Shown here: one piece after another, positions 1 through 64,000 of the stretch
Layout of the letters: every line of letters starts with the position of its first letter
Numbering within the stretch: the first letter of the stretch is position 1
Assembly: GCA_022447625.1 (NCBI GenBank)
Contig: JAKVAX010000001.1
Span: 1 to 64,000, forward strand
Direction of reading: 5' to 3'
Source of the DNA: Flavobacteriales bacterium
GTDB lineage: Bacteria; Bacteroidota; Bacteroidia; Flavobacteriales_D; Sanyastnellaceae
DNA: 64,000 bases
Notes under the pieces: model-generated
What the model saw: only the letters and a program-made list of their open reading frames with translations
What the model was told of the DNA's origin: nothing
The model's database searches: none
Made by a program: the position numbers and the translations under genes

Positions 1-67
1 TGTGTATTTTCGGAATGATATCCATCGACTTCTGATAGACTTTGAGCTGCTCAAATGTATTTGCCAT
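1..67 (-). CDS. four-helix-bundle protein (S23/IVP-like), N-terminal part only
   Basis: Reading leftwards from the ATG at 65-67, the 22 visible codons give MANTFEQLKVYQKSMD followed by IIPKIH, and the frame stays open to the window edge. The opening F-x-x-L-x-V-[YW]-x-K-[SA] is typical of the small (about 115-125 aa) four-helix-bundle proteins first described from 23S rRNA intervening sequences and common as stand-alone genes in Bacteroidota. Their role is not established. The next gene to the right is about 400 bases away, separated by short-repeat arrays. The call rests on 22 residues only. Confidence 0.6.
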   Translation of the reverse strand, partial: MANTFEQLKVYQKSMDIIPKIH

Positions 68-214
68 AGCACCAAGCTAAACAACACCACAATCCATTTA
101 ACAACCGTTTTACGCTCGAAGCTCAAAACTTCATAGATGGATAAAAAGTGGCCTGCAGTGCATGATTAGGATAATTGGTTAAACTTCCTTGAAGGTGCTC
201 TAGTTTCATCTATT

Positions 215-367
215 GTGGACCGTGGACTGTGGACTGTGGACTGTGGACCGATTTGTTTTTGTCCTTTAAGAGGAATTGAATATCTATTGAGTCTGTTTAG
301 CATTATTTGGGTTGACACATAATTCACGCGAAGACTAGCGGTCCACAGTCCACAGTCCACGGTCTAC
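215..367. repeat. inverted pair of heptamer arrays (GTGGACY)
   Basis: 215-250 holds five tandem GTGGACC/GTGGACT units. 339-367 holds the same units in reverse complement, three full copies plus edges. The arms can pair over roughly 27 bases around a loop of about 88 bases. Stretch 68-471 has no convincing gene: the only long reading frame across it (166-360, minus) is made largely of the repeat and is rejected. Confidence 0.85.
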
Positions 368-410
368 GAAAGGAAAAGGGGCCAACAATAGTCAGCCCCT
401 CCCAATTCCA

Positions 411-467
411 CAGACGCCGGATGCCAGCCGCCGGAAAAAAGCGGACGCCGGATGCCGGACGCCGGAG
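411..467. repeat. GC-rich short direct repeats (GACGCCGGATGCC type)
   Basis: Units such as GACGCCGGAT, GCCGCCGG, GGACGCCGGATGCC and GGACGCCGG follow one another up to five bases before the stop codon of the SPFH gene. This is another member of the 7-nt repeat class seen elsewhere in the window, but with its own unit. It lies directly downstream of the gene, where a terminator would be expected; no conventional hairpin plus T-run is seen. Confidence 0.7.
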
Positions 468-471
468 TATA

Positions 472-1269
472 CTATTCCGTACCCTCCTCACCGAGAAGCA
501 CAGGTGCCTTCCCGTCAGTAATAATCAACTTCGCATTCGGAGAGTTCGCCAGATCGCGAAGTACTTCCAAGCTGCGTAGTTTGATAATTTGATCGTTGAG
601 TCCTTCAGTAAGAATGAGTTGAGCGTCTCGGGTTCCTTCCGCTTCGATCTTTTTACGCTCAGCTTCTTGGCGTTCTAATTGTAGAACAAATTCCATACGC
701 AGGGCCTCTTGTTCTGCGCGTAGTTTATCTTCAATCGCTGTGTAGAGTCCGTCTGGAAGACTGATGCTTTTGAGGAGAACAGCTTCAATTTCGAAACCAC
801 GTTCCCCAAGTAGGTCGTCCATTCGTTTTAAGATAGATGCCTCGATATCGCTTCGGTTTCCTGAGTGCATGTCTTTCGCGAGGTACTGCGCACAAACGTC
901 GGCAGCAGCAGATCGGAATACACTCAAGATGACCACTTCCTCGTAGTCTAATCCCACTTCTTCAATAACCGCAATTGCTTTCTCAGGCTTAATGTGGTAG
1001 AGAATAGAGATCTCAGACAGTACGTTCAATCCTTCTTTTGAAGGGAGGTTCAGATTTACTTCTAGATTCACCGTTCGGGTCGGGATACGAATGAGGGTCG
1101 TTGTAAATGGATTGATCCCCACCGTTCCAGATTCATGAATCTTAGAGGTTAGTTTCCCAAGGCGTTGCTTCACTCCAACCTCACCCGGTCGGATCACAGC
1201 GCAGCTGGAAAGAATGAACGTTACGAATAGCAGGACGATGCCGCTCAAGGCGATTTTATGATTTTTCAT
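472..1269 (-). CDS. SPFH/prohibitin-family lipoprotein
   Basis: 265 aa. The N-terminus has a signal sequence ending in a lipobox (LSSC, Cys23), so the protein is probably lipid-anchored rather than membrane-spanning. An SPFH/Band 7 domain follows (about 25-200; start PGEVGVKQRLGKL), then a charged helix rich in E, R and A (AEQEALRMEFVLQLERQEAE, about 180-215) typical of prohibitins, which oligomerise into rings on membranes and scaffold other proteins. I chose the ATG at 1267-1269 over the one at 1293, because it places the signal peptide at the N-terminus. A lipobox in this family is worth noting, since most prohibitins use an uncleaved anchor. The exact role is unknown. Confidence 0.8.
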   Translation of the reverse strand: MKNHKIALSGIVLLFVTFILSSCAVIRPGEVGVKQRLGKLTSKIHESGTVGINPFTTTLIRIPTRTVNLEVNLNLPSKEGLNVLSEISILYHIKPEKAIAVIEEVGLDYEEVVILSVFRSAAADVCAQYLAKDMHSGNRSDIEASILKRMDDLLGERGFEIEAVLLKSISLPDGLYTAIEDKLRAEQEALRMEFVLQLERQEAERKKIEAEGTRDAQLILTEGLNDQIIKLRSLEVLRDLANSPNAKLIITDGKAPVLLGEEGTE

Positions 1270-1351
1270 ACTTGATGTTTTTGGTTGATACACGATATGT
1301 GCACGCTAGCAATGCGTGCGACATGGGCAGTTTCAGTAAAGAGAAGAGGGG

Positions 1352-1645
1352 TTATCCTTCTGGAGGAGGATGAGGAACTGGAAGGTGTATCAATGAAGAA
1401 GAATCGATCCAGGAGATAGTATGTTTGTTGAGGTATCCCACAAACGAGCCATGCGAATCAAGCCATGAAAATGTATAGAGCTCGTCTGCTTCTTCTTCAC
1501 CAAACTCCAAAGGTTCACCTTCAGATTTCTCTGAAGTTTCAGTCACTTCGTAGTGATGATCGAATCGATTAAATGTCGGGGTAATCAGGCTAGCGCCGAA
1601 AACAATAACAAGGGCAAATGACAGAACGTGCATCCAACGAAGCAT
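1352..1645 (-). CDS. small membrane protein of unknown function
   Basis: About 97 aa if started at MLRWMHVLSF. There is one hydrophobic segment near the N-terminus (VLSFALVIVFGASLITPTF), then an acidic stretch (SEGEPLEFGEEEADEL) and a proline-rich end (PVPHPPPEG). I do not recognise the family. The frame stays open upstream to 1828, but that part is encoded by the GCGGAAT heptamer array and a REP, so it is unlikely to be protein; ATGs at 1672 and 1678 are alternative starts. The gene is read towards the SPFH gene, 82 bases away. Confidence 0.5.
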   Translation of the reverse strand: MLRWMHVLSFALVIVFGASLITPTFNRFDHHYEVTETSEKSEGEPLEFGEEEADELYTFSWLDSHGSFVGYLNKHTISWIDSSSLIHLPVPHPPPEG

Positions 1646-1747
1646 CGTGTAATGGTTGTAACCTTTCCCCATGAACATAATACAGGTGCGGTAAATGGTT
1701 GTTAAATTCGGTATTAGATGCACAAAAATCATACCGGAATGAGGGGG

Positions 1748-1803
1748 GCGGAACGCGGATCGCGGAATGCGGGTTGCGGAATGCGGAATGTGGAATGCGG
1801 TTC
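1748..1803. repeat. heptamer array GCGGAAT x8 (degenerate)
   Basis: Eight consecutive 7-nt units: GCGGAAC, GCGGATC, GCGGAAT, GCGGGTT, GCGGAAT, GCGGAAT, GTGGAAT, GCGGTTC. The array sits 13 bases before the first REP palindrome. Its unit reappears in reverse complement at 2871-2891, on the other side of the RAYT/REP locus. Confidence 0.85.
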
Positions 1804-1815
1804 TGTCATAGATGT

Positions 1816-1880
1816 GGATGGATTTCATCCATCCCTACGGTTTGGATTTGATGCAGGTGGTGGACGGATTTCATCCGTCC
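1816..1880. repeat. two REP palindromes 3' of the RAYT gene
   Basis: 1816-1834 reads GGATGGATTTCATCCATCC and 1862-1880 reads GGACGGATTTCATCCGTCC. Both are 8-bp stems around a TTC loop. The second carries a T-to-C change in the left arm matched by A-to-G in the right arm, so pairing is preserved. They have the opposite orientation to the REPs on the 5' side of the gene (2518 onwards), and each is followed by CCTAC, the conserved REP flank. Confidence 0.85.
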
Positions 1881-1907
1881 CTACATTTGATAATAGGTCC
1901 ATCCATG

Positions 1908-1926
1908 AACCGGATGTTATCCGGTT
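1908..1926. repeat. palindrome at the RAYT stop codon
   Basis: AACCGGAT, GTT, ATCCGGTT form a perfect 8-bp stem with a 3-base loop that overlaps the stop codon (1925-1927) of the RAYT gene. It has the same 8-3-8 geometry as the REPs but a different sequence. It may act as a weak transcription end or be a diverged REP. Confidence 0.6.
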
Positions 1927-2389
1927 AGAGGTTTTGAGGGTTTTCTCGAATATATCTGGCGGCGTTTTCGATGGCGGTTTGATGGTTTAGGATACGGTCA
2001 TGGTAACCAATTTGCCATTCGAAATCACAATTCTCGATCAATGCCTGTGATGTAACCCTGGCTTTGAAACCGGCTATGACCCGACCTAAGGTTGCTTTTT
2101 GAGGTCCGAATTTTCCAGCGCCTGATTGCTCTTTTGGTAGTCGTCGGTTGAAATGAATAATTAGATGAATATGATCTGGCATAATGACCCATTCTTTTAA
2201 GATCACGTTGGAGTGCACTTCAGGAATATCAAATATGGTTCGCTGCACAATTTCGCCCACCGGAGAAAGAGAGACAGCGCCTTTTTCGACGCTCCCGAAA
2301 TAAGGAAGACGATTCTTTGTGCAAATGGTAATTAGATAATCGGCGGTCTGGCTATAATCCCATCCCTTCTTTCGAATTGAACGATACAT
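1925..2389 (-). CDS. REP-associated tyrosine transposase (RAYT, Y1/HUH family)
   Basis: 154 aa, the usual length of the domesticated single-strand transposases related to IS200/IS605 TnpA that act on REP palindromes. The HUH motif is visible in VIMPDHIHLIIHF (about residues 68-80). The C-terminal block WQIGYHDRILNHQTAIENAA carries the conserved G-Y-H-[DE] and the helix with the expected catalytic tyrosine region, followed by RYIRENPQNL, which is diagnostic of RAYTs. REP palindromes lie on both sides in opposite orientation, as in known RAYT loci. No insertion-sequence ends or target duplications were seen, so this is a resident REP system and not a complete IS. The ATG at 2387-2389 is preceded only by non-coding DNA. 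Confidence 0.9.
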   Translation of the reverse strand: MYRSIRKKGWDYSQTADYLITICTKNRLPYFGSVEKGAVSLSPVGEIVQRTIFDIPEVHSNVILKEWVIMPDHIHLIIHFNRRLPKEQSGAGKFGPQKATLGRVIAGFKARVTSQALIENCDFEWQIGYHDRILNHQTAIENAARYIRENPQNL

Positions 2390-2465
2390 AATGGTAGTTT
2401 CCTTCGAAGGTCTAACCAGAAAATGATCATATCAATTTTTATTGATAATCGTCGGACAGAACTTT

Positions 2466-2845
2466 ACCTGCGTATTTATACGCCGACATTATTTCATTCT
2501 CGAAGGGCGTTCCGTAGGGATGGATGAAATCCATCCGATTCGTGATGAACGAAGAAATTTCACCCCTACGGGATGTTTGATTCTCGAAGGGCGTTCCGTA
2601 GGGATGGATGAAATCCATCCGATTCGTGATGAACGAAGAAATTTCACCCCTGCGGGATGTTTGATTCTCGAAGGGCGTATTTATACGCCGACATTATTTC
2701 ATTCTCGAAGGGCGTACCGTAGGGATGGATGAAATCCATCCGATTCGTGATGAACGAAGAAATTTCACCCCTGCGAGATGTTTGATACGCCGACAACAAT
2801 TCATTCTCAAAAGGTGTTCCGTTAGGATAGATGAAATCCATCCGG
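2466..2845. repeat. REP array 5' of the RAYT gene (four REP units)
   Basis: The core GGATGGATGAAATCCATCC occurs at 2518-2536, 2602-2620 and 2723-2741, with a one-mismatch copy at 2825-2843. The first two are 84 bases apart and embedded in a longer repeat that runs from CTCGAAGGGCGTTCCGTAG, through the core and ATTCGTGATGAACGAAGAAA, to TTTCACCCCTACGGGATG. A second palindrome, GCGTATTTATACGC, starts near 2470 and recurs near 2677. Reading frames in this stretch are artefacts of the repeat. Region 2390-2936 holds no gene. Confidence 0.9.
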
Positions 2846-2870
2846 ACCTAAGAGATAAAAAATCCATTAA

Positions 2871-2891
2871 CCGCAATCCGCATTCCGCGAT
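2871..2891. repeat. heptamer array ATTCCGC x3 (inverse of the 1748 array)
   Basis: CCGCAAT, CCGCATT, CCGCGAT. These are reverse complements of the units at 1748-1803, so the RAYT gene and its REPs lie between inverted heptamer arrays about 1.1 kb apart. Confidence 0.65.
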
Positions 2892-2936
2892 CTCTTTCCC
2901 GCAATAAGAACCTCAAGTCTTTCGTTCACTTTTCGA

Positions 2937-3797
2937 ATGCCTTCATTTCAACTAATTTTTATCTCACTCATTATGGGTTCCTTTTGGGTTGTAATGCCCA
3001 AAGGAGTCTTTGCGCAGTTTTATACCACTGGAAAGATTGAGGAACTCAATGATTCTTCTTGTGATTGCGTAACAGAGTTCATTATTTCTGAGACATACAA
3101 AAGACGCCGTGCTTTTCGAGATACGATTCAAATGAATGAGTATGATGAGGAAGGGGCGCTAGTGGCTGAGCATTTCTATAGCGATAAGCCGCGTAGCATA
3201 TATTACAGCAGAGAAGAAAGTCTACTCAACCACATTTATTATACTTCTGTTGCACTGGATACTCTCTCAGTCAACATTGAATGGGAAAACGGTATGGTAT
3301 CTCTCATCGATACTCGGAGTCCACAATCTTCCTTACTTCAGCGTTTCTCTTATTCGCAAAAGGGTTTCGTCAAAGTTGAAGATTACGTTAGCCACGATCG
3401 AAGCTCCACATCGAGGACTGAATATCATGACGTTGATGAAGGGAAATCGATCGTTACAACAAACAATGAAGACACAGTTTTTGTGTTGATACTCACTAAA
3501 ATTGATTCGATCTCCACTCTAGAAACTGAAATTGATAATGGCTTAGAGCGTCACACTTTGGTCAAGCGCTTGGGTTCTGGCTGTGTGGAATACTATGAGA
3601 AGCACAAGGGAGTCTTCGAACTTCGATACTATGATTGTATTGATGAAACTACGGGCATTGAAACAATTAGAGATTATCATGAAGGCAAATTGCAGCAAAC
3701 AATCGTGATCAGTACAGTAGATGATTCCTTTGTAAAGAGTTACTTCAATCCAAAAGGGAAACTAACGAAGAAGGTTTATAGCGTTAAAGTGAGGTGA
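2937..3797 (+). CDS. exported protein of unknown function
   Basis: 286 aa. The signal peptide (about 1-26, cleavage after VFA in GVFAQF) is clear. The mature part is rich in Tyr, Asp, Ser and Thr and has short beta-strand-like repeats of the form Y-x(3)-G-x-L/V (YDEEGALVAEHFY, YHEGKLQQTIV, YFNPKGKLTKKVY), resembling the loose repeats of YD/RHS-type and MORN-type secreted Bacteroidota proteins. No catalytic motif was recognised. It stands alone between two REP arrays, with no operon partners. The ATG at 2937 is the only start giving a signal peptide. Confidence 0.7.
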   Translation: MPSFQLIFISLIMGSFWVVMPKGVFAQFYTTGKIEELNDSSCDCVTEFIISETYKRRRAFRDTIQMNEYDEEGALVAEHFYSDKPRSIYYSREESLLNHIYYTSVALDTLSVNIEWENGMVSLIDTRSPQSSLLQRFSYSQKGFVKVEDYVSHDRSSTSRTEYHDVDEGKSIVTTNNEDTVFVLILTKIDSISTLETEIDNGLERHTLVKRLGSGCVEYYEKHKGVFELRYYDCIDETTGIETIRDYHEGKLQQTIVISTVDDSFVKSYFNPKGKLTKKVYSVKVR

Positions 3798-3830
3798 GGT
3801 GTATTGCTATGACTTCACATGATTCAGTAG

Positions 3831-3851
3831 GGATTACCCTGTGGGTAATCC
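3831..3851. repeat. second-type REP palindrome
   Basis: GGATTACCC, TGT, GGGTAATCC: a 9-bp stem with a 3-base loop, preceded by the GTAG flank seen before the other REPs. A related, less perfect copy (GGATTGCCCC..GTGAGCAATC) is at 9331-9350. Both are followed at a distance by the same text GGTGTTACGAG and CTACGGGATG or TTACGGGATG. Confidence 0.7.
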
Positions 3852-3939
3852 GGTCACTAGGCTCTGTGGTGTTCAACCCCTACGATGTAGTGTGACCTGT
3901 GGTGATGTTGGGTGTTACGAGATTTCACCCTTACGGGAT

Positions 3940-4145
3940 GTTTGATTCTCGAAAGGCGTATTTATACGCCGTCAATATCTCATTCTCTAAGGGCGTTCCG
4001 TAGGGATGGATGAAATCCATCCGGTTCGTGATGAACGAAGAAATTTCATCCCTGCGGGATGTTTGATTCTCCGAAGGCGTATTTATACGCCGACATTATT
4101 TCATTCTCGAAGGGCGTTCCGTAGGGATGGATGAAATCCATCCAA
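3940..4145. repeat. REP array (two REP units)
   Basis: Cores GGATGGATGAAATCCATCC at 4004-4022 and 4125-4143, with the same flanks as the 2466-2845 array, including CTACGGGATG-like text, GCGTATTTATACGC and GGGCGTTCCGTAG. The spacing between cores is 121 bases because a GCGTATTTATACGC segment is inserted. Region 3798-4247 holds no gene. Confidence 0.9.
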
Positions 4146-4202
4146 TCGTTGATGAAAAATGGAAATTTCCTCCATGCCGTATCCCCAAATTCGGTAACCT
4201 TC

Positions 4203-4244
4203 ATTCCACATTCCACATTCCACATTCCACATTCCACATTCCAC
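4203..4244. repeat. heptamer array ATTCCAC x6
   Basis: Six exact tandem copies of ATTCCAC ending four bases before the aroA stop codon. Perfect identity suggests recent expansion. The unit differs by one base from ATTCCGC at 2871-2891. Confidence 0.9.
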
Positions 4245-4247
4245 GTC

Positions 4248-5492
4248 TCACCCCATCAACACCTCCAAATCATCCCAAAACTCAGGATAACTCTTCTGAA
4301 CCGCCTCCGCATTGGTGATCGTTACCGGACCTCCTTGAAGGCCGAGCAGAGCGCCCGCCATCGCAATGCGGTGGTCGTTGTGTGAATCGATGGTGCAGCG
4401 TTGAACTTCACCTGGGTGTACCGTCATCACGTCACCCTCGAGGTCTACGCGGATGCCGGCCTCTTTGAAGATAGATTGTATGACGACGCCTCGGTCGCTT
4501 TCCTTGTGCTTGAGGCGGTGGACTCCCGTGATCTTGCTTGGCTTGTCGCAGGCTACGGCGAGGGCGGCAAGGGCAGGGAAGAGGTCTGGACAATCCGTTG
4601 CATCGAAGTTGAAGCCGCGGAGTTTGTGGGCTTGAATGCGGTACTTGCCGTCTTGGTTCATCAGCTTGGCCCCGGCGAATAATAAGGCCCCGGTTATCGC
4701 TTGATCAGCCTGGGTGAATTTCTGCCCGAGTCCATCAACGAAGATGCCGTTTTTGCTGGCTACGGCGCCTGCAACGAGTAGGGCAGCGCCGGCTGACCAA
4801 TCACCTTCAACCGTTACTTCGGCGGGGGTGTATGCTTGTCCACCGGGGATGGTGAAGCGTTGGTAGTCTTTGTGCATGGTGCGAATACCGAAGGTATCAA
4901 GCACCTCTAGGGTCATATCTACGTAGGGCTTGCTCTTGAGGGAATCTACCTCAATGACCGTATCATTTTCCGCAAGGGGAAGAGCCATGAGTAGTCCAGA
5001 AAGAAACTGTGAGCTTAATGAGCCATCAAGCTTGGCGCTTCCTCCGGTGAAAGGACCTTGGATCAGCGCTGGAAGTTTGCCTTCCGTAGTGTTGATCTGC
5101 GCTCCAAGTTGCGGGAAGACTTTCTCAAACTCGGTGAGTGGACGTTCCAAGAGACTGCCCATTCCGTTGAGCTTTACTTCATAACCAGACATCGCTCCGA
5201 CCGCCGCAAATAGGCGCATGCCGAGGCCTGATTCACCCACGTTCAATTCATACTCCGGAGCTTGTTTGCCTCCCTCGATATGTAGACTATTGTTCTTGTC
5301 TTCGTTGACTTCTGCACCTAAAATGAGGGCGCAGTCAAGTGCGTGAAATGAATCTTGATTGGCGGCTGGATTATGGATGATCGCTGTTCCGCGAGAAAGG
5401 AGGGAGGCAACGATTAAACGCTGCATCAAGCTTTTCGACCCCGGGGCCGTTACTGTGCCTTCCAGATTCGATTTGCCGATGGTCTTTTTCAC
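4248..5492 (-). CDS. aroA: 3-phosphoshikimate 1-carboxyvinyltransferase (EPSP synthase)
   Basis: 414 aa. Transfers enolpyruvyl from PEP to shikimate-3-phosphate, the sixth step of the shikimate pathway. Family blocks are in order: substrate-binding APGSKSLMQRLIVASLLSRG (about 16-35), GESGLGMRLFAAVGA, LSSQFLSGLLMALPL, the switch region CPDLFPALAALAVA, LKHKESDR, and HNDHRIAMAGALLGL near the C-terminus. The start codon is GTG (5490-5492), immediately after the menG stop, with AAAGGA just upstream inside menG as a ribosome site; this favours translational coupling. Length is slightly below the usual 425-430. Confidence 0.95.
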   Translation of the reverse strand: MKKTIGKSNLEGTVTAPGSKSLMQRLIVASLLSRGTAIIHNPAANQDSFHALDCALILGAEVNEDKNNSLHIEGGKQAPEYELNVGESGLGMRLFAAVGAMSGYEVKLNGMGSLLERPLTEFEKVFPQLGAQINTTEGKLPALIQGPFTGGSAKLDGSLSSQFLSGLLMALPLAENDTVIEVDSLKSKPYVDMTLEVLDTFGIRTMHKDYQRFTIPGGQAYTPAEVTVEGDWSAGAALLVAGAVASKNGIFVDGLGQKFTQADQAITGALLFAGAKLMNQDGKYRIQAHKLRGFNFDATDCPDLFPALAALAVACDKPSKITGVHRLKHKESDRGVVIQSIFKEAGIRVDLEGDVMTVHPGEVQRCTIDSHNDHRIAMAGALLGLQGGPVTITNAEAVQKSYPEFWDDLEVLMG

Positions 5493-6233
5493 CTATCCTT
5501 TTTTACCGGTGTAGATGGTGGCGATTCCACCTGTCAAAGCTTTGCGTTCCACGCTAGTGTAACCACAACGCTTCATAATTTCTAAGAACTCATCTCCTTC
5601 AGGAAAAGCTGCTACCGACTCCGGGAGGTAAGTATAGGCGCGACTGTCTTTGGAGAGCAGACGACCTACGATTGGCAGAATGGCCTTGAAGTAGAACCAG
5701 TACAACTGCTTAAATGGGAAACTACGAGGCTTGGAGAATTCGAGGATGAATCCGGTAGCACCCGGACGAAGTACACGAAGCATTTCGGTGAGTCCTTTTT
5801 CAAGGTTCTCGAAATTACGTACCCCGAAAGCTGCGGTATAGGCATCGAAGTAATCATCTTCAAACGGAAGGTTTTCAGAGTCTCCGTATTTCAATTCGAT
5901 GAGTTGGTCGAGTCCTTTCTTCTTCAACTTCTCGCGGCCAATGTCAAGCATCCCGTTCGAGATATCCACCCCTATGATTTTCTCAGCATCAGCACCCATG
6001 CGAGCTGCTTCGATGGCGAAGTCACCGGTACCCGTAGCGACATCCATGATGCGCTTTGGTTTCAGCTTTTTCATCATTCGAATGGCTTTCTTACGCCATA
6101 GGATATCGATCCCAAATGATAATACGTGATTGAGTTGGTCGTAGCTGTGAGCGATGTTATCAAACATCTCCGCTACCTGCTCTTTCTTAGCGCGGTCTTC
6201 AGTTGAAGAATATGGAGTGACTTTCGTTCCCAA
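5493..6233 (-). CDS. menG: demethylmenaquinone methyltransferase
   Basis: About 246 aa, UbiE/MenG family. Methylates demethylmenaquinone with SAM in the last step of menaquinone synthesis, consistent with a Bacteroidota respiratory chain. The SAM-binding motif I is IMDVATGTGDFAIEA; downstream family motifs are YFDAYTAAFGVRNFENLEKG and MLRVLRPGATGFILEFSKP. There is no in-frame ATG at the N-terminus. I place the start at the TTG of 6231-6233, which gives M-G-T-K-V-T-P-Y, like the M-x-K-V-T-P-Y start of relatives; a TTG at 6254 would add seven residues. The gene abuts aroA with no gap, so the two are probably co-transcribed. Confidence 0.92.
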   Translation of the reverse strand: MGTKVTPYSSTEDRAKKEQVAEMFDNIAHSYDQLNHVLSFGIDILWRKKAIRMMKKLKPKRIMDVATGTGDFAIEAARMGADAEKIIGVDISNGMLDIGREKLKKKGLDQLIELKYGDSENLPFEDDYFDAYTAAFGVRNFENLEKGLTEMLRVLRPGATGFILEFSKPRSFPFKQLYWFYFKAILPIVGRLLSKDSRAYTYLPESVAAFPEGDEFLEIMKRCGYTSVERKALTGGIATIYTGKKG

Positions 6234-6311
6234 GGAAATAAAATTGCGGTGCAAGATTACGCAAAAGGCGTCAAGTGATAATCAGTTGAAGGGCGCCAAT
6301 GTTCAGATTCA

Positions 6312-7112
6312 TCAATAATTCAACATGCCATCAATGCGGGTCAACAGTTTCTCATCATAGAGAATCTTATAGTGGCCCAAGCCATCCAACACCTCCAACT
6401 CGCAATTGGCAAGGTTCTGTTGAATTCGCTCACTCCATTCTAGGGGCAATACGCGATCATTGCTACCATGAAAGATCTTCGCCTCATTTGGCTTGAGACT
6501 CTTCACGAACTCACTCACGGCCAGTACATTCGGGTCTTTGCCCGTCTCCTCCTGAAACTTGTTCAGAATACGCGTGACCATCTTATCACTCAACTTCAAC
6601 TGCGCTGCAATTTGCTCTACACGTGCCTTCAAGGTGTCTGGCGAAGTCACCATCACCAATTGATGCAATGGGTAATCACCTCGTTCCCAAAGCGCATAAG
6701 TCAAAGGCACGCTACCAAACGAATGCGACATGATAAAAGGATAGTTGTTGGCTTTTAGGAATTCCAACACCAGGTCTTTGTAGTCAAAGATGTTCGTTGG
6801 CGCTTTGGTGCTGAACCCGTGGCTCGGTGCATCAAAACTCTCCACGGTAAATCCTCTGTCAACTAAGAGCGGGACAATCGCCGCAAAGTTCGCTGCTTGT
6901 CCTTCCCATCCATGCACCAACAACGCTTTCTTAGGGCCATGTCCCCAAGTATACGTAGCGATGTCGAATTGCTTAAATTTTTTAGTCGCCCTCCGGGCGG
7001 AACGGATGACTCCTTCTTCATGCGGTCGTAGCTTATGAACTTCAGGGTTACTGAGCTTATGAAAGGCTTTTTTGACCAGGAAATCAGGGGCGAGGGCTTC
7101 GAGAATTTTCAT
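6312..7112 (-). CDS. alpha/beta hydrolase
   Basis: 266 aa, single alpha/beta-hydrolase fold. Oxyanion strand motif LLVHGWEGQAANF (about 64-76); nucleophile elbow MSHSFGSVPL (S-x-S-x-G, about 130); an acid residue in HGSNDRVLPLEW (about 217); and the catalytic His in DGLGHYKIL (about 247). There is no signal peptide, so it is cytoplasmic. The substrate cannot be told: the family includes esterases and thioesterases. It lies downstream of menG/aroA's start on the same strand but is separated by short-repeat DNA, so it is probably its own unit. Confidence 0.85.
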   Translation of the reverse strand: MKILEALAPDFLVKKAFHKLSNPEVHKLRPHEEGVIRSARRATKKFKQFDIATYTWGHGPKKALLVHGWEGQAANFAAIVPLLVDRGFTVESFDAPSHGFSTKAPTNIFDYKDLVLEFLKANNYPFIMSHSFGSVPLTYALWERGDYPLHQLVMVTSPDTLKARVEQIAAQLKLSDKMVTRILNKFQEETGKDPNVLAVSEFVKSLKPNEAKIFHGSNDRVLPLEWSERIQQNLANCELEVLDGLGHYKILYDEKLLTRIDGMLNY

Positions 7113-7128
7113 CTACGCAAATCTAGAA

Positions 7129-7255
7129 ACGATAATTGATAATCTATAACGGGCGAAATGGCGAAATGGCGAAATGGCTAAATGTGATGAGGCTATAGGA
7201 GTTGGGCTTTAGGCGTTAGTGAAGTGTTATCGTTTATAGATTATAGTTTATCGAT
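7129..7255. repeat. octamer array inside an imperfect inverted repeat
   Basis: 7152-7183 holds GGCGAAAT three times followed by GGCTAAAT. The array is bracketed by AT-rich arms near 7132-7151 (ATAATTGATAATCTATAAC) and near 7229-7252 (CGTTTATAGATTATAGTTTA), which are roughly reverse complements. No gene is seen between 7113 and 7364. Confidence 0.65.
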
Positions 7256-7364
7256 TAGCCGAAGGCTTTCTTCTATCGGATTTGGCTTACAGAGAGATGG
7301 GAAGCTTTCTGTAATCCTTCTTCCTTTGGGAGAGTACAGGATGGTGAACCCAATTTAAAAGACT

Positions 7365-7679
7365 ATGACTTTCTATGAGCCAAGATTAACCCTGAAAGAG
7401 ATCGATTCAGCGACGAATAAATGGGAGTTAAAAACAGAGATTTATTATCCAGCGGGAGAAACCGGTAGAGAATCCTCGAACGTAGTTACGGGAAGTGTTC
7501 GTAATATTACGGTGGAGGTGATCACTGATACGAGTTTTCCGCTTAATCATGTGGTGACCACAACGCAAACAATCCAACGCCAAACTGGAGAAGATGAAAT
7601 CGTTGTTACCACTGAAAAGGATGGAAAAGAAAAAGCAAAAAGCAAGGTTACGTACAATACACGTGCTATGGCTGCTTAG
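7365..7679 (+). CDS. small protein of unknown function (uncertain)
   Basis: 104 aa, no signal peptide, no Cys. It is rich in Thr, Val and Glu in an alternating pattern suggesting beta strands (VTGSVRNITVEVITDTSF), and resembles nothing I recognise. The ATG follows an A-rich leader. Its last 59 bases overlap the start of the next gene in another frame, which is unusual, so either this ORF or the assumed downstream start may be wrong. The composition is protein-like over its length, which is the only support. Confidence 0.4.
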   Translation: MTFYEPRLTLKEIDSATNKWELKTEIYYPAGETGRESSNVVTGSVRNITVEVITDTSFPLNHVVTTTQTIQRQTGEDEIVVTTEKDGKEKAKSKVTYNTRAMAA

Positions 7680-9228
7680 TCTTATTCTTTCCGATCCAGA
7701 ATATTGCCGTGGTACTCAAGATAGTACTGCGGCATTTTTATTTCAAAAAGCTGAGACCCTAATGAACCAAGGTGAGTTGGATTCAGCTTACTCAATTTTT
7801 CGGGATTATCAGCAGTTATTGAAGGAGGATGACTTTGAAGCGTATGCGCGTTCAGAGATGAAAATCGGTGCAATTAAAGGAATGCTTGGTGAGATCGATG
7901 GTAGTGATGAATGCTTCCTAAAATCTCTGGAGCTTGGGAATAGGATTATGAACGATCTTATTATCGGAGACTCCTATAACAACCTTGCGACGAACAGATA
8001 CATATCGAATAATCTTGATAGCGCTTTTGTTCTATATCAACTCGCTCTCGACAGCTACCAAAAGACCGACGATAAGGCCAAATTTGACAAAACTCTGGTG
8101 AACGTTTCGGCAATTCTGAACGAAGAGGAAAGATTTGATGAGACTAAGGTGTTACTCCTTCCTATTATTTCAGAGTACAAGAATACTGATAGGATCGATG
8201 TCTTTCTACAGGCAAGGCTAAACCTTGCTGTTGCCCTTATTAACCTCGAAGATTATAGTTTAGCTCTGTCAGAATTAGAGGAAACCCTAAGTATGGCTGA
8301 AGCCGAAGAGTTAGCGGACTTTCAAAAAGATATTCTTTTTAACATAGGGATTGCCCAAAGAAAAACAGGTGAGTATGACTTAGCAATAGGTTCTTTTGAT
8401 AAATATCACTCCATTAAAGACTCCCTCTACGGCGCTGAAACCGCACTCAAAATAGAGCAAATCCAGGCCGAGTTTGAACTAGCCAAAGAAGAAGCCATCA
8501 CGGCACGTCAAGCACTCGCTACCAAAGAGAAAGAACTCAAAAACACCGAACTCCAACTGACCATCTTCGGAATCATCGGCTTCGTGGTGCTTCTCGCTGG
8601 AATTGCCCTTGCTTGGTACACGCGAAAAAAGGCCGTGCAGCAAGCGCAAACGCAAGCCATCCTCGATACCAAAGAGGCCGAAAACAAACGAGTGACAGAT
8701 CTTTTCTGGAAAGAAATCGGACTATCATCAAAAGAAAAGAAACTCATCCTACAAGGAAGAGAACTCCCGGAACACACCATCCCCGGCGCTATTGCTGCAG
8801 CGAAGTTTTTATCGAACCAACGCCATAATCCCTTCCTCCAACTCGGTTTGGTGGAGGCAGTTGATCATCTGCTCCAAAATCTCTTCCTCAAGTCTTCCTG
8901 CAATTACCACTTCGAGTACATCCCGATCAAACTCGAAAAAGACGGACGTCTCTTCAGCTACCGAGTAATCGAAGATGTTTTAACCCATGTTGCTGACTCA
9001 TGCAAAGAAGGAGATGTCAAAGTATCTATCGAAGAAAAGGGAAAAGACTTGATCTGTAGAGTCTCAGCCAACCAACTCAATCCCACCGAAGACCTCAACC
9101 TTCGCTCCGCAGAAGCACGCCTCTCCCTCGTAAAAGGGAAAGTGAAGCAAAAAGAGAAAGAAGGCATCACTGAGTTCAAGATTGAGATTCCCAAAGTTAA
9201 GGTGGGATTAGAAGAGGTGAAGGGGTAG
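7621..9228 (+). CDS. TPR transmembrane protein with degenerate histidine-kinase-like C-terminus
   Basis: About 535 aa. N-terminal signal/anchor (HVLWLLSLILS), then about 6-7 TPR units (about 25-300) predicted to be periplasmic, a coiled coil, one membrane helix (TIFGIIGFVVLLAGIALAWY, about 315-335) and a cytoplasmic tail of about 195 residues. The tail follows the layout of LytS/HPK7-type TPR sensor kinases: GRELPEHTIPGAIAAAKFL stands where E-L-H-D-x-[IV]-[GA] is expected, IEDVLTHVADSC where the N-box should be, and LNLRSAEARLSLVKGKV..FKIEIP for the end of the ATPase domain. The N-box asparagine and the G-box glycines are absent, so it is probably a pseudokinase. I prefer the ATG at 7621 (GAAAAGG just upstream) to 7594. 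Confidence 0.75.
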   Translation: MEKKKQKARLRTIHVLWLLSLILSDPEYCRGTQDSTAAFLFQKAETLMNQGELDSAYSIFRDYQQLLKEDDFEAYARSEMKIGAIKGMLGEIDGSDECFLKSLELGNRIMNDLIIGDSYNNLATNRYISNNLDSAFVLYQLALDSYQKTDDKAKFDKTLVNVSAILNEEERFDETKVLLLPIISEYKNTDRIDVFLQARLNLAVALINLEDYSLALSELEETLSMAEAEELADFQKDILFNIGIAQRKTGEYDLAIGSFDKYHSIKDSLYGAETALKIEQIQAEFELAKEEAITARQALATKEKELKNTELQLTIFGIIGFVVLLAGIALAWYTRKKAVQQAQTQAILDTKEAENKRVTDLFWKEIGLSSKEKKLILQGRELPEHTIPGAIAAAKFLSNQRHNPFLQLGLVEAVDHLLQNLFLKSSCNYHFEYIPIKLEKDGRLFSYRVIEDVLTHVADSCKEGDVKVSIEEKGKDLICRVSANQLNPTEDLNLRSAEARLSLVKGKVKQKEKEGITEFKIEIPKVKVGLEEVKG

Positions 9229-9327
9229 TTCGCCTCTGGCGGGTAGCATGATTAGGCTGCCTTCGGCGGATAGCGTGGTTAGTGTTCGTTGCGCTTTGCG
9301 CAACGCCTTTTATCACTTGTGTCTACG

Positions 9328-9400
9328 TAGGGATTGCCCCGTGAGCAATCTGATGTCCTGCCTTTGCGGTGTTACGAGGTCTCATCCCTACGGGATGCCC
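9328..9400. repeat. REP-related intergenic repeat
   Basis: GTAGGGATTGCCCC..GTGAGCAATC (9328-9350), then GGTGTTACGAGGTCTCATCC and CTACGGGATG. The same text order occurs at 3828-3945. Nearby are two small hairpins, GTTGCGCTTTGCGCAAC at about 9288-9304 and GCCCTAGGCCTTAGGCC at about 9432-9449. Region 9229-9450 holds no gene. Confidence 0.6.
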
Positions 9401-9450
9401 CCCGTTTTAGGAGTAACCCACATACGCCTTAAGCCCTAGGCCTTAGGCCT

Positions 9451-11277
9451 TTACCCCACCATAGTATGCCCCTCCGGGTACCGATAATTCTTGGAGATCA
9501 AATTCACTCCAACGGCGAAGGCTACAGTGAGTGTACCTACACGTCCGACGAACATGCTGGCGATGATGACGAGTTTTCCGAAAGGAGAGAGGAGGCTGGT
9601 GATGCCAGTACTCAAACCTACCGTTCCGAGGGCCGAGACTTCTTCGAAGGCGAGGTCAATGATGTCGTAATTCGGGTTGGCGAGGATATGGCTTTCGCTG
9701 ATGCTAAGAGCGAAGATGCCGATGACGTCGAAAATCAAAAAGAAGACTAGCACTGAGTACGCGCGTGACTTCAGCAACGGAGAAATCGTGCGCTTGAAGA
9801 GCTCGGTGTTACTGGCACCTCGAATCGTTGACCAGATGTCGGCTCCAACGATGGCAAGGGTAGAAGTCTTAATCCCTCCACCGGTGGAGCTTGAGCTGGA
9901 ACCGATGAACATCAATACAATCAGCATGAATAAGCTAGGTACGCCCACGCTCCCAAAGTCAACTGTATTGAAGCCACTTGTACGCGTGACACTTTGGAAT
10001 ACGGCCGTGGTGATCTTACCAAACTGGTTGTAGCCAGCGAGGGTTCCGTTGTACTCCATGATGTAATAGCCCACCGAACCAATGATGACAAGTCCGATGG
10101 AGAAGTACAGCGCAATCTTGGTCATGAAACCAATGCGTTTCCACGGAGCGCGCATACGTTCGCGTAGGTTTTGGGGGTCGAAGAGGTCGAAGACCGCCAC
10201 CATACCCAGGGCACCAAAGAACACCAAAATGGTCACTAGCCAATGAATGTAGAAGTTGAAGCGCACCGCTTCGTTGTATAATCCATCGGTGAAGAGACTT
10301 ATCCCTGCATTATTGAAGGCGCTGACGGAGTGGAATATGGAATAAAAGGCTCGTTGTCCGTTACTCTCGAAGGGGATGGCTTCATCCCAAAAGATGAACA
10401 TCATAATGGCACCGAGGATTTCCATTCCGGTACTCCAGATGATCACCTTACCCAACATGCTTTCTGCGCTCAGGTGAGAATCGTTGTTCACGAAGTCTTC
10501 AATCACATCGTGTTGCTTCACGCGTAATCCAAAGCGACTAGCCAATACCAAGAAGGAACCGAAGGCGATGATATTCAACCCACCGAGCTTGATCAAGATG
10601 AGTAGAACGACCTGTCCTTTAAAGGTGAAAAAGGTCGGCGTGTCTTCTACCATCAATCCGGTGACACAGGTAGCACTGGTAGAGGTGAATAAGGCATCCA
10701 GAACGTTCATTCCGCCATCTGGGACGGTCATTTCAGGGAGCATCAAAAGTCCTGTCCCCACGAAAATGATGACAGCGAAGGAGGTAATGAAGATGACAGC
10801 AGGATTCAACTTGAATCGCGTCATGGCTCCGCCTCCTCGTCCGATCCCGATCAACACAACCGCCAAGATGTAAAGCTGGATGAACAGCGCACTCAGGTCA
10901 GTGAAACTATTGAAGCCAAAGGCTAAGGCGAGTTTCTCTAAGAGCAGGAAGTCAAAGACGTTATAGGAGATTCCTTCTACGGTCAGTAGGAACATAATAA
11001 TCCCTTCGAACCAATTCTTTCGGAGGAAATCAATTGGCTGGAAGCTGTAGATAAAGCGAAGAACGAAGTGCAACACATAGAAGACGAAGCTCATCTTGAT
11101 AACCCCAAGGAGCATTTCTTCCGTCGCCTGATCGTGCTGGAATCCGTAGTAATAGACCAGGCTCGACATCGCAATTAACGACACAATCACGTTGAGGATC
11201 CTTCCGACCCTCAGTACGTTCGACTTGTTGTCATACAAGAAGAGATTGACCCGTTCCCGCAGTTGCCGGAAGTCCAT
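9451..11277 (-). CDS. TrkH/KtrB-family potassium uptake channel subunit
   Basis: 608 aa, integral membrane. The four pore-loop (M1-P-M2) repeats of the SKT family are visible, each with the filter glycine or serine: LFTSTSATCVTGLM, FHSVSAFNNAGISLF, VFQSVTRTSGFNTVDFG and FEEVSALGTVGLSTG. An extra N-terminal block of about 120-150 residues with several hydrophobic segments precedes the core, as in many Bacteroidota homologues. It mediates potassium (or sodium-coupled potassium) uptake; a TrkA/KtrA regulatory subunit is expected but is not in this window. The start overlaps the stop of the upstream kinase gene by one base (TAATG), which indicates co-translation. Confidence 0.9.
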   Translation of the reverse strand: MDFRQLRERVNLFLYDNKSNVLRVGRILNVIVSLIAMSSLVYYYGFQHDQATEEMLLGVIKMSFVFYVLHFVLRFIYSFQPIDFLRKNWFEGIIMFLLTVEGISYNVFDFLLLEKLALAFGFNSFTDLSALFIQLYILAVVLIGIGRGGGAMTRFKLNPAVIFITSFAVIIFVGTGLLMLPEMTVPDGGMNVLDALFTSTSATCVTGLMVEDTPTFFTFKGQVVLLILIKLGGLNIIAFGSFLVLASRFGLRVKQHDVIEDFVNNDSHLSAESMLGKVIIWSTGMEILGAIMMFIFWDEAIPFESNGQRAFYSIFHSVSAFNNAGISLFTDGLYNEAVRFNFYIHWLVTILVFFGALGMVAVFDLFDPQNLRERMRAPWKRIGFMTKIALYFSIGLVIIGSVGYYIMEYNGTLAGYNQFGKITTAVFQSVTRTSGFNTVDFGSVGVPSLFMLIVLMFIGSSSSSTGGGIKTSTLAIVGADIWSTIRGASNTELFKRTISPLLKSRAYSVLVFFLIFDVIGIFALSISESHILANPNYDIIDLAFEEVSALGTVGLSTGITSLLSPFGKLVIIASMFVGRVGTLTVAFAVGVNLISKNYRYPEGHTMVG

Positions 11278-12278
11278 TAGCTATTGTTTTTTCTTACTTC
11301 GTCGAAGAGTAGTTCTTTGTCGATCGGCACCACACCCACCTTCTCACAGACCAATCCACCCGCTAGGTTAGACATGCCTGCGATGACAGCTGGATCTCCT
11401 TTGAGTGCCAAGATCAAGGAAGCCACACTAATCACTGTATCACCTGCTCCAGACACGTCGATAATCTTTCTTGGGTGAGCCGGGATGCGTTGTACTTGAT
11501 CTCCTTGTTTTACCATGACGCCTCTTTCTGAGAGTGTCACTAAAGAGAGTTCATTCGAAAGCTTCGATTCCATTTCACGGATACCCGCTACAATGGCTTC
11601 GTCGCTGTTCTTATCAATATCGAGTTTCACCCCTTCAACTAATTCCTTGAAGTTGGGCTTGAAGAGGGTAGCATGCTGGTAGGCGAAGAAGTTCTCTTTC
11701 TTCGGGTCTACCGTTACGGGGATATTATGTTTCCGCGCTAGCGAGATCAAAGAAGAAATGACATGTTCAGTCAAGAGACCTTTGTTGTAATCCTCGAAGA
11801 TCAATACGTCTACTTCGCCAGATTCAATCACCTTCGTACAGCGCTGAATGAAGGCTGTCTCTTCGGCCTGGCTTAAGGCACGAGTTGATTCTTCATCTAC
11901 ACGAAGCAAGTGTTGATCGCTGCTGATGATGCGGGTTTTAACGGTGGTTGGTCGCTCAGTGCTGCGTTCGATTCCCTCGCTAGAGAAATCACGCTTCGCC
12001 AACAAAGCTTCGAAAAGGTCAGCCTTTTCATCATTCCCAATCACCGAACAGATAATCGGTTTAGCACCCAGGCTCATAACGTTCAACGCTACATTGGCAG
12101 CGCCACCCAAACGGTTTTCACGTTCAGTGATCTGCACGATGGGCACAGGAGCCTCAGGAGAAATGCGATCTACGCGTCCCCAGTAATAAGCATCGATCAT
12201 AACGTCACCCACTACCATAGCAGTCAGGTCATTGAAGCCTCGGTAAAGGCGATCGATCTCGTGTTTATCGATATTCAA
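11277..12278 (-). CDS. D-glycero-beta-D-manno-heptose-7-phosphate kinase (HldA-type PfkB kinase)
   Basis: 333 aa, PfkB/ribokinase fold. Sugar-binding N-terminal signature DAYYWGRVDRISPEAPVPIV and ENRLGGAANVALNVMSLGA match the kinase half of HldE. The C-terminal DVSGAGDTVISVASLILAL carries the catalytic Asp and anion hole (G-A-G-D). The protein stops where bifunctional HldE would continue into the cytidylyltransferase half, so this is the single-domain form. It phosphorylates heptose-7-phosphate at C1 for ADP-heptose (LPS inner core). It sits between aspC and trkH on the same strand, 11 and -1 bases away, probably for compactness rather than function. Confidence 0.85.
   Translation of the reverse strand: MNIDKHEIDRLYRGFNDLTAMVVGDVMIDAYYWGRVDRISPEAPVPIVQITERENRLGGAANVALNVMSLGAKPIICSVIGNDEKADLFEALLAKRDFSSEGIERSTERPTTVKTRIISSDQHLLRVDEESTRALSQAEETAFIQRCTKVIESGEVDVLIFEDYNKGLLTEHVISSLISLARKHNIPVTVDPKKENFFAYQHATLFKPNFKELVEGVKLDIDKNSDEAIVAGIREMESKLSNELSLVTLSERGVMVKQGDQVQRIPAHPRKIIDVSGAGDTVISVASLILALKGDPAVIAGMSNLAGGLVCEKVGVVPIDKELLFDEVRKNNS
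11731..11744 (-). repeat. 14-mer motif TCGCTAGCGCGGAA, exact copy
   Basis: Exact copy on the coding strand of the heptose kinase gene, read as S-L-A-R-K. See the finding on the dispersed 14-mer. Confidence 0.8.
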
Positions 12279-12289
12279 ATTGCTTGAAT

Positions 12290-13489
12290 TTATTGCAAAC
12301 GGTCTAAGGCACGCTTGATACGAACCAAAGCCTCTTTCAATTCTTCTTCACTCGCAGCGTACGAAATGCGGAATCCGTTAGGATCTCCAAAAGCATCTCC
12401 CGTTACGAGGGCTACGAATTCTGTTTCCAAAATGTAAGCACAAAGATCGGTAGCATTGTTAATGGTACGTCCATCAATACTCTTACCGAAGAAAGCCGAG
12501 GCATCTGGGAAGATGTAGAAGGCCCCAGTAGGAACGTTCACCTTCAACCCTTCGATCTCGCGTAGGCCAGCGATCATCATGTCGCGACGCTTCAAGAAAG
12601 CCTCCTTCATGTATTCAACCGTCTCAGGCAGCGCTTCGACAGCAGCCTTACAGCCCATCTGTGATACACCAGAAGGAGCACTCGTAAACTGACCTTGAAT
12701 CTTTGAGCAAGCTTTCGCAATCCAAAGTGGAGCACCGATGTACCCCAATCGGTAACCCGTCATTGCGAAGCCTTTCGATACACCATTCACCGTTACAGTA
12801 CGATCGTACATCCCATCAAGGGTAGCCATGCTGGCGTGCGCTTCTGTGAAGTTGATCAATTCATAGATCTCATCGCTTACGACAATGATGTCTTCGCGCT
12901 GACGAAGCACCGCAGCCAATCCTTCAAGCTCCTCACGTGTGTAGACCGATCCACTCGGGTTACACGGTGAGCTGTAGATAATCATGCGGGTTTTGTCTGT
13001 GATCGACGAAGCTAATTGCTCTGGTGTCAACTTGAAATCACTGGTGATGTCTGTAGGAACAACCACTGGAATTCCTCCAGCGACTTTAACGATTTCGCTG
13101 TAGCTCACCCAGTATGGTGCCGGAAGCAAAACTTCATCACCTGGGTTTACCAAACACAGAACAAGGTTGGCCAAGCTCTGCTTCGCTCCTGTAGACAGAA
13201 CGATTTGATCTGCAGCGTAATCGAGGTTATTGTCGCGCTTGAATTTCTTTGAGATCGCCTCGCGTACCTCTAAGTATCCATTTACTGGAGGATAGTGCGA
13301 GTAATTCTCATCAACGGCTTTCTTAATCGCATCCTTGACAAAATCAGGGGTGTCGAAATCAGGCTCTCCTAAACTCAGTGAAATCACATCGTGACCTTGC
13401 GCTTTCAACTCGCGGCTAATCCGCGCCATGGCAAGTGTTGCAGACTCTGACAATCGTGAGAGTAGGTCTGACTCTTTGCGTATGTTCAT
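12290..13489 (-). CDS. aspartate aminotransferase (PLP class I/II)
   Basis: About 399 aa. Fold-type I aminotransferase: LSLGEPDFDTPDFV near the N-terminus, SPCNPSGSVYTREEL, DEIYELINF with the PLP-binding Asp and Tyr, the Schiff-base lysine in VNGVSKGFAMTGYRLGYIGA, and the substrate Arg in NGFRISYAAS. This pattern is that of the AspC/AatA branch found next to housekeeping genes in Bacteroidota. I prefer the ATG at 13489 to the one at 13507, because a TAATTTTG element at 13525-13532 would leave only about ten bases of leader for the longer form, and relatives begin near LSRLSESATLAMA. Confidence 0.9.
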   Translation of the reverse strand: MNIRKESDLLSRLSESATLAMARISRELKAQGHDVISLSLGEPDFDTPDFVKDAIKKAVDENYSHYPPVNGYLEVREAISKKFKRDNNLDYAADQIVLSTGAKQSLANLVLCLVNPGDEVLLPAPYWVSYSEIVKVAGGIPVVVPTDITSDFKLTPEQLASSITDKTRMIIYSSPCNPSGSVYTREELEGLAAVLRQREDIIVVSDEIYELINFTEAHASMATLDGMYDRTVTVNGVSKGFAMTGYRLGYIGAPLWIAKACSKIQGQFTSAPSGVSQMGCKAAVEALPETVEYMKEAFLKRRDMMIAGLREIEGLKVNVPTGAFYIFPDASAFFGKSIDGRTINNATDLCAYILETEFVALVTGDAFGDPNGFRISYAASEEELKEALVRIKRALDRLQ

Positions 13490-13524
13490 TTCCGGACTAA
13501 TTCTCATTGTAAATGGATGAACAA

Positions 13525-13532
13525 CAAAATTA
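13525..13532 (-). promoter_or_regulatory. candidate -7 element of aspC
   Basis: On the minus strand TAATTTTG matches the Bacteroidota -7 consensus TAnnTTTG fully. No clear TTG is found 17-23 bases upstream, so this is a partial match. Confidence 0.4.
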
Positions 13533-13605
13533 AGCGATTAGGTCTGTTTCTCGCCTAACGGCGGAAAGGTTAATTCGATCGAATCGTACAATTTATGAAC
13601 AGGAA

Positions 13606-15141
13606 TCAAGCGGCTTGGTCAACAACCTTTTGATCCTCTACCTTGGTTGGTGTAGGAACAAAAGACGCAACCATCAAAAGAACGAAGGTGATCACTGAAT
13701 TCAAGACAATGTGCAAGGCGCCAAAATTGAAGCCGTTGAACCAATCTCCACTGTTCTTGAAAAGCACGTAAGTCAGCAGAGGAGCGACGATAGCGATAGC
13801 TAGAATAAGCTCTGCGCGCACTTTTCGTTTCGTAAAGATTCCAAATAGGAAGAATCCAATCAGCGGACCATAGGTGAATCCCGCCAGGAAGATCAATTGA
13901 CCGATGGCTGAAAGATCTAAAGTGTAATGTAGAATCAGGATCACGATGAAAAGAACTCCCGACATGATCACGTGCGTTTGCTTGCGAATCTTCACTTGAA
14001 GCTGCTCAGGCTTTTTCAGAATATTCCGGAAGTCAACACAAACGGAAGTCGTCAACGACGTCAAAGCACTGTCAGCACTTGAATAGGCTGCCGCGATGAG
14101 CCCCAATAAGAAGACAACACTCAATCCGATGCCCAGGTCGCCACGCAGTGCAATGGTAGGGAAGAGTAGGTCGGTTCGCACCTTTCCTGATGAGCTCGTA
14201 ATCAGCTCCATTCCTTCTTGTTCAGCGTACATGAATAACAACGCACCAAGCCCGAGGAAGAGGGCATTCACAACGAATAGAACCACTGAGAAGCTCACCA
14301 TATTCAGCTGCGCTTGACGAATGTTTTTGCAAGCCAAATTCTTCTGCATCATGTCTTGGTCCATTCCTGTCATACCAATACAGATAAAGATTCCACCGAG
14401 GAATTCTTTCCAGAAGAAATGCGGGTTACCGGCAGCATCGTTGAAGAAGAACCATTGTCCGTATTGACTTTCAGCGATGGAGGTCACCATTCCGCGTTCA
14501 GCGAGACCTAAGGCATCTGAAAGCAAATACATGCTCCAACCTAAGGCAACCAGCATGAACAGGGTTTGTAATGTATCAGTCCAAATGATGGTTTTAATAC
14601 CACCTCGATGCGTGTAAATCCAGATCAGTAGAATAGACAGTGCCACTGTAACTTCAAAAGGAATACCGAGTTCTTTGAAGACAAACTCTTGCAACACGTT
14701 AGCCACCAACAATAGGCGAATCGAGGCCCCGATGGTTCTCGAAACCAAAAAATAGAAGGCGCCTACTTTGTATGCGGTGAAGTGAAAGCGCTGTTCGAGG
14801 TAGGTGTAAATGGAGGTAACTTGAAGTCGGTAGTAGATCGGCATCAAGACGAATGCGATAAATAGATAACCCACCAGATAGCCCAGCACCATTTGCATGT
14901 AGCTGAATTGGTCAACGAATTCACCAGCTTCATTCTGAATCCCCACCTTCCCGGGAATACTGATGAAAGTAATCCCGCTGAGACTCGCGCCAATCATTCC
15001 GAAGGCTACTAAGAACCAAGGCGCACTTTTACCGGCAAGGAAGAAATTACTATTGCTCTCATTCCGAGAGGTCGCGCGGGCAATCAGCATCAAGATCACA
15101 AAGTATCCGGCGATCAGTCCGAGTATCGCAAGTGCATTCAT
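13606..15141 (-). CDS. sodium:solute symporter (SSS family)
   Basis: 511 aa, about 13 membrane helices. The core SSS signature is visible in RNESNSNFFLAGKSAPWFLVAFG and SLSGITFISIPGKVG after helix 1, and in the Na-site region AAYSSADSALTSLTTSVCVDF. It couples Na+ entry to uptake of a substrate that cannot be named from sequence; this branch in Bacteroidota is usually annotated only as a symporter. I chose the ATG at 15139-15141 (MNALAILGLIAGYFV), since the 36 residues upstream are hydrophilic and reach into the divergent recR leader. Confidence 0.88.
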   Translation of the reverse strand: MNALAILGLIAGYFVILMLIARATSRNESNSNFFLAGKSAPWFLVAFGMIGASLSGITFISIPGKVGIQNEAGEFVDQFSYMQMVLGYLVGYLFIAFVLMPIYYRLQVTSIYTYLEQRFHFTAYKVGAFYFLVSRTIGASIRLLLVANVLQEFVFKELGIPFEVTVALSILLIWIYTHRGGIKTIIWTDTLQTLFMLVALGWSMYLLSDALGLAERGMVTSIAESQYGQWFFFNDAAGNPHFFWKEFLGGIFICIGMTGMDQDMMQKNLACKNIRQAQLNMVSFSVVLFVVNALFLGLGALLFMYAEQEGMELITSSSGKVRTDLLFPTIALRGDLGIGLSVVFLLGLIAAAYSSADSALTSLTTSVCVDFRNILKKPEQLQVKIRKQTHVIMSGVLFIVILILHYTLDLSAIGQLIFLAGFTYGPLIGFFLFGIFTKRKVRAELILAIAIVAPLLTYVLFKNSGDWFNGFNFGALHIVLNSVITFVLLMVASFVPTPTKVEDQKVVDQAA

Positions 15142-15207
15142 AAAGTCTCGTCTGGGTTCTGCATGCAATGTCACAAGAAAATCGAAGAGACTGGTTAGTT
15201 TTGTAGG

Positions 15208-15828
15208 ATGAATTTTCCCTCGCGTTTGATTGAAGAGGCTGTTGACCAAATGGCTTCGCTTCCAGGAATTGGAAGGAAAACGGCGTTACGTCTGGTGTTG
15301 CATATGCTTCGTCGGGATGAAGAAGACGTAGAACGCTTTTCAAACGCATTCACCACTTTACGCTCCGGGATTAAGGCATGCAAAATCTGCAATAACCTAT
15401 CAGACACTGAGATCTGCGGCATTTGCTCTGACCCGCGTCGTGAGCATCGCACCGTGTGTGTTGTCGAAGGAATTCGAGAATTGCTAGCCATTGAGTCAAC
15501 GGAGCAATTCCGCGGAAGCTACCATGTGTTAGGAGGCGTAATTTCTCCGATGGATGGGGTAGGTCCGAACGATCTATACATTCAATCGTTGATCGATCGC
15601 GTGCAAAATGGAACGGTAGATGAAATCATCTTCGCCCTTAGCACAACCATGGAAGGGGAGACAACTTCTTTCTACCTGTACAAGAAATTGAGCGAATACG
15701 ACGTTCGAGTTACGGCGATCGCTCGGGGTGTGGCTATTGGAGATGAACTTCAATATGCAGATGAGGTGACCCTCGCTCGCTCCATCATGCAACGTCTACC
15801 TTACGAAAACGCCCTGCCAGGCAAATGA
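15208..15828 (+). CDS. recR: recombination mediator RecR
   Basis: 206 aa, usual length about 200. Order of parts: N-terminal helix-hairpin-helix (SLPGIGRKTALRLVLHML), the four-Cys zinc finger (CKICNNLSDTEICGICSD), the Toprim domain (TVCVVEGIRELLAIE) and the C-terminal Walker-like block. RecR with RecO/RecF loads RecA on gapped DNA. It is divergent from the symporter (67 bases between the starts) and overlaps the following glycosyltransferase gene by four bases (ATGA). Confidence 0.95.
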   Translation: MNFPSRLIEEAVDQMASLPGIGRKTALRLVLHMLRRDEEDVERFSNAFTTLRSGIKACKICNNLSDTEICGICSDPRREHRTVCVVEGIRELLAIESTEQFRGSYHVLGGVISPMDGVGPNDLYIQSLIDRVQNGTVDEIIFALSTTMEGETTSFYLYKKLSEYDVRVTAIARGVAIGDELQYADEVTLARSIMQRLPYENALPGK

Positions 15829-17771
15829 AACTCTCCGTCATCATAGTCAACTATAACGTCGAGCAATTCCTCGAACAGTGCTTGCTTTCGGTCGAAAAGG
15901 CGATCCAAGGCATGGAGGCTGATGTTTGGGTTGTTGACAATGCCAGTGTAGACGGTTCCTGCGCTATGGTTGCAGAACGTTTCCCTTGGGTAAAATTGGT
16001 GGCGAACAAAGACAATGTTGGTTTCTCTCGCGCTAACAACCAAGCCATGCGCGCTTCGGATGCGGAGTATATGCTTCTTCTCAATCCTGACACGGTAGTT
16101 GAAGAAGACACCTTCCGAAAGTGTGTGGAGTTCATGGATGCGAATCCAAAAGCTGGCGGACTAGGAGTTCGAATGGTTGATGGAAAAGGGAAGTTCTTAC
16201 CTGAGTCAAAACGAGGTTTACCCACGCCATGGGTATCATTTTGTAAGATCAGTGGGATTTACCGACTCTTCCCGCGATCGCGGAAACTCAATCATTATTA
16301 TCTCGGACATCTCGATGAGCACGAGACTGCAGAGATTGAGATTCTCAGTGGAGCCTACATGTTGATGCGTAAAGAAGCCCTTGATAAGGTGGGCTTGTTA
16401 GATGAAGAATTCTTCATGTACGGTGAAGACATTGATCTCAGTTGGAGAATCGTATTAGGCGGTTGGCAGAACTACTATTTCCCTGAAACGCGCATCATTC
16501 ACTATAAAGGTGAATCAACCAAGCGCGGTAGCTTGAACTATGTGTTCGTATTCTACAATGCTATGGTCATCTTCGCCCGCAAGCATTTCAGCGAGCGCAA
16601 TGCGAAGGCGTATACACGTCTGATCAATGTGGCCATTTGGGCGCGTGCTTCCATTGCGGTGATTCAACGTGTTGCTAAGAAGATCATTCTTCCGTTGATT
16701 GATGCGTCGGCCTTGTTCTCAGGAATGTGGCTCGCTCAGCGTTATTACGCGCAAGTGGCCGAGAAGATCTTCGATGAGAGCTTAATGATCTACGCTTTCA
16801 GTGGCTACGTCATTACATGGATGCTTTCAGTATTCTTTTCAGGAGGCTACGATCGTCCGATCTCGATGCTGCGCTTAGTTCGCGGTAGCATCATTGGCTC
16901 GCTCATTATTCTCGTCGCCTACTCACTTCTTCCAGAAAGCCTCAGGTTCTCACGCGCCCTCGTTTTATTCGGTGCTGTGATCTCTGTGCTCTACTACTTA
17001 TTATCGCGTTGGGTTCTTTCTCGGCTATCGCCGGAACGCTTCGCTTTGGTGGGTGCTGGCATGCGAAGATTCGCCGTTGTGGGTGGGGCAGAAGAGATCG
17101 AAAGAATCAGCGAGTTACTCGGACAAACTTCCGTTTCTCGTCCGGAGGTTGTGGGTGTTTCAATTGATGATAAAGTACATGATAACCAGGTTGGTACGCG
17201 TGATCAGTTGCAGGAGGTGATTAGGGTCCACCGCATTGATCAAGTGATCTTTAGCGGAAAGGATTTGGCGGCTGCAGAGATCATTGATTCCATGATCAAA
17301 ACCACAGGGGTAAAAGTGGATTACAAGATTGCTCCACCTGACTCATTGTACATGATCGGGAGCAATAGTATCGAGACCAGCGGTGAACTATTTATGCTCG
17401 AAACCAACGGAGTGCACAAGCCTTCAAATCGTCGGAATAAACGATTGTTTGATATTCTCTTCGCACTCGGAATGTTGGTGACATTTCCTATAAGTATCTG
17501 GTTTGTCGACAAGAAATCTTCCTTCTTCGGGAATATTTTCAAAGTGTTGACGGGCTCAAGAACTTGGGTGGGTTATGCTCAAACTTCGACTTCTTCCATG
17601 CGATTGCCGTCGGTATTGAAAGGGGTGATCACCCCGGCAACCGGTGCCATTTTACGCGAAGGGGATGAAGATACCCTGCAGAAACTCAACATCATCTATG
17701 CGCGTAATTACCGCATTCGCAATGACTTGAGTCTTGTTTTCCGCCACTTCGTCCATCTTGGTGAAGGGTAA
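15825..17771 (+). CDS. GT2 glycosyltransferase fused to a truncated phosphoglycosyl-transferase-like domain
   Basis: 648 aa. Residues 1-250 are a rhamnosyltransferase-type GT2: SVIIVNYNVEQFL, DNASVDGS, NVGFSRANNQAM, LLLNPDTVV (DxD-like) and GLLDEEFFMYGEDIDLSWR. Residues 290-400 contain about four membrane helices, then a Rossmann-like CoA_binding_3 domain (FAVVGGAEEIERI, about 420-520) as in WbaP/WcaJ proteins. The end (NKRLFDILFALGMLVTFPIS, about 540; LTGSRTWVGYAQ, about 580) corresponds to the membrane helix and the last motif (G-[DE]-M-S-[LF]-V-G-P-R-P) of phosphoglycosyl transferases, but the catalytic stretch between them with the Asp-Glu pair is absent. The GT2 half is probably active; the tail may bind or scaffold. 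Start overlaps recR by 4 bases. Confidence 0.85.
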   Translation: MKLSVIIVNYNVEQFLEQCLLSVEKAIQGMEADVWVVDNASVDGSCAMVAERFPWVKLVANKDNVGFSRANNQAMRASDAEYMLLLNPDTVVEEDTFRKCVEFMDANPKAGGLGVRMVDGKGKFLPESKRGLPTPWVSFCKISGIYRLFPRSRKLNHYYLGHLDEHETAEIEILSGAYMLMRKEALDKVGLLDEEFFMYGEDIDLSWRIVLGGWQNYYFPETRIIHYKGESTKRGSLNYVFVFYNAMVIFARKHFSERNAKAYTRLINVAIWARASIAVIQRVAKKIILPLIDASALFSGMWLAQRYYAQVAEKIFDESLMIYAFSGYVITWMLSVFFSGGYDRPISMLRLVRGSIIGSLIILVAYSLLPESLRFSRALVLFGAVISVLYYLLSRWVLSRLSPERFALVGAGMRRFAVVGGAEEIERISELLGQTSVSRPEVVGVSIDDKVHDNQVGTRDQLQEVIRVHRIDQVIFSGKDLAAAEIIDSMIKTTGVKVDYKIAPPDSLYMIGSNSIETSGELFMLETNGVHKPSNRRNKRLFDILFALGMLVTFPISIWFVDKKSSFFGNIFKVLTGSRTWVGYAQTSTSSMRLPSVLKGVITPATGAILREGDEDTLQKLNIIYARNYRIRNDLSLVFRHFVHLGEG

Positions 17772-17827
17772 GTTGATAACAAATCCTATCAACAGCTAAA
17801 TCGCGCCAATCACGTCTGGAAATTGAC

Positions 17828-17835
17828 TAATTTTG
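17828..17835 (+). promoter_or_regulatory. candidate -7 element of the E2 gene
   Basis: TAATTTTG matches TAnnTTTG fully, 26 bases before the ATG at 17862. No matching TTG lies at the proper distance. Confidence 0.4.
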
Positions 17836-17861
17836 CGGCACCTTAAATGAGAAGGCACGAT

Positions 17862-19238
17862 ATGGCACAAACAGAGATCTTATTACCGAAAATGGGAGAG
17901 AGCGTTGCAGAAGCAACGATCATCAAATGGTTGGTGGAAGAAGGACAGCAAGTTGAAGCTGACGAACCAATCGTTGAAATCGCCACAGACAAGGTAGACT
18001 CAGAAGTACCCGCTCCAGAAGACGGTGTGATCACCAAGATCATGGTCAACGAAGGAGACGTTGTTGAAGTAGGTCAAGCGATTGCTATGTTCTCTACAGA
18101 TGGAGAAGCAGCGGCGGCACCTGCAGCAGCTCCTGCGGCGGCAACGCCGGCTCCAGCAGCTGCGGCACCTTCTCAAGAAGTGCTCGAAACAGTTACAGCG
18201 CCGCTGGCAACAGCAGGAACAGCAGTCGCGAAGAATGGTCCTAGCGGACGATTCTACTCGCCACTAGTTCGCAGCATTGCCAAAGAAGAAGGCATTTCTA
18301 TGGAAGAGCTCGAAGGAGTTCAAGGAAGTGGTTCTGAAGGTCGTGTAACGAAGAAAGATATCATGGCCTACGTGGCCAATCGTGGAAACGGAGCAGCGGT
18401 AGCCACTCCGGCACCATCATCAAACGGACAAGCAGCTCCTGCCGCGAAAGTGGAGAGCGCTCCGAAACTAGCACCAGCGCCAGCGCCAGCTAAGGTTCAC
18501 CAAGGACCAAAAGTTACTGCCGGACCAAACGACGAGATCGTTGAAATGGACCGCATGCGTAAGTTGATCGCTGATCACATGGTGATGTCGAAGCATACTT
18601 CTCCACACGTGACGTCATTCGTTGAGGCGGATGTAACGAACATCGTGAACTGGAGAAACAAGATGAAGAAAGAGTTCGCTGAGCGCGAAGGAGGGAAGTT
18701 GACTTTCACTCCAATCTTCATGGAAGCCGTGGCGAAGGCGATCAAAGACTTCCCAGGCGTGAATGCTTCTGTGGATGGTGAAAACATCATCCTACGCAAA
18801 GAAATCAATTTAGGAATGGCAGCAGCCCTTCCAAGCGGAAACCTCATTGTTCCTGTGATCAAGAATGCAGATCGTTACAACATGGTTGGTCTAGCCAACG
18901 TGGTGAATGATCTGGCAACACGTGCCCGTGAGAATAAGCTCTCACCAGACGAGATCCAGGGAGGTACCTACACGGTAACGAACGTGGGTACTTTCGGAAA
19001 CGTAATGGGTACACCAATCATCAACCAACCACAAGTAGCGATCCTCGCGCTGGGTGCGATTCGCAAAAAGCCAGCAGTGATCGAAACACCGGATGGAGAC
19101 ATGCTTGGAATCCGCCATATGATGTTCCTTTCACACAGCTATGACCACCGTGTAGTAGACGGTATGTTAGGGGGTAGTTTTGTGAGAAGAGTGGCTGATT
19201 ACCTCGAGCAATTCGACGTGAATCGCTCACTTTGGTAA
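17862..19238 (+). CDS. 2-oxo acid dehydrogenase E2 (dihydrolipoyl acyltransferase)
   Basis: About 458 aa. An N-terminal lipoyl domain has the lipoyl lysine in EIATDKVDSEVPAP (about residue 43). Then follow an Ala/Pro-rich linker, an E3/E1-binding domain (SPLVRSIAKEEGISMEEL..GRVTKKDIMAYV, about 135-175), a second Pro/Ala linker, and the catalytic domain ending with SHSYDHRVVDGMLGG (catalytic His and Asp). Whether it serves 2-oxoglutarate, pyruvate or branched-chain substrates cannot be decided here, since the E1 and E3 genes are not adjacent; the single lipoyl domain favours the 2-oxoglutarate or branched-chain type. I used MAQTEILLPKMGES as the start. Confidence 0.92.
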   Translation: MAQTEILLPKMGESVAEATIIKWLVEEGQQVEADEPIVEIATDKVDSEVPAPEDGVITKIMVNEGDVVEVGQAIAMFSTDGEAAAAPAAAPAAATPAPAAAAPSQEVLETVTAPLATAGTAVAKNGPSGRFYSPLVRSIAKEEGISMEELEGVQGSGSEGRVTKKDIMAYVANRGNGAAVATPAPSSNGQAAPAAKVESAPKLAPAPAPAKVHQGPKVTAGPNDEIVEMDRMRKLIADHMVMSKHTSPHVTSFVEADVTNIVNWRNKMKKEFAEREGGKLTFTPIFMEAVAKAIKDFPGVNASVDGENIILRKEINLGMAAALPSGNLIVPVIKNADRYNMVGLANVVNDLATRARENKLSPDEIQGGTYTVTNVGTFGNVMGTPIINQPQVAILALGAIRKKPAVIETPDGDMLGIRHMMFLSHSYDHRVVDGMLGGSFVRRVADYLEQFDVNRSLW

Positions 19239-19256
19239 GTTTTACTGAGCAACAGC

Positions 19257-19288
19257 TTGGTAAATCACTGCTAATTAGCCTATTTTTA
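19257..19288 (+). promoter_or_regulatory. candidate promoter of the PorE-like gene
   Basis: TTG at 19257-19259, 21 bases, then TATTTTTA at 19281-19288, seven of eight positions of TAnnTTTG. The start codon is 25 bases downstream. Confidence 0.5.
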
Positions 19289-19312
19289 CGACGCTAAGCC
19301 AATTATACAGAG

Positions 19313-21433
19313 ATGAAACAACTGTTGCTTGCTGCACTGACACTACTCAGCTTTAACATCGCACTAGCAGGAAACCCTGTTGGTGACTTCAACGCAGACT
19401 TCCTTGAAGCGAATCAGCTCATGGAAGAAAAGCTATGGAATCAATCCGTTGACATCTGGAAAGGTCTCATCACAGACCACCAGCAAAATGCCAACGTGAA
19501 TTACAAACTAGGATTCTGTTTCCTTCAAACAGCAAACCGCAAGTTGGATGCACTTCCATACCTGCAGTATGCTGCGTACCAGGTCGTATCTGATAACTAC
19601 GATCCGTATGACCCGAAAGAAACGCGTGTTCCTGTAGAGGCCGTTTACTACCTCGGTCAAGCATACCACCTCAACTACGAGATGGATAATGCGATTGCGG
19701 AATACGAGCGTCTGTTGAAGATGGTGAACAAGAAGCACCGCCTACACGCTTTGGCTAAGCGCCAAATCGAAATGTGTAACAACGCCAAGGTTCAAGTGGC
19801 GAACCCACAGAACTACTTAATCTCGAATGTAGGTCCGGTTGTCAACAAAACAACAAACGAATACTCGCCAGTAATCTCGATCGATGAGAGCGCGCTGTTC
19901 TTCACTTCACGTCGTATGCGTGGTGATTCAACAAACCAGTTCATCGTTGATGATGACACAGGGGAGCACCGCGAAGATATCTACGTGTCGTACAAAGACA
20001 TGGCAGGTAACTGGATGGATCCTGAATTGTTGAACATCAACACGGATAACCACGCAGCAACAATCTCTGCGTCTCCAGACGGACAGGAGCTCTACATCTA
20101 CTACGACGAGAACGGTGACGGTCAGCTTTGGAAATCTGTTCTTGTGGGTGAGTCTTGGACTGCTCCAGAGAAGCTTGGATCTGATATCAATACGGACGCT
20201 TGGGAAACACACGTAACCGTGTCTGCAGATGGAAATACACTTTACTTCACAAGTAACCGCGACGGTGGTGAAGGCGGACGTGATATCTACCGTTGTGTGA
20301 AGCTTCCAACAGGAGACTGGTCGAAAGCACTCAACATTGGTAAGTCAATCAATACACCTTACGAAGAAGAATCACCTTTCCTTTCTGTAGATGGGAAAAC
20401 ACTTTATTTCTCTTCTCAAGGGCATAGCTCAATGGGGGGATTTGACATCTTCTACTCAACAATGAGCGAAGACGGAGAGTGGTCGGAGCCTGTGAACATC
20501 GGTCACCCAGTGAATACGGTAGATGACGATATCTTCTTCATGCCTACTGCCAACGGCAAGCGTGCTTACTACTCTTCACGTAAAGAAGAGGGTGAAGGAC
20601 TAAAAGACATCTATGTGATTGATATGCCTGACTCTCCAGTAGAGCCAGACTTAAGCGTATTGAAGGGATACATCTACCCGTCAGAAGGTGAGGAGCTTCC
20701 AGAAGATACTTACCTATTGGTAACAAATCAGGAAACAGGAGAAGTAATGGAGTACCGACCGCGTATGCGCGATGGAGCTTATGTTGCCATCCTACCTCCA
20801 TGTATTTCATACAAGATTGAGTACTTCGTAAGCCAAGAGATTGTACACGATGACTTCATCAATGTTCCTTGTGAGTCAGCTTACAATGAAATTGACAAAG
20901 AGATTTACCTTCTACCTGTACACCTAGGTGGTGCAGTAGCATCAGGAGAGGAAGTAATTGGAACTCCTGAGATCGAAGAAGGAGACATCATTGCTGAGAC
21001 TCCGGAAGAGATCACTGAAGAAGACAAAGTAATTGCGGTAGCTACGGCTGAGAATGCATACTACCAGCGTTACTTCCTTTACGACATGGGTGAGTGGAAC
21101 GATGAGAAGGTGAATGATACGTTCAACGAATTCGTTGAAGGTGTGTCTGCATTGATCGCTGTAAACGGGTCTGCGAAGATCCTAGTAGAGTCAAGTGCGT
21201 CTAAGGTACCATCAAGTCGTTTCCGCAACAACACTGAGTTGACTGCCTTCCGTAACAAGTTAGCGAAAACAGAGGTGGCGAAAGCACTCGAGGCGAAAGG
21301 ATTCGAAGAAGGAAAAGACTTTACGTTCCAAGCAGGACGTAAGCTTGTTGGTGGTCCTGACTACCAGAACGATGCACAGGAGCGTAAGGCTGTATACGAG
21401 CAGTTCCAGTACATTAAGATCTGGGCAGAGTAA
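19313..21433 (+). CDS. PorE-like outer-membrane-associated protein (TPR, WD40-like propeller, OmpA-like end)
   Basis: 706 aa. Signal peptide 1-19 (cleavage after ALA). Domains in order: TPR (about 28-165; LGFCFLQTANRKLDALPYL), a PD40/WD40-like propeller (about 170-445; blades such as LYFTSNRDGGEGGRDIYR and LYFSSQGHSSMGGFDIFYS), a CRD-like module (LKGYIYPSEGEELPED, about 447-530), and a divergent OmpA-type peptidoglycan-binding end (about 580-706, ILVESSASKVPSSRFRNNTE). This is the same order as in the T9SS component PorE, but paralogues with this layout are common, so membership in T9SS is inference. Codon use is strongly biased, suggesting high expression. It is monocistronic with its own promoter and terminator. 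Confidence 0.8.
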   Translation: MKQLLLAALTLLSFNIALAGNPVGDFNADFLEANQLMEEKLWNQSVDIWKGLITDHQQNANVNYKLGFCFLQTANRKLDALPYLQYAAYQVVSDNYDPYDPKETRVPVEAVYYLGQAYHLNYEMDNAIAEYERLLKMVNKKHRLHALAKRQIEMCNNAKVQVANPQNYLISNVGPVVNKTTNEYSPVISIDESALFFTSRRMRGDSTNQFIVDDDTGEHREDIYVSYKDMAGNWMDPELLNINTDNHAATISASPDGQELYIYYDENGDGQLWKSVLVGESWTAPEKLGSDINTDAWETHVTVSADGNTLYFTSNRDGGEGGRDIYRCVKLPTGDWSKALNIGKSINTPYEEESPFLSVDGKTLYFSSQGHSSMGGFDIFYSTMSEDGEWSEPVNIGHPVNTVDDDIFFMPTANGKRAYYSSRKEEGEGLKDIYVIDMPDSPVEPDLSVLKGYIYPSEGEELPEDTYLLVTNQETGEVMEYRPRMRDGAYVAILPPCISYKIEYFVSQEIVHDDFINVPCESAYNEIDKEIYLLPVHLGGAVASGEEVIGTPEIEEGDIIAETPEEITEEDKVIAVATAENAYYQRYFLYDMGEWNDEKVNDTFNEFVEGVSALIAVNGSAKILVESSASKVPSSRFRNNTELTAFRNKLAKTEVAKALEAKGFEEGKDFTFQAGRKLVGGPDYQNDAQERKAVYEQFQYIKIWAE

Positions 21434-21463
21434 GAAAAGAAACTCTATACCATATATAATCAG

Positions 21464-21490
21464 AAAGCCCCTCCATCTCGGAGGGGCTTT
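21464..21490 (+). terminator. intrinsic terminator of the PorE-like gene
   Basis: AAAGCCCCTCC, loop ATCTC, GGAGGGGCTTT: an 11-bp stem, followed by CCTTTCT. The inner text CTCCATCTCGGAG is repeated imperfectly 30 bases on (CTCCATCTCGGAGACC). Confidence 0.9.
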
Positions 21491-21652
21491 CCTTTCTGCC
21501 TGTTTGTGGCCTCCATCTCGGAGACCTGCTACTCTACCATATTCATAACGTATATCCTTTTGGAAAAATTACATCCTATTGAAATTTTCCTTAATTCCTC
21601 AGTGTTTTCAACACCTACAGAACCACTCTTTCTGTTTTGGTAACTTGCCCGC

Positions 21653-22483
21653 ATGAAGTTGAACCTTAAACGACCGCTGGTTTTCTTTGATCTGGAAACC
21701 ACAGGCACAAGCATTGCCCAGGATAGAATTGTAGAGATCGCACTTGTGAAGGTAATGCCTGATGGTTCGGTGCATACCAAGCCTTCATCAACAGGGGCTG
21801 ACAACCGTTTCCTGATCAATCCTGAAATGCCGATTCCTTTGGAGTCTAGTTTGATTCACGGCATCTACGATGAGCATGTAGCCGAGGCGCCTACCTTTAA
21901 AGACATTGCAGATAAACTCTTCATCTTCCTGTCTGACTGCGACCTTGGTGGATTCAATTCGAACCGATTTGATATCCCGTTGTTGGCAGAAGAATTCCTG
22001 CGCGTTGGAATCGACTTCAGCATTGAAGATCGCAACCTGGTCGATGCCCAGGTCATCTTCCACATGATGGAGCAGCGTACCTTGAAAGCGGGTTACAAGT
22101 TCTACTGCGGTAAAAGTCTAGACGATGCCCACGAGGCATTGCCAGATGCCATGGCGACCTATGAGATCTTCGTAGAGCAAATGGAGCGCTATCAAGGACA
22201 AGAAGCCAAAGACACCCAAGGCAATCCACTTCCTACCTTGACAAATGATATGGAGGTAGTCAACAAGTTCTGTCAGCGCAACCGCCACGCAGATTTGATG
22301 GGCCGTTTCGTTTACAACGCTGACGATGTGGTTGTATTCAACTTTGGTAAGTACAAAGGGCAATCTGTCAAAGGGGTGCTCGAGTCTGATCCGGGATACT
22401 ATGGTTGGATGATGAAGGGAGATTTCCCATTGTATACCAAGAAGGTATTGAAGTCGCTTCGCGCTGAATTGAATCGACCGTGA
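21653..22483 (+). CDS. 3'-5' exonuclease (DnaQ-like, DEDDh) with C-terminal DUF3820-like domain
   Basis: 276 aa. Exo motifs: LVFFDLETTGT (Exo I, Asp and Glu), GGFNSNRFDIPLLAEEF (Exo II, Asp) and HEALPDAMATYEIF (Exo III, His and Asp). From about 220 the sequence FNFGKYKGQSVKGVLESDPGY matches the small DUF3820-like module often fused to exonucleases. It probably trims DNA or RNA 3' ends as a stand-alone nuclease rather than a polymerase III proofreading subunit. The stop overlaps the start of the following glycosyltransferase (GTGA). Confidence 0.88.
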   Translation: MKLNLKRPLVFFDLETTGTSIAQDRIVEIALVKVMPDGSVHTKPSSTGADNRFLINPEMPIPLESSLIHGIYDEHVAEAPTFKDIADKLFIFLSDCDLGGFNSNRFDIPLLAEEFLRVGIDFSIEDRNLVDAQVIFHMMEQRTLKAGYKFYCGKSLDDAHEALPDAMATYEIFVEQMERYQGQEAKDTQGNPLPTLTNDMEVVNKFCQRNRHADLMGRFVYNADDVVVFNFGKYKGQSVKGVLESDPGYYGWMMKGDFPLYTKKVLKSLRAELNRP

Positions 22484-23598
22484 AAAAGATTGCCGTCTTA
22501 GTTTCTAATGACCTGAGTCACGACCAGCGGGTTCGTAAGACCTGCGAAGTCTTGTTAAAGCATGGTTTGGAGCCAGTGCTCGTAGGCAGGTTATTGGAAG
22601 GGTCTATTGATTTTGAGAGGCCTTATGAGACAGTGCGATTTCCTTTAAAACATACAGGTGGGGCTCGTTTTTATGCTGAGCTTCAAAAGGTGCTTGATCG
22701 TTTTCTTCGCTCGCGCGGAAACGAATTTACCGGTGTATGGGCCAATGACCTCGATACCTTGTGGCCAGCTTGGCGTTTCCATAAACGCACTGGGAAAGCG
22801 ATTATCTACGACAGCCACGAGTACTTCACTGAAGCTGCGGGTCTCACTGGAAGGCCCTTTCCCAAAAAAGTATGGGAGACCATTGAAGGGCGCATCTTCC
22901 CACGACTCAAGTATGTTTTTACGGTAAACGAAAGCATCGCGGAGATTTACCGCAAGAAGTACAAGGTAGACGTGCAAGTACTGCGCAACGTGCCCTTCTT
23001 GAAGACCCAGGAGATTGTGGCTCGATCACGACAAGAACTTGGACTTCCTGAAGGTAGACTGGTCATTTTGCAAGGAGCCTTTATGGATAAGGACCGTGGA
23101 ATTGTGGAAGCCGTAGAAGCCTTCCAGCACCTTAATGATGTCCATTTGTTATTGGTAGGAGCAGGAGAGGAGTGGCAACGTGCTCAAGAGCTTCGAAAGG
23201 AGCTTGGGCTCGAAGACAAGATTACAATCAAACCGAAGTTACCCTACAAAGAACTCGTGCAGCATACGCGCAATGCAGACCTCGGGTTAAGTCTAGACAA
23301 AGGATTGCACTTCAACTACTACTATAGTCTTCCGAATAAGCTCTTTGATTATATCCACGCAGGAATTCCGGTTTTGGCTTCTCCGCTTCCGGAAGTGAAG
23401 CGTGTGGTAGAAGGAATGAAGGTTGGACAATTAATTCCTGATTGGGATCCGAAGAACATTGCTGAAGCCATTGAGAAGATCTTGTCTATTGACAAGCAGG
23501 AATGGACATCGGGTCTACAAGAAGCACGCGAGACATTTAATTGGGATGCAGAGAGCCAAAAGATCAAGGTTATGCTGGAACGAGCAGAACTTATTTAA
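22480..23598 (+). CDS. glycosyltransferase family 4
   Basis: 372 aa, GT-B fold. N-terminal AVLVSNDLSHDQRVRKTCE is the nucleotide-sugar/acceptor domain start typical of Bacteroidota GT4 enzymes. The C-terminal half shows LVGAGEEWQRAQEL, KPKLPYKELVQHTRNADLGL and SLPNKLFDYIHAGIPVLASPLPE, the E-x7-E-like sugar-nucleotide site in diverged form. GTG start inside the exonuclease stop, so translation is coupled. Acceptor and donor are unknown; a role in surface glycan synthesis fits the neighbouring transferases. Confidence 0.88.
   Translation: MKKIAVLVSNDLSHDQRVRKTCEVLLKHGLEPVLVGRLLEGSIDFERPYETVRFPLKHTGGARFYAELQKVLDRFLRSRGNEFTGVWANDLDTLWPAWRFHKRTGKAIIYDSHEYFTEAAGLTGRPFPKKVWETIEGRIFPRLKYVFTVNESIAEIYRKKYKVDVQVLRNVPFLKTQEIVARSRQELGLPEGRLVILQGAFMDKDRGIVEAVEAFQHLNDVHLLLVGAGEEWQRAQELRKELGLEDKITIKPKLPYKELVQHTRNADLGLSLDKGLHFNYYYSLPNKLFDYIHAGIPVLASPLPEVKRVVEGMKVGQLIPDWDPKNIAEAIEKILSIDKQEWTSGLQEARETFNWDAESQKIKVMLERAELI
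22707..22720 (+). repeat. 14-mer motif, one mismatch
   Basis: TCGCTCGCGCGGAA, differing from the consensus at one base, on the coding strand of the GT4 gene and read as R-S-R-G. Confidence 0.6.
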
Positions 23599-24310
23599 AG
23601 AGCTTCTTTCGGATATACTTGGCGAAAATCACCGGGCCTTGCCACCATCTTAGTTTCCAGGGTAGCAAAGAGCGTTTCATTCTCCATTCTTCCTTATATA
23701 GTCCAGCCGTGAACTGCTTTGATATTCCGGCTGCGGAGGCGGTCGCGAAATGCTCACGAACGATTTCAGCCATATCGTTATTCAAGTACATCGACAAATT
23801 CAGGTGGTAATCACCAAATACTTTGAATTCCTCTGGGTAACGGTAATGTTCGAATACGTCTTTTCGGTAAATCGCCCCTTGGTGATGTACAATGTTTCGC
23901 GTGTAGAGGTCGTGATCCCATTTGGGCTCATACCATTCTTTTACCAGGCGATGCTCGCTTCCTTCATTCTTTACTCTTCCAAGTATGATCTTCGCTTCCG
24001 GGTGTACTTTGCTCATAGCATGTTGCACCGATTCCGCGCTAGCGAGATGATCATCAGCCCCCATAAAAAGAAGCCAATCACCTTGAGCGTGGTCAATACC
24101 CTTATTCATCGCGGGGTAAACCCCAGGCTTGTCAGTGAAATAGATCACCTGCACAAAAGGGTAGGATTCGGCGATAGCCAGCGTGTTATCTGCAGAACCA
24201 CCGTCGACTAAGATCACCTCAGCATCAGAAAGCGGTTGCAAGCTTTTCAGGCAGTCGTTGAGCTGGGCTTCAGCATTCAACGTAGGTATGATCACCGTCA
24301 GCAACGGCAT
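23591..24310 (-). CDS. glycosyltransferase family 2
   Basis: 239 aa, GT-A fold. LTVIIPTLNAEAQLNDCLKS, LVDGGSADNTLAIAES, MNKGIDHAQGDWLLFMGADD (DxD-like) and a divalent-ion/base region NIVHHQGAIYRKDVF. It belongs to the group of small Bacteroidota GT2 enzymes for cell-surface glycans. It converges with the GT4 gene, the 3' ends overlapping by eight bases, and lies three bases downstream of the ABC ATPase gene. Confidence 0.88.
   Translation of the reverse strand: MPLLTVIIPTLNAEAQLNDCLKSLQPLSDAEVILVDGGSADNTLAIAESYPFVQVIYFTDKPGVYPAMNKGIDHAQGDWLLFMGADDHLASAESVQHAMSKVHPEAKIILGRVKNEGSEHRLVKEWYEPKWDHDLYTRNIVHHQGAIYRKDVFEHYRYPEEFKVFGDYHLNLSMYLNNDMAEIVREHFATASAAGISKQFTAGLYKEEWRMKRSLLPWKLRWWQGPVIFAKYIRKKLFK
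24032..24045 (-). repeat. 14-mer motif TCGCTAGCGCGGAA, exact copy
   Basis: Exact copy on the coding strand of the GT2 gene, read as A-S-A-E. Confidence 0.8.
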
Positions 24311-24313
24311 GGA

Positions 24314-25015
24314 TTACTTGTATGCGAAGTCTGAGAAATGATTGATGTTCGCTGCATCTTTGACAGCGCCATCCACGCAGACAATCGTACGCGCTTCGAA
24401 CTTCTTCATCGAAGCATAGTCATGGGTAGCCATCAGCACGGCTTTACCTGCTTTAGAAATATCGAGAAGGAGATTCAGGATGCCCTCAGTGGTCGTCGGG
24501 TCCAAGTTTCCAGTAGGCTCATCGGCTAGGATCAAATCTGGTTCATTTAACAAGGCTCGTGCAATGGCAACACGTTGTTGTTCACCACCAGAAAGTTCAA
24601 AGGGCATTTTATATCCCTTCGTTTGAAGCCCCACTTTGGAAAGCACTTCTTCCATGCGTTCCTCCATCTTCTTTTTGTCTTTCCAACCTGTAGCTTTCAA
24701 AACAAACTTGAGGTTGTCATTCACGCTTCGGTCAGTCAACAGCTCAAAGTCTTGAAACACGATACCTAGTTTACGACGGAGAAAAGGAACCTTGCTCTTT
24801 TTAATCTTGGTTAGGTCAAAACCACAGACGCTTCCTTCGCCCGAACGAGGGGCTAATTCACCGTACAAGGTTTTGAGGAGGGAGCTTTTACCGCTTCCGG
24901 TTTTACCAATCAAATAGATGAACTCACCCGGGTCGATCTGGAGATCAACGTTGTTCAAAATGATGTTCTCATTCTGAGCGATCTGAACGGATGAAAGCTT
25001 TACAATCGGTTCCAT
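24314..25015 (-). CDS. ABC ATPase, FtsE-like
   Basis: 233 aa, one nucleotide-binding domain: Walker A LIGKTGSGKSSLL (about 36-48), Q-loop FQDFELL, signature ELSGGEQQRVAIARAL, Walker B LILADEPTGNLD and H-loop ATHDY. The R-S-V-x-x-N region and overall length match the FtsE group, which with FtsX controls septal peptidoglycan hydrolases. No permease gene is adjacent here, as is usual in Flavobacteriales; LolD/MacB-type function cannot be excluded. The gene is upstream of the GT2 gene with three bases between. Confidence 0.8.
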   Translation of the reverse strand: MEPIVKLSSVQIAQNENIILNNVDLQIDPGEFIYLIGKTGSGKSSLLKTLYGELAPRSGEGSVCGFDLTKIKKSKVPFLRRKLGIVFQDFELLTDRSVNDNLKFVLKATGWKDKKKMEERMEEVLSKVGLQTKGYKMPFELSGGEQQRVAIARALLNEPDLILADEPTGNLDPTTTEGILNLLLDISKAGKAVLMATHDYASMKKFEARTIVCVDGAVKDAANINHFSDFAYK

Positions 25016-25090
25016 AGACAGGGGGAAGGTACAATTATTAACTCCTGAGCACGGCTCGGTATTGTGGAGTTTTAAACACCGTAGAAGGTA

Positions 25091-25750
25091 TTACAGTAAG
25101 TGCAGGCGAACACCTGTTCTGTGTCGGGTCACGCTACGCCACCACAGATCATAGACCGTGTCGCCTCCGATCAAATTCGACGGAGAATACCCGTAGAAGA
25201 AGTCAAGAAGGTAGTCACCGTGACCTAGATTCAACGGGAGCGTCAATCCACCGTCAATTCTCAGGTTGTACTCTGTTCCAGTAGGATCTGCAGATTCCAT
25301 TCCCGGGATATTGAATTCGATCGCTCCACCTACAAATCCTCCGAGCTTCTCAGATTGAAGTGGGTTGTTGATCATTAAGTGGATGGGAATATCTGCAGTC
25401 AGCGGATAGAAGAACTTGAATTCACGCTCGAAGCCTACGCGATCATAACGCATTTGAGTAGGGATTATACTGATCACTGCTTGCGGACGAAGCGCTAAGA
25501 AGCTCGAGAGAGGGATGTAGGTGGATAGGCCTGCACTCACACCAAACCCTAGCGTCGTTTCTACTTCTTTGAAGACATCTCGCGTTTGAAATGTTGGGTT
25601 CTCTTCGCCACTTAGAATACCTGTCTCAACGCTCAACGTGAAACCCCAATACATTCCTTTCGCACCTTCTTCTTCCTCATAGGCATCATCGTCTTGAGCC
25701 CAAAGACAAACTCCCAACAGGAGCAACGAACCAGTGATCAAATACTTCAT
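25091..25750 (-). CDS. outer-membrane beta-barrel protein
   Basis: 219 aa. Signal peptide 1-18 (LLLLGVCLWAQ), an acidic N-terminus (DDDAYEEEEGAKG), then alternating hydrophobic strands of the porin-like barrel fold ending in RHRTGVRLHLL. Motifs such as GFGVSAGLSTYIPLSSFLALRPQ resemble the small outer-membrane beta-barrel (PorT-like) families, but no specific function can be assigned. The nearest genes are 75 and 114 bases away, so it is probably its own unit. Confidence 0.65.
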   Translation of the reverse strand: MKYLITGSLLLLGVCLWAQDDDAYEEEEGAKGMYWGFTLSVETGILSGEENPTFQTRDVFKEVETTLGFGVSAGLSTYIPLSSFLALRPQAVISIIPTQMRYDRVGFEREFKFFYPLTADIPIHLMINNPLQSEKLGGFVGGAIEFNIPGMESADPTGTEYNLRIDGGLTLPLNLGHGDYLLDFFYGYSPSNLIGGDTVYDLWWRSVTRHRTGVRLHLL

Positions 25751-25811
25751 GTAACGAAGTTAATGAGCTCCTCATGGAATTGGGGTGCAGAGGTGCATCT
25801 ATCTTTCAACA

Positions 25812-25845
25812 AAAAGGCCGGACTGCTTTAACAGTCCGGCCTTTT
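25812..25845 (-). terminator. intrinsic terminator of the M16 operon
   Basis: AAAAGGCCGGACTG, loop CTTTAA, CAGTCCGGCCTTTT: a 14-bp perfect stem with A and T runs on both sides, so it could work in either direction. It lies 19 bases after the stop of the inactive M16 gene. Confidence 0.92.
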
Positions 25846-25864
25846 CAAAATGTATTTCTAAGGT

Positions 25865-27949
25865 TTAGTCAACCTTGAATTCGCTGTTTGAGATACGCTT
25901 GTTCACGGATACGTTATCAAGTGTTACTTCGATAACCTGTGGACCCACTACCTGCGATACCTTCACAGGGAACTGAATTCCGCTGAACTCTTTGTACTCT
26001 TCAATCATTGAAGCTACGGTCATTCCACCTTGAGGTGTTTCTTCAGTAGAAACCGTAGATACTAGAAGTCCAGTGTCTACACTGTAGTACTGAGTAGAAG
26101 AAGTCTCTTCTCCTTTCATCAAGTCAACAACGTACATGCGCTGACCGTTGTCGTCAGTGTCGATTCCTTTCAACACTGCAGACATGCCGTAATCAGCTAG
26201 GTGATCATAAGCCAGCATATCTAGCTGCATCTTAGCTTCTGAAATCTCTTCTTCAGTCATTGCGATCGACTGTCCCATTTGAGAGCTAGATCCACGGTCT
26301 CCGTCAATTACTTGCTTCATCATGGTTTGTCCACCCATAGCAACAGTCATGACCATCTGGTCAGTTCCTTTCACCTTGCGGTTGTATGCTAGAGACATTC
26401 CACTCACGCCCATGCTTCCTTCTTCGATGATAGAGTTCACCTTTGCGAGGTTTTCTTTCCCACCGATAGCAGCGTAGTACGCATCGAATACGTTCTGAGC
26501 AGTCATTCCTTCTGGAGCTGCCTCTAGATCAATGTACTCTCCTCCGTAGATGTCGAAGAATTCAACTTCACCAGACTTCGCGAATTTCGCGAGAGACTCA
26601 GCTACTTCTTCTTTGTTACCTACAACCGTAATGTTCAGGTTGTTTGGCTTCAAGTAACGTTGAGCAACACGTAGAACATCGTCAGTAGTTACTGCTTCAA
26701 GCTTTGTCAAGTAAGTTGCGTAGTAGTCTTTTGGAAGATCATAACGCTCGATGTTCAATGCGAAACGTGCGATTGTCTGGGGAGACTCCAAGCTACGAGC
26801 GAAGCTTCCATTCATGTAGTTCTTGATGAAACGAAGTGTTGTGTCAGCCACCCGCTCGCGTGTTAAACGCTCGATCTCGTAGAGGAACTCAGTCACAGAG
26901 CTATCTGTTACTTCGTTACGCACACTGGCGTAGGCGTTGAAGCTACCAATCACAGGGTCAGGAGACGTAGAAGAACGAGCTCCGTATGTGAAGGCTTTAT
27001 CTTCACGCAGGTTCTGCATCAAACGTCCACCGAATACACCACCACCGAGGATGTTATTCATTACAGAAGCTGCAATGGCATCTGGATGTCCAGGTGTCAT
27101 GTCTACCGGGTGGTTGATATCAATTACCGACTGCACTGCACCAGAAAGTGGAACAAAAGCAACGCGGTTTCCACGTGGAGGAGTTGGCTTGTCGTAGGCG
27201 TGTTGAGGAGCTTGACCTGCTTCCCATCCACCGAAGTACTTCTCGGCTTGAGACTTGGCTTGCTCCATGCTGATGTCACCTACGATCACGAGGTAAGCGA
27301 GATTCGGCTTGAAATAATCTTGGTAGTAACCAATCAAGTCATCACGCGAAATTGCTTCTGTAGTCTTCTCTGTTTGCTGTTCACCATACGGGTGGTCAAG
27401 TCCGTAACAGATCGCGTTTGAGATGTTGCGAGAAATGTCATCAGCTGATGACTTAGAGCTCGCCAATCCAGAAAGGGTTTGCTTGCGCAGCTTCTCAAGC
27501 TCATCTTCAGGGAATGCAGGAGACATCAACATCTCTTGCATCAAGCTGAGTAGGTTGTCTGAGTGCTTTGTCAAACATGCACCATACATACCTGTTGAGA
27601 ATGTGCTGAGTGAAGCTCCCATGAAGTCGATTTCTTGATCGATCTGAGCTTTTGTTTTGCCTGCTGTACCAGCAGAAAGAAGGTCACCAGCCATGCTTAC
27701 ATATCCAGCTTTGTTTCCTTCCATGATAGGATCACGGTCGATTGTCAACTGGTATGAAACGCGTGGTAATTTATCGTTGTTTACTACGATCACGCGTAGC
27801 CCATTTCCAAGGCTGAATGTTTCGTAGTCGCCGATGCTTATCTGCGGAGCCGGACCCGGCTGAGGAACGATCGAGCGATCGACTTTCCCTCCTGAACACG
27901 CTGCCAGGAAGAGCACTAATAGCGGAAGAATGTATTTCAAGGTCTTCAT
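25865..27949 (-). CDS. M16-family lipoprotein, non-catalytic partner, with C-terminal LolA-like extension
   Basis: 694 aa. Lipoprotein signal with lipobox LAAC (Cys18). Two M16 domains (about 35-460): the region where catalytic subunits have H-x-x-E-H reads GNKAGYVSMAGDLLSAGTAG here, so the zinc ligands are missing, while the M16 inactive-domain features (RGNRVAFVPLSGAVQSVIDI, LREDKAFTYGARSS) are present. Beyond about 480 a further domain starts with YYAAIGGKENLAKVNSII, like the LolA-fold modules found at the ends of Bacteroidota zinc-protease genes. It presumably forms a heterodimer with the active protease encoded 18 bases upstream. Confidence 0.88.
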   Translation of the reverse strand: MKTLKYILPLLVLFLAACSGGKVDRSIVPQPGPAPQISIGDYETFSLGNGLRVIVVNNDKLPRVSYQLTIDRDPIMEGNKAGYVSMAGDLLSAGTAGKTKAQIDQEIDFMGASLSTFSTGMYGACLTKHSDNLLSLMQEMLMSPAFPEDELEKLRKQTLSGLASSKSSADDISRNISNAICYGLDHPYGEQQTEKTTEAISRDDLIGYYQDYFKPNLAYLVIVGDISMEQAKSQAEKYFGGWEAGQAPQHAYDKPTPPRGNRVAFVPLSGAVQSVIDINHPVDMTPGHPDAIAASVMNNILGGGVFGGRLMQNLREDKAFTYGARSSTSPDPVIGSFNAYASVRNEVTDSSVTEFLYEIERLTRERVADTTLRFIKNYMNGSFARSLESPQTIARFALNIERYDLPKDYYATYLTKLEAVTTDDVLRVAQRYLKPNNLNITVVGNKEEVAESLAKFAKSGEVEFFDIYGGEYIDLEAAPEGMTAQNVFDAYYAAIGGKENLAKVNSIIEEGSMGVSGMSLAYNRKVKGTDQMVMTVAMGGQTMMKQVIDGDRGSSSQMGQSIAMTEEEISEAKMQLDMLAYDHLADYGMSAVLKGIDTDDNGQRMYVVDLMKGEETSSTQYYSVDTGLLVSTVSTEETPQGGMTVASMIEEYKEFSGIQFPVKVSQVVGPQVIEVTLDNVSVNKRISNSEFKVD

Positions 27950-27967
27950 TTTGTCGTATTCTGAGGA

Positions 27968-29314
27968 TTAATTTTCAGTGGCATTAGCAGCTTCCTCATC
28001 GAATAGGAAGTAGAGCACCACGCGGTTATTTTCCGAGTAGTACTTCTGAGCTGCTTTCTGAATGTCTTCGCGAGTTACCGCCTGGTAACGATCGATTTCA
28101 TTGTTGATTAGGTTCGCATCACCATAATACATATGGTAGTTAGCCAATGACTCTGCAATACCTGCAACAGATGAATTAGAAGAGACGAAACCGTTTTCTA
28201 CCTGATTCTTCAGCTTTTGCAATTCTTCTTCAGAAATCAATTCGTTCTTAACACGTTCGATTTCTTCGTTCATCGCTGCTTCAACTTCTGCAGGATCAAC
28301 CCCCATATTCGCCATAGAGAAAGCCAAGGTCAGACCTGGATCTTCTAGTGGGAATGAGAATGCCCCACAGAAAAGAGCAAGCTGCTTTTCTTCCACAACT
28401 GCACGGTTTAGACGGCTAGAACCACCTTGACTAAGTAAGGTGTTCAACATGTCTACACTGTAGAAGTCAGGCTCTCCTTGTGCAGGAATATGGTAAGCTT
28501 GAAGAACCAACGGTAGTTGGTCTTTTCCTAGAATGGTGTCACGTACTTCAGCAGTTTTCATCGGCTCATCCATTGATGGACGAGGGATTTCAGCTGTTCC
28601 TTTCGGGATTGCCGAGAAGTACTTTTTAATCATCTCCTTCGCCTCATCGATGTTGATATCACCAGCGATGGATAGTACAGCGTTGTTTGGAACGTAGAAG
28701 GTCTTGTAGAAATCAACGAACTCTTCTTCTTTCGCTGCATTCAGGTGGTCCATTGAGCCAATGGTGGTCCACTTGTATGGGTGTTCTACATAGGCGCGCT
28801 TCATGGTTTCTTCCAGCAGTCTTCCGTAAGGCTGGTTGTCAACACGCTGACGCTTTTCTTCTTTTACTACTTCGCGCTGAGTTTCGATTCCTTCGTTTTC
28901 TACTTTGGCGTGAAGCATACGCTCAGACTCGAGCCAAAGCCCTAGTTCAAGTTGGTTACTTGGGAGTACTTCGTAGTAGAATGTACGGTCATTCGAAGTG
29001 TTGGCATTCAATACACCACCTGCGTTCTCAACGTAACGTGAGAATTCACCGCGGCCCATGTTCTCCGATCCTTCGAAAAGAAGGTGCTCAAAGAAGTGCG
29101 CCATTCCGGTGCGTGATGGATCTTCATTCTTTGATCCGACGTGGTACATAACTGTCACCGCCACGATAGGGGTGCTGTGATCTTCATGAAGGATCACGTG
29201 AAGGCCGTTCTTCAGGTCGTACTCTTCGAACTCGATCTCACGCATTTGTGCTTGAGATGTTGTTGCGAGAAGTCCGAAAATTCCTGCAAAGGCAAGGCTT
29301 AGGATTCGTCTCAT
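27968..29314 (-). CDS. M16 zinc metalloprotease, catalytic subunit
   Basis: 448 aa. Signal peptide (GIFGLLATTSQAQ), then the zinc motif HFFEHLLFEGSE (H-x-x-E-H, about residue 73) and the downstream glutamate block ENEGIETQREVVKEEKRQR, giving the inverted zincin site of pitrilysin/processing-peptidase enzymes. The second half is the structural M16_C domain (SIAGDINIDEAKEMIKKYF). It degrades peptides in the periplasm or at the cell surface. It is the first gene of a two-gene operon with the non-catalytic partner. Confidence 0.92.
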   Translation of the reverse strand: MRRILSLAFAGIFGLLATTSQAQMREIEFEEYDLKNGLHVILHEDHSTPIVAVTVMYHVGSKNEDPSRTGMAHFFEHLLFEGSENMGRGEFSRYVENAGGVLNANTSNDRTFYYEVLPSNQLELGLWLESERMLHAKVENEGIETQREVVKEEKRQRVDNQPYGRLLEETMKRAYVEHPYKWTTIGSMDHLNAAKEEEFVDFYKTFYVPNNAVLSIAGDINIDEAKEMIKKYFSAIPKGTAEIPRPSMDEPMKTAEVRDTILGKDQLPLVLQAYHIPAQGEPDFYSVDMLNTLLSQGGSSRLNRAVVEEKQLALFCGAFSFPLEDPGLTLAFSMANMGVDPAEVEAAMNEEIERVKNELISEEELQKLKNQVENGFVSSNSSVAGIAESLANYHMYYGDANLINNEIDRYQAVTREDIQKAAQKYYSENNRVVLYFLFDEEAANATEN

Positions 29315-29339
29315 ATCAACTCGATTGGTTTTCGAACAG

Positions 29340-29369
29340 CTAAAATACTGGATAATGACGTCTGTTCAA
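29340..29369 (-). promoter_or_regulatory. candidate promoter of the M16 operon
   Basis: Minus strand: TTG (29369-29367), 19 bases, then TATTTTAG (29347-29340), seven of eight positions of TAnnTTTG. It is 26 bases before the start codon. Confidence 0.5.
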
Positions 29370-29453
29370 GATGATTTTGGCGAACGGTTGTAGTCTATGG
29401 AGAATGGAATCAGGTGTCGGAGCATTCACTTTGAATTTTTACCTTTCGCACCC

Positions 29454-30929
29454 ATGGAAGCATACCACATATCTCTGAATGAAGCGACGATCGAAGAGTT
29501 GAACGGAGTTATCTCTTCCGGTCAGAAGCTGGCTATCGCGGCTGATGCTGCGGAGAAAGTAACCGCTTGTCGAACTTTTCTTGATGAACGACTGGCGTCA
29601 TCATCCGATCCGATTTACGGAATCAATACAGGCTTCGGTTCGCTTTGTAATGTACAAGTGGGAAAGGAAGATCTCGCTACACTTCAGAAGAACTTGGTCC
29701 TCAGTCACGCATGCGGGCTTGGAGAGACCATCGATCCAGAGGTGGTGAAGTGGATGATGCTTCTGAAGGTAAAAGGACTCAGTTATGGGCATAGTGGTGT
29801 GCAATTGGTGACGATCAAACGGTTGATCGACTTGTACAACGAAGGATTGCTTCCAGTCATCTATGCTCAAGGGTCTCTAGGAGCTAGCGGTGACTTGGCC
29901 CCGCTTGCTCACCTCGCTCTTCCGTTGATCGGTGAAGGACAGTTATGGGAAGAGGGAAGACCGAAACCAACCAAGGAGTTGTACTGGTCTCGCAATTGGG
30001 AAGCAATTGAGCTTCAAGCTAAAGAAGGACTAGCTCTGTTGAATGGAACACAGTTCATGAGTGCCTTCGGTTGCTACTTGACGATGCAGTCGATACAACT
30101 CATTGATGCAGCCAACCGAATTGCTGCGATGAGCCTGGAAGCATTCGATGGTCGTATTGAGCCTTTCGGCGAAGCGGTGAATACTGTTCGCAACCAACAC
30201 GGACAAATGAAGGTGGCAGCAGATATGCGTAAACTCCTTGAGAGTAGCGTTGGAATGAAACGCCATAAAGAGCACGTTCAAGACCCATATTCTTTCCGCT
30301 GCATCCCTCAGGTGCACGGTGCTACGATGGATGTGATCAACTACGTGCGTACAATTCTGGAAAGAGAGATCAACGCAGTAACGGATAACCCAACGATATT
30401 CCCTGAACTGAATGAGATCGTTTCAGCAGGTAATTTCCATGGACAGCCTTTAGCCTTGGCACTGGATCAGTTGGCACTCGGTATGCACGAGCTGGCGAGT
30501 ATCTCAGAACGTCGCGTATACAAGCTAATCAGCGGTCAGCGTAACCTGCCTGAATTCTTAGTAGCGAACCCAGGCTTGAATTCAGGATTCATGATCCCTC
30601 AATATGCTGCGGCTTCTGTAGTGAGTCAGAACCGACAGTTGGTGACTCCGTCTTCTGCAGATACAGTGGATTCAAGCAATGGTCAAGAAGATCACGTGAG
30701 CATGGGGGCCAACGCAGCAACCAAAGCTTATCGTGTGATTGAGAATGTACGCAAGGTGCTAGCGATAGAGCTCTTCAACGCCGCACAAGCATTAGACCTT
30801 CGTGGTGTAGATGAAGCATCACCAATGGTTCAAGAGTACCATAAGAAGTACCGAAAGGTGGTGCCATTCATCGAGAACGATGAATACATGCATCCGCACA
30901 TTATGAAGAGTATCGGGTTCCTTCGTTAA
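29454..30929 (+). CDS. hutH: histidine ammonia-lyase
   Basis: About 491 aa. Deaminates L-histidine to urocanate, the first step of histidine use. The MIO cofactor-forming Ala-Ser-Gly is in GSLGASGDLAPLAHLAL (about 140). Other family residues are GINTGFGSLCNV with the catalytic Tyr before it, NGTQFMSAFGC, and PYSFRCIPQVHGATMDV. I prefer the ATG at 29454 (MEAYHISLNEA), since the 19 residues upstream are not conserved-looking and would reach towards the divergent M16 promoter. The other hut genes are not in the window. The stop codon abuts that of the convergent mltG. Confidence 0.93.
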   Translation: MEAYHISLNEATIEELNGVISSGQKLAIAADAAEKVTACRTFLDERLASSSDPIYGINTGFGSLCNVQVGKEDLATLQKNLVLSHACGLGETIDPEVVKWMMLLKVKGLSYGHSGVQLVTIKRLIDLYNEGLLPVIYAQGSLGASGDLAPLAHLALPLIGEGQLWEEGRPKPTKELYWSRNWEAIELQAKEGLALLNGTQFMSAFGCYLTMQSIQLIDAANRIAAMSLEAFDGRIEPFGEAVNTVRNQHGQMKVAADMRKLLESSVGMKRHKEHVQDPYSFRCIPQVHGATMDVINYVRTILEREINAVTDNPTIFPELNEIVSAGNFHGQPLALALDQLALGMHELASISERRVYKLISGQRNLPEFLVANPGLNSGFMIPQYAAASVVSQNRQLVTPSSADTVDSSNGQEDHVSMGANAATKAYRVIENVRKVLAIELFNAAQALDLRGVDEASPMVQEYHKKYRKVVPFIENDEYMHPHIMKSIGFLR

Positions 30930-31943
30930 TTACCTTCTTCTGGAAATAGCACGGTGATATGCATTCGCGTTGATGTTGTGCTGTCTAAGGGTTTTCGCAA
31001 AGTTGTGGTATCCATCTAACGCTGGTTTTGCACACATATAGATGTAATCATGCCTGTCAGGATTGAGTACGGCATCGACGTAGTGCGTTTCAGGGAAATT
31101 GATGGGGCCTGGAGGTAGTCCTGAATGGAGGTAAGTATTGTAGGGCGAGTTCACTTCCATGTGCTCGTTGAGTACACGTCGGATGGTGTAATCATCTAGG
31201 GCGTAGATGAGCGTGGGATCTGCTTGCAACGGAATACCTCTTTTCAGTCTGTTTAGATAGAGCCCAGCAACGATAGGAGCTTCTTCACGCATGGCTGTCT
31301 CTGCTTTGACAATGCTTGCGAGGGTAACCACTTCGCTTTGGCTGAGTCCGAGGCTGACGGCTCTTTCTTTCCGTCCATCCGTCCAGAAAGCACGGTATTC
31401 AGCGGCCATTCGTTCAAGCAGCTCTTCGGCGTCGGTATCCCACCACATTTCGTAGGTGTTTGGAATGAACATCGTTCGGAAATTCTCTTTGTTGAAACCG
31501 AAACGAGCGGCTTGTTCTTCCGAAAGGACAAGCTGCAAGAACTCAGCGCTATCTGCTTCGAGCATTGCAGTGAGTTTACCAGCAATATCTTCTGGTTTGC
31601 GGGCGCTGGTGAACGTCACACGCACCGCATCTTGATCTCCGCTACGTAGTTTGTTGACCACTTGGTTCATGCTCATGCCTTGGTTGAAGACATAACGACC
31701 AGGCTTCACGCGCGCGAACTCTTTCAGCTCGATGACTTGTTCTAGCAGTTCTTGGTCATTGACAATACTGTCTCCAATGACAATGGTGATCAACTCATCC
31801 ATCGATGTGCCCGTAGGAATGAAAACCTCTTTCTGCGAGTGGGAGAAGACGGTGCTTGAATCCATGACCTTTCCGTAAGCATACCACGCGACCACTCCTC
31901 CAAAGGCCGCTAGAATTACTCCAATTGTCAATAATCTCCTCAT
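30930..31943 (-). CDS. mltG: endolytic transglycosylase MltG (YceG family)
   Basis: 337 aa. One N-terminal membrane helix, a LysM-like segment (IPTGTSMDELITIVIGDSIV), then the YceG domain with VTLASIVKAETAMREEAPIVAG and NRLKRGIPLQADPTLIYAL. It cleaves nascent glycan strands at the inner membrane and sets their length. The usual S-I-V-E-[KE]-E-T reads S-I-V-K-A-E-T here, so only one of the two glutamates is kept; this may matter for activity. It is the last gene of a three-gene run, each overlapping the next by 4 bases. Confidence 0.9.
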   Translation of the reverse strand: MRRLLTIGVILAAFGGVVAWYAYGKVMDSSTVFSHSQKEVFIPTGTSMDELITIVIGDSIVNDQELLEQVIELKEFARVKPGRYVFNQGMSMNQVVNKLRSGDQDAVRVTFTSARKPEDIAGKLTAMLEADSAEFLQLVLSEEQAARFGFNKENFRTMFIPNTYEMWWDTDAEELLERMAAEYRAFWTDGRKERAVSLGLSQSEVVTLASIVKAETAMREEAPIVAGLYLNRLKRGIPLQADPTLIYALDDYTIRRVLNEHMEVNSPYNTYLHSGLPPGPINFPETHYVDAVLNPDRHDYIYMCAKPALDGYHNFAKTLRQHNINANAYHRAISRRR

Positions 31944-32461
31944 TCCTGTTTCTTGATCAACTGGTAAAACAGTTCGTCGATGTAGCCGTCAGTGCCTTTG
32001 AGCCATTGCTTTCGAGTTGCTGTCAATTCGAATCCAGCTTTTTCGAACAACGCAACACTGGCGTGGTTATTGGCAGGAATGTTCGCATAAATCTGGTGCA
32101 AATGGAGTACATCGAAACCATATTCAATCAGCGTGGTGAGCGCGTCGTAGGCTACGCCTTGTTTGCGCTTTTCTTTCTCGCCAATGAGAATTCCAATACC
32201 AGCTCTTAAATGCGTAGGGTCAAAATCAAAGAGGTCAATCGCACCTACCGGACGTTCTTCTGTGCAGATAACTAGTCTTAGTTGACGATCTGCATAAACG
32301 TCGCGAATGCCTCGAATGTACTTTTCGAGATCGTTGCGACTGAAAGGGGAGGTGGTGCCGCTCACCAACCAATTGTCAGTGTCATTTTCCCACTTGAAAA
32401 AGTGGTTAACATCATGTGGTTCTACGGCGCGTAAAAATGAGCGTTGTCCTTGAAGTTTCAT
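31940..32461 (-). CDS. GNAT acetyltransferase (RimJ/RimL-like)
   Basis: 173 aa. FLRAVEPHDVNHFFKWENDTDN at the start, the acetyl-CoA loop in GIGILIGEKEKRKQGVAYDALTTL, and NHASVALFEKAGFELTATRKQW at the end are typical of the Acetyltransf_3 group (protein N-acetyltransferases and small-molecule acetylases). The substrate is not predictable. It overlaps both neighbours by four bases, so it is translationally coupled to mltG and the CoA-binding gene. Confidence 0.88.
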   Translation of the reverse strand: MKLQGQRSFLRAVEPHDVNHFFKWENDTDNWLVSGTTSPFSRNDLEKYIRGIRDVYADRQLRLVICTEERPVGAIDLFDFDPTHLRAGIGILIGEKEKRKQGVAYDALTTLIEYGFDVLHLHQIYANIPANNHASVALFEKAGFELTATRKQWLKGTDGYIDELFYQLIKKQE

Positions 32462-32826
32462 GCGGTTGAATAGCTACCCGTGGATAGGAGCACCAAGGTA
32501 CAAGCTATTTCATAGTTAATACCGTTTTCTTCGAGAATTCGATACAGCTCTTCGTTTTCTGTGCCTGGGTTAAAGATTACCCGTTTCGGCGCTAGCCGAA
32601 GAATATAATTGAACCAAGAGGATTGATTCCTGGGCCCAACATATAAAGTTACCGTTTCAATATTCTCAAGCAGAGGACGATCAGTGATAATCTTGTCACC
32701 ACTGATGTGTCCGTCGCGAATGCCAATAGGGTATACTTCTTCTCCGCATTCTTTCAATCGCTCCGTGGCGATGTAGCTATATTTACCCGGATTCGGACTA
32801 GCTCCGATGACTACTGTTCTATTCAT
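32458..32826 (-). CDS. CoA-binding domain protein (YccU-like)
   Basis: 122 aa, a single CoA_binding_2 Rossmann domain: TVVIGASPNPGKYSYIATERL at the start, ERLKECGEEVYPIG, TVTLYVGPRNQSSWFNYIL and FNPGTENEELYRILEENGI. The length equals the family norm. Biochemical role is unknown. It is the first gene of the run leading to the acetyltransferase and mltG, divergent from the polysaccharide operon. Confidence 0.9.
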   Translation of the reverse strand: MNRTVVIGASPNPGKYSYIATERLKECGEEVYPIGIRDGHISGDKIITDRPLLENIETVTLYVGPRNQSSWFNYILRLAPKRVIFNPGTENEELYRILEENGINYEIACTLVLLSTGSYSTA

Positions 32827-32890
32827 AATGTGAAATTACAAACGCCTTGTTCACAGTTGGTCACAAAGCAGTCACGATCATTCTTCAGCT

Positions 32891-32916
32891 TTGCTACCTT
32901 GCATTCGTTACATTTG
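32891..32916 (+). promoter_or_regulatory. candidate promoter of the exopolysaccharide operon
   Basis: TACATTTG at 32909-32916 matches TAnnTTTG fully. A TTG lies at 32891-32893, but the spacer is 15 bases, shorter than the usual 17-23. The ATG at 32946 is 29 bases downstream. Confidence 0.4.
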
Positions 32917-32945
32917 TTCTCGAACAAACTATTTATTCCGGCTGA

Positions 32946-33707
32946 ATGAAATACGGATTGCTTCTTATTGCAGTAGTTGCGGCGCTAGCCAGCTGTACCA
33001 TTAACAGAAACGTCATGTTCAAGACTGATCATGATTACGTTTACGATAGCCCCCCAACTGATTCTGCAGAGATTTCGGAGTACAAGATTTCTCCAAACGA
33101 CATGTTGTTGGTGCGACTGTTTGCGAACGACGGAGCGAAGCTGCTTGACATTACAGCAGGTACAGGAGATGCTCAGCAGTATGCTAACTTCTTGACAACA
33201 AACTTTTTGGTTGAAGTAGATGGAATGGTTGAGCTGCCGGAACTTGGCGAAATAGAGGTGGCCGGACTCACCCTGAATGAATGTGAAGAATTGTTGGAAC
33301 AGCTTTATTCTGATTACTATGTGGAGCCATTTGCATTCGTTCAGGTGCTGAATAACCGGGTCATCGTATTCCCTGGAACGGGAAGTCAAGCGGCTGTGAT
33401 TACACTTCAGAATGCCAATACCACAGTGATCGAAGCGATTGCTCTCGCCGGCGGACTCGCACAACGAGCAGACGCTCGAAAGGTGAAGCTCATACGATAC
33501 TTCGATGATCGACGTGAAATCTATCTGATGGATCTGTCTACGATTGAAGGTGTTGAATTCGCAAGCATGGTGGTGCAAGCCAACGATGTCATTTATGTTG
33601 AGCCAGTACCGGAAATTGCCAGCGAGGTGATGTCTGATTTGGCGCCATACGTGACCTTGGTGTCAGGGATTGCGCTGATTTATGCCATTCTACAAGGGGC
33701 ATTCTAA
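32946..33707 (+). CDS. polysaccharide export lipoprotein (Wza-like)
   Basis: 253 aa. Lipoprotein signal with lipobox LASC (Cys17). Poly_export domain (KISPNDMLLVRLFANDG, about 45-150) followed by an SLBB domain (FPGTGSQAAVITLQNANTTV..ALAGGL, about 145-225) and a C-terminal hydrophobic helix (YVTLVSGIALIYAILQGAF) that should form the outer-membrane alpha-barrel. It forms the export channel for the polysaccharide made by the downstream genes. First gene of the operon, with three bases before the kinase gene. Confidence 0.9.
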   Translation: MKYGLLLIAVVAALASCTINRNVMFKTDHDYVYDSPPTDSAEISEYKISPNDMLLVRLFANDGAKLLDITAGTGDAQQYANFLTTNFLVEVDGMVELPELGEIEVAGLTLNECEELLEQLYSDYYVEPFAFVQVLNNRVIVFPGTGSQAAVITLQNANTTVIEAIALAGGLAQRADARKVKLIRYFDDRREIYLMDLSTIEGVEFASMVVQANDVIYVEPVPEIASEVMSDLAPYVTLVSGIALIYAILQGAF

Positions 33708-33710
33708 CCC

Positions 33711-36122
33711 ATGCAGCAAGACAAGAATTTTGATGAATACAAAGAGAGGTTAACCAACTTCTCCTATGAGTTCGACCTCGGGCTCTTTATTCACATTCTC
33801 AAAAAATCGCTCCCGTGGATGGTAACGATGATTGTCGTTGCCTTGGTGACAGGCTTCCTTTATCTCCGATATACGCCTGAAACCTATCAAGCAAAAGCCA
33901 TCCTCCAATTAGGTGAAGACGATAGCGCTAACCGCGTCTTGAATGTCAATACGCTGACTGAGGATAATAGCATTGATGGCAGGGTAGAGCTTATTCGTTC
34001 GAAGCTTCTCATTCAGAAGACCCTTGAAAACATGCCGGTAGAGATCTCTTACTTCGCGAAAGGAGAGATCTTGACCAATGAGCATTACATCCTCTCACCG
34101 TATCGCGTTGAAATCGATAGCATCTGGAATGACCGCTTCATCAACCGCACTATGGTGATGGAGTTCGATCAAGACCTGAACTTTGATCTTCTGGTAGGAG
34201 GTGAAAAGTACTCGGGAAGTCCAGGTAAACCAGTGAGTTTCGATGGTATGGTGTTGAATGTTGTCATCGTCAATGAAAAAGCATTAAGGGCATCGATCGA
34301 GGAGTACGAGCTGTATTTCCGTCTGAACAACACGAAGACTTTGGCGAATCGATTTGCCGGTGGGCTAGACATTCGCATCCTCAACAACACGGCGAAAACG
34401 GTTCAGATCTCTTACAAAGACAACAACCCTTACCTAGCCAAAGACTTTGTAAGTGCTTTGTCTTCTGAATTCATTCGCTTCGACCTAGAGAAACGCCAGC
34501 GTTCAGATGAAAATATCTTGAACTTCATTGATGCGCAGATTGATACGGTATTCGAACGCTTGAAGAATTCTGAGATTCTTCTGAACCAGTACAAGCAGTC
34601 GAATAAGATTACGGATCTACAGAGTATTTCGGGGGTATACCTCAATCGCTTAACGGACCTTGAAACGCGTGTGATTCAGTTGGAGGTTGAAGAGAAACTC
34701 CTCAATGAGGTAGAGTCACTTACTCAAAAGAGTTCAACCGAAATTGAGATCTACAACCTCGTTCCTCTCGTTGCTGGAAGCCAATATGAAAGCGCCCTCA
34801 GCGGACTTTTAGAAACTTTAGAACGTCTACTTCTCGCCAAAGAAGAAGCCCTATTCCGGGTTACCGAAGAAAACAACAAAGTACAATCGCTCGAGTATCA
34901 AATCGGAATCCAGAAAGAGATCATCGTAAAGACGATTGATGCGATGCGCGAGAAGATTGGAGCGCGCAAAGATGAACTCTATGCGCAGCTGAAAGAGATT
35001 GAAGAAGTATACTACGATTTACCAACCAAAGAGCTTGAGTTCGCACGTCTAGAGCGTCTGTTCAATATCAATGAGAAGTACTACACGATGCTTCTGGAAA
35101 AGCGCATCGAATATCGAATATCCAAAGAAGGGTTCGTTACGCAGAACCAAATCCTTGAAGAAGCTCGCCTACCGCAGACGCCAATCGCACCGAAGCGAAA
35201 CTTGATTTTAATCTCCTTCTTCTTGGCAGGACTCCTGTTGAGTTTCATCTTCATCTCAGTGCGCTATTTGTTGCACAATGAAATCACTTCATTGAATGAG
35301 GTAGTACGTCTTTCGAACGCTTCTATCAGCACTCTTGGAGTGATTCCGAAGTACAAGGAGAACGTTCCTGTTTCTATGCTCTTGGTAGATAGAAACCCGA
35401 AGTCACTCATTGCAGAGTCGTTCAGAACGATCCGAACGAACATGCAGTTCCTGAATAATGAGGATGGTCCTAAGATAGCTGCTGTTACCTCGACCATTAG
35501 TGGAGAGGGGAAGACCTTCATTGCTCTCAACTTAGCGGGAATCATTGCGTTTAGTGGTAAGCGTGTGGTCGTGATTGATCTTGACATGCGTAAGCCCAAG
35601 ATTCACAAAGGATTCGAGGTTGATAATGATCGTGGGATGAGCACCATTCTTATCGGACGCACTAGCATTGAAGAGTGCATTCGCAATAGTCAGCTCGATA
35701 ACCTAGATTTCATTACGGCCGGACCTATTCCACCGAACCCAAGTGAGTTGATCATTAGCAAAAAGATGGATGAGGTGATTGAGTCCCTCATGAAAGAGTA
35801 CGATATGGTCATCATTGATACACCGCCGGTTGGATTGGTGACCGATGGTATCGCCATTATCAACAAGGCTGATTTCCCATTGTACATCTTCCGCTCAGAC
35901 TACAGTAAGAAGAAGTTTATCCAGAACGTTGATCGTTTGATCAATGAGAATCAAATCTCGAAGTTGTCTGTCATTCTGAATGGTGTAGACTTCGACCGTA
36001 ACAAGTACGCATATAACTATGGGTACGGTTATGGTTACGGTTATGGAACTGGCTATGGCTACGGCTATTACGACGAAAAACAACCGAAGAAGAAAGGAAT
36101 ACTCAAGCCAAGAAAGAAATGA
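33711..36122 (+). CDS. polysaccharide co-polymerase and tyrosine kinase (Wzc-like)
   Basis: 803 aa. Wzz domain with membrane helix 1 (LPWMVTMIVVALVTGFLYL, about 32-50), a long periplasmic coiled-coil region, a GNVR-type segment, helix 2 (LILISFFLAGLLLSFIFISV, about 500), then the BY-kinase domain: Walker A STISGEGKTFIALNLAG, Walker A' VVVIDLDMRKPK, and Walker B MVIIDTPPVG. The C-terminus is a run of Tyr-Gly pairs (about residues 766-784), the expected autophosphorylation cluster, ending in KKKGILKPRKK. It controls chain length and couples synthesis to export through Wza. The stop overlaps the rfbC start (ATGA). Confidence 0.93.
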   Translation: MQQDKNFDEYKERLTNFSYEFDLGLFIHILKKSLPWMVTMIVVALVTGFLYLRYTPETYQAKAILQLGEDDSANRVLNVNTLTEDNSIDGRVELIRSKLLIQKTLENMPVEISYFAKGEILTNEHYILSPYRVEIDSIWNDRFINRTMVMEFDQDLNFDLLVGGEKYSGSPGKPVSFDGMVLNVVIVNEKALRASIEEYELYFRLNNTKTLANRFAGGLDIRILNNTAKTVQISYKDNNPYLAKDFVSALSSEFIRFDLEKRQRSDENILNFIDAQIDTVFERLKNSEILLNQYKQSNKITDLQSISGVYLNRLTDLETRVIQLEVEEKLLNEVESLTQKSSTEIEIYNLVPLVAGSQYESALSGLLETLERLLLAKEEALFRVTEENNKVQSLEYQIGIQKEIIVKTIDAMREKIGARKDELYAQLKEIEEVYYDLPTKELEFARLERLFNINEKYYTMLLEKRIEYRISKEGFVTQNQILEEARLPQTPIAPKRNLILISFFLAGLLLSFIFISVRYLLHNEITSLNEVVRLSNASISTLGVIPKYKENVPVSMLLVDRNPKSLIAESFRTIRTNMQFLNNEDGPKIAAVTSTISGEGKTFIALNLAGIIAFSGKRVVVIDLDMRKPKIHKGFEVDNDRGMSTILIGRTSIEECIRNSQLDNLDFITAGPIPPNPSELIISKKMDEVIESLMKEYDMVIIDTPPVGLVTDGIAIINKADFPLYIFRSDYSKKKFIQNVDRLINENQISKLSVILNGVDFDRNKYAYNYGYGYGYGYGTGYGYGYYDEKQPKKKGILKPRKK

Positions 36123-36664
36123 AGGTAAGTTCGACACCGATCGAAGGTTTGTTAGTCATCGAACCATCGGTCTTCCGAGATGATAGAGGGTACTTCTTCG
36201 AGCCATTCAATGATCGCCGATTTCAAGAGGCAACAGGACTAGATGTTACATTCGTTCAAGACAATGAGTCGCTTTCCAAAGCCTACACTGTGCGCGGTTT
36301 ACATTTTCAAGAACCACCAGTTCCACAAGGGAAATTAGTGCGCGTTTCGAGAGGAAAAGCGTTCGATGTAGCTGTTGATCTGCGCAAAGAATCGCCTACG
36401 TTCGGACAGCATCATATGGTGCTGCTAAGCGAGGAGAATAAACTTCAGTTCTGGATTCCTCCGGGCTTTGCTCATGGGTTTTTGACCCTTGAAGATGACA
36501 CAGTATTCAGTTATAAGTGCACGGGTTACTATGCTCCTGAATGCGAACGAACCTTGCGATGGAATGATCCTATTCTGGCCATCGATTGGGGTGTAGAAGA
36601 ACCGCTCATTAGCGAGAAAGATGCAGATGCACCTGGATGGGCTGAATATGAAAGTCCGTTCTAA
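36119..36664 (+). CDS. rfbC: dTDP-4-dehydrorhamnose 3,5-epimerase
   Basis: 181 aa, the family norm. IEPSVFRDDRGYFFEPFN at the start, SKAYTVRGLHFQEPP with the catalytic His, GKLVRVSRGKAFDVAVDLR, the active-site Tyr region in FSYKCTGYY, and DPILAIDWGVEEPLISEKDADAP at the end. It converts dTDP-4-keto-6-deoxyglucose to the L-rhamnose precursor. The other rml genes are not adjacent. It overlaps wzc and abuts the next gene, so it belongs to the exopolysaccharide operon; rhamnose or a related deoxysugar is probably part of the polymer. Confidence 0.93.
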   Translation: MKVSSTPIEGLLVIEPSVFRDDRGYFFEPFNDRRFQEATGLDVTFVQDNESLSKAYTVRGLHFQEPPVPQGKLVRVSRGKAFDVAVDLRKESPTFGQHHMVLLSEENKLQFWIPPGFAHGFLTLEDDTVFSYKCTGYYAPECERTLRWNDPILAIDWGVEEPLISEKDADAPGWAEYESPF

Positions 36665-37720
36665 ATGACACTAGCCACTGGACTCTTCATTCTTTGTGCC
36701 TTTGCGCTGTCAATAGCCGTGAATGGACTGCTCCTGCGTTTTCTTCGAACCTTAGGAACCAAGAATCAAGAGGCGAAACTCCAAGTTCGTTGGAGCGCGC
36801 AAACGAAGCCCACTATTGGCGGGATTTCATTCTTTACTGGCTTCCTTTTTTCTTTCCTATTCGCAGCGCTTGTAATAGATGACCCTCTGATGCCAATGTC
36901 TGCTCAAGTAGCCATTCTCATCGCTTCGACATTGGGGTTTGTCATGGGATTAGCCGATGATGCTTTCAATACGAAACCGTTATTGAAGTTCTTAGCACAA
37001 ATTGCCTGTGGTTTGATTCTCGCCTTCGGCGGAATAACCATTGACTTAGGAGTTGGAAGAGCCTTAGACATGTTCTTTACGGTGCTATGGGTGATTACAT
37101 TGATGAATTCCTTGAATATGTTAGACAACATGGATGGTGTTTCATCTTCGGTGGCGCTAACGATTTTAGGTGCGATTTGGTTTGTGCTTCCCACGGGGTC
37201 AGTAGTGTCGCTGATATGCTTGGGAATGATGCTCACCATCGGTGCCTTCCTCGTATTCAATTGGCATCCTTCCTCGATGTATATGGGGGATAGCGGTAGT
37301 CAGCTCATTGGAGTGATGGTTGCAGCGATGACCTTGGTGTATGCACAAGGAGAGTTAAGCTTTATTCCGGCAGGAGGGGCTTCACTTTTTGTGGGACTGA
37401 TCTTACTGTGTTTCACGACCCTATGTGATACGGCGGTAGTTACATCAAGTCGATTGATGTCAAAGAGATCGCCGTTTGTTGGAGGTCGTGATCATACCAC
37501 GCACAACCTGTCTTATCTAGGTTTAAAAGATAATTTGATCGCCTTCATTTATTTTGTTTGGAATATTCTGAATGCTACGCTGGCAATCTTTTTGCTCACG
37601 TATACTAAAGAAGGAATTACACGTTGGTTATTAGGAGTTGTATTATACATGCTCCTCGTTTTTATATCTTTCTTAATCGTATCGCGTAAGAACTTACACA
37701 AGGGAAAATACACCTATTAA
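36665..37720 (+). CDS. undecaprenyl-phosphate sugar-1-phosphate transferase (WecA/MraY family)
   Basis: 351 aa, about 10-11 membrane helices. Family residues: GLADDAFNTKPLLKFLAQI (two Asp), MNSLNMLDNMDGVSSSVA, FNWHPSSMYMGDSGSQLIGV and FVGGRDHTTHNLSYLGL (the His-rich loop). It is nearer to the WecA/TagO group than to MraY, since the operon is for surface polysaccharide. It would attach the first sugar phosphate to undecaprenyl phosphate. The ATG directly follows the rfbC stop codon with no gap. Confidence 0.9.
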   Translation: MTLATGLFILCAFALSIAVNGLLLRFLRTLGTKNQEAKLQVRWSAQTKPTIGGISFFTGFLFSFLFAALVIDDPLMPMSAQVAILIASTLGFVMGLADDAFNTKPLLKFLAQIACGLILAFGGITIDLGVGRALDMFFTVLWVITLMNSLNMLDNMDGVSSSVALTILGAIWFVLPTGSVVSLICLGMMLTIGAFLVFNWHPSSMYMGDSGSQLIGVMVAAMTLVYAQGELSFIPAGGASLFVGLILLCFTTLCDTAVVTSSRLMSKRSPFVGGRDHTTHNLSYLGLKDNLIAFIYFVWNILNATLAIFLLTYTKEGITRWLLGVVLYMLLVFISFLIVSRKNLHKGKYTY

Positions 37721-37721
37721 T

Positions 37722-38651
37722 ATGGCACGCTCTATCCGTTTTTTGACCACGACGTTATCAGTGGCAGGAGTTCTCCTAATCGCTTACTTCCTCATGGGGT
37801 ATTCAAAGCCGATTCCTGAACGAAAGGCAGATGAGATGTACAAAGATCATGTCGAAGAAAACTACAAGGTCTTTAGTCTAGCGACCCCAGAAGAAGTGTA
37901 TTTCGCAGGTGAACGAGTGCCTATGGAAACCTTTGGTGTGCGTGAGAAACTCGATCGCGAGCTACTGGTGAATACCTATTGGCATAGCAATACCTTCTTG
38001 ACTTTCAAGCGCGCGAATCGCTGGTTCCCGGTCATTGAGCCAATCCTTGAAAAGAATGGTGTGCCTGATGATTTCAAGTACCTAGCAGTGATTGAAAGTG
38101 GCTTGACCAATGCCGTGTCTCCAGCAGGAGCAACGGGGTTCTGGCAGTTCATGAAGACCACTGGTAAGAGCTATGGTCTAGAAATTACCAGCGAGGTGGA
38201 TGAGCGTTACCACGTTGAAAAATCGACAGAAGCGGCGTGTCAATACCTCCTTGATGCTTACGAGAAATATGGAGATTGGGCCTTAGTAGCAGCTTCGTAC
38301 AACATGGGTATGGGCGGTGTGAATAAGCAGCTCAAAAACCAGCAAGTAGATGAGTATTGGGATCTTCTCTTAAATCAAGAGACCGGACGTTACGTTTACC
38401 GCATCTTGGCGATCAAAGAGATCTTGAACAATAGCGGAGATTACGGATTCGTTCTTCGTCCAAAAGACCTCTACGAGCCCTACGAAACGCGCACTGTGAT
38501 GCTGGACTCAGCCGTTGCTGATTTTGCTTCATACGCGAAAGAGCAAGGGGTGAATTACAACATCCTAAAGACCATGAATCCATGGTTGCGCAAGGCTTCG
38601 CTGACGAACAAGTACAAGAAGCAGTACCAGATTGTTCTTCCTGCTGAATAG
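37722..38651 (+). CDS. lytic transglycosylase (SLT, MltD-like)
   Basis: 309 aa. N-terminal membrane anchor or signal (TTTLSVAGVLLIAYFLMGYS), then a Slt/lysozyme-like domain (about 110-260): catalytic Glu in LAVIESGLTNAVSPAGATG, FWQFMKTTGKSYGL, and AASYNMGMGGVNKQL. The last 25 residues (MNPWLRKASLTNKYKKQYQI) look like one LysM remnant. It cuts peptidoglycan glycan strands, perhaps to make room for the Wza complex; that link rests only on its being last in the operon, one base after the transferase stop. It converges with the CoA transferase gene, two bases apart. Confidence 0.88.
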   Translation: MARSIRFLTTTLSVAGVLLIAYFLMGYSKPIPERKADEMYKDHVEENYKVFSLATPEEVYFAGERVPMETFGVREKLDRELLVNTYWHSNTFLTFKRANRWFPVIEPILEKNGVPDDFKYLAVIESGLTNAVSPAGATGFWQFMKTTGKSYGLEITSEVDERYHVEKSTEAACQYLLDAYEKYGDWALVAASYNMGMGGVNKQLKNQQVDEYWDLLLNQETGRYVYRILAIKEILNNSGDYGFVLRPKDLYEPYETRTVMLDSAVADFASYAKEQGVNYNILKTMNPWLRKASLTNKYKKQYQIVLPAE

Positions 38652-38653
38652 TG

Positions 38654-39712
38654 TCAGTTGCGCTTGAATGCCACCGAAGACAATCGTGTGGTCATCATTC
38701 CTTCCTGTTCTTCTTCTAGTTTCATTGATTTCGCTAGCGCGGAATCGCATACTTCGTCCATTGAACGAATGCTCCCTGCTGGGACAAAATTTTCATGGCA
38801 CCATACTAGGAAAGGGGCTGCTTGCTGTTGAGCAAACAGCGGCGCCAACGCTTCATTTAACAATTGACGATGACTAACACGTTGAGGGTTCGTTTGGAAG
38901 CGACGGTCACTCGCTAATTCTGGTGCACCGAGATGGGTAACCATCTTTTCAAACTGTCGGTCGCTACCAATGGCGAGAACGATCCATTTGTTATCGTGAC
39001 TTTTATAGAGATCTCCATAAGGAGCGATGTTAGGGTGCTGTGTACCCAATGGTTGAGCAACATGACCTGCCATTAAATAATTGCTGGCTTGATTCACTAA
39101 GGCGGCCAGGGCAGAACCTTCGAGCGAAACGTTGAATGAACTGCCTTTTCCAGTGCGCTCTCGTTGATACAAACCGAGCAATATACTTTGCTTCATTTGA
39201 TGCGCAGCAAGAACGTCAATCAAGGCCACGGGCATTTTTATCGGCCCTGAGCTCGATGATCCGTTCATATACATGAAACCTGTTTCAGCTTGCAATACCA
39301 CGTCGTAGGCGACCCTATCGAGTGTGAATTCAAATCCTTGAAGATGACAATGGACGAGGTGGGGGTGAAGAGAGGCGATGCTTTCAGGAGTGAGACTAAA
39401 CTTCTCCAAGTCGGCATGCTTGTAATTCTCAATGAGTACATCGCACTCTTCCATCCAACGATGAATCTGTTGTTGTGCGCTCGGCTCGCTTAGATCCAGA
39501 TAGTGAACTTCTTTGCCGTAGTTGACACTCGCATAGTAAGCAGAAACACCGTCGGATGATTCATTCGGCAATCGCCAATTGCGGGTGACATCGCCTCCCG
39601 GTTTTTCAACTTTAATAACGTGAGCTCCGAGTTCAGCTAAGAAAGTGCCAACGGAAGGTCCGGCCAGTACACTTGAAAGGTCAAGTACTTTGAGGTGTTC
39701 GAGTTCTTTCAC
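38654..39712 (-). CDS. CaiB/BaiF family (family III) CoA transferase
   Basis: 352 aa. LKVLDLSSVLAGPSVGTFLAELGA at the N-terminus, HVIKVEKPGGDVTRNW, LDLSEPSAQQQIHRWMEECDVLIENYK, and later GTQHPNIAPYGDLYKSHD, with the expected catalytic Asp region replaced by the generic DVVLQAETGFM. It transfers CoA between acids, substrate unknown. GTG start. The frame begins 14 bases after the photolyase stop, so both are likely co-transcribed, though no functional link is known. Confidence 0.85.
   Translation of the reverse strand: MKELEHLKVLDLSSVLAGPSVGTFLAELGAHVIKVEKPGGDVTRNWRLPNESSDGVSAYYASVNYGKEVHYLDLSEPSAQQQIHRWMEECDVLIENYKHADLEKFSLTPESIASLHPHLVHCHLQGFEFTLDRVAYDVVLQAETGFMYMNGSSSSGPIKMPVALIDVLAAHQMKQSILLGLYQRERTGKGSSFNVSLEGSALAALVNQASNYLMAGHVAQPLGTQHPNIAPYGDLYKSHDNKWIVLAIGSDRQFEKMVTHLGAPELASDRRFQTNPQRVSHRQLLNEALAPLFAQQQAAPFLVWCHENFVPAGSIRSMDEVCDSALAKSMKLEEEQEGMMTTRLSSVAFKRN
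38731..38744 (+). repeat. 14-mer motif TCGCTAGCGCGGAA, exact copy (template strand of the gene)
   Basis: Exact copy on the plus strand, inside the CoA transferase gene that is read on the minus strand, where it appears as S-A-L-A-K. It is the only one of the eight copies on the non-coding strand of its gene. Confidence 0.8.
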
Positions 39713-39725
39713 AGTTCAAATGTAA

Positions 39726-41024
39726 CTATGAAAGGGCTTCCTTAAAGGTGTCAATTGCTCGTTGACGAGCTGATTTATGTTCTACAATAGGTTGCGGGTA
39801 GCTCGGGGTGCCATATTCCGGTACCCAACGTCTGATGTACTTAAATTCTGGATCAAACTTCTTTTGCTGAGATTCAGGGTTGAAAACACGGAAGTAAGGA
39901 GCGGCGTCGGCCCCACTGCTGGCGGCCCATTGCCATCCACCAATATTGCTTGCTAATTCAAAGTCTAGAAGTTTCTCAGCAAAGTATCGTTCTCCCCAGC
40001 GCCAATCAATCAGCAAGTGCTTTGTGAGAAAGCTGGCAACGATCATACGCACGCGGTTATGCATGAATCCAGTAGCATTCAACTCCCGCATGCCGGCATC
40101 TACAATCGGGTAACCTGTTTTGCCTGCACACCAGGCGTTGAAGTGGTCTTCATTGTTATCCCAAGGAATCAGATCGTATTTCGCTTTAAAGGCTTGGTCT
40201 ACTGAGTGGGGGAAATGAAAGATGAGCATCTGGTAAAAGTCGCGCCAGATCAATTCATTGAGCCATTTCTCACTATACATCGTCCCTTTCCGCGCTAGCG
40301 AACGAATTGAAACCGTACCAAAACGAAGATGTAAACTCAAACGTGAAGTTCCCTTGATTGATGGCATGTCGCGCTTGTCTCCATAAACTTCGAGCAACTC
40401 CGAATCAACCGTACGGCCAGGGAATTCTGTTGAAGTCTCTTCGAAGCCCATCGATGTAAGACTTGGAAGTTGAGAAGTGGCGCCGGTGTGAAGATTAGCT
40501 AAGGCTCCCTTGGAATCAAAAGCATCGTACTGTCCTGAGACAAGTGTCTTTTTCCACTTCTTCATGTAAGGAGTGAAAACAGTGTAGGGCAATCCATCGT
40601 CTTTAACGACTTCTGACTTCTCGAAGATGACATGGTCTTTGCTCCCTATGAGAGGAATGTCTTGGTTCTGCAGAAAACTGAAAATACTCTTGTCTCTTTC
40701 TAGAGCATACGGTTCATAATCACGATTGCAAAAAACCTTAGCAACTGGATAATCTTTCAAGATTTGTGGCCAGACATCATGGAGAGTACCGTAATATACG
40801 TGAAGACTACTTCCTGCTTTTTCGTATTCGTTGGTAAGTCGAGCTAATTCTTGGTGAATGAAAACCACGCGTGCATCCGTTGTCGAAAGTTTGTTAAGAA
40901 TACCCTTGTCAAAAATGAACACTGGTTGAACAGGTGAACCGTTGGATAGGGCCTTGTAAAGACCAGCATTATCTTCAATGCGAAGATCTCTGCGATGCCA
41001 GAAAATATTTACCACGTCAGCCAT
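39726..41024 (-). CDS. phrB: deoxyribodipyrimidine photolyase
   Basis: 432 aa. N-terminal photolyase domain (NIFWHRRDLRIEDNAGLYKAL) and FAD-binding C-terminal domain: WLNELIWRDFYQMLIFHFP, GYPIVDAGMRELNATGFMHNR, ASFLTKHLLIDWRWGE, SNIGGWQWAASSGADAAPYFR. The W-Q-W-x-x-S-[ST]-G stretch fits class I CPD photolyases rather than cryptochromes, but (6-4) activity cannot be excluded from sequence alone. It repairs UV-induced pyrimidine dimers with light. It is preceded by an intrinsic terminator and small ORF that may form a leader (see findings). Confidence 0.92.
   Translation of the reverse strand: MADVVNIFWHRRDLRIEDNAGLYKALSNGSPVQPVFIFDKGILNKLSTTDARVVFIHQELARLTNEYEKAGSSLHVYYGTLHDVWPQILKDYPVAKVFCNRDYEPYALERDKSIFSFLQNQDIPLIGSKDHVIFEKSEVVKDDGLPYTVFTPYMKKWKKTLVSGQYDAFDSKGALANLHTGATSQLPSLTSMGFEETSTEFPGRTVDSELLEVYGDKRDMPSIKGTSRLSLHLRFGTVSIRSLARKGTMYSEKWLNELIWRDFYQMLIFHFPHSVDQAFKAKYDLIPWDNNEDHFNAWCAGKTGYPIVDAGMRELNATGFMHNRVRMIVASFLTKHLLIDWRWGERYFAEKLLDFELASNIGGWQWAASSGADAAPYFRVFNPESQQKKFDPEFKYIRRWVPEYGTPSYPQPIVEHKSARQRAIDTFKEALS
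40288..40301 (-). repeat. 14-mer motif TCGCTAGCGCGGAA, exact copy
   Basis: Exact copy on the coding strand of phrB, read as S-L-A-R-K. Confidence 0.8.
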
Positions 41025-41046
41025 TTCGATACAATGTAAAAAGATA

Positions 41047-41070
41047 ATAGCCCGGCAAAGACCGGGCTAT
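41047..41070 (-). terminator. intrinsic terminator upstream of phrB
   Basis: Minus strand: ATAGCCCGG, loop TCTTTG, CCGGGCTAT, then TATCTTTTT, a 9-bp stem with a T-rich tail. It lies only 23 bases before the phrB start codon and would stop leftward transcription before it reaches phrB. Confidence 0.75.
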
Positions 41071-41092
41071 CGTCCAAAATCAAATGATTGAT

Positions 41093-41164
41093 TTAACACC
41101 TTACGATCGCTAAGCGGTTGCCCGCCTGCTGAGTGAAGAACAGCGACTTGAGCCAGAAGTTCAT
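41093..41164 (-). other. short ORF ahead of the phrB terminator (possible leader or small RNA)
   Basis: ATG at 41162-41164, 23 codons, stop at 41093-41095; product starts MNFWLKSLFFTQQAG and ends NRLAIVRC. It ends 22 bases before the terminator stem. No ribosome site or promoter stands out. The remainder of the intergenic region (41165-41433) contains no gene I can support; it lies between the two divergent genes phrB and the fasciclin gene, and probably carries both promoters. Confidence 0.35.
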
Positions 41165-41433
41165 TGAGAAAGAAATTTCACCAAAAAATCACCTTGGATG
41201 TTTCCAATGGTTGAAAGGAGTTCACCGATCACTATTCGTGGAGTGAATGAATCTAGAGACTGATAATGTGCAATTTGTACCCTCCAAATGTTTCTTTAAA
41301 CCCTCTGAGGGAACAGGTGTTTTGTACACTAAGGGCCGGTGAAACCTCAACTAATGTTTAACGAAAATGAAAAAAGATTAAACAAAATAAAGCCCTTCAT
41401 GTTATGAATGCTCAAACCATTTAAACAATTTTC

Positions 41434-42966
41434 ATGAAACGGTTTCTCTACACCTTTACTTTACTGCTCGCAACCATTTCGTTGTCAGCACAAACAGTAG
41501 TGAACGTGATCGTCGACAGCGACGTTCATGAGACACTCGAAACGGCAGTAATAGCCGCTGAGTTAGATGATGATCTGTCAGGCGACGGGCCCTTCACGGT
41601 TTTCGCGCCAACAGACGCAGCATTTGAAGCATTACCTGACGGAGCATTGGACGGATTACTTGCGGATCCAACTGGCGCTTTAGCAGACGTTCTTCTTTAC
41701 CACGTACATGGTGGAGACTTAGAAAGCACTGACCTTATGGAAGGAGCACTAAGTACACTTCTTGGTGAAGATGTAACAGTTTCTTTTGATGGAATGATGG
41801 TCATGATCAATGATGCCCTTGTTACCATTGCAAACCTTCCAGCTACGAACGGAGTAGTACACGTAATTGACGCAGTACTTCTACCACCAGCGCCACTACC
41901 GGTAACAGTAGTTGAAATCATCGTGAACTCTGAAGATCACGAGACGCTAGAAACTGCGGTTATCGCAGCAGAACTAGACGACGATCTTTCAGGAGACGGC
42001 CCATTCACTGTATTTGCACCAACAGATGCAGCGTTTGAGAACCTACCTGAAGGAGCATTGGATGATCTTCTTGCAGATCCAACAGGAGCACTAGCAGACG
42101 TATTGCTTTACCACGTAGCATCAGGAGCAGTTCTTTCAGACGCACTCTCTGATGGACAAATGATCGAGACACTACTCGGGCCAGACGTAGAAGTATCTAT
42201 TGATGGTGATATGGTAATGATCAACGACGCGATGGTAACCATTGCGAACTTGGAAGCAGACAACGGAGTAGTACACGTAATTGACGCAGTACTCCTTCCA
42301 CCTGCGGATAACCCAGCAACGGTAGTAGATATCATCGTAGCTTCTGAAGACCACGAGATTCTAGAAGCAGCAGTTATCGCAGCGGATTTGGTTGACGATC
42401 TTTCAGGAGACGGCCCATTCACTGTATTTGCACCAACAGATGATGCATTCGGAAACCTTCCTGAAGGATTGCTCGACGATCTTTTAGCAGATCCTGAAGG
42501 AGCATTGGCGAACATCCTTCTGTACCACGTAGCAGGAGTAAACGCCCTTTCTGGAGACCTTAGCGACGGCCAAGCTGTTGGGACATTGCAAGGAGAAGAC
42601 GTAGTTATCTCTATCACTGGTGAAATGGTGATGGTGAATGACGCGAACGTAACGACTGCTAACCTGGTAGCAGACAACGGAGTCGTCCACGTGATTGATG
42701 CTGTATTGACACCTCCAACATCAGTTGATGAAGTAGACGCATCAGATATCGTGGTTTACCCGAACCCAGCGCAGAACATCGTGAATATCCAAGGTGTAAA
42801 TGCTGGAGCGCGTTACACGGTAATCGATCAGGCTGGACGTGTTGTTGCTCAGAGCACATTCACTGGAGCCAACACTATTGACGTTTCAGACTACGAAGCA
42901 GGACTATACACACTTATCATCTCAGATAATACAACGTTGACTGCGAAGCAGTTTATGGTAAAGTAA
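41434..42966 (+). CDS. secreted protein with three fasciclin (FAS1) domains and a T9SS type A sorting domain
   Basis: 510 aa. Signal peptide 1-19 (TISLSAQ). Three FAS1 repeats (about 22-150, 155-290, 295-430), each with the H1 motif DGPFTVFAPTDAAF and the H2-like region NGVVHVIDAVLLPP. The C-terminus (VVYPNPAQNIVNIQG..GLYTLIISDNTTLTAKQFMVK, about 440-510) is the T9SS type A signal, so it should be exported and attached to the cell surface. FAS1 domains mediate adhesion. The repeats are very alike at the DNA level, including 49 identical bases. Monocistronic, with terminator. Confidence 0.93.
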   Translation: MKRFLYTFTLLLATISLSAQTVVNVIVDSDVHETLETAVIAAELDDDLSGDGPFTVFAPTDAAFEALPDGALDGLLADPTGALADVLLYHVHGGDLESTDLMEGALSTLLGEDVTVSFDGMMVMINDALVTIANLPATNGVVHVIDAVLLPPAPLPVTVVEIIVNSEDHETLETAVIAAELDDDLSGDGPFTVFAPTDAAFENLPEGALDDLLADPTGALADVLLYHVASGAVLSDALSDGQMIETLLGPDVEVSIDGDMVMINDAMVTIANLEADNGVVHVIDAVLLPPADNPATVVDIIVASEDHEILEAAVIAADLVDDLSGDGPFTVFAPTDDAFGNLPEGLLDDLLADPEGALANILLYHVAGVNALSGDLSDGQAVGTLQGEDVVISITGEMVMVNDANVTTANLVADNGVVHVIDAVLTPPTSVDEVDASDIVVYPNPAQNIVNIQGVNAGARYTVIDQAGRVVAQSTFTGANTIDVSDYEAGLYTLIISDNTTLTAKQFMVK

Positions 42967-42987
42967 AGATCAGAGAGTATACCAGAG

Positions 42988-43013
42988 AAAAGCCCCGCAT
43001 TTGCGGGGCTTTT
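42988..43013 (+). terminator. intrinsic terminator of the fasciclin gene
   Basis: AAAAGCCCCGC, loop ATTT, GCGGGGCTTTT: an 11-bp stem followed by TGTTTTC, 21 bases after the stop codon. Confidence 0.93.
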
Positions 43014-43063
43014 TGTTTTCCGGGATCCGGCGTTCGATTCGTTCTTTTGAGGGAATTCTGTCG

Positions 43064-43855
43064 TTAAAGGCCGAAGTTGATTCTGCCTCCTGCTTCTAGA
43101 AAGTTGTACTGACGTTTCCCGATTCCAACTTGAAACTGGAGGAGATCAGAAATGCGTAGTTGAGCTCCAATTCGATATCCAAGTTCCGGATCAGCAGGTC
43201 TTCCATCCGCCATTTCGATGTTTTCCTGGAGTTCATTGTGGGATGCGACGAATATGAGATCTAAATAACCTGAGACTTCTGTCCACCCTTTCTTTGTTCC
43301 ATAGGCGCTGCCGAAGTCAGCTTTGGCATATTTCGTCATAGTATATTGTCCCCCTACAAAACCACTAATGGATAGGTTATCGTATATACCTCCGCCACGA
43401 ACGGAGATTAGGCTGATCGAGTTTGTTTCTAGTTTGGTGTAGTAGTTGGTTTCTGTGGTTCGAACCGCATTGCTTTGTGTTTCAGTCTTCAGCGTAATGC
43501 TAATGGGCTGCCGAATTACCGAGCGAGAGAAGTGGTAAGCGCCGTGAAATTGCACCATGGCAGAAGTAGCTGGAGTGCGAACCTCTGGCACCAAGTCTTG
43601 AAATGGGCCTACAACAGTTTTTAAGTGGATTCCCAGCTTTTTATAGTCGTTATATCCAGCAACAATATCAACTCCATAGATCCCAATCTCGTCTATTACA
43701 GGGACATCACGGAAAACAAGAACTCCAGCACCAATTCCCATATACCCTTTTGGTGGTGTATCTGAAATCAATGTATGTTGAATATTTGAAGAAGAATTCT
43801 GTCCCAGAGCCAGAACGCACAGACATAGTGTGAACAGGGATAAAATATATTTCAT
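43064..43855 (-). CDS. outer-membrane beta-barrel protein of unknown function
   Basis: 263 aa. Signal peptide 1-18 (LCLCVLALGQ). The rest is alternating polar/hydrophobic strands with a Gly-rich, aromatic-terminated end (RQYNFLEAGGRINFGL), consistent with an outer-membrane barrel. The blocks KGYMGIGAGVLVFRDVPVID and ISLISVRGGGIYDNL do not match a family I recognise. On the minus strand, TAGTTTTG about 26 bases upstream (43882-43889) is a full -7 match and may be its promoter. Confidence 0.6.
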   Translation of the reverse strand: MKYILSLFTLCLCVLALGQNSSSNIQHTLISDTPPKGYMGIGAGVLVFRDVPVIDEIGIYGVDIVAGYNDYKKLGIHLKTVVGPFQDLVPEVRTPATSAMVQFHGAYHFSRSVIRQPISITLKTETQSNAVRTTETNYYTKLETNSISLISVRGGGIYDNLSISGFVGGQYTMTKYAKADFGSAYGTKKGWTEVSGYLDLIFVASHNELQENIEMADGRPADPELGYRIGAQLRISDLLQFQVGIGKRQYNFLEAGGRINFGL

Positions 43856-43917
43856 ACGAATAGCTTTGCTTAGTTGCGTTACAAAACTAGACGAAAAACT
43901 TTCGGATGTTGTACGAT

Positions 43918-44808
43918 CTATAAGAGGTTGGCTAAAGCCTGATCTATGTTAGGAAATGAGAAATTGAACCCTGAATCTTTTAACTTCTTCGCACTCACCT
44001 TCTGACTTCTCAAGATCACTTCTGACATATCACCAAAGATCATTTTGAGCACGAAGCCTGGAACATTTGGCGCCCAGAATGGCCTGCCGAGTGCTTGGGC
44101 CAGTTGACGACTCATTTCTTTATTGGTGACGGGGTTCGGAGCAACAGCATTGTAAGCTCCAGACAGATTGTTTTCTAAAGCGAAAAGGAAGATGTTGACC
44201 AAGTCATCAATGTGAATCCAGCTTTGCCATTGTTTACCATCGCCTACGGCGGAACCTAAACCTAGTTTGAAGATGGGAACCAATCGTTCTAATGCGCCAC
44301 CGTCTTTGGCTAACACAACCCCGATTCGAATTAAGGCCGTTCGATGTCCGTCTTGCGCTGCTTTCAGTGCTTCGATCTCCCAGTCACGCACTACATCAGA
44401 AAGAAAACCAGAGCCTGGGGCATGATCTTCCTTGAAATTATCATCTCCAAAAGGGTAGAGGCCTATGGCGCTGGCAGAAAGGAATGCGCGTTGTTTCCCA
44501 TCCTTCATGGCTTCGACCAAGGTGCGTGTGCTATTTACGCGGCTGTCGAGAATCGCTTTCTTGGTTTTTTCCGTCCACCGTTGTGCTACAGTGGCACCCG
44601 CGAGGTTGATGACAACGTCCGATTCCGCGATAGCGTGTTTGTCAACACTCAATGAGGAAGGAGACCAATGTGCATAACTCACCAAGTCGTTTCCTTGATA
44701 CTTTTCTGGTGAACGAGTAAGAATGGTGACATGATATTCTTGAGCCGTGAGGGCGTTCGTCAATTGACGACCGATTAACCCACTACCTCCACTGATGACA
44801 ATATTCAT
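43918..44808 (-). CDS. TIGR01777-family NAD(P)-dependent epimerase/sugar nucleotide-like protein
   Basis: 296 aa. Rossmann start MNIVISGGSGLIGRQLTNAL, then the family signatures VINLAGATVAQRWTEKTKKA and SRVNSTRTLVEAM, FLSASAIGLYPFGDD and QSWIHIDDLVNIFLFAL, ending with the DUF1731 tail (ALGRPFWAPNVPGFVLKMIFGDMSEVIL). It is related to plant and bacterial SulA-like dehydrogenases; the substrate is unknown. I chose MNIVISG (ATG at 44806-44808) rather than the upstream ATG at 44841, as the Rossmann strand begins there. Confidence 0.88.
   Translation of the reverse strand: MNIVISGGSGLIGRQLTNALTAQEYHVTILTRSPEKYQGNDLVSYAHWSPSSLSVDKHAIAESDVVINLAGATVAQRWTEKTKKAILDSRVNSTRTLVEAMKDGKQRAFLSASAIGLYPFGDDNFKEDHAPGSGFLSDVVRDWEIEALKAAQDGHRTALIRIGVVLAKDGGALERLVPIFKLGLGSAVGDGKQWQSWIHIDDLVNIFLFALENNLSGAYNAVAPNPVTNKEMSRQLAQALGRPFWAPNVPGFVLKMIFGDMSEVILRSQKVSAKKLKDSGFNFSFPNIDQALANLL
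44623..44636 (-). repeat. relaxed relative of the 14-mer (two mismatches)
   Basis: Plus strand TTCCGCGATAGCGT, i.e. ACGCTATCGCGGAA on the coding strand of the TIGR01777 gene. The central A/T step differs from the consensus. It may be a decayed copy. A weaker one is at 53945-53958. Confidence 0.35.
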
Positions 44809-44929
44809 AGCACTGTTTTTGAAAGGAACAACCCGTACCAAACAATGTTTATGCAGCCTTGGTTTTGCTTAGGTTCCACTTCAAAAGGTAAGTCGCTATG
44901 TCTTATCTTCCGTAGCAAATCTGAAAGCT

Positions 44930-45973
44930 ATGCGCCCACTTATGCTCTTCCTCCTAATGGTACTCTCCGCTTTTTCTGCAAAGTCTCAAACAATTAAGAC
45001 CAAAGACGGGCTAGAACTAGGTCCACGTCGTCAGTTTGTTAAGAATTGTGCGAAGTCAGCCGGTGAAGAATACGTCGATTTCAATGGTAAGAATGTCGAG
45101 TTCAAGAAGATCTGTGAGTGTATGGCTGATGAAGTGATTCCGCGCATTACGTCGGTAGAGTTGATTTCAGCATCGCAAAGTGATGATGGAATGACGGAGC
45201 TCATGATGCGTGACGATATTTATCCGCACATTGAGATGTGTGTACTTCAAAATATTGACGATATCACGGATCTCGAGTTTGATGAAAACACATTAGAAGA
45301 AGGAAGCCTTTCTGAGAAAGCGGCGCGTGAATCATGTATTAATGGAATGATGGAAGGGGATGAAGACTACTTCACTTTAGAGCAGGCTGAAGTATACTGC
45401 GATTGTGCCATTAACGCGATAAGAGAAAAGGGATATTCTTTCAGCGACTTAATGCTAGCTGAAGATGAGAGTAGCGAAGTATTTAATGAGGTCGTTATTC
45501 CTTGTGTAGTTGAGATTCTAGCAGATGATCCAAGTATTCTTGAAGAGGAAGAATTGAATTACTACACGGGCGAAGTTGGCTTCGAAAACGAAACCCGAGA
45601 AGTAGAGCTCAGTACATTCAACGATCAGTACAAGATTAAGTTAACAATTGGCGATCATGCGAAGTATTACCTGTTAGATACGGGGGCTTCAGACGTGTTG
45701 ATCGACCAAGCATTCGCTGAAACGCTCATGGAAGATGGTGTGATTTCGGAAAAAGACCGAGTAGGCTCAGATACGTATCAACTTGCAGATGGAAGCATGA
45801 TTGAATGCCCTATCTACCTCATTCCCGAGATGTCTTCTGGAGACGTGGTCATTCGCAACTTAGAAGTTGGAGTGATGGACGAAGGTGGTTTCCTCTGTGG
45901 TATGAGCTTCTTGAATAGCTTCCTTGATTGGGAGTTAGACGAGGATCGTTCAGTGCTTATCCTGAAGAATTAA
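44930..45973 (+). CDS. exported retropepsin-like aspartic protease with duplicated cysteine modules
   Basis: 347 aa. Signal peptide 1-19 (LLMVLSAFSAKSQ). Residues 30-200 hold two related cysteine modules, each about 60-70 residues (CAKSAGEEYVDFNGKN..CECMADEVIP; CINGMMEGDEDYFTLEQ..CDCAINAIRE), with a C-x-C pair in the middle. From about 220 a single retropepsin-type half follows: KIKLTIGDHAKYYLLDTGASDVLI with D-T-G-A-S, YQLADGSMIECPIYLIPEM, and LCGMSFLNSFLDWELDED (the G-[MN]-[SD]-[FL]-L flap-side motif). It should work as a homodimer in the periplasm or outside. The N-terminal modules are not recognised. Confidence 0.8.
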   Translation: MRPLMLFLLMVLSAFSAKSQTIKTKDGLELGPRRQFVKNCAKSAGEEYVDFNGKNVEFKKICECMADEVIPRITSVELISASQSDDGMTELMMRDDIYPHIEMCVLQNIDDITDLEFDENTLEEGSLSEKAARESCINGMMEGDEDYFTLEQAEVYCDCAINAIREKGYSFSDLMLAEDESSEVFNEVVIPCVVEILADDPSILEEEELNYYTGEVGFENETREVELSTFNDQYKIKLTIGDHAKYYLLDTGASDVLIDQAFAETLMEDGVISEKDRVGSDTYQLADGSMIECPIYLIPEMSSGDVVIRNLEVGVMDEGGFLCGMSFLNSFLDWELDEDRSVLILKN

Positions 45974-46061
45974 GGATTAGACAACGCTTCGCTGTTCTTG
46001 TATGAATACATAATTCCTCGGGTTTTCGTATCTTGACAAGTATTTTTAACCAAGACTAATC

Positions 46062-48638
46062 ATGAACCCTTTGTTGCTTGTTAGAAGGCTGATGCTCATT
46101 GGCCTTGTGCTGTTGTCATGTGCAGCTTTCGCTCAAATCCCCTGTGAGAATGGGCTCGCCGGTGGAGTCTATCCTTGTGATAATGTTGATCTCCTAGGTA
46201 CGGCCACCCAATCGGATATGGGTGCAGCTGCCAATGTTGAGATGAATGATATCTGGGGATGGACAGATGCCCTAGATGGAAAGGAATACGTCATCCTCGG
46301 CAGAACTGACGGGACGAGTTTCTTCGATATTTCAGATCCGCTGAATCCGATTCACCTCGGCTTTCTTCCAACCTTCACAACGAGCTCACTTTGGCGCGAT
46401 ATCAAAACCTATGGTGATTACGCATTCATCGTTTCAGAAGCTGGCGGACACGGAATGCAAGTTTTTGACTTGACGCGTTTACGCAACGTGGCGAATCCAC
46501 CGGAGACATTTACCGAAGATGCGCACTACAACGGATTTGGTAACGCCCACAATATCGTGATCAACCCTGACGTAGCTCTTGCTTACGGTGTTGGAACGAA
46601 CACTTTCAGCGGTGGATTCCACGTAGTTGATATCTCGGATCCATTGAACCCAACCATCGCAGGAGACTTCGCTTCTGATGGTTACACACACGACGCCCAA
46701 GTCATTACATACAACGGACCAGATGCTACCTACGTTGGTAAGCAAATCGGTATGGCTTGTAATGAAGACACGTTCACGATTGTAGACCTTGACGATCCAA
46801 CGGACGCGCAACAGATTGCTCGTGTTGGATACAGCAATGTTGCCTATGCGCACCAAGGATGGCTGACTCCTGATCACCGCTACTTTGTATTAGGGGATGA
46901 GCTAGATGAAAACAACTTCGGAAACAACACTCGTTCAATTATATGGGATATCCAGGACTTGGATAATCCAGTAGTGATTGGTGAATACCTCAGTTCAGAA
47001 GCGGCCATTGACCACAATATGTACTCAGATGGGAATCTGATGTTCCAAGCGAATTACCGCGCAGGTCTTCGAATTCTCGATACAGATGATATCGCCAATG
47101 CTAACTTGAGTGAAGTCGCATTCTTCGACCTTTACCCAGCGAGTAACTCGGCAGCATTCAATGGTGCTTGGAGTAGCTACCCTTATTTCGAGTCAGGTGT
47201 AGTAGCGGTTAGTCATATTGAAGAAGGGTTGTTCCTTCTTTACCCAACCTTCATTGAAGCAAGCGTTCCTCAAACCGATTACTGCTATGAAGATGACGTG
47301 GTGATTGATATCGTACTTGATGCCGGCTTCGCTGGTCCTATCAATATGAGCGTTTCCAATGGTCTTCCAGCAGGAGCAACAGCAACGTTCTCAGCGAACG
47401 GAGTAGGTCCAGGTAGTTACACGCTTACGCTTTCAAACTTACCTGACGTTACGGGAACTCTTGACATCGAAATTTCGGCGGTAGGAGCATTCTTCACGTA
47501 CCGAGCGGAGGTGAGTTTCATGATCTTGGATTGTGTAAACGACGTTCTAGGATGCACGGATCCTACAGCAACGAACTACAACCCTGCAGCAACGATAGAC
47601 GATGGAAGCTGCACCTACCCTTGTATTGATATCACACTTCAGATTGATACTGATTGTTGGGGAGAAGAAACGAGTTGGACGCTCAATGATGCGGCAGGAA
47701 ATAACATTTTCACTGTAGCAGGAAACACGCTCACAGACCAAACCACCTTCACTTGGGACTTCTGCCTTCAGCCAGGCTGCTACGACTGGAACATTGCTGA
47801 TAGCTTTGGAGATGGACTTGCGGGTATTGCTTCTGGATGTGCTGTAGATGGCAACTACCAAGTGCTGGATGCAGCAGGTGACGTGATTCTAGCCATGGGT
47901 GATCCGAACTTCGGAGGTGGTATCACAGAGAATTTCTGTGTTGAGCTTCCAGTGGATGTTTCAGGTTGTACTGATCCTACTGCATGTAACTACGATCCAG
48001 CGGCTACAACTGACGATGGCTCTTGTATCCTACCTGATGGATGTACTGACGCCACTGCGTGTAACTACGACCCTGCAGCTCTTTGTGATAATGGTTCTTG
48101 TATCCTTCCTAATGGGTGTACTGATGCTACAGCATGTAACTATGATCCTGCTGCCACATGTGACGATGGCTCTTGTCAGCTTCCAGATGGATGTACGGAT
48201 ACTAGCGCTTGTAACTACGATCCAATGGCATTGTGTGATGATGGTTCATGTGTATTACCACAGATGTACTATGCTGACAATGATAATGACACTTTTGGAG
48301 CGGGTCTACCTGTTCTGCTTTGTTCACCGCAAGCTGGATTCGTTCTTCAGGATGGAGACTGTGATGACAACAACAACATGGCTTACCCTGGAGCGCCAGG
48401 AACAGCCGAAGGCATTGATAACAACTGCAATGGTACAATCGATCTAGATGAAGAGATCCCAGCAAGCTGTTTCGGAGACTTCAATAATGATGGCTTGATC
48501 AATGCATCTGACCTACTAACGGTATTGGGTGACTTTGGATGTGTTTCAAATTGTAACGCCGACCTAAACGATGATGATATCGTGAATGCAAGTGATATTC
48601 TCATCTTCCTTGGTCTGTTCGGAACGATTTGTCCGTGA
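46062..48638 (+). CDS. choice-of-anchor-B/LVIVD protein with GCTD repeats and a dockerin-like C-terminus
   Basis: 858 aa. Signal peptide 1-25 (VLLSCAAFAQ). Residues about 28-405 are an LVIVD-type propeller (TSFFDISDPLNPIHLGFLP, FHVVDISDPLNPTIAGDFA, HNIVINPDVALAYGVG), typical of choice-of-anchor-B proteins. Then one GCTDPTATNYNPAATIDDGS repeat, a Cys-bracketed module (IDTDCWGEETSW..CYDWNIADSFGDGL), four more GCTD repeats (about 640-725), a MopE-like Asp/Asn-rich segment (YYADNDNDTFGAG..DGDCDDNNNMAYPGAPG), and a dockerin-like tail with two Asp/Asn loops (GDFNNDGLINASDLLTVLGD; ADLNDDDIVNASDILIFLG). No T9SS type A or B domain is present, so surface attachment may use the tail. Confidence 0.85.
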   Translation: MNPLLLVRRLMLIGLVLLSCAAFAQIPCENGLAGGVYPCDNVDLLGTATQSDMGAAANVEMNDIWGWTDALDGKEYVILGRTDGTSFFDISDPLNPIHLGFLPTFTTSSLWRDIKTYGDYAFIVSEAGGHGMQVFDLTRLRNVANPPETFTEDAHYNGFGNAHNIVINPDVALAYGVGTNTFSGGFHVVDISDPLNPTIAGDFASDGYTHDAQVITYNGPDATYVGKQIGMACNEDTFTIVDLDDPTDAQQIARVGYSNVAYAHQGWLTPDHRYFVLGDELDENNFGNNTRSIIWDIQDLDNPVVIGEYLSSEAAIDHNMYSDGNLMFQANYRAGLRILDTDDIANANLSEVAFFDLYPASNSAAFNGAWSSYPYFESGVVAVSHIEEGLFLLYPTFIEASVPQTDYCYEDDVVIDIVLDAGFAGPINMSVSNGLPAGATATFSANGVGPGSYTLTLSNLPDVTGTLDIEISAVGAFFTYRAEVSFMILDCVNDVLGCTDPTATNYNPAATIDDGSCTYPCIDITLQIDTDCWGEETSWTLNDAAGNNIFTVAGNTLTDQTTFTWDFCLQPGCYDWNIADSFGDGLAGIASGCAVDGNYQVLDAAGDVILAMGDPNFGGGITENFCVELPVDVSGCTDPTACNYDPAATTDDGSCILPDGCTDATACNYDPAALCDNGSCILPNGCTDATACNYDPAATCDDGSCQLPDGCTDTSACNYDPMALCDDGSCVLPQMYYADNDNDTFGAGLPVLLCSPQAGFVLQDGDCDDNNNMAYPGAPGTAEGIDNNCNGTIDLDEEIPASCFGDFNNDGLINASDLLTVLGDFGCVSNCNADLNDDDIVNASDILIFLGLFGTICP

Positions 48639-48656
48639 CACAGTGAAAAGAGAATT

Positions 48657-48688
48657 AAAAAAGGCACTTCATCTGGGGTGCCTTTTTT
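48657..48688 (+). terminator. intrinsic terminator after the choice-of-anchor-B gene
   Basis: AAAAAAGGCAC, 10-base loop, GTGCCTTTTTT: an 11-bp stem with A and T runs, so it may serve the convergent ABC transporter gene as well. Confidence 0.92.
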
Positions 48689-48704
48689 GTATTTGGTAAT
48701 TTCT

Positions 48705-50612
48705 TTATGCTGCTTCTTCCGTTAGCTGCTTGCGATAAAGCTCAGCGTAGACGCCATCTTTATCGAGCAATGACTTGTGATCTCCCTGTTCAATGATCTT
48801 GCCATCATCCATCACTAAAATCTTATCGGCGTGTTTAATAGAAGACACACGGTGTGAGATGATCAATGAACTACGTCCGTTCATCATGCGCTTCAGGTTG
48901 TTGAGGATCGCTTCCTCGGTCTCCGTATCGACTGCTGAAAGACAATCATCGAACATCAAGATTTTAGGGTTCTTGATGATTGCACGTGCAATAGAGATTC
49001 GCTGTTTCTGACCGCCTGAGAGGTTGATACCGCGTTCACCTAATACGGTCTCATACTTCTTCGGGAAGTCGATGATGTTCTCATGTACCTGGGCATCTTT
49101 CGCGGCTTGTTCCACGGCTTCCGTGTTAGCGTCATCAACCCCAAACTTAATGTTGTTGAAGATAGACTCAGAGAAAAGGAAGACCTCTTGAGGAACGTAA
49201 CCAATATTCTCTCTCACTTGGTAGAGGTTGTGGTTTGGCAGCGGTTTACCATCGATGAAGATCTCTCCATCAGTTGGGTCATATTGGCGAGCGACCAAAT
49301 TGGCTATTGTGGATTTCCCGCTTCCTGTGCGCCCAATAATGGCCAAGGTCTCACCGGCATTCAACTCAAAGCTAACGTTATCAAGCGCCTTAATTCCTGA
49401 ATCAGGGTAGACAAATGAGACGTTTTTAAAGGCGATGTTTCCTTTGATTTCAGGAATGCGTTTACCGTAGTTTTCAATGTCAGGTCGTTGTTTCAAGAAC
49501 TCATTAATACGGGCTTGAGAGGCTTCTGCTTTTTGAACGAGGGAAGTCACCCAACCGACGCTGGCGAATGGCCAAGTCAACAGGTTCACGTAGAACACGA
49601 AGGTGAAAATCTTGTCCATTCCTAATTCTCCTGCCATCACTTTCTGTCCGCCAATGTAGATCGTAAGAATGGTACTCAATCCGACCAGCAAAACGATGAT
49701 CGGCATGAATAGCGCATCAACTTTGACCTGAGCGAGTGCTTTCACTTTGTAGAGATCAGACTCTTTCTGGAAGTTCGTTTCGCTGTATTCTTGACGGTGG
49801 TATGCCTTTAGAACTCGAATTCCGGAAATGGACTCCTGAACGATCGTACTTAACTTCGATTGTTGACGTTGCACAGCCTCTGATCTGCGATTCATGATGT
49901 TACTCACGTAGTAGATCGAGATAGACATGAATGGTAAAGGAAGGAGAGCATACAACGTAAGTTCGACGTCAGTCATCAACATTACCGTAACCACAAGTAC
50001 CATCAATACGACGAGGTTCAGTGTATACATGACTGCAGGTCCGAGGTACATCCTGACTTTGGAGACATCTTCAGAGATTCTATTCATGAGGTCTCCGGTA
50101 TTGTTCCTTTTGTAGAAGGCCATCGAAAGGCGCTGATAGTGATCGTAGATCTCGTTTTTCTGATCGTATTCGATCAAACGTGACATGACAATAATGGTCT
50201 GACGTGTGAAGAACAAGAAGAGCCCTTTCAGTAAATAAGTCCCGATATAAAGTAAAGCGAGCAAGACACCCACTTGCACGATTGCCATGAGCGCTTGGTC
50301 GAAGGTGTCAAGACTTTTCGTGGCATCGCTGGAAAGATTCAAATTCTCAGAAATCCACTGCAAACTAGCGGGGAGTTCTAGGTCTTCACCAGTAACTAGA
50401 TCATCTGCATTGTATGAAGCGTCTTCGGCACGTGCCGTGCGAAGCGGGTCGAAATAACGCTCATTGGCATTGCGAAGCACCGAGACACCTTCGCCAATTA
50501 AAACAGGCGCGTAGACCGCAAACAGATTCGTTAGGATGATGAAAAGGAAGCCGAGGCCAAGACGCCATCGATATTTCCAGAAGTATTTATTGAGCGACTG
50601 TAATGCCTTCAT
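48705..50612 (-). CDS. MsbA-like ABC exporter (half transporter)
   Basis: 635 aa. Six-helix ABC membrane domain (about 15-360; NRISEDVSKVRMYLG, SISGIRVLKAYHRQEY) with an unusual loop of about 60 charged residues after helix 1 (about 42-100), then the nucleotide-binding domain: Walker A AIIGRTGSGKSTIANL, Q-loop VPQEVFLFSE, signature NLSGGQKQRISIARAI, Walker B ILMFDDCLSAVD and H-loop IISHR. Works as a homodimer or heterodimer and exports lipids or amphiphiles. In this phylum such genes are commonly annotated as MsbA family; no evidence here fixes the substrate. Three bases separate it from the TonB-dependent receptor upstream. Confidence 0.88.
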   Translation of the reverse strand: MKALQSLNKYFWKYRWRLGLGFLFIILTNLFAVYAPVLIGEGVSVLRNANERYFDPLRTARAEDASYNADDLVTGEDLELPASLQWISENLNLSSDATKSLDTFDQALMAIVQVGVLLALLYIGTYLLKGLFLFFTRQTIIVMSRLIEYDQKNEIYDHYQRLSMAFYKRNNTGDLMNRISEDVSKVRMYLGPAVMYTLNLVVLMVLVVTVMLMTDVELTLYALLPLPFMSISIYYVSNIMNRRSEAVQRQQSKLSTIVQESISGIRVLKAYHRQEYSETNFQKESDLYKVKALAQVKVDALFMPIIVLLVGLSTILTIYIGGQKVMAGELGMDKIFTFVFYVNLLTWPFASVGWVTSLVQKAEASQARINEFLKQRPDIENYGKRIPEIKGNIAFKNVSFVYPDSGIKALDNVSFELNAGETLAIIGRTGSGKSTIANLVARQYDPTDGEIFIDGKPLPNHNLYQVRENIGYVPQEVFLFSESIFNNIKFGVDDANTEAVEQAAKDAQVHENIIDFPKKYETVLGERGINLSGGQKQRISIARAIIKNPKILMFDDCLSAVDTETEEAILNNLKRMMNGRSSLIISHRVSSIKHADKILVMDDGKIIEQGDHKSLLDKDGVYAELYRKQLTEEAA

Positions 50613-50615
50613 AGG

Positions 50616-53042
50616 TTAAAAGCGGAAATTCCACGTTATGGAAGGAAGAATAGGGAAGAGGCTCACTTGATAAGCCTTTGGCGCTACATTTCCTTCAGCC
50701 AGATCTCCCTCAACTCCGACGTAGTAAAAGTACGGGTTCAATCGGTTATACAAATTATAGATAGAGAAGGTCCAACTACTCTCGATCTTCGGCTCCAAGC
50801 CTTTTTCTGTAATGCGCTTTTGACGCGCTTCACGGAAGCGAGGGTACCATGTAGCAGCAATATCTGCGCGATGGTACGGCGCCATTCGGATGTTATTTCG
50901 TTCATCGTAAACGTCGACAAATCGTCCTTCAAAGAAGTAGCGCTCTGTCGGAAGTGAAATTGAATTCCCCGTTCCATATACAAAGGTGAACCCGAACTCC
51001 CACTTCTCATTAAGCGTGTATCCCATAACCACACTGAGGTCATGTCGACGATCGAAACGCGATGGATATTCCCTTCCGGCGTTGAGATCATCAAATTGGC
51101 GCATCGTGCGGCTCCAAGTATATCCTACCCAACCGTTGAGTTTGCCATAGGTCTTCTTGAAGAAGAACTCAGCTCCGTAGGAATACCCATTTCCAAAGAC
51201 CAGTTGGTTGTCCGTATTGTTATTGAGATTGTTTTCTGGTTGTGCACCTTCTTCATATTCAACGAGGTTTTCCATGTCTTTGTAGTACAACTCTACCGAA
51301 GCTTCGTAGTTGTTATTCAGGAAATTACGGAAGTAACCGAGGTTATATTGTCGACCGAATTGAGGTCGCACGACATCAGTACTTGGAAGCCACACGTCAG
51401 TAGGAAGCGATGTTGGTGAGAGGTTTGCCAGGTGAACGTACTGGTAGTTCTGGCTAAATCCTGCTTTCACTGAAGAACGCTCATTAATGCGGTAACGCAT
51501 GCTGATGCGAGGTTCTAGTCCGCCATAGTCTTTGACCAGTTCTCCATTGTTGTATTCCTCTGTTTGGTTCGGTTCAACCTGATCGAAGTTATCTTGTTCA
51601 GGTTCAATGTAGCGCGTGAATGGACCTACATGGGCGAAGTAGCTGTACCGCAATCCAAAGTTGAGTCGAAGATCGGATGTCAAGTCAAATTCGTCTTGAA
51701 GATACACACCCACTTCGTGTGAGTAATTCTGCATTTCTCCCCCAAGATCGAATTCGGTATCTCCTGAGCTAGCCGTGGCTTGGCTAGGGGAGAAAACGTG
51801 GTAAACGTAATCGAATCCACCCTTCACTTGATGACGTGGATTCGGATACCAACTTATTTGGTTTTTGACGCTCCAGTCTTGAATACCTGATTTCAGGCTG
51901 AAGTTGAAGTCTTCCTGTGACCCTCTGAATTCGAAGCGATAGTCTGAATAGGTCACGTTAGTGTTCATGAAAATCTTGTCGCTGAACAAGTGATTCCAGC
52001 GAAGACTACCCATAGAATTTCCCCACGGAATATCTGCTCCAAAACCGGCTTGATCGTTTTGGAAACCGAAGACATCTCGACCAAAATATCCGCTCAAGAA
52101 GAGACGGTCTTTTTCAGAGATGGTGTAGTTGATTTTTGCATTGAGGTCATAAAAGTAATAGCCCGATCCTGCGAAATCAGATTCAGGGTTAACGAAAGGC
52201 TTTAAAAGGACATCGATGTAGGTACGTCGCGCGCTTACGATGAAGCTCATCTTGTCTTTGATAATGGGCCCTTGAAGCGTCAAACGAGAGCTAATCAATC
52301 CAATTCCACCATCCACTTCAAATTCTTTGTTATTCCCTTCTTTTAACGAAATATCCAGCACAGAGGAGATTCGTCCGCCGTATGAGGCAGGCATTCCTCC
52401 TTTGATCAGCTCCACATTTTTGATGGCGTCTGCATTGAAAACGGAGAAGAACCCAAAGAGGTGTGAAGCATTGTATATCGTAGCATTGTCAAGCAGGATC
52501 AAGTTTTGATCAGGGCCACCACCACGTACGTAGAATCCGGAATTCCCTTCTCCAGCTGATGAAACTCCTGGAAGGTATTGAATCGTCTTCAAGACATCCA
52601 CTTCACCTAGCAGTGCTGGAAGTCTCTTAATAGCTGCTATTTCAATATCTACACGCCCCAAATCAGTGCTTTCAGTGTTCGACGAACGTTCGCCTACCAC
52701 TACCGCTTCGTCAGTTTGAATGCTCTTTGGTTGGAGCTCTATATTTAATGCTAAGTCATCGGATAATGAAAGCGATTTCGTCAATGTTTTGTAACCGATG
52801 AAGCTGTATGAAACCTTGTATTCTCCCGCAGAGACAGAAAGGGAATAGAATCCGTAGATGTTGGTTGGTACTCCTGATTGTAGCTCCTGGATGATCACAT
52901 TAGCTCCCAGTATAGTTTCACCCGTTGTGACGTCCGTTACGTATCCACTAAGAGTCACTTTCTCTTGACTGAAAAGCGAGGAAGTAAACAAAATGAAAAG
53001 GACGAAAAGCAGTCCTCTAATTGCCGTTGTTGATTGCGTCAT
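50616..53042 (-). CDS. TonB-dependent receptor with carboxypeptidase-regulatory-like N-terminus
   Basis: 808 aa. Signal peptide (LLFVLFILFTSSLFSQ), a CarboxypepD_reg-like beta-sandwich (KVTLSGYVTDVTTGETILGA, about 28-105), a plug domain (LPALLGEVDVLKTIQYLPGV..GFYVRGGGPDQNLILLDNA, about 140-240) and a barrel of about 22 strands ending with SITWNFRF. The R-G-G-[GS]-P-x-Q plug loop is classical. The carried substrate is unknown, with no SusD-like partner. I took MTQSTTAIRGL (ATG at 53040-53042) as start. The receptor may be co-transcribed with the ABC exporter downstream. Confidence 0.92.
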   Translation of the reverse strand: MTQSTTAIRGLLFVLFILFTSSLFSQEKVTLSGYVTDVTTGETILGANVIIQELQSGVPTNIYGFYSLSVSAGEYKVSYSFIGYKTLTKSLSLSDDLALNIELQPKSIQTDEAVVVGERSSNTESTDLGRVDIEIAAIKRLPALLGEVDVLKTIQYLPGVSSAGEGNSGFYVRGGGPDQNLILLDNATIYNASHLFGFFSVFNADAIKNVELIKGGMPASYGGRISSVLDISLKEGNNKEFEVDGGIGLISSRLTLQGPIIKDKMSFIVSARRTYIDVLLKPFVNPESDFAGSGYYFYDLNAKINYTISEKDRLFLSGYFGRDVFGFQNDQAGFGADIPWGNSMGSLRWNHLFSDKIFMNTNVTYSDYRFEFRGSQEDFNFSLKSGIQDWSVKNQISWYPNPRHQVKGGFDYVYHVFSPSQATASSGDTEFDLGGEMQNYSHEVGVYLQDEFDLTSDLRLNFGLRYSYFAHVGPFTRYIEPEQDNFDQVEPNQTEEYNNGELVKDYGGLEPRISMRYRINERSSVKAGFSQNYQYVHLANLSPTSLPTDVWLPSTDVVRPQFGRQYNLGYFRNFLNNNYEASVELYYKDMENLVEYEEGAQPENNLNNNTDNQLVFGNGYSYGAEFFFKKTYGKLNGWVGYTWSRTMRQFDDLNAGREYPSRFDRRHDLSVVMGYTLNEKWEFGFTFVYGTGNSISLPTERYFFEGRFVDVYDERNNIRMAPYHRADIAATWYPRFREARQKRITEKGLEPKIESSWTFSIYNLYNRLNPYFYYVGVEGDLAEGNVAPKAYQVSLFPILPSITWNFRF

Positions 53043-53053
53043 CTTGATGTGTG

Positions 53054-53087
53054 CAAAGGTACTGATAAGACCTCTTGCAAAGAGCAA
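53054..53087 (-). promoter_or_regulatory. candidate promoter of the TonB-receptor/ABC operon
   Basis: Minus strand: TTG (53087-53085), 23 bases, TACCTTTG (53061-53054), a full match to TAnnTTTG. The start codon is 12 bases downstream of the element, giving a very short leader. An alternative TTG is 16 bases upstream of the element. Confidence 0.6.
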
Positions 53088-53206
53088 AACAGACAATGCT
53101 TTTATGATGTTTTAAGGCAAAAGAATTTCCTGGTGTATTTCTCTTGCAAGATGGGTAACCTTTAAGCTCTTTTCGCGTAAACAAGGGTGCTAATGAATGG
53201 CCTGAA

Positions 53207-53620
53207 ATGAAAAGAGTAATGATGTGGGTTGGTACGATGATTTTGATGGGAGGAGGCCTTTCTGCTCACAGTCAGGATGTTAACTACCTTGATTCCCAGA
53301 TGAAAGAAACAAAAAAGCGTCAAGCGTCTTTTGTTCGTGAGTTGACCGAATTGGGTAACGACACTTATTCAGCACGAATCACAAGCGCTGATGGCTGGGT
53401 GAAGTGTGAAGGTATTTATGTCTTCCTCGAAGGGAAATTCATGGAACACGGTGAATTTGTGTTCTACTATCCAAGTGGTCAAATTGAATCTAAAGGGAAA
53501 TACGAATACGGTGTGAAAGTGGGATCCTGGGAGCGTTACACTACTGGCGGAACCAGAAAAGCAGATCGTTTTTACGATCCCGAATCTGCAAATCTGATTA
53601 GGAACGTGATGAAGCAGTAA
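53207..53620 (+). CDS. small exported MORN-like protein
   Basis: 137 aa. Signal peptide 1-24 (TMILMGGGLSAHSQ). The mature part has two MORN-like/YwqK repeats (GEFVFYYPSGQIESKGKYEYG and VGSWERYTTGGTRKADRFYD, broken here for length), short beta hairpins of the G-x-[FW]-x(2)-Y type. Such proteins are frequent in Bacteroidota with unknown roles. It is divergent from the TonB receptor and 21 bases ahead of the peptide-binding lipoprotein gene, so it may be in its operon. Confidence 0.7.
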   Translation: MKRVMMWVGTMILMGGGLSAHSQDVNYLDSQMKETKKRQASFVRELTELGNDTYSARITSADGWVKCEGIYVFLEGKFMEHGEFVFYYPSGQIESKGKYEYGVKVGSWERYTTGGTRKADRFYDPESANLIRNVMKQ

Positions 53621-53641
53621 GGCTTCTCTATCTTCGCAGCT

Positions 53642-55264
53642 ATGCTGCGGAATCTTCTTTTCCTTTTTATCATCGCTCTTTGTGCCTGTCAATCTGAAGA
53701 CACGCGCACAAGGAAAACTGTATTTCGTTACAATGAGTCCAACGGCATTACTTCGTTAGATCCTGCATTTGCCAGAAACCTGGAAAATATGTGGGCAGTC
53801 AATCAGCTCTTTGATGGCTTAGTTGAACTCGATAGCACTCTTCAAATTCGTCCGCTAATCGCAGCGTCTTGGGACATCACAGACAGCGGAAAAACCTACA
53901 CCTTCCTCTTGCGTGACGATGTGAAGTTTCATCCTTCACCGCTATTCCGCGATAGCTTAAATAGAACAGTCAATGCGGAAGATGTTGCTTTTAGTTTTGA
54001 ACGCATTCTAGACCCAGCGTTAGCTTCACCTGGAAAGTGGATTTTTGATCCACTGCGTGATTCGGCCGCGATTGAAGTCATTGATGAACACACCATTGCT
54101 CTTCATCTCGATCAGCCTTTCCCTCCATTCTTGGGGATGCTTACAACTCAGTTCGCCAATATCGTTCCGAAGGAAGTAGTCACTCACTACGGTGCTGATT
54201 TTCGGTCTAACCCCATTGGAACGGGACCGTTCAAATTTGCTTTTTGGATGGAGGATGTGGCACTTGTGTTTCACAAGTTTGATGGCTTTTGGGAAAGCGA
54301 TGCTTCTGGAGAATCGCTTCCATACCTAGATGCGGTAAAGATTTCTTTTGTGCGAGACATGAGTGCTGAATACCTAGGCTTGCTCCAAGGTCAGTTCGAT
54401 TTTATGTCAGGCCTGCACCCAGCATACAAAGACGAGTTGCTTAGTACGAATGGTGAGTTGAACGGAGGCTTTGACCAAATCAGGTTCCAACGAACTCCTT
54501 TCATCAAAACTGACTATATCGGGATTTTATCTGATGATTCTATCCTCACGGCGCTGAATCATCCTTTCAAAGACAAGCGGGTTCGTCAGGCGTTGAACTA
54601 TGCCGTTGATCGTGCGTCCATGATACGGTACCTGCGCAATAACAGTGTTTTCGAAGCCAGACATGGATTCGTTCCTAAAGGACTCCCAGCATTTGATCCA
54701 TTGGCTGATTATGGGGTGAATTATGATGTAGAAAAGGCAAAGGCATTACTCGCCGAAGCGGGTTTCCCAGAAGGTGAAGGGATTCCTCCGGTAGCGATCA
54801 GCACCACCGGCGACTACGTTGATCTCTGTGAATTCCTTCAGTTCCAATGGTCGAAGATTGGCATTCAAGTTGAAATTGATGTCTTAGCTGGTTCGGCGCA
54901 TCGCGAGAAGGTGTCACGTTCTCAAGCAATGATGTTCCGTAAGTCTTGGTTGGCTGACTACGCTAGCGCGGAAAACTTCTTAGCACTCTTCCATACAAAG
55001 AATTTCACCCCTGGAGGACCAAACTACACGCACTACAGTAGCGCTGAATTCGATTCTCTCTACGAACGCGCAGTAACAACAACTAACGATCTTTCACGCC
55101 GCCAACTCTACCGTCAAATGGACTCGCTGGTCATGGATGCATCCCCGGTCATCCCTCTCTTTTATGACCAGGTCTCCCACTTCATTCGCCATGATGTCAT
55201 GTCGCTCGAAACCAATCCGGTGAATATGTTGGATTTAAAGAGGGCAAAGAAGATAAGGGAGTAG
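53642..55264 (+). CDS. ABC-type solute-binding lipoprotein (SBP_bac_5, peptide/opine family)
   Basis: 540 aa. Lipoprotein signal with lipobox LCAC (Cys16). SBP_bac_5 family blocks: LDPAFARNLENMWAVNQLFDG, GKTYTFLLRDDVKFH, VNAEDVAFSFERILDP, PFKDKRVRQALNYAVDRASM (conserved R-Q-A-[LI]-x-Y-A-[VI]-D-R), and YDVEKAKALLAEAGFPEGEG. It binds oligopeptides or related ligands for an ABC importer, whose membrane and ATPase genes are not adjacent, as is common in Bacteroidota. It may instead have a regulatory or scavenging role. Confidence 0.9.
   Translation: MLRNLLFLFIIALCACQSEDTRTRKTVFRYNESNGITSLDPAFARNLENMWAVNQLFDGLVELDSTLQIRPLIAASWDITDSGKTYTFLLRDDVKFHPSPLFRDSLNRTVNAEDVAFSFERILDPALASPGKWIFDPLRDSAAIEVIDEHTIALHLDQPFPPFLGMLTTQFANIVPKEVVTHYGADFRSNPIGTGPFKFAFWMEDVALVFHKFDGFWESDASGESLPYLDAVKISFVRDMSAEYLGLLQGQFDFMSGLHPAYKDELLSTNGELNGGFDQIRFQRTPFIKTDYIGILSDDSILTALNHPFKDKRVRQALNYAVDRASMIRYLRNNSVFEARHGFVPKGLPAFDPLADYGVNYDVEKAKALLAEAGFPEGEGIPPVAISTTGDYVDLCEFLQFQWSKIGIQVEIDVLAGSAHREKVSRSQAMMFRKSWLADYASAENFLALFHTKNFTPGGPNYTHYSSAEFDSLYERAVTTTNDLSRRQLYRQMDSLVMDASPVIPLFYDQVSHFIRHDVMSLETNPVNMLDLKRAKKIRE
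54960..54973 (+). repeat. 14-mer motif, one mismatch
   Basis: ACGCTAGCGCGGAA on the coding strand of the solute-binding protein gene, read as A-S-A-E. Confidence 0.7.
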
Positions 55265-55544
55265 GGAAGGGCCTATTGAGTTCCTAGTACCTGTGTTTCA
55301 AGTTGTAGTTGAGTACCCTTTTTTAGTAGTTGAGTCATACTCTACGTGTTCATGATTATCGTTTCCTGCTGAGGTCCGTGCTGACTGAATTCAACCACTG
55401 TCTTGCATGACACGGTTAACAGACTTCAGCCTCATCAAAGCCTATACTCTGTTTTGTCCTGACCAACAGCTGACTGTTCAATAGAAAAGAGAGCTTCGAA
55501 TTGAACTCTTTGTTGCGAACAGCAACGCATGATTAAATACTAGT
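55265..55544. other. intergenic region without a supported gene
   Basis: About 280 bases between the solute-binding gene and the XRE gene. It contains small hairpins such as GTTGC, GAACA, GCAAC near 55512-55528, but no reading frame, terminator or promoter that I can defend. Confidence 0.6.
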
Positions 55545-55754
55545 TCAAGATTCCCAATCAGACTCTTCAAGCACAAAAATATCATGGATAGATTGATTAA
55601 AAACATGTGCGATTTTGAGGGCGAGAATAGTTGATAAATTATATTTCCCTAACTCAATCGCATTGATGGTCTGGCGGCTTACTTGCACTAATTCAGCTAA
55701 CCTAGCTTGGGTCATGCCATTTTTGGCTCTTTCTACTTTGATACTATTCTTCAT
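55545..55754 (-). CDS. XRE-family helix-turn-helix regulator
   Basis: 69 aa, the minimal size of the group. HTH_3 domain: MTQARLAELVQVSRQTINAIELGKYNLS with helix 2 (AELVQVS) and recognition helix 3 (RQTINAIELG), followed by LALKIAHVFNQSIHDIFVLEES. It belongs to the YozG-like single-domain regulators found in many Bacteroidota. The start overlaps the last 11 bases of the membrane-protein gene upstream, so the two are expressed together. It may autoregulate or control the membrane protein. Confidence 0.93.
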   Translation of the reverse strand: MKNSIKVERAKNGMTQARLAELVQVSRQTINAIELGKYNLSTILALKIAHVFNQSIHDIFVLEESDWES

Positions 55755-56259
55755 CGCTGATTTGACGTTTAGATTTATAAAGAACCCAGTTGAATCGAAT
55801 TAGAAAGAAGATCAAGAGAGTGAACATATTAAACATAAGTATCCAAAGGAAAGTCATGCCGTAGAAAGAAATGATAGCCAGTAAAAGGATGGTATAGTTC
55901 ACATACATCGCCCATACCAATGATTCAAGCCTGATCTTTGACAAATATTCATCCTCAGATTTTTCTTTCGAAAATGCAATAAGCAGTCCACCAATGATGA
56001 TCAAGATGCTAGAAATTTCATCGAGAATATTATTCTCCGTAAACGACAGAAAATCGGAATCACTTAATATTTCCTGATTAGCAATGGAAAAGACGTTGAA
56101 ATCAAATAGGCTTATGTTGTGCTGGAATATTAGAAAGAAAATACCAAGCAATAGTCCTGGAATGAATACGAACCAACCAACTCTTTTGTATTGATTCGAG
56201 AGCAAAAAATTTGTTTTCATAAATAACTGATTGATGTGGTGTAAAGGTAACTTAAACAC
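55744..56259 (-). CDS. membrane protein paired with the XRE regulator
   Basis: 171 aa with four hydrophobic segments (GWFVFIPGLLLGIFFLIFQ; ISSILIIIGGLLIAFSKE; MYVNYTILLLAIISFYGMTF; FNMFTLLIFFLIRFNWVLY). There is no recognised family motif. Small multi-pass proteins in a two-gene unit with a YozG-like XRE regulator recur in Bacteroidota and Firmicutes, but the function is not known to me. It is the first gene of the pair. TACCTTTA on the minus strand about 25 bases upstream is a near match to the -7 element. Confidence 0.75.
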   Translation of the reverse strand: MFKLPLHHINQLFMKTNFLLSNQYKRVGWFVFIPGLLLGIFFLIFQHNISLFDFNVFSIANQEILSDSDFLSFTENNILDEISSILIIIGGLLIAFSKEKSEDEYLSKIRLESLVWAMYVNYTILLLAIISFYGMTFLWILMFNMFTLLIFFLIRFNWVLYKSKRQISDEE

Positions 56260-56495
56260 GTCATTATGACAAGTATGCTTTACAAAAAGACGTTAAAACC
56301 TTACTGTTCGCGAAGGAATATGCTAGATCGTTTGAAAAGACAGGCCATAGCAATCATAAATTGAAGCCCTCACGCTTTGCTCAAGTATATTCCCTTCATT
56401 GAGTACATTGTAGTCGGTCATTTCTTACGTCGAGATCATATGATTCTTGGTGATCGTATATGGATTGTCGATGATTGATTAGTTACATTCGCGTC

Positions 56496-57503
56496 ATGTT
56501 GAAGATTGACATGCACACTCATATTATCCCTAAACACTTGCCTCGATGGGCTGAGAAGTTTGGGTACGGAGATTTTATTCACCTAGAGCATCACCGCGAA
56601 GGTTTTGCTCGAATGATGCAGGGGGATCGATTCTTCAGAGAGATTGAGTCAAACTGTTGGGATCCGGATTTACGGATTCAAGACTATGAGAAGTTTGATA
56701 CACAGGTTCAAGTGGTTTGTACCATTCCAGTGATGTTCTCATACTGGGCTCAGCCACACCACTGTTTGGAGGTGTCTAAGTTCTTGAATGATGATATCGC
56801 TGATTTGGTGGCGAAGTACCCTAAGAACTACGTGGGCTTGGGTACGATTCCAATGCAAGATGCTGATCTAGCGATCGAAGAGTTGGAGCGTGCGAAAAAC
56901 ATCGGACATAAGGGAATCCAAATCGGTAGTAATATCGAAGGGAAGAACCTGAGTGAAGACCAATTCTACCCAATCTTTGAAGCATGTCAAGACCTTGATA
57001 TGGCGATCATGATTCACCCTTGGAACATGATGGGCAAACCAGAAATGGAGAAGTACTGGCTACCATGGCTCGTGGGGATGCCGGCCGAAACATCGAGGGC
57101 GATTTGTTCTTTGATTTTTAGCGGTGTTCTTGAGCGTCTTCCGAATCTCCGATTCAACTTTTCCCACGCTAGTGGATCATTCCTAGCAACAATAGGTAGG
57201 GTAGAACACGGATATAACTGTCGTCCAGATCTCGTGGCTATTGATAACCCAATTAATCCAAGAGAATACCTTGGTAAGTTCTGGGTAGACAGTATTACTC
57301 ACGATGACAAAATGCTGAACTACGTCCTTGATATGGTAGGTTCAGACAAGGTAAGTCTCGGAACTGACTATCCATTCCCGTTAGGTGATCTTGAGATCGG
57401 TAAATTCATCACTGAGATGAATCTTTCCGAGCAAGTAGTCGAAGATATCTTCTGCAATTCTGCTTTGGGATGGTTGAATATGAAGAAGGAAGACTTCCTC
57501 TAA
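56496..57503 (+). CDS. amidohydrolase of the ACMSD type (2-amino-3-carboxymuconate-6-semialdehyde decarboxylase)
   Basis: 335 aa. Amidohydrolase_2 fold: metal ligands in IDMHTHIIPKHLP (H-x-H), MIHPWNMMGKPEM, FNFSHASGSFLATIGR and LGTDYPFPLGDLE (Asp). The P-W-N-M-M-G motif and the overall size match ACMSD from the kynurenine pathway of tryptophan breakdown. Other members of the fold, such as decarboxylases of related acids, cannot be excluded. I took MLKIDMHTH (ATG at 56496) as start instead of 56475. Other kynurenine genes are not in the window. Its stop codon directly abuts that of the convergent SGNH gene. Confidence 0.88.
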   Translation: MLKIDMHTHIIPKHLPRWAEKFGYGDFIHLEHHREGFARMMQGDRFFREIESNCWDPDLRIQDYEKFDTQVQVVCTIPVMFSYWAQPHHCLEVSKFLNDDIADLVAKYPKNYVGLGTIPMQDADLAIEELERAKNIGHKGIQIGSNIEGKNLSEDQFYPIFEACQDLDMAIMIHPWNMMGKPEMEKYWLPWLVGMPAETSRAICSLIFSGVLERLPNLRFNFSHASGSFLATIGRVEHGYNCRPDLVAIDNPINPREYLGKFWVDSITHDDKMLNYVLDMVGSDKVSLGTDYPFPLGDLEIGKFITEMNLSEQVVEDIFCNSALGWLNMKKEDFL

Positions 57504-58748
57504 TCAACGCTGAATCATCAACGGAATCGTTTGTTTTCCTTCTTCAATGATGAGCACATAGCTCCCTTCGGCTATCATTGATAACTCAAGGCGGCTTTCC
57601 TGCAATACCCCACTCTTCACCACTTTTCCAGTGAGATCTATAATCTCATATTGAATCGATTGTGAGTTCTCCCGAACTACCTTGATGTAGTCTTGAGTTG
57701 GATTCGGATAGATACGCACAAGGCTCTCTGATTGCTCCTCTACACCCACATCACCATCGTACACTAGAAGGTCCTCGATGACAACGACCTCTGGACATTC
57801 CGTGTTTGGGGTAATGGTAAATGGGGTGTCTTGCGTAATGCTGATAGTGATTACTTCTTCGCCTCCAATCGTCGTTTGTTCTCCCGCGATCTCAATCACG
57901 GCGCTATTCACAAAAGGAGTGAGTTCGACACCAATGGTATACGTATTGTTTCCGTTGTCAATAATGGTATAACCAACCTCAGTTTTCTCGTATTGTCTCC
58001 AAACGTCAGGGTTGTTTTGCCATGTATTCCACACAGCTTCGTCGATAGCAGCGGCGTCAGAAGCATCAATTGAACCCGCGTAATCGCTATCCATAGGGTT
58101 GTTTCCGAACATCGCTACATACATGGTTGAAGCAACGACAAAGCTCCCTTCTGCGGAAGGATGCGAACCGTCGCCAGCGTACAATGAAATGTCAGTATTG
58201 GTGAAAAGGTCTTCCCAAATGACACCCACAGGGGCGCAGAAAGCTGCGTTTTGGTCACACGCATTGAGGTAACGTTCAGTCAAAAGCTCTTGCATTCCTT
58301 CATAGGTGCACACGGGAGGCCAATTCGGACAGTTTTGTGCGTCACCTTCTTCACGTCCCCAAGTCATGAAGAGCATCGGAACTGCGCATGAGTTGTACTG
58401 ATGAATGTGATCCACAAGCGACGCAACAAAAGGGTAGAAACTTCCCTCGACTTGAACATCAGGGAAACTTGGTAGTTGACTCTGTTCCTGCATAATCACG
58501 AAATCCCAGCCTCCTTCTTCGATTTTCGAAAGCGTGGAATTGTTCGTTGAATGTGATTCGAGAGTGTATCCTCCAAAGGTGCTTTCTTCCCAAATGAACT
58601 CGTCTCCCATACTCTCGGCAATGTCTGCCACAGTTTGAGCCATCGTGTTGTAGTAGGTGTAGCTATTTCCAATGAAAAGAGCTCTTTTGGTCTCTGCTGA
58701 AGATTGAAAGCAAAGAAGAGTCGAGGCAATAAGGATTAAATATCTCAC
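57504..58748 (-). CDS. secreted SGNH-like (DUF4886-type) protein with T9SS type A sorting domain
   Basis: 414 aa, GTG start. Signal peptide 1-18. SGNH hydrolase-like domain: KRALFIGNSYTYYNTM with the nucleophile region, FVIMQEQSQLPSF, and GDGSHPSAEGSFV with the Asp/His dyad (about 196-202), like DUF4886 proteins. Then a beta-sandwich linker (GYTIIDNGNNTYTIGVELTP) and the T9SS type A domain (VRIYPNPTQDYIKVVREN..EGSYVLIIEEGKQTIPLMIQR, about 345-414). It is probably a surface esterase or lectin-like enzyme; the substrate is unknown. Convergent with ACMSD, zero bases apart. Confidence 0.88.
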   Translation of the reverse strand: MRYLILIASTLLCFQSSAETKRALFIGNSYTYYNTMAQTVADIAESMGDEFIWEESTFGGYTLESHSTNNSTLSKIEEGGWDFVIMQEQSQLPSFPDVQVEGSFYPFVASLVDHIHQYNSCAVPMLFMTWGREEGDAQNCPNWPPVCTYEGMQELLTERYLNACDQNAAFCAPVGVIWEDLFTNTDISLYAGDGSHPSAEGSFVVASTMYVAMFGNNPMDSDYAGSIDASDAAAIDEAVWNTWQNNPDVWRQYEKTEVGYTIIDNGNNTYTIGVELTPFVNSAVIEIAGEQTTIGGEEVITISITQDTPFTITPNTECPEVVVIEDLLVYDGDVGVEEQSESLVRIYPNPTQDYIKVVRENSQSIQYEIIDLTGKVVKSGVLQESRLELSMIAEGSYVLIIEEGKQTIPLMIQR

Positions 58749-58856
58749 AGGTCAATGATTACATTATCATGATAGTTGAATCGACTAAATGGTTGCACAG
58801 CCCGGGTTAGTCCTTTGATAATTAGACGTATCTTGAAGGTCTACTCCTTACCTAAA

Positions 58857-61523
58857 ATGAAGAACAAAGCCCTGTTACTTTCCTTAGTGATGGCCCTTTC
58901 AGCCTCGCTAAATGCCCAGATTGAATGCCTTGAAGAACTCAATCTTGATCTCCCAGATAGCCTTGAAGTTTCTTGTGATTCGTGTATTACGCTCACCACC
59001 AGTTTCCCTCAACTATTCAATACTAGCGAATATGTTGTGGAAGCAATGGATGACGCGACCCCTCCTTATCCTTTAAACCAAGGTAACATCGTGGTTAGTA
59101 CCACCGATGATATTTGGTCTCCAGCGATTCCAATGGGCTTTTCATTTTGCTTTTTCGACAATGCGTATAGCAGCATCGTCATCGGCTCTAACGGTATCGT
59201 CACCTTTGACTTAGGTGATGCGGATGGGGGATGCCCATGGTCGTTCACTGCTCAAGCACCAAGCGCTGCGCTCCCGAACAACGCGATATTCTGTCCATTC
59301 CATGACATCAACCCAGCGACCTGCGGAAGCGTTCGTTGGGAAATCTATGGTGAAGAGCCATGTCGAACCTTTGTGGTGAGTTTTGATGACGTCTGCATGT
59401 TCTCATGCACCTCACTTCAAAGTAGCTCTCAGCTTGTTTTGTATGAGTCAACGAATATTATCGAGGTATATATCGTTGAGAAAAATGCTTGTGCGTGGAA
59501 CAGTGGAAGCACCCTCATAGGTATTCAGAATGACGCTTCGAATGTGGCCTACACGCCTCCAGGACGAAACACAGGAAATTGGACCGCCTTTAATGAGGCT
59601 TGGCGTTTCGTACCGGATGGTGATGCTATCGGATCTGTAACGTGGTATGAAGACGGAATTGAAATTGCGACAGGCGATTCACTTTCGGTATGTCCGGACT
59701 CTGCCACCACTTATGTCGCAGCTTTGAACTATGACTTCTGCGCTGCACCCCTTGCTGGAGATGATTGCGCGAATTACGCCATCAATGTTAGCAGCGGAAC
59801 ATGGCCAACTGAAGTTGACTGGGATTTGGTCAATGAGAATGGTGTGACTGTGCTTTCGGGAGGAGCTCCCTACAATCAAACGGCCTGTCTTCCGAATGGT
59901 TGTTACACCTTGAATATGTTCGACTCCTTTGGAGATGGTTGGAACGGTGCCAACTTCACTATTTCCGGAGAAGACGGAATCATCGCCACTGCCACCGTAC
60001 CAAGTGGTAGTTTCGGAACGGCCAGTTTCTGCGTAGATGATTTCATACCGATTGATGAAGAAGATCCTGAACCCATTGAGGCTTTCCTCATTGATTCAAC
60101 TTTCGTTGAAGTACTCTTTGATGATATAGACCCAGGCCTCATGCCTGCGCCCATTTTATGTTCGTACGATGAACTCTATCAGTTAGAAGCGGTAGATTCA
60201 ACGGGCGTTTGGGGTTCAAATTGCGATGATTGTTTAGACCAGAATGGTATTTTTGATATCACTAGCGTGGAAGTGGGTACATATACCATTACATATACAG
60301 TTGAAGGCGCTTGTGGCCCTGTGGTCGATAGCACTGAGGTCGTAGTTGAAGACCCGCCATTAATTGCGTTAGAAGGACCAGAATTCTTGTGCGTATTCAG
60401 TGATCCGGTGGCCATTCTTCCGAATATTGAAGGTGGAGTTTTCGAGGCTGATTGTGGCGATTGTATCGATGAGAATGGGGTCTTCAATCCGCAAGGCTTG
60501 ACGCCAGGAATCTACACAGTTTCTTATGCTGCAGGTATCAATTGTTTCGCTAGCGCGGAATATGAGATTGTCGTGGAAGAGACACTCGACTTAGGTGTTT
60601 TCTTTGACCTCCCTGATTGTGAAACCTTAGTTGTTGATTTTGGTGAAGGTTTCGAACAAACAGGAACCTGGAGTGCAGACTGTGGTGATTGCATCGACGA
60701 GAATGGAGTATTCTCGGGTCCGGATGCCGGTCCTGGATTCTGGACAGTTACCTTCTTACCTGACGACAACTGCGCCGTAGAGGCCTTCGGATACATCGAA
60801 TTATTGCCAGAAGTAGACGCTACGATTAATACCACCCCAGAACTATGTGAAGATGGAGAGGTTGTGGGGTTAAGTGCGAATGATCCAAACGGTGTTTGGG
60901 GCGCTGATTGTGGCGATTGCATTACTCCATTGGGAGACTTTGATCCTACGGTGAGTGGACCGGGTACTTTCAATATTTCTTATAGTATCAATGGCTATTG
61001 TAGCGACTCTGATAATTCTACCATCACCGTTTTGCCGAGACTGAATGCCTATTTCAGCATGCCAGATTACCTTTGTTTAGATCTACAGGAGTTTGCACCT
61101 GAGGTACAAGATGAGGGAGGCGAGTGGTCTGCTACTTGTATGACGTGTATTGATGAAGAGTCAGGGGTGGTTGATCTTCTAGCTGCTGGTGCTGGTGAAC
61201 TCACAGTCACATACATTCTCGATGGTTTGTGTGGGGATACGCACGAGGAAGTAGCTGAATTAGCTCCATGCTCGATTATCATTCCAAACATCTTTTCTCC
61301 CAATGGAGATGGAATCAACGACTTCTTGCGTTTTGAGAACCTTGAATTCTTCCCAGGATCTTCATTAGAAGTTAGAAATAGATGGGGTGTACTCGTCTTC
61401 CAGTCAGATAATTATCAAAACAACTGGAGAGCAGAAGAAGTGAGTCCGGGTACTTACTATTTCGTTTTGAGAAGAAGCGACGGTGAGGTGCATACAGGAG
61501 ATATCACCGTCGTGCTCGATTAA
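58857..61523 (+). CDS. large secreted protein with T9SS type B (gliding-motility CHU_C) C-terminal domain
   Basis: 888 aa from the ATG at 58857. Signal peptide 1-20 (MALSASLNAQ). An N-terminal nidogen-like region (PLNQGNIVVSTTDDIWSPAI..YSSIVIGSNGIVTFD; about 60-270) is followed by a Cys-bracketed module (ACLPNGCYTLNMFDSFGDGW, about 330-420) and five repeats of about 70-85 residues carrying W/F-x-x-[DN]-C-x-x-C-[IL]-[DT] (for example DCGDCIDENGVFNPQG). The end is the CHU_C domain (IIIPNIFSPNGDGINDFLRF..YQNNWRAEEVSPGTYYFVLRR). It is expected at the cell surface. I chose this start because the upstream 27 residues are not signal-like. Confidence 0.88.
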   Translation: MKNKALLLSLVMALSASLNAQIECLEELNLDLPDSLEVSCDSCITLTTSFPQLFNTSEYVVEAMDDATPPYPLNQGNIVVSTTDDIWSPAIPMGFSFCFFDNAYSSIVIGSNGIVTFDLGDADGGCPWSFTAQAPSAALPNNAIFCPFHDINPATCGSVRWEIYGEEPCRTFVVSFDDVCMFSCTSLQSSSQLVLYESTNIIEVYIVEKNACAWNSGSTLIGIQNDASNVAYTPPGRNTGNWTAFNEAWRFVPDGDAIGSVTWYEDGIEIATGDSLSVCPDSATTYVAALNYDFCAAPLAGDDCANYAINVSSGTWPTEVDWDLVNENGVTVLSGGAPYNQTACLPNGCYTLNMFDSFGDGWNGANFTISGEDGIIATATVPSGSFGTASFCVDDFIPIDEEDPEPIEAFLIDSTFVEVLFDDIDPGLMPAPILCSYDELYQLEAVDSTGVWGSNCDDCLDQNGIFDITSVEVGTYTITYTVEGACGPVVDSTEVVVEDPPLIALEGPEFLCVFSDPVAILPNIEGGVFEADCGDCIDENGVFNPQGLTPGIYTVSYAAGINCFASAEYEIVVEETLDLGVFFDLPDCETLVVDFGEGFEQTGTWSADCGDCIDENGVFSGPDAGPGFWTVTFLPDDNCAVEAFGYIELLPEVDATINTTPELCEDGEVVGLSANDPNGVWGADCGDCITPLGDFDPTVSGPGTFNISYSINGYCSDSDNSTITVLPRLNAYFSMPDYLCLDLQEFAPEVQDEGGEWSATCMTCIDEESGVVDLLAAGAGELTVTYILDGLCGDTHEEVAELAPCSIIIPNIFSPNGDGINDFLRFENLEFFPGSSLEVRNRWGVLVFQSDNYQNNWRAEEVSPGTYYFVLRRSDGEVHTGDITVVLD
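60547..60560 (+). repeat. 14-mer motif TCGCTAGCGCGGAA, exact copy
   Basis: Exact copy on the coding strand of the CHU_C protein gene, read as A-S-A-E. Confidence 0.8.
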
Positions 61524-62716
61524 TTACACGGAGCTCCGAATCCTCCCAAGACAATCAAAAGGTCAGTAGCGTTAACGATGTTGTCATCGTTAACATCCGC
61601 TGCGCAACTGACAGGGTTGATGAAGATACACGAACCGTCATCTAGCGTGGCATTTATATCGTAGTTGTCTGCGTCTGTATAAGTACAACCTGGAATTCCT
61701 TGACTGTAAGTACAACTTCCGTCATCCACTGTGGCCGTCGGATCATAGTTTTCTGCAGCAGGGTAGGTGCAGCCCAAGACTCCTGGGTCGAAAACACAAG
61801 ATCCGTCATCTACAGTCGCTAGTGGATTATAATTGGCTGCGGCTTCATAAATACAACCGGGCTCTAAGACAATGTACTCACAAGAACCATCGTCCGTATT
61901 CGCATTCATGTCGTAGTTGCTAGCTTCAGAGTCAGTACATCCGAGCACTTCCACCCAAAACCAAGCGTTGTAAACTAGGTCTGTGAAGTCAATGTAGGGG
62001 TTGCGATTGCCTTGCACTGTTTCGGCGCGATCATTGCGAGTCATCTCTTCCGCGCTAGCGGGATCATCAAGGTGCCATTGATACAAGACACTAATATCTG
62101 CTACCAGTGAAATATCACCGGCCTGAGTAGGATACATAGTGTAGAAGTAGAACAGCTCACGCGCAATGTCTCCCTTGTATTCTTCTCGCGGCTCCCAAAG
62201 CGAACCTTCTCGTTCACTGAATTCATCAGAATTGCCCGGTTCCACGGTAGTGGAGAAGTAGTCACCGTTGATCGTCACGCCGTACCAAAAAGCATTGGCA
62301 TCTGGAACCTCACCGAAAGGGTAATTGGCGCGCGCAGAGTTGGCGCTACCGTGCGCAGGTCTGATGTTGTGTAGATCACTGCGCATAGGCGATGCACTGC
62401 CGAAGAAACTTTGAGGAACAAGGTGCTCAGCGTTGATAGGGTTGGGGAAGGTGACGAATTCAGCGGTCTGTTGAAAGCCAGTGTATACGCACTCTGTCAT
62501 TCCATTGTTGGCGTCAACAAAACCGTACATCTGCTCACGTGCACCGTTGTAGCCAAGATCAGAGAAGTAACCATCATACCAATTCGACTTGAGCCAAGTG
62601 CGAAGGTCTTGCAAATAAGTGCCAGCTGGAGGATTGGGTTGAGCGAATGAGGTAAAACCCAAAAAGACGAATGTGATAGTAATTAGTAAGCTTCTCATTC
62701 TCATTCTCATTCTCAT
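61520..62716 (-). CDS. secreted endonuclease I with GCTD repeats and dockerin-like C-terminus
   Basis: 398 aa. Signal peptide (SLLITITFVFLGFTSFAQ) after M-R repeats. The Endonuclease_1 domain (about 27-230) is recognised from INAEHLVPQSFFGSASPMRS, SDLHNIRPAHGSANSARANY, PFGEV and the E-H and N-x-x-R residues of the active site; it cuts DNA outside the cell, perhaps for phosphate supply. Four GCTD-type repeats follow (about 250-365; for example GCTDSEASNYDMNANTDDGS), and the end is one dockerin-like loop (ADVNDDNIVNATDLLIVLGG) plus APCN. No T9SS CTD is seen. The stop codon overlaps that of the convergent CHU_C gene. The hexamer repeat at the start allows several ATGs. Confidence 0.88.
   Translation of the reverse strand: MRMRMRMRSLLITITFVFLGFTSFAQPNPPAGTYLQDLRTWLKSNWYDGYFSDLGYNGAREQMYGFVDANNGMTECVYTGFQQTAEFVTFPNPINAEHLVPQSFFGSASPMRSDLHNIRPAHGSANSARANYPFGEVPDANAFWYGVTINGDYFSTTVEPGNSDEFSEREGSLWEPREEYKGDIARELFYFYTMYPTQAGDISLVADISVLYQWHLDDPASAEEMTRNDRAETVQGNRNPYIDFTDLVYNAWFWVEVLGCTDSEASNYDMNANTDDGSCEYIVLEPGCIYEAAANYNPLATVDDGSCVFDPGVLGCTYPAAENYDPTATVDDGSCTYSQGIPGCTYTDADNYDINATLDDGSCIFINPVSCAADVNDDNIVNATDLLIVLGGFGAPCN
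62048..62061 (-). repeat. 14-mer motif, one mismatch
   Basis: Plus strand TTCCGCGCTAGCGG; the coding strand of the endonuclease gene reads CCGCTAGCGCGGAA and is translated A-S-A-E. Confidence 0.7.
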
Positions 62717-62719
62717 TCT
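62694..62719 (-). repeat. hexanucleotide repeat spanning the endonuclease start
   Basis: ATGAGA is repeated four times on the coding strand, giving four in-frame ATGs at 62716, 62710, 62704 and 62698 and a Met-Arg run. A change in copy number would not shift frame but would move the start relative to any ribosome site. Confidence 0.8.
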
Positions 62720-62793
62720 CAGTCTGGTTAGTTAGTACAAAGCAACGGGTTTACAAAGATGCATGAAATTCCCTTTCATAATTGACTATCTTC

Positions 62794-62809
62794 TCCCCCT
62801 AAAGGGGGA
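62794..62809. repeat. CCCCCTAAAGGGGG hairpin
   Basis: TCCCCC, TAAA, GGGGGA: a perfect 6-bp stem in the intergenic region between the endonuclease and the next gene. There is no T-run; it resembles dispersed extragenic hairpins in other Bacteroidota. Confidence 0.6.
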
Positions 62810-62862
62810 TGCCTTCAGTCTTTGGATTCCCGAATATTGCATGAATACAAAACTTATCAGAT

Positions 62863-63207
62863 ATGGCCGCATATGACATCTCTTTCTCTGCCACGAATGG
62901 CGGACCTCTTAAAATCGTAGTCGATTGTGATGGGGGGAACCTTAAGCTTGCGAAAGCAGGTTATTTAAAAACACACAAAGACAACAACGGAAAAGACGTT
63001 CATGTCTTTGTAGCACACTTTGCTAAAACAACTGGTGGTCCTGCGACACACACTTTCCAAGCGAATGAAATCATTCCAGGAAAAACGGTAATCGCCGACA
63101 ATACCAGCGATGTTTGGCTAAGCGTAATGACCATTGGTGCCGAGTCTGGTGGCGGTGGAGTTACCACAGAAGAAAAAGACAAAAAAGACGAAAAGATTCG
63201 TCTCTAA
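62863..63207 (+). CDS. small protein of unknown function
   Basis: 114 aa, no signal peptide. A beta-rich body (ISFSATNGGPLKIVVDCDGG, HVFVAHFAKTTGGPATHTF) ends in a charged tail (GGGGVTTEEKDKKDEKIRL). I do not recognise the family; the alternating pattern suggests a compact beta-sandwich of about 90 residues. The stop overlaps the start of the next gene (TAATG), so the two are coupled. Confidence 0.7.
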   Translation: MAAYDISFSATNGGPLKIVVDCDGGNLKLAKAGYLKTHKDNNGKDVHVFVAHFAKTTGGPATHTFQANEIIPGKTVIADNTSDVWLSVMTIGAESGGGGVTTEEKDKKDEKIRL

Positions 63208-64000
63208 TGAGGTCTGCAAGGACACGTCTAATTGTATTGTTCCTGGCCGCACTTCAATCAATACAAGTGTCTGGTCAGGAACACCTTGTTTCAAATCAAG
63301 AATGCGATTTTGATTGCCAATTGATCTTGGCAAAACGCATGTTAAGTAACGATGCCGACAGCAGTTACATGTATGCGCTAGAAGCGCAAAAACGAGCGCT
63401 TAATCCTTTTGATCCGTTCAAATTTGTTTTTGCAACTTCTATGATTGCGAAGGTTCACCGCTATACTGGATCCACTCTTGAAAGTATTTCAGCCGTGGAA
63501 GAAGCGCAAACATTGGTGAACGAAAAGGCAAACGAAATTCCTGAAGAAGACCTTGTCGAAGTGAATCAGATGCTTCGCGCAGTCATGGCATTCAATCAAG
63601 TCGGTCGAGCACAGGAAGTTTATTCTTCAGTAAGTTTCTCTGACGGAGAGAGAATTGCAGCAGACCAAGAAGCAGAATTCAAAGTGATCATCAACGCAAT
63701 TGATGGGTTCAGATATCCTGGTTTTAGAGGGCACATTTACTTGGCAGAGGCGATCCGTCATAAAGTGCTTTTTAATTCTGACTCTACGCTGAAATATTCC
63801 AGCCTAGCCGCAGACGAATTTCGTTTGGCTAATGACACTTCAGAGCTAGCTAATACATATATCCTCAGTAGTCTAGCCTTCCATCAAAAAGATGAATATC
63901 TCAAGATGTTGTTGATGCTTGAAACAGCAAAAGAGATTGTGATGCAGTTGGATGAGCAAGGTCAGATGGGAGTGATTGCTAGCTTAACAGGAAAGGCATA
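63207..64000 (+). CDS. exported TPR-type protein, N-terminal part
   Basis: 264 codons visible; the frame is open at the window end. Signal peptide (LIVLFLAALQSIQVSGQ), then helical repeats of TPR type (CDFDCQLILAKRMLSNDADSS, broken here for length; SYMYALEAQKRALNPFDPFK; LANTYILSSLAFHQKDEY). The likely remainder is a membrane helix and a signalling domain, as in the TPR sensor proteins of this phylum (compare 7621-9228), but that is not visible. The start codon shares a base with the stop of the upstream gene. Confidence 0.7.
   Translation, partial: MRSARTRLIVLFLAALQSIQVSGQEHLVSNQECDFDCQLILAKRMLSNDADSSYMYALEAQKRALNPFDPFKFVFATSMIAKVHRYTGSTLESISAVEEAQTLVNEKANEIPEEDLVEVNQMLRAVMAFNQVGRAQEVYSSVSFSDGERIAADQEAEFKVIINAIDGFRYPGFRGHIYLAEAIRHKVLFNSDSTLKYSSLAADEFRLANDTSELANTYILSSLAFHQKDEYLKMLLMLETAKEIVMQLDEQGQMGVIASLTGKA

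Follow-up and report, generated by a model that had tools for sequence, protein, structure and literature searches.

The window analysed here is the whole 64,000-nucleotide stretch, which belongs to the genome designated G000. Near its beginning, a gene for a protein of 154 amino acids (RAYT1) lies on the minus strand between REP palindromes, and a second hairpin, designated hairpin A, stands between the gene and the nearest REP on each side. The features of the locus are listed below by position in the window.

1816-1838, minus strand: further REP, GTAG followed by GGATGGAT-GAA-ATCCATCC
1862-1884, minus strand: 3'-side end REP, GTAG foot (1881-1884) followed by GGACGGAT-GAA-ATCCGTCC
1908-1926, minus strand: hairpin A of the 3' side, AACCGGATAACATCCGGTT, which overlaps the stop codon
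1925-2389, minus strand: RAYT1 gene, 154 amino acids, with HuH motif MPDHIH, WQ, and the catalytic tyrosine in YIRENP
2469-2484, plus strand: 5'-side hairpin A, TGCGTATTTATACGCC
2492-2678, plus strand: tandem 84-bp units with REPs
2514-2536, plus strand: 5'-side end REP, GTAG followed by GGATGGAT-GAA-ATCCATCC
2554-2569, minus strand: within the repeat unit, a probable REP in inverted orientation and degenerate, reading GTAGGGGTGAAATTTC on the minus strand, proposed on inspection of the sequence
2598-2620, plus strand: REP of the 84-bp unit, without hairpin A
2674-2689, plus strand: hairpin A, GGCGTATTTATACGCC
2719-2741, plus strand: REP
2821-2843, plus strand: degenerate REP, foot GTTA, one stem mismatch
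3922-4143, plus strand: tandem 121-bp units, each a REP plus hairpin A
3955-3970, plus strand: hairpin A beyond the next gene
4000-4022, plus strand: REP beyond the next gene
4076-4091, plus strand: hairpin A beyond the next gene
4121-4143, plus strand: REP beyond the next gene

An open reading frame of 286 amino acids (2937-3797), with no match in Pfam or NCBIfam, lies between the two REP clusters. Tandem arrays with a heptamer period (TGTGGAC, GGAATGC, CATTCCA), partly inverted copies of one another, sit beside the clusters at 214-248, 341-372, 1735-1800, 2871-2892 and 4202-4244; other heptamers (GGCGTTA, GGCTTAA, CCCTAGA) adjoin REPs elsewhere in G000 and in its congener G002, and intergenic heptamer repeats of different sequence are present in Beggiatoaceae (PMC4679880). 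Longer tandem repeats occur at 41848-42705 (414 bp) and 47967-48251 (75/150 bp). Searches of positions 1-6000 against Rfam yielded no match.

The RAYT1 gene and protein

A preliminary description of this DNA had pointed to a transposase-like gene at 1925-2389. Judged from its sequence, this gene is a RAYT (REP-associated tyrosine transposase), predicted to encode a small domesticated transposase, because its product matches the NCBIfam model REP_Tyr_transpos (NF047646; 50.3 bits, E 2.3e-13), because E. coli TnpA_REP (4ER8) was the sole PDB match to a profile of RAYT1 relatives (E 1.2e-6), and because the HuH motif and tyrosine are intact. The NCBIfam score falls under the curated cut-off of 80 bits, which we read as divergence from the members of the model, the cut-off being an annotation threshold and no biological criterion; the same model was matched by all 17 relatives collected. 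The score against Pfam Y1_Tnp (22.6 bits) was slightly under the cut-off of 23. Both histidines of the HuH motif (H73 and H75), W125 and Y146 are invariant across the 17 relatives, giving RAYT1 the conserved HuH and catalytic tyrosine of a Y1 HuH transposase. A single-sequence AlphaFold model had a pLDDT of 51 and was left out of the evidence.

RAYT1 has a syntenic orthologue in G002 that is 96% identical, with a dN/dS of approximately 0.09 between the two genomes, and thus the gene is under purifying selection; it is also single-copy and vertically kept. Two further RAYTs in G000, RAYT2 and RAYT3, are 53% and 40% identical to RAYT1. Scanning genome contigs with RAYT1 gave distant relatives only, from Pontiellaceae. 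An insertion sequence of the IS200/IS605 type, a mobile gene of high copy number, was considered and rejected, as there is one copy of RAYT1, in a syntenic position and with inverted ends.

REPs around RAYT1 and compensatory changes in their stems

Perfect 19-nt REP cores begin at 1816 on the minus strand and at 2518, 2602, 2723, 4004 and 4125 on the plus strand. The core at 2825 (plus strand) carries one mismatch, and that at 1862 (minus strand) is doubly compensated, with a T-to-C change and a matching A-to-G change. GTAG directly precedes every intact core in the window as its foot, and these cores are canonical REPs whose 8-bp stem closes on a GAA triloop. The arrangement agrees with the preliminary description in each particular: REPs stand on both sides of the gene in opposite orientations, four cores lie 5' of it (2518, 2602 and 2723 perfect, 2825 with one mismatch), and two perfect cores lie beyond the next gene. 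The 121-bp tandem unit exceeds the 84-bp one by 37 bp, a stretch that contains hairpin A and is bounded by repeated ATTCTCGAAGGGCGT, and this difference probably arose by deletion between these short repeats.

The paired change at 1862-1880 relative to 1816-1834 had been taken to mean that the hairpin itself is selected, and genome-wide counts back that claim, although compensatory change was known for REPs before (PMC2817692). Cores within three mismatches were found at 60 places in the genome, compared to one for the reversed pattern, a count that takes in the second strand of perfect palindromes, so that the physical sites are fewer. Among matches with two mismatches, 13 of 14 swap both partners of one stem pair for another Watson-Crick pair; as copies are not independent, the safer count is that of distinct sequences, three of four of which are compensatory (GGACGGAT/ATCCGTCC, GGTTGGAT/ATCCAACC and AGATGGAT/ATCCATCT). 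By our own arithmetic, about 1.6% would be expected by chance (8 partner pairs among 171 position pairs, one base in three), and compensatory change in the REP stems is therefore beyond chance. A third member of the genus, G001, has 275 REPs of the form AGGGACG-N9-CGTCC and none of the reversed pattern. Across the 14 distinct cores read there, 97.6% of the cells at the inner three stem pairs do pair, compared to 64% after shuffling, and this pairing is not imposed by the search pattern, which leaves the inner 3 bp free.

A second hairpin beside the REPs

The preliminary description had also reported a second palindrome, GCGTATTTATACGC, that it did not recognise. This palindrome is a real second hairpin and part of the element ends; at four of the five perfect plus-strand cores its start precedes that of the core by 49 nt, the exception being the core at 2602, which lacks it because its unit is of 84 and not 121 bp. 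Hairpin A ends approximately 20-33 nt before the GTAG foot, and elsewhere in the genus other hairpins take that place (GGCGCATTTATGCGCC, GGCGTTTATAAACGCC, GGCGCCGTTAGGCGCC, GCGCCGCATCCTTGCGGCGC and others). In G002, AACCGGATGACATCCGGTT stands at the place matching AACCGGATAACATCCGGTT of the 3'-side hairpin A.

A strong hairpin (score of at least 18) is present in 31 of 74 clusters of upstream sequence, whereas downstream stretches have one in 8 of 74 cases and dinucleotide shuffles in 1.1%. In some of the 31, the hairpin is the adjacent REP of an array rather than A. As the A hairpins were found through their palindromicity, the independent evidence for them is this excess over shuffles together with their fixed position, and not base-pair covariation within A. 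DNA folding of positions 4070-4146 and 1858-1926 gave essentially both hairpins (z of -2.6 and -3.7).

Copies of A with the 11-nt foot GGTCCTTTAGC and a GGYGCA stem were found at 53 sites in G002 and 10 in G000, and at none in G001. A REP adjoins nine of the ten sites in G000. In G002, no REP was detected at approximately 34 of the 53 sites, often inverted A-A pairs (L155-L165); A can therefore exist alone. We accordingly rejected the view that A occurs solely within REP units, and the composite is not claimed to be obligatory.

A stereotyped two-hairpin layout at RAYT loci of the genus

Seven RAYT loci in three species share one layout: RAYT1 of G000 and of G002, and the RAYTs a, b, c, d and f of G001. 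All seven have, ahead of the start codon, a REP at 115-129 nt and an A at 73-81 nt, both inverted. At the 3' end of six, A starts at -1 to +7 nt from the stop codon and the REP 44-53 nt after that codon; at the seventh, RAYT b of G001, A falls within what is predicted to be the last part of the gene and the REP 1 nt past the stop. The layout is kept in the other RAYTs of the genus though both hairpin sequences have changed, and since the conforming proteins other than the 96% orthologue are only 34-51% identical to RAYT1, the layout has persisted while most of the sequence changed.

RAYT2 fits on its 3' side only (4 and 55 nt), and the layout was not seen at RAYT3, which is without REPs, at RAYT e of G001 or at RAYT4 of G002. 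When 249 genomes of the order were surveyed, the readable RAYT loci of other Flavobacteriales genera contained no instance of it. Three RAYTs of other genera (L226, L238 and L240) have one long hairpin per side, with stems of 9-20 bp, and the ends at L226 are GTAG/CTAC-like. Tandemly reiterated REPs with periods of 60 and 45 bp occur in G001 (L142, L144, L201-L203), where in most cases the first unit alone has hairpin A.

The REP family across genomes

A covariance model of foot and hairpin (R1) was searched in 60 genomes and gave 61 matches in G000, 53 in G002, which has the 96% RAYT1 orthologue, and 0-4 in each of the 58 others, including G001, a congener without a close RAYT1 orthologue. 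REP cores that were absent elsewhere in the genome, or equally present in relatives lacking the RAYT, had been named in advance as findings that would speak against the association, and neither was observed. These counts are consistent with REP abundance going with the RAYT1 orthologue, a link not independently proven, G000 and G002, the two REP-positive genomes on which it rests, being sisters. The REPs are many, dispersed and mostly intergenic, with 93 of 115 copies overlapping no open reading frame of 100 amino acids or more.

Class I REPs, found around RAYT1, have a GAA or GAC loop, and in 70 of the 77 copies the stem follows immediately on GTAG; class II REPs, found around RAYT2 on contig C44, mostly have CGAGAG and other loops. 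The suggestion that copies would cluster as inverted pairs held in part: neighbouring class I REPs form nine tail-to-tail pairs (GTAG inside) and eight head-to-head pairs (GTAG outside), but 11 head-to-tail neighbours were common too, compared to the predominantly inverted pairs by which REPINs and BIMEs are recognised. Approximately ten class II REPs with a GAGAG foot persist as orphans in G002 (L124, L125, L127, L131-L135), which is without RAYT2, and REPs and RAYT can therefore part. An array of GGGCACGCATGCGTGCCC hairpins with foot GATAG lies 5' of RAYT4 in G002 (L152:1828-2354); copies of the GGGCACGCATGCGTGCCC palindrome also lie dispersed close to REPs in G000, a genome in which a RAYT resembling RAYT4 was not found.

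Empty-site mapping between G000 and G002 located one REP (C23:177064 of G000) that is missing from the orthologous place in G002, with boundaries that are not clean, and two other sites that are rearranged; the comparison yielded no clean target-site boundary.

Discussion

The locus resembles the REPtrons described previously (PMC2817692; Corneloup 2021, PMC8266576) in its HuH/Tyr protein, its inverted flanking REPs with a GTAG foot, its compensatory stems and its intergenic copies, and the 8-bp perfect stem and 3-nt loop are those of S. maltophilia REPs. Compensatory REP stems, inverted flanking REPs and the co-evolution of RAYT and REP were reported in 2010 (Nunvar, PMC2817692). Unlike those REPtrons, the present one has a Bacteroidota host, two-hairpin ends, and the feet GAGAG and GATAG beside GTAG. 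Double-palindrome terminal inverted repeats (TIRs) are known from the RAYT genes ppf607 of P. putida and pfs4255 of P. fluorescens (Di Nocera 2013, PMC3733652, Fig. 8B), described as "degenerated GTAG-1 units" next to unrelated stem-loops, with genomic copies numbering in the hundreds. There too, each flank of the RAYT carries a GTAG-REP joined to a stem-loop that is not related to it; their GTAG unit is degenerate whereas it is intact here, and the present layout is found again at several divergent paralogues whose two hairpins have both changed. Because these Pseudomonas ends precede it, the two-hairpin end is a variant of a known thing. A RAYT with compensatory inverted REPs is thus known, and what is new is the two-hairpin end variant with its stereotyped layout, for which, across divergent paralogues, no description was found in the open-access literature.

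Bacteroidetes RAYTs have been placed in TnpA_Y1 subclasses 2.4 and 2.6 (Quentin 2018, PMC6006769), and RAYT1 fully fits the definition of neither. It shares with subclass 2.4 the WQ motif, Y-I-x-x-N-P, the Bacteroidetes host and long canonical REPs, but has DHIH and YIRENP in place of NH[IFV]H and YIxNNP, has no REP insertions within the gene, and has two-hairpin ends instead of double-foot REPs. Subclass 2.6 likewise comprises Bacteroidetes RAYTs with unusual flanking structures, but its flanks are without GT[AG]G, whereas GTAG is present here.

Taken as a whole, the locus is very probably a REPtron, in which a single-copy RAYT under purifying selection is accompanied by its cognate REP family, and whose ends in this genus are a two-hairpin module. 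TnpA_REP of E. coli, S. maltophilia and Marinomonas binds single-stranded REP hairpins and cuts at CT or CA, with GTAG as the guide (PMC8266576). By analogy, RAYT1 would bind the REP as a single-stranded hairpin guided by the GTAG foot, would use its tyrosine to cut one strand at a dinucleotide close by and would then rejoin it, and REPs may thereby be copied or moved. The end module would run from the inner hairpin A across approximately 20-33 nt to the foot and REP hairpin, at fixed distances from the start and stop codons, and the RAYT may treat the whole as an end, with the outer hairpin as guide and specificity determinant and A as a second structural element. It is from the geometry that we infer action on both hairpins, with A as a second recognition or structural part. 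Many of the dispersed units look like copies of such ends.

It is possible, and we propose it tentatively, that the RAYTs of this genus recognise a composite two-hairpin end, a distinct TnpA_REP end architecture in which the foot (GTAG, GAGAG or ATAG) and the two hairpins have co-evolved with each paralogue while the spacing stayed fixed. Two other roles for A appear unlikely, each to a similar degree. One keeps the RAYT and REPs as in a REPtron and makes A an RNA or transcription element, a terminator or a protection of the mRNA 3' end at the RAYT stop, carried along in copies of the ends; A does begin at the stop codon in most conforming loci and T-runs follow some copies (L143 and L155, for example), but on the 5' side A is present too, inverted and 73-81 nt ahead of the start codon, and most copies, those of the window included, have no T-run. 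The other sees in A a separate REP-like family that a different RAYT may have moved and that was later joined to GTAG-REPs, as the solitary inverted pairs with the 11-nt foot in G002 and the degenerate Pseudomonas REPs adjoined to unrelated stem-loops (PMC3733652) would suggest; the fixed geometry of A, REP and gene in divergent G001 paralogues, where the GGTCCTTTAGC foot is absent, points instead to an old joint unit, and in G000 a REP stands beside nine of ten such sites. Spread solely by tandem duplication or recombination of a once-formed repeat, without RAYT action, is highly improbable, for although tandem units do occur (84 and 121 bp in the window; 45, 60, 177 and 247 bp elsewhere), single copies are dispersed at many unrelated intergenic places, one genome holds several REP stem families, and the RAYT is under purifying selection.

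The mechanism by which RAYTs move REPs is still unsolved. To our knowledge, the RAYT proteins studied so far act on one hairpin. Several RAYT paralogues within one genus, which share the geometry but differ in foot and in both outer and inner hairpin, form a natural matched set of proteins and DNA, which could show which part carries specificity and whether the second hairpin defines the moving unit.
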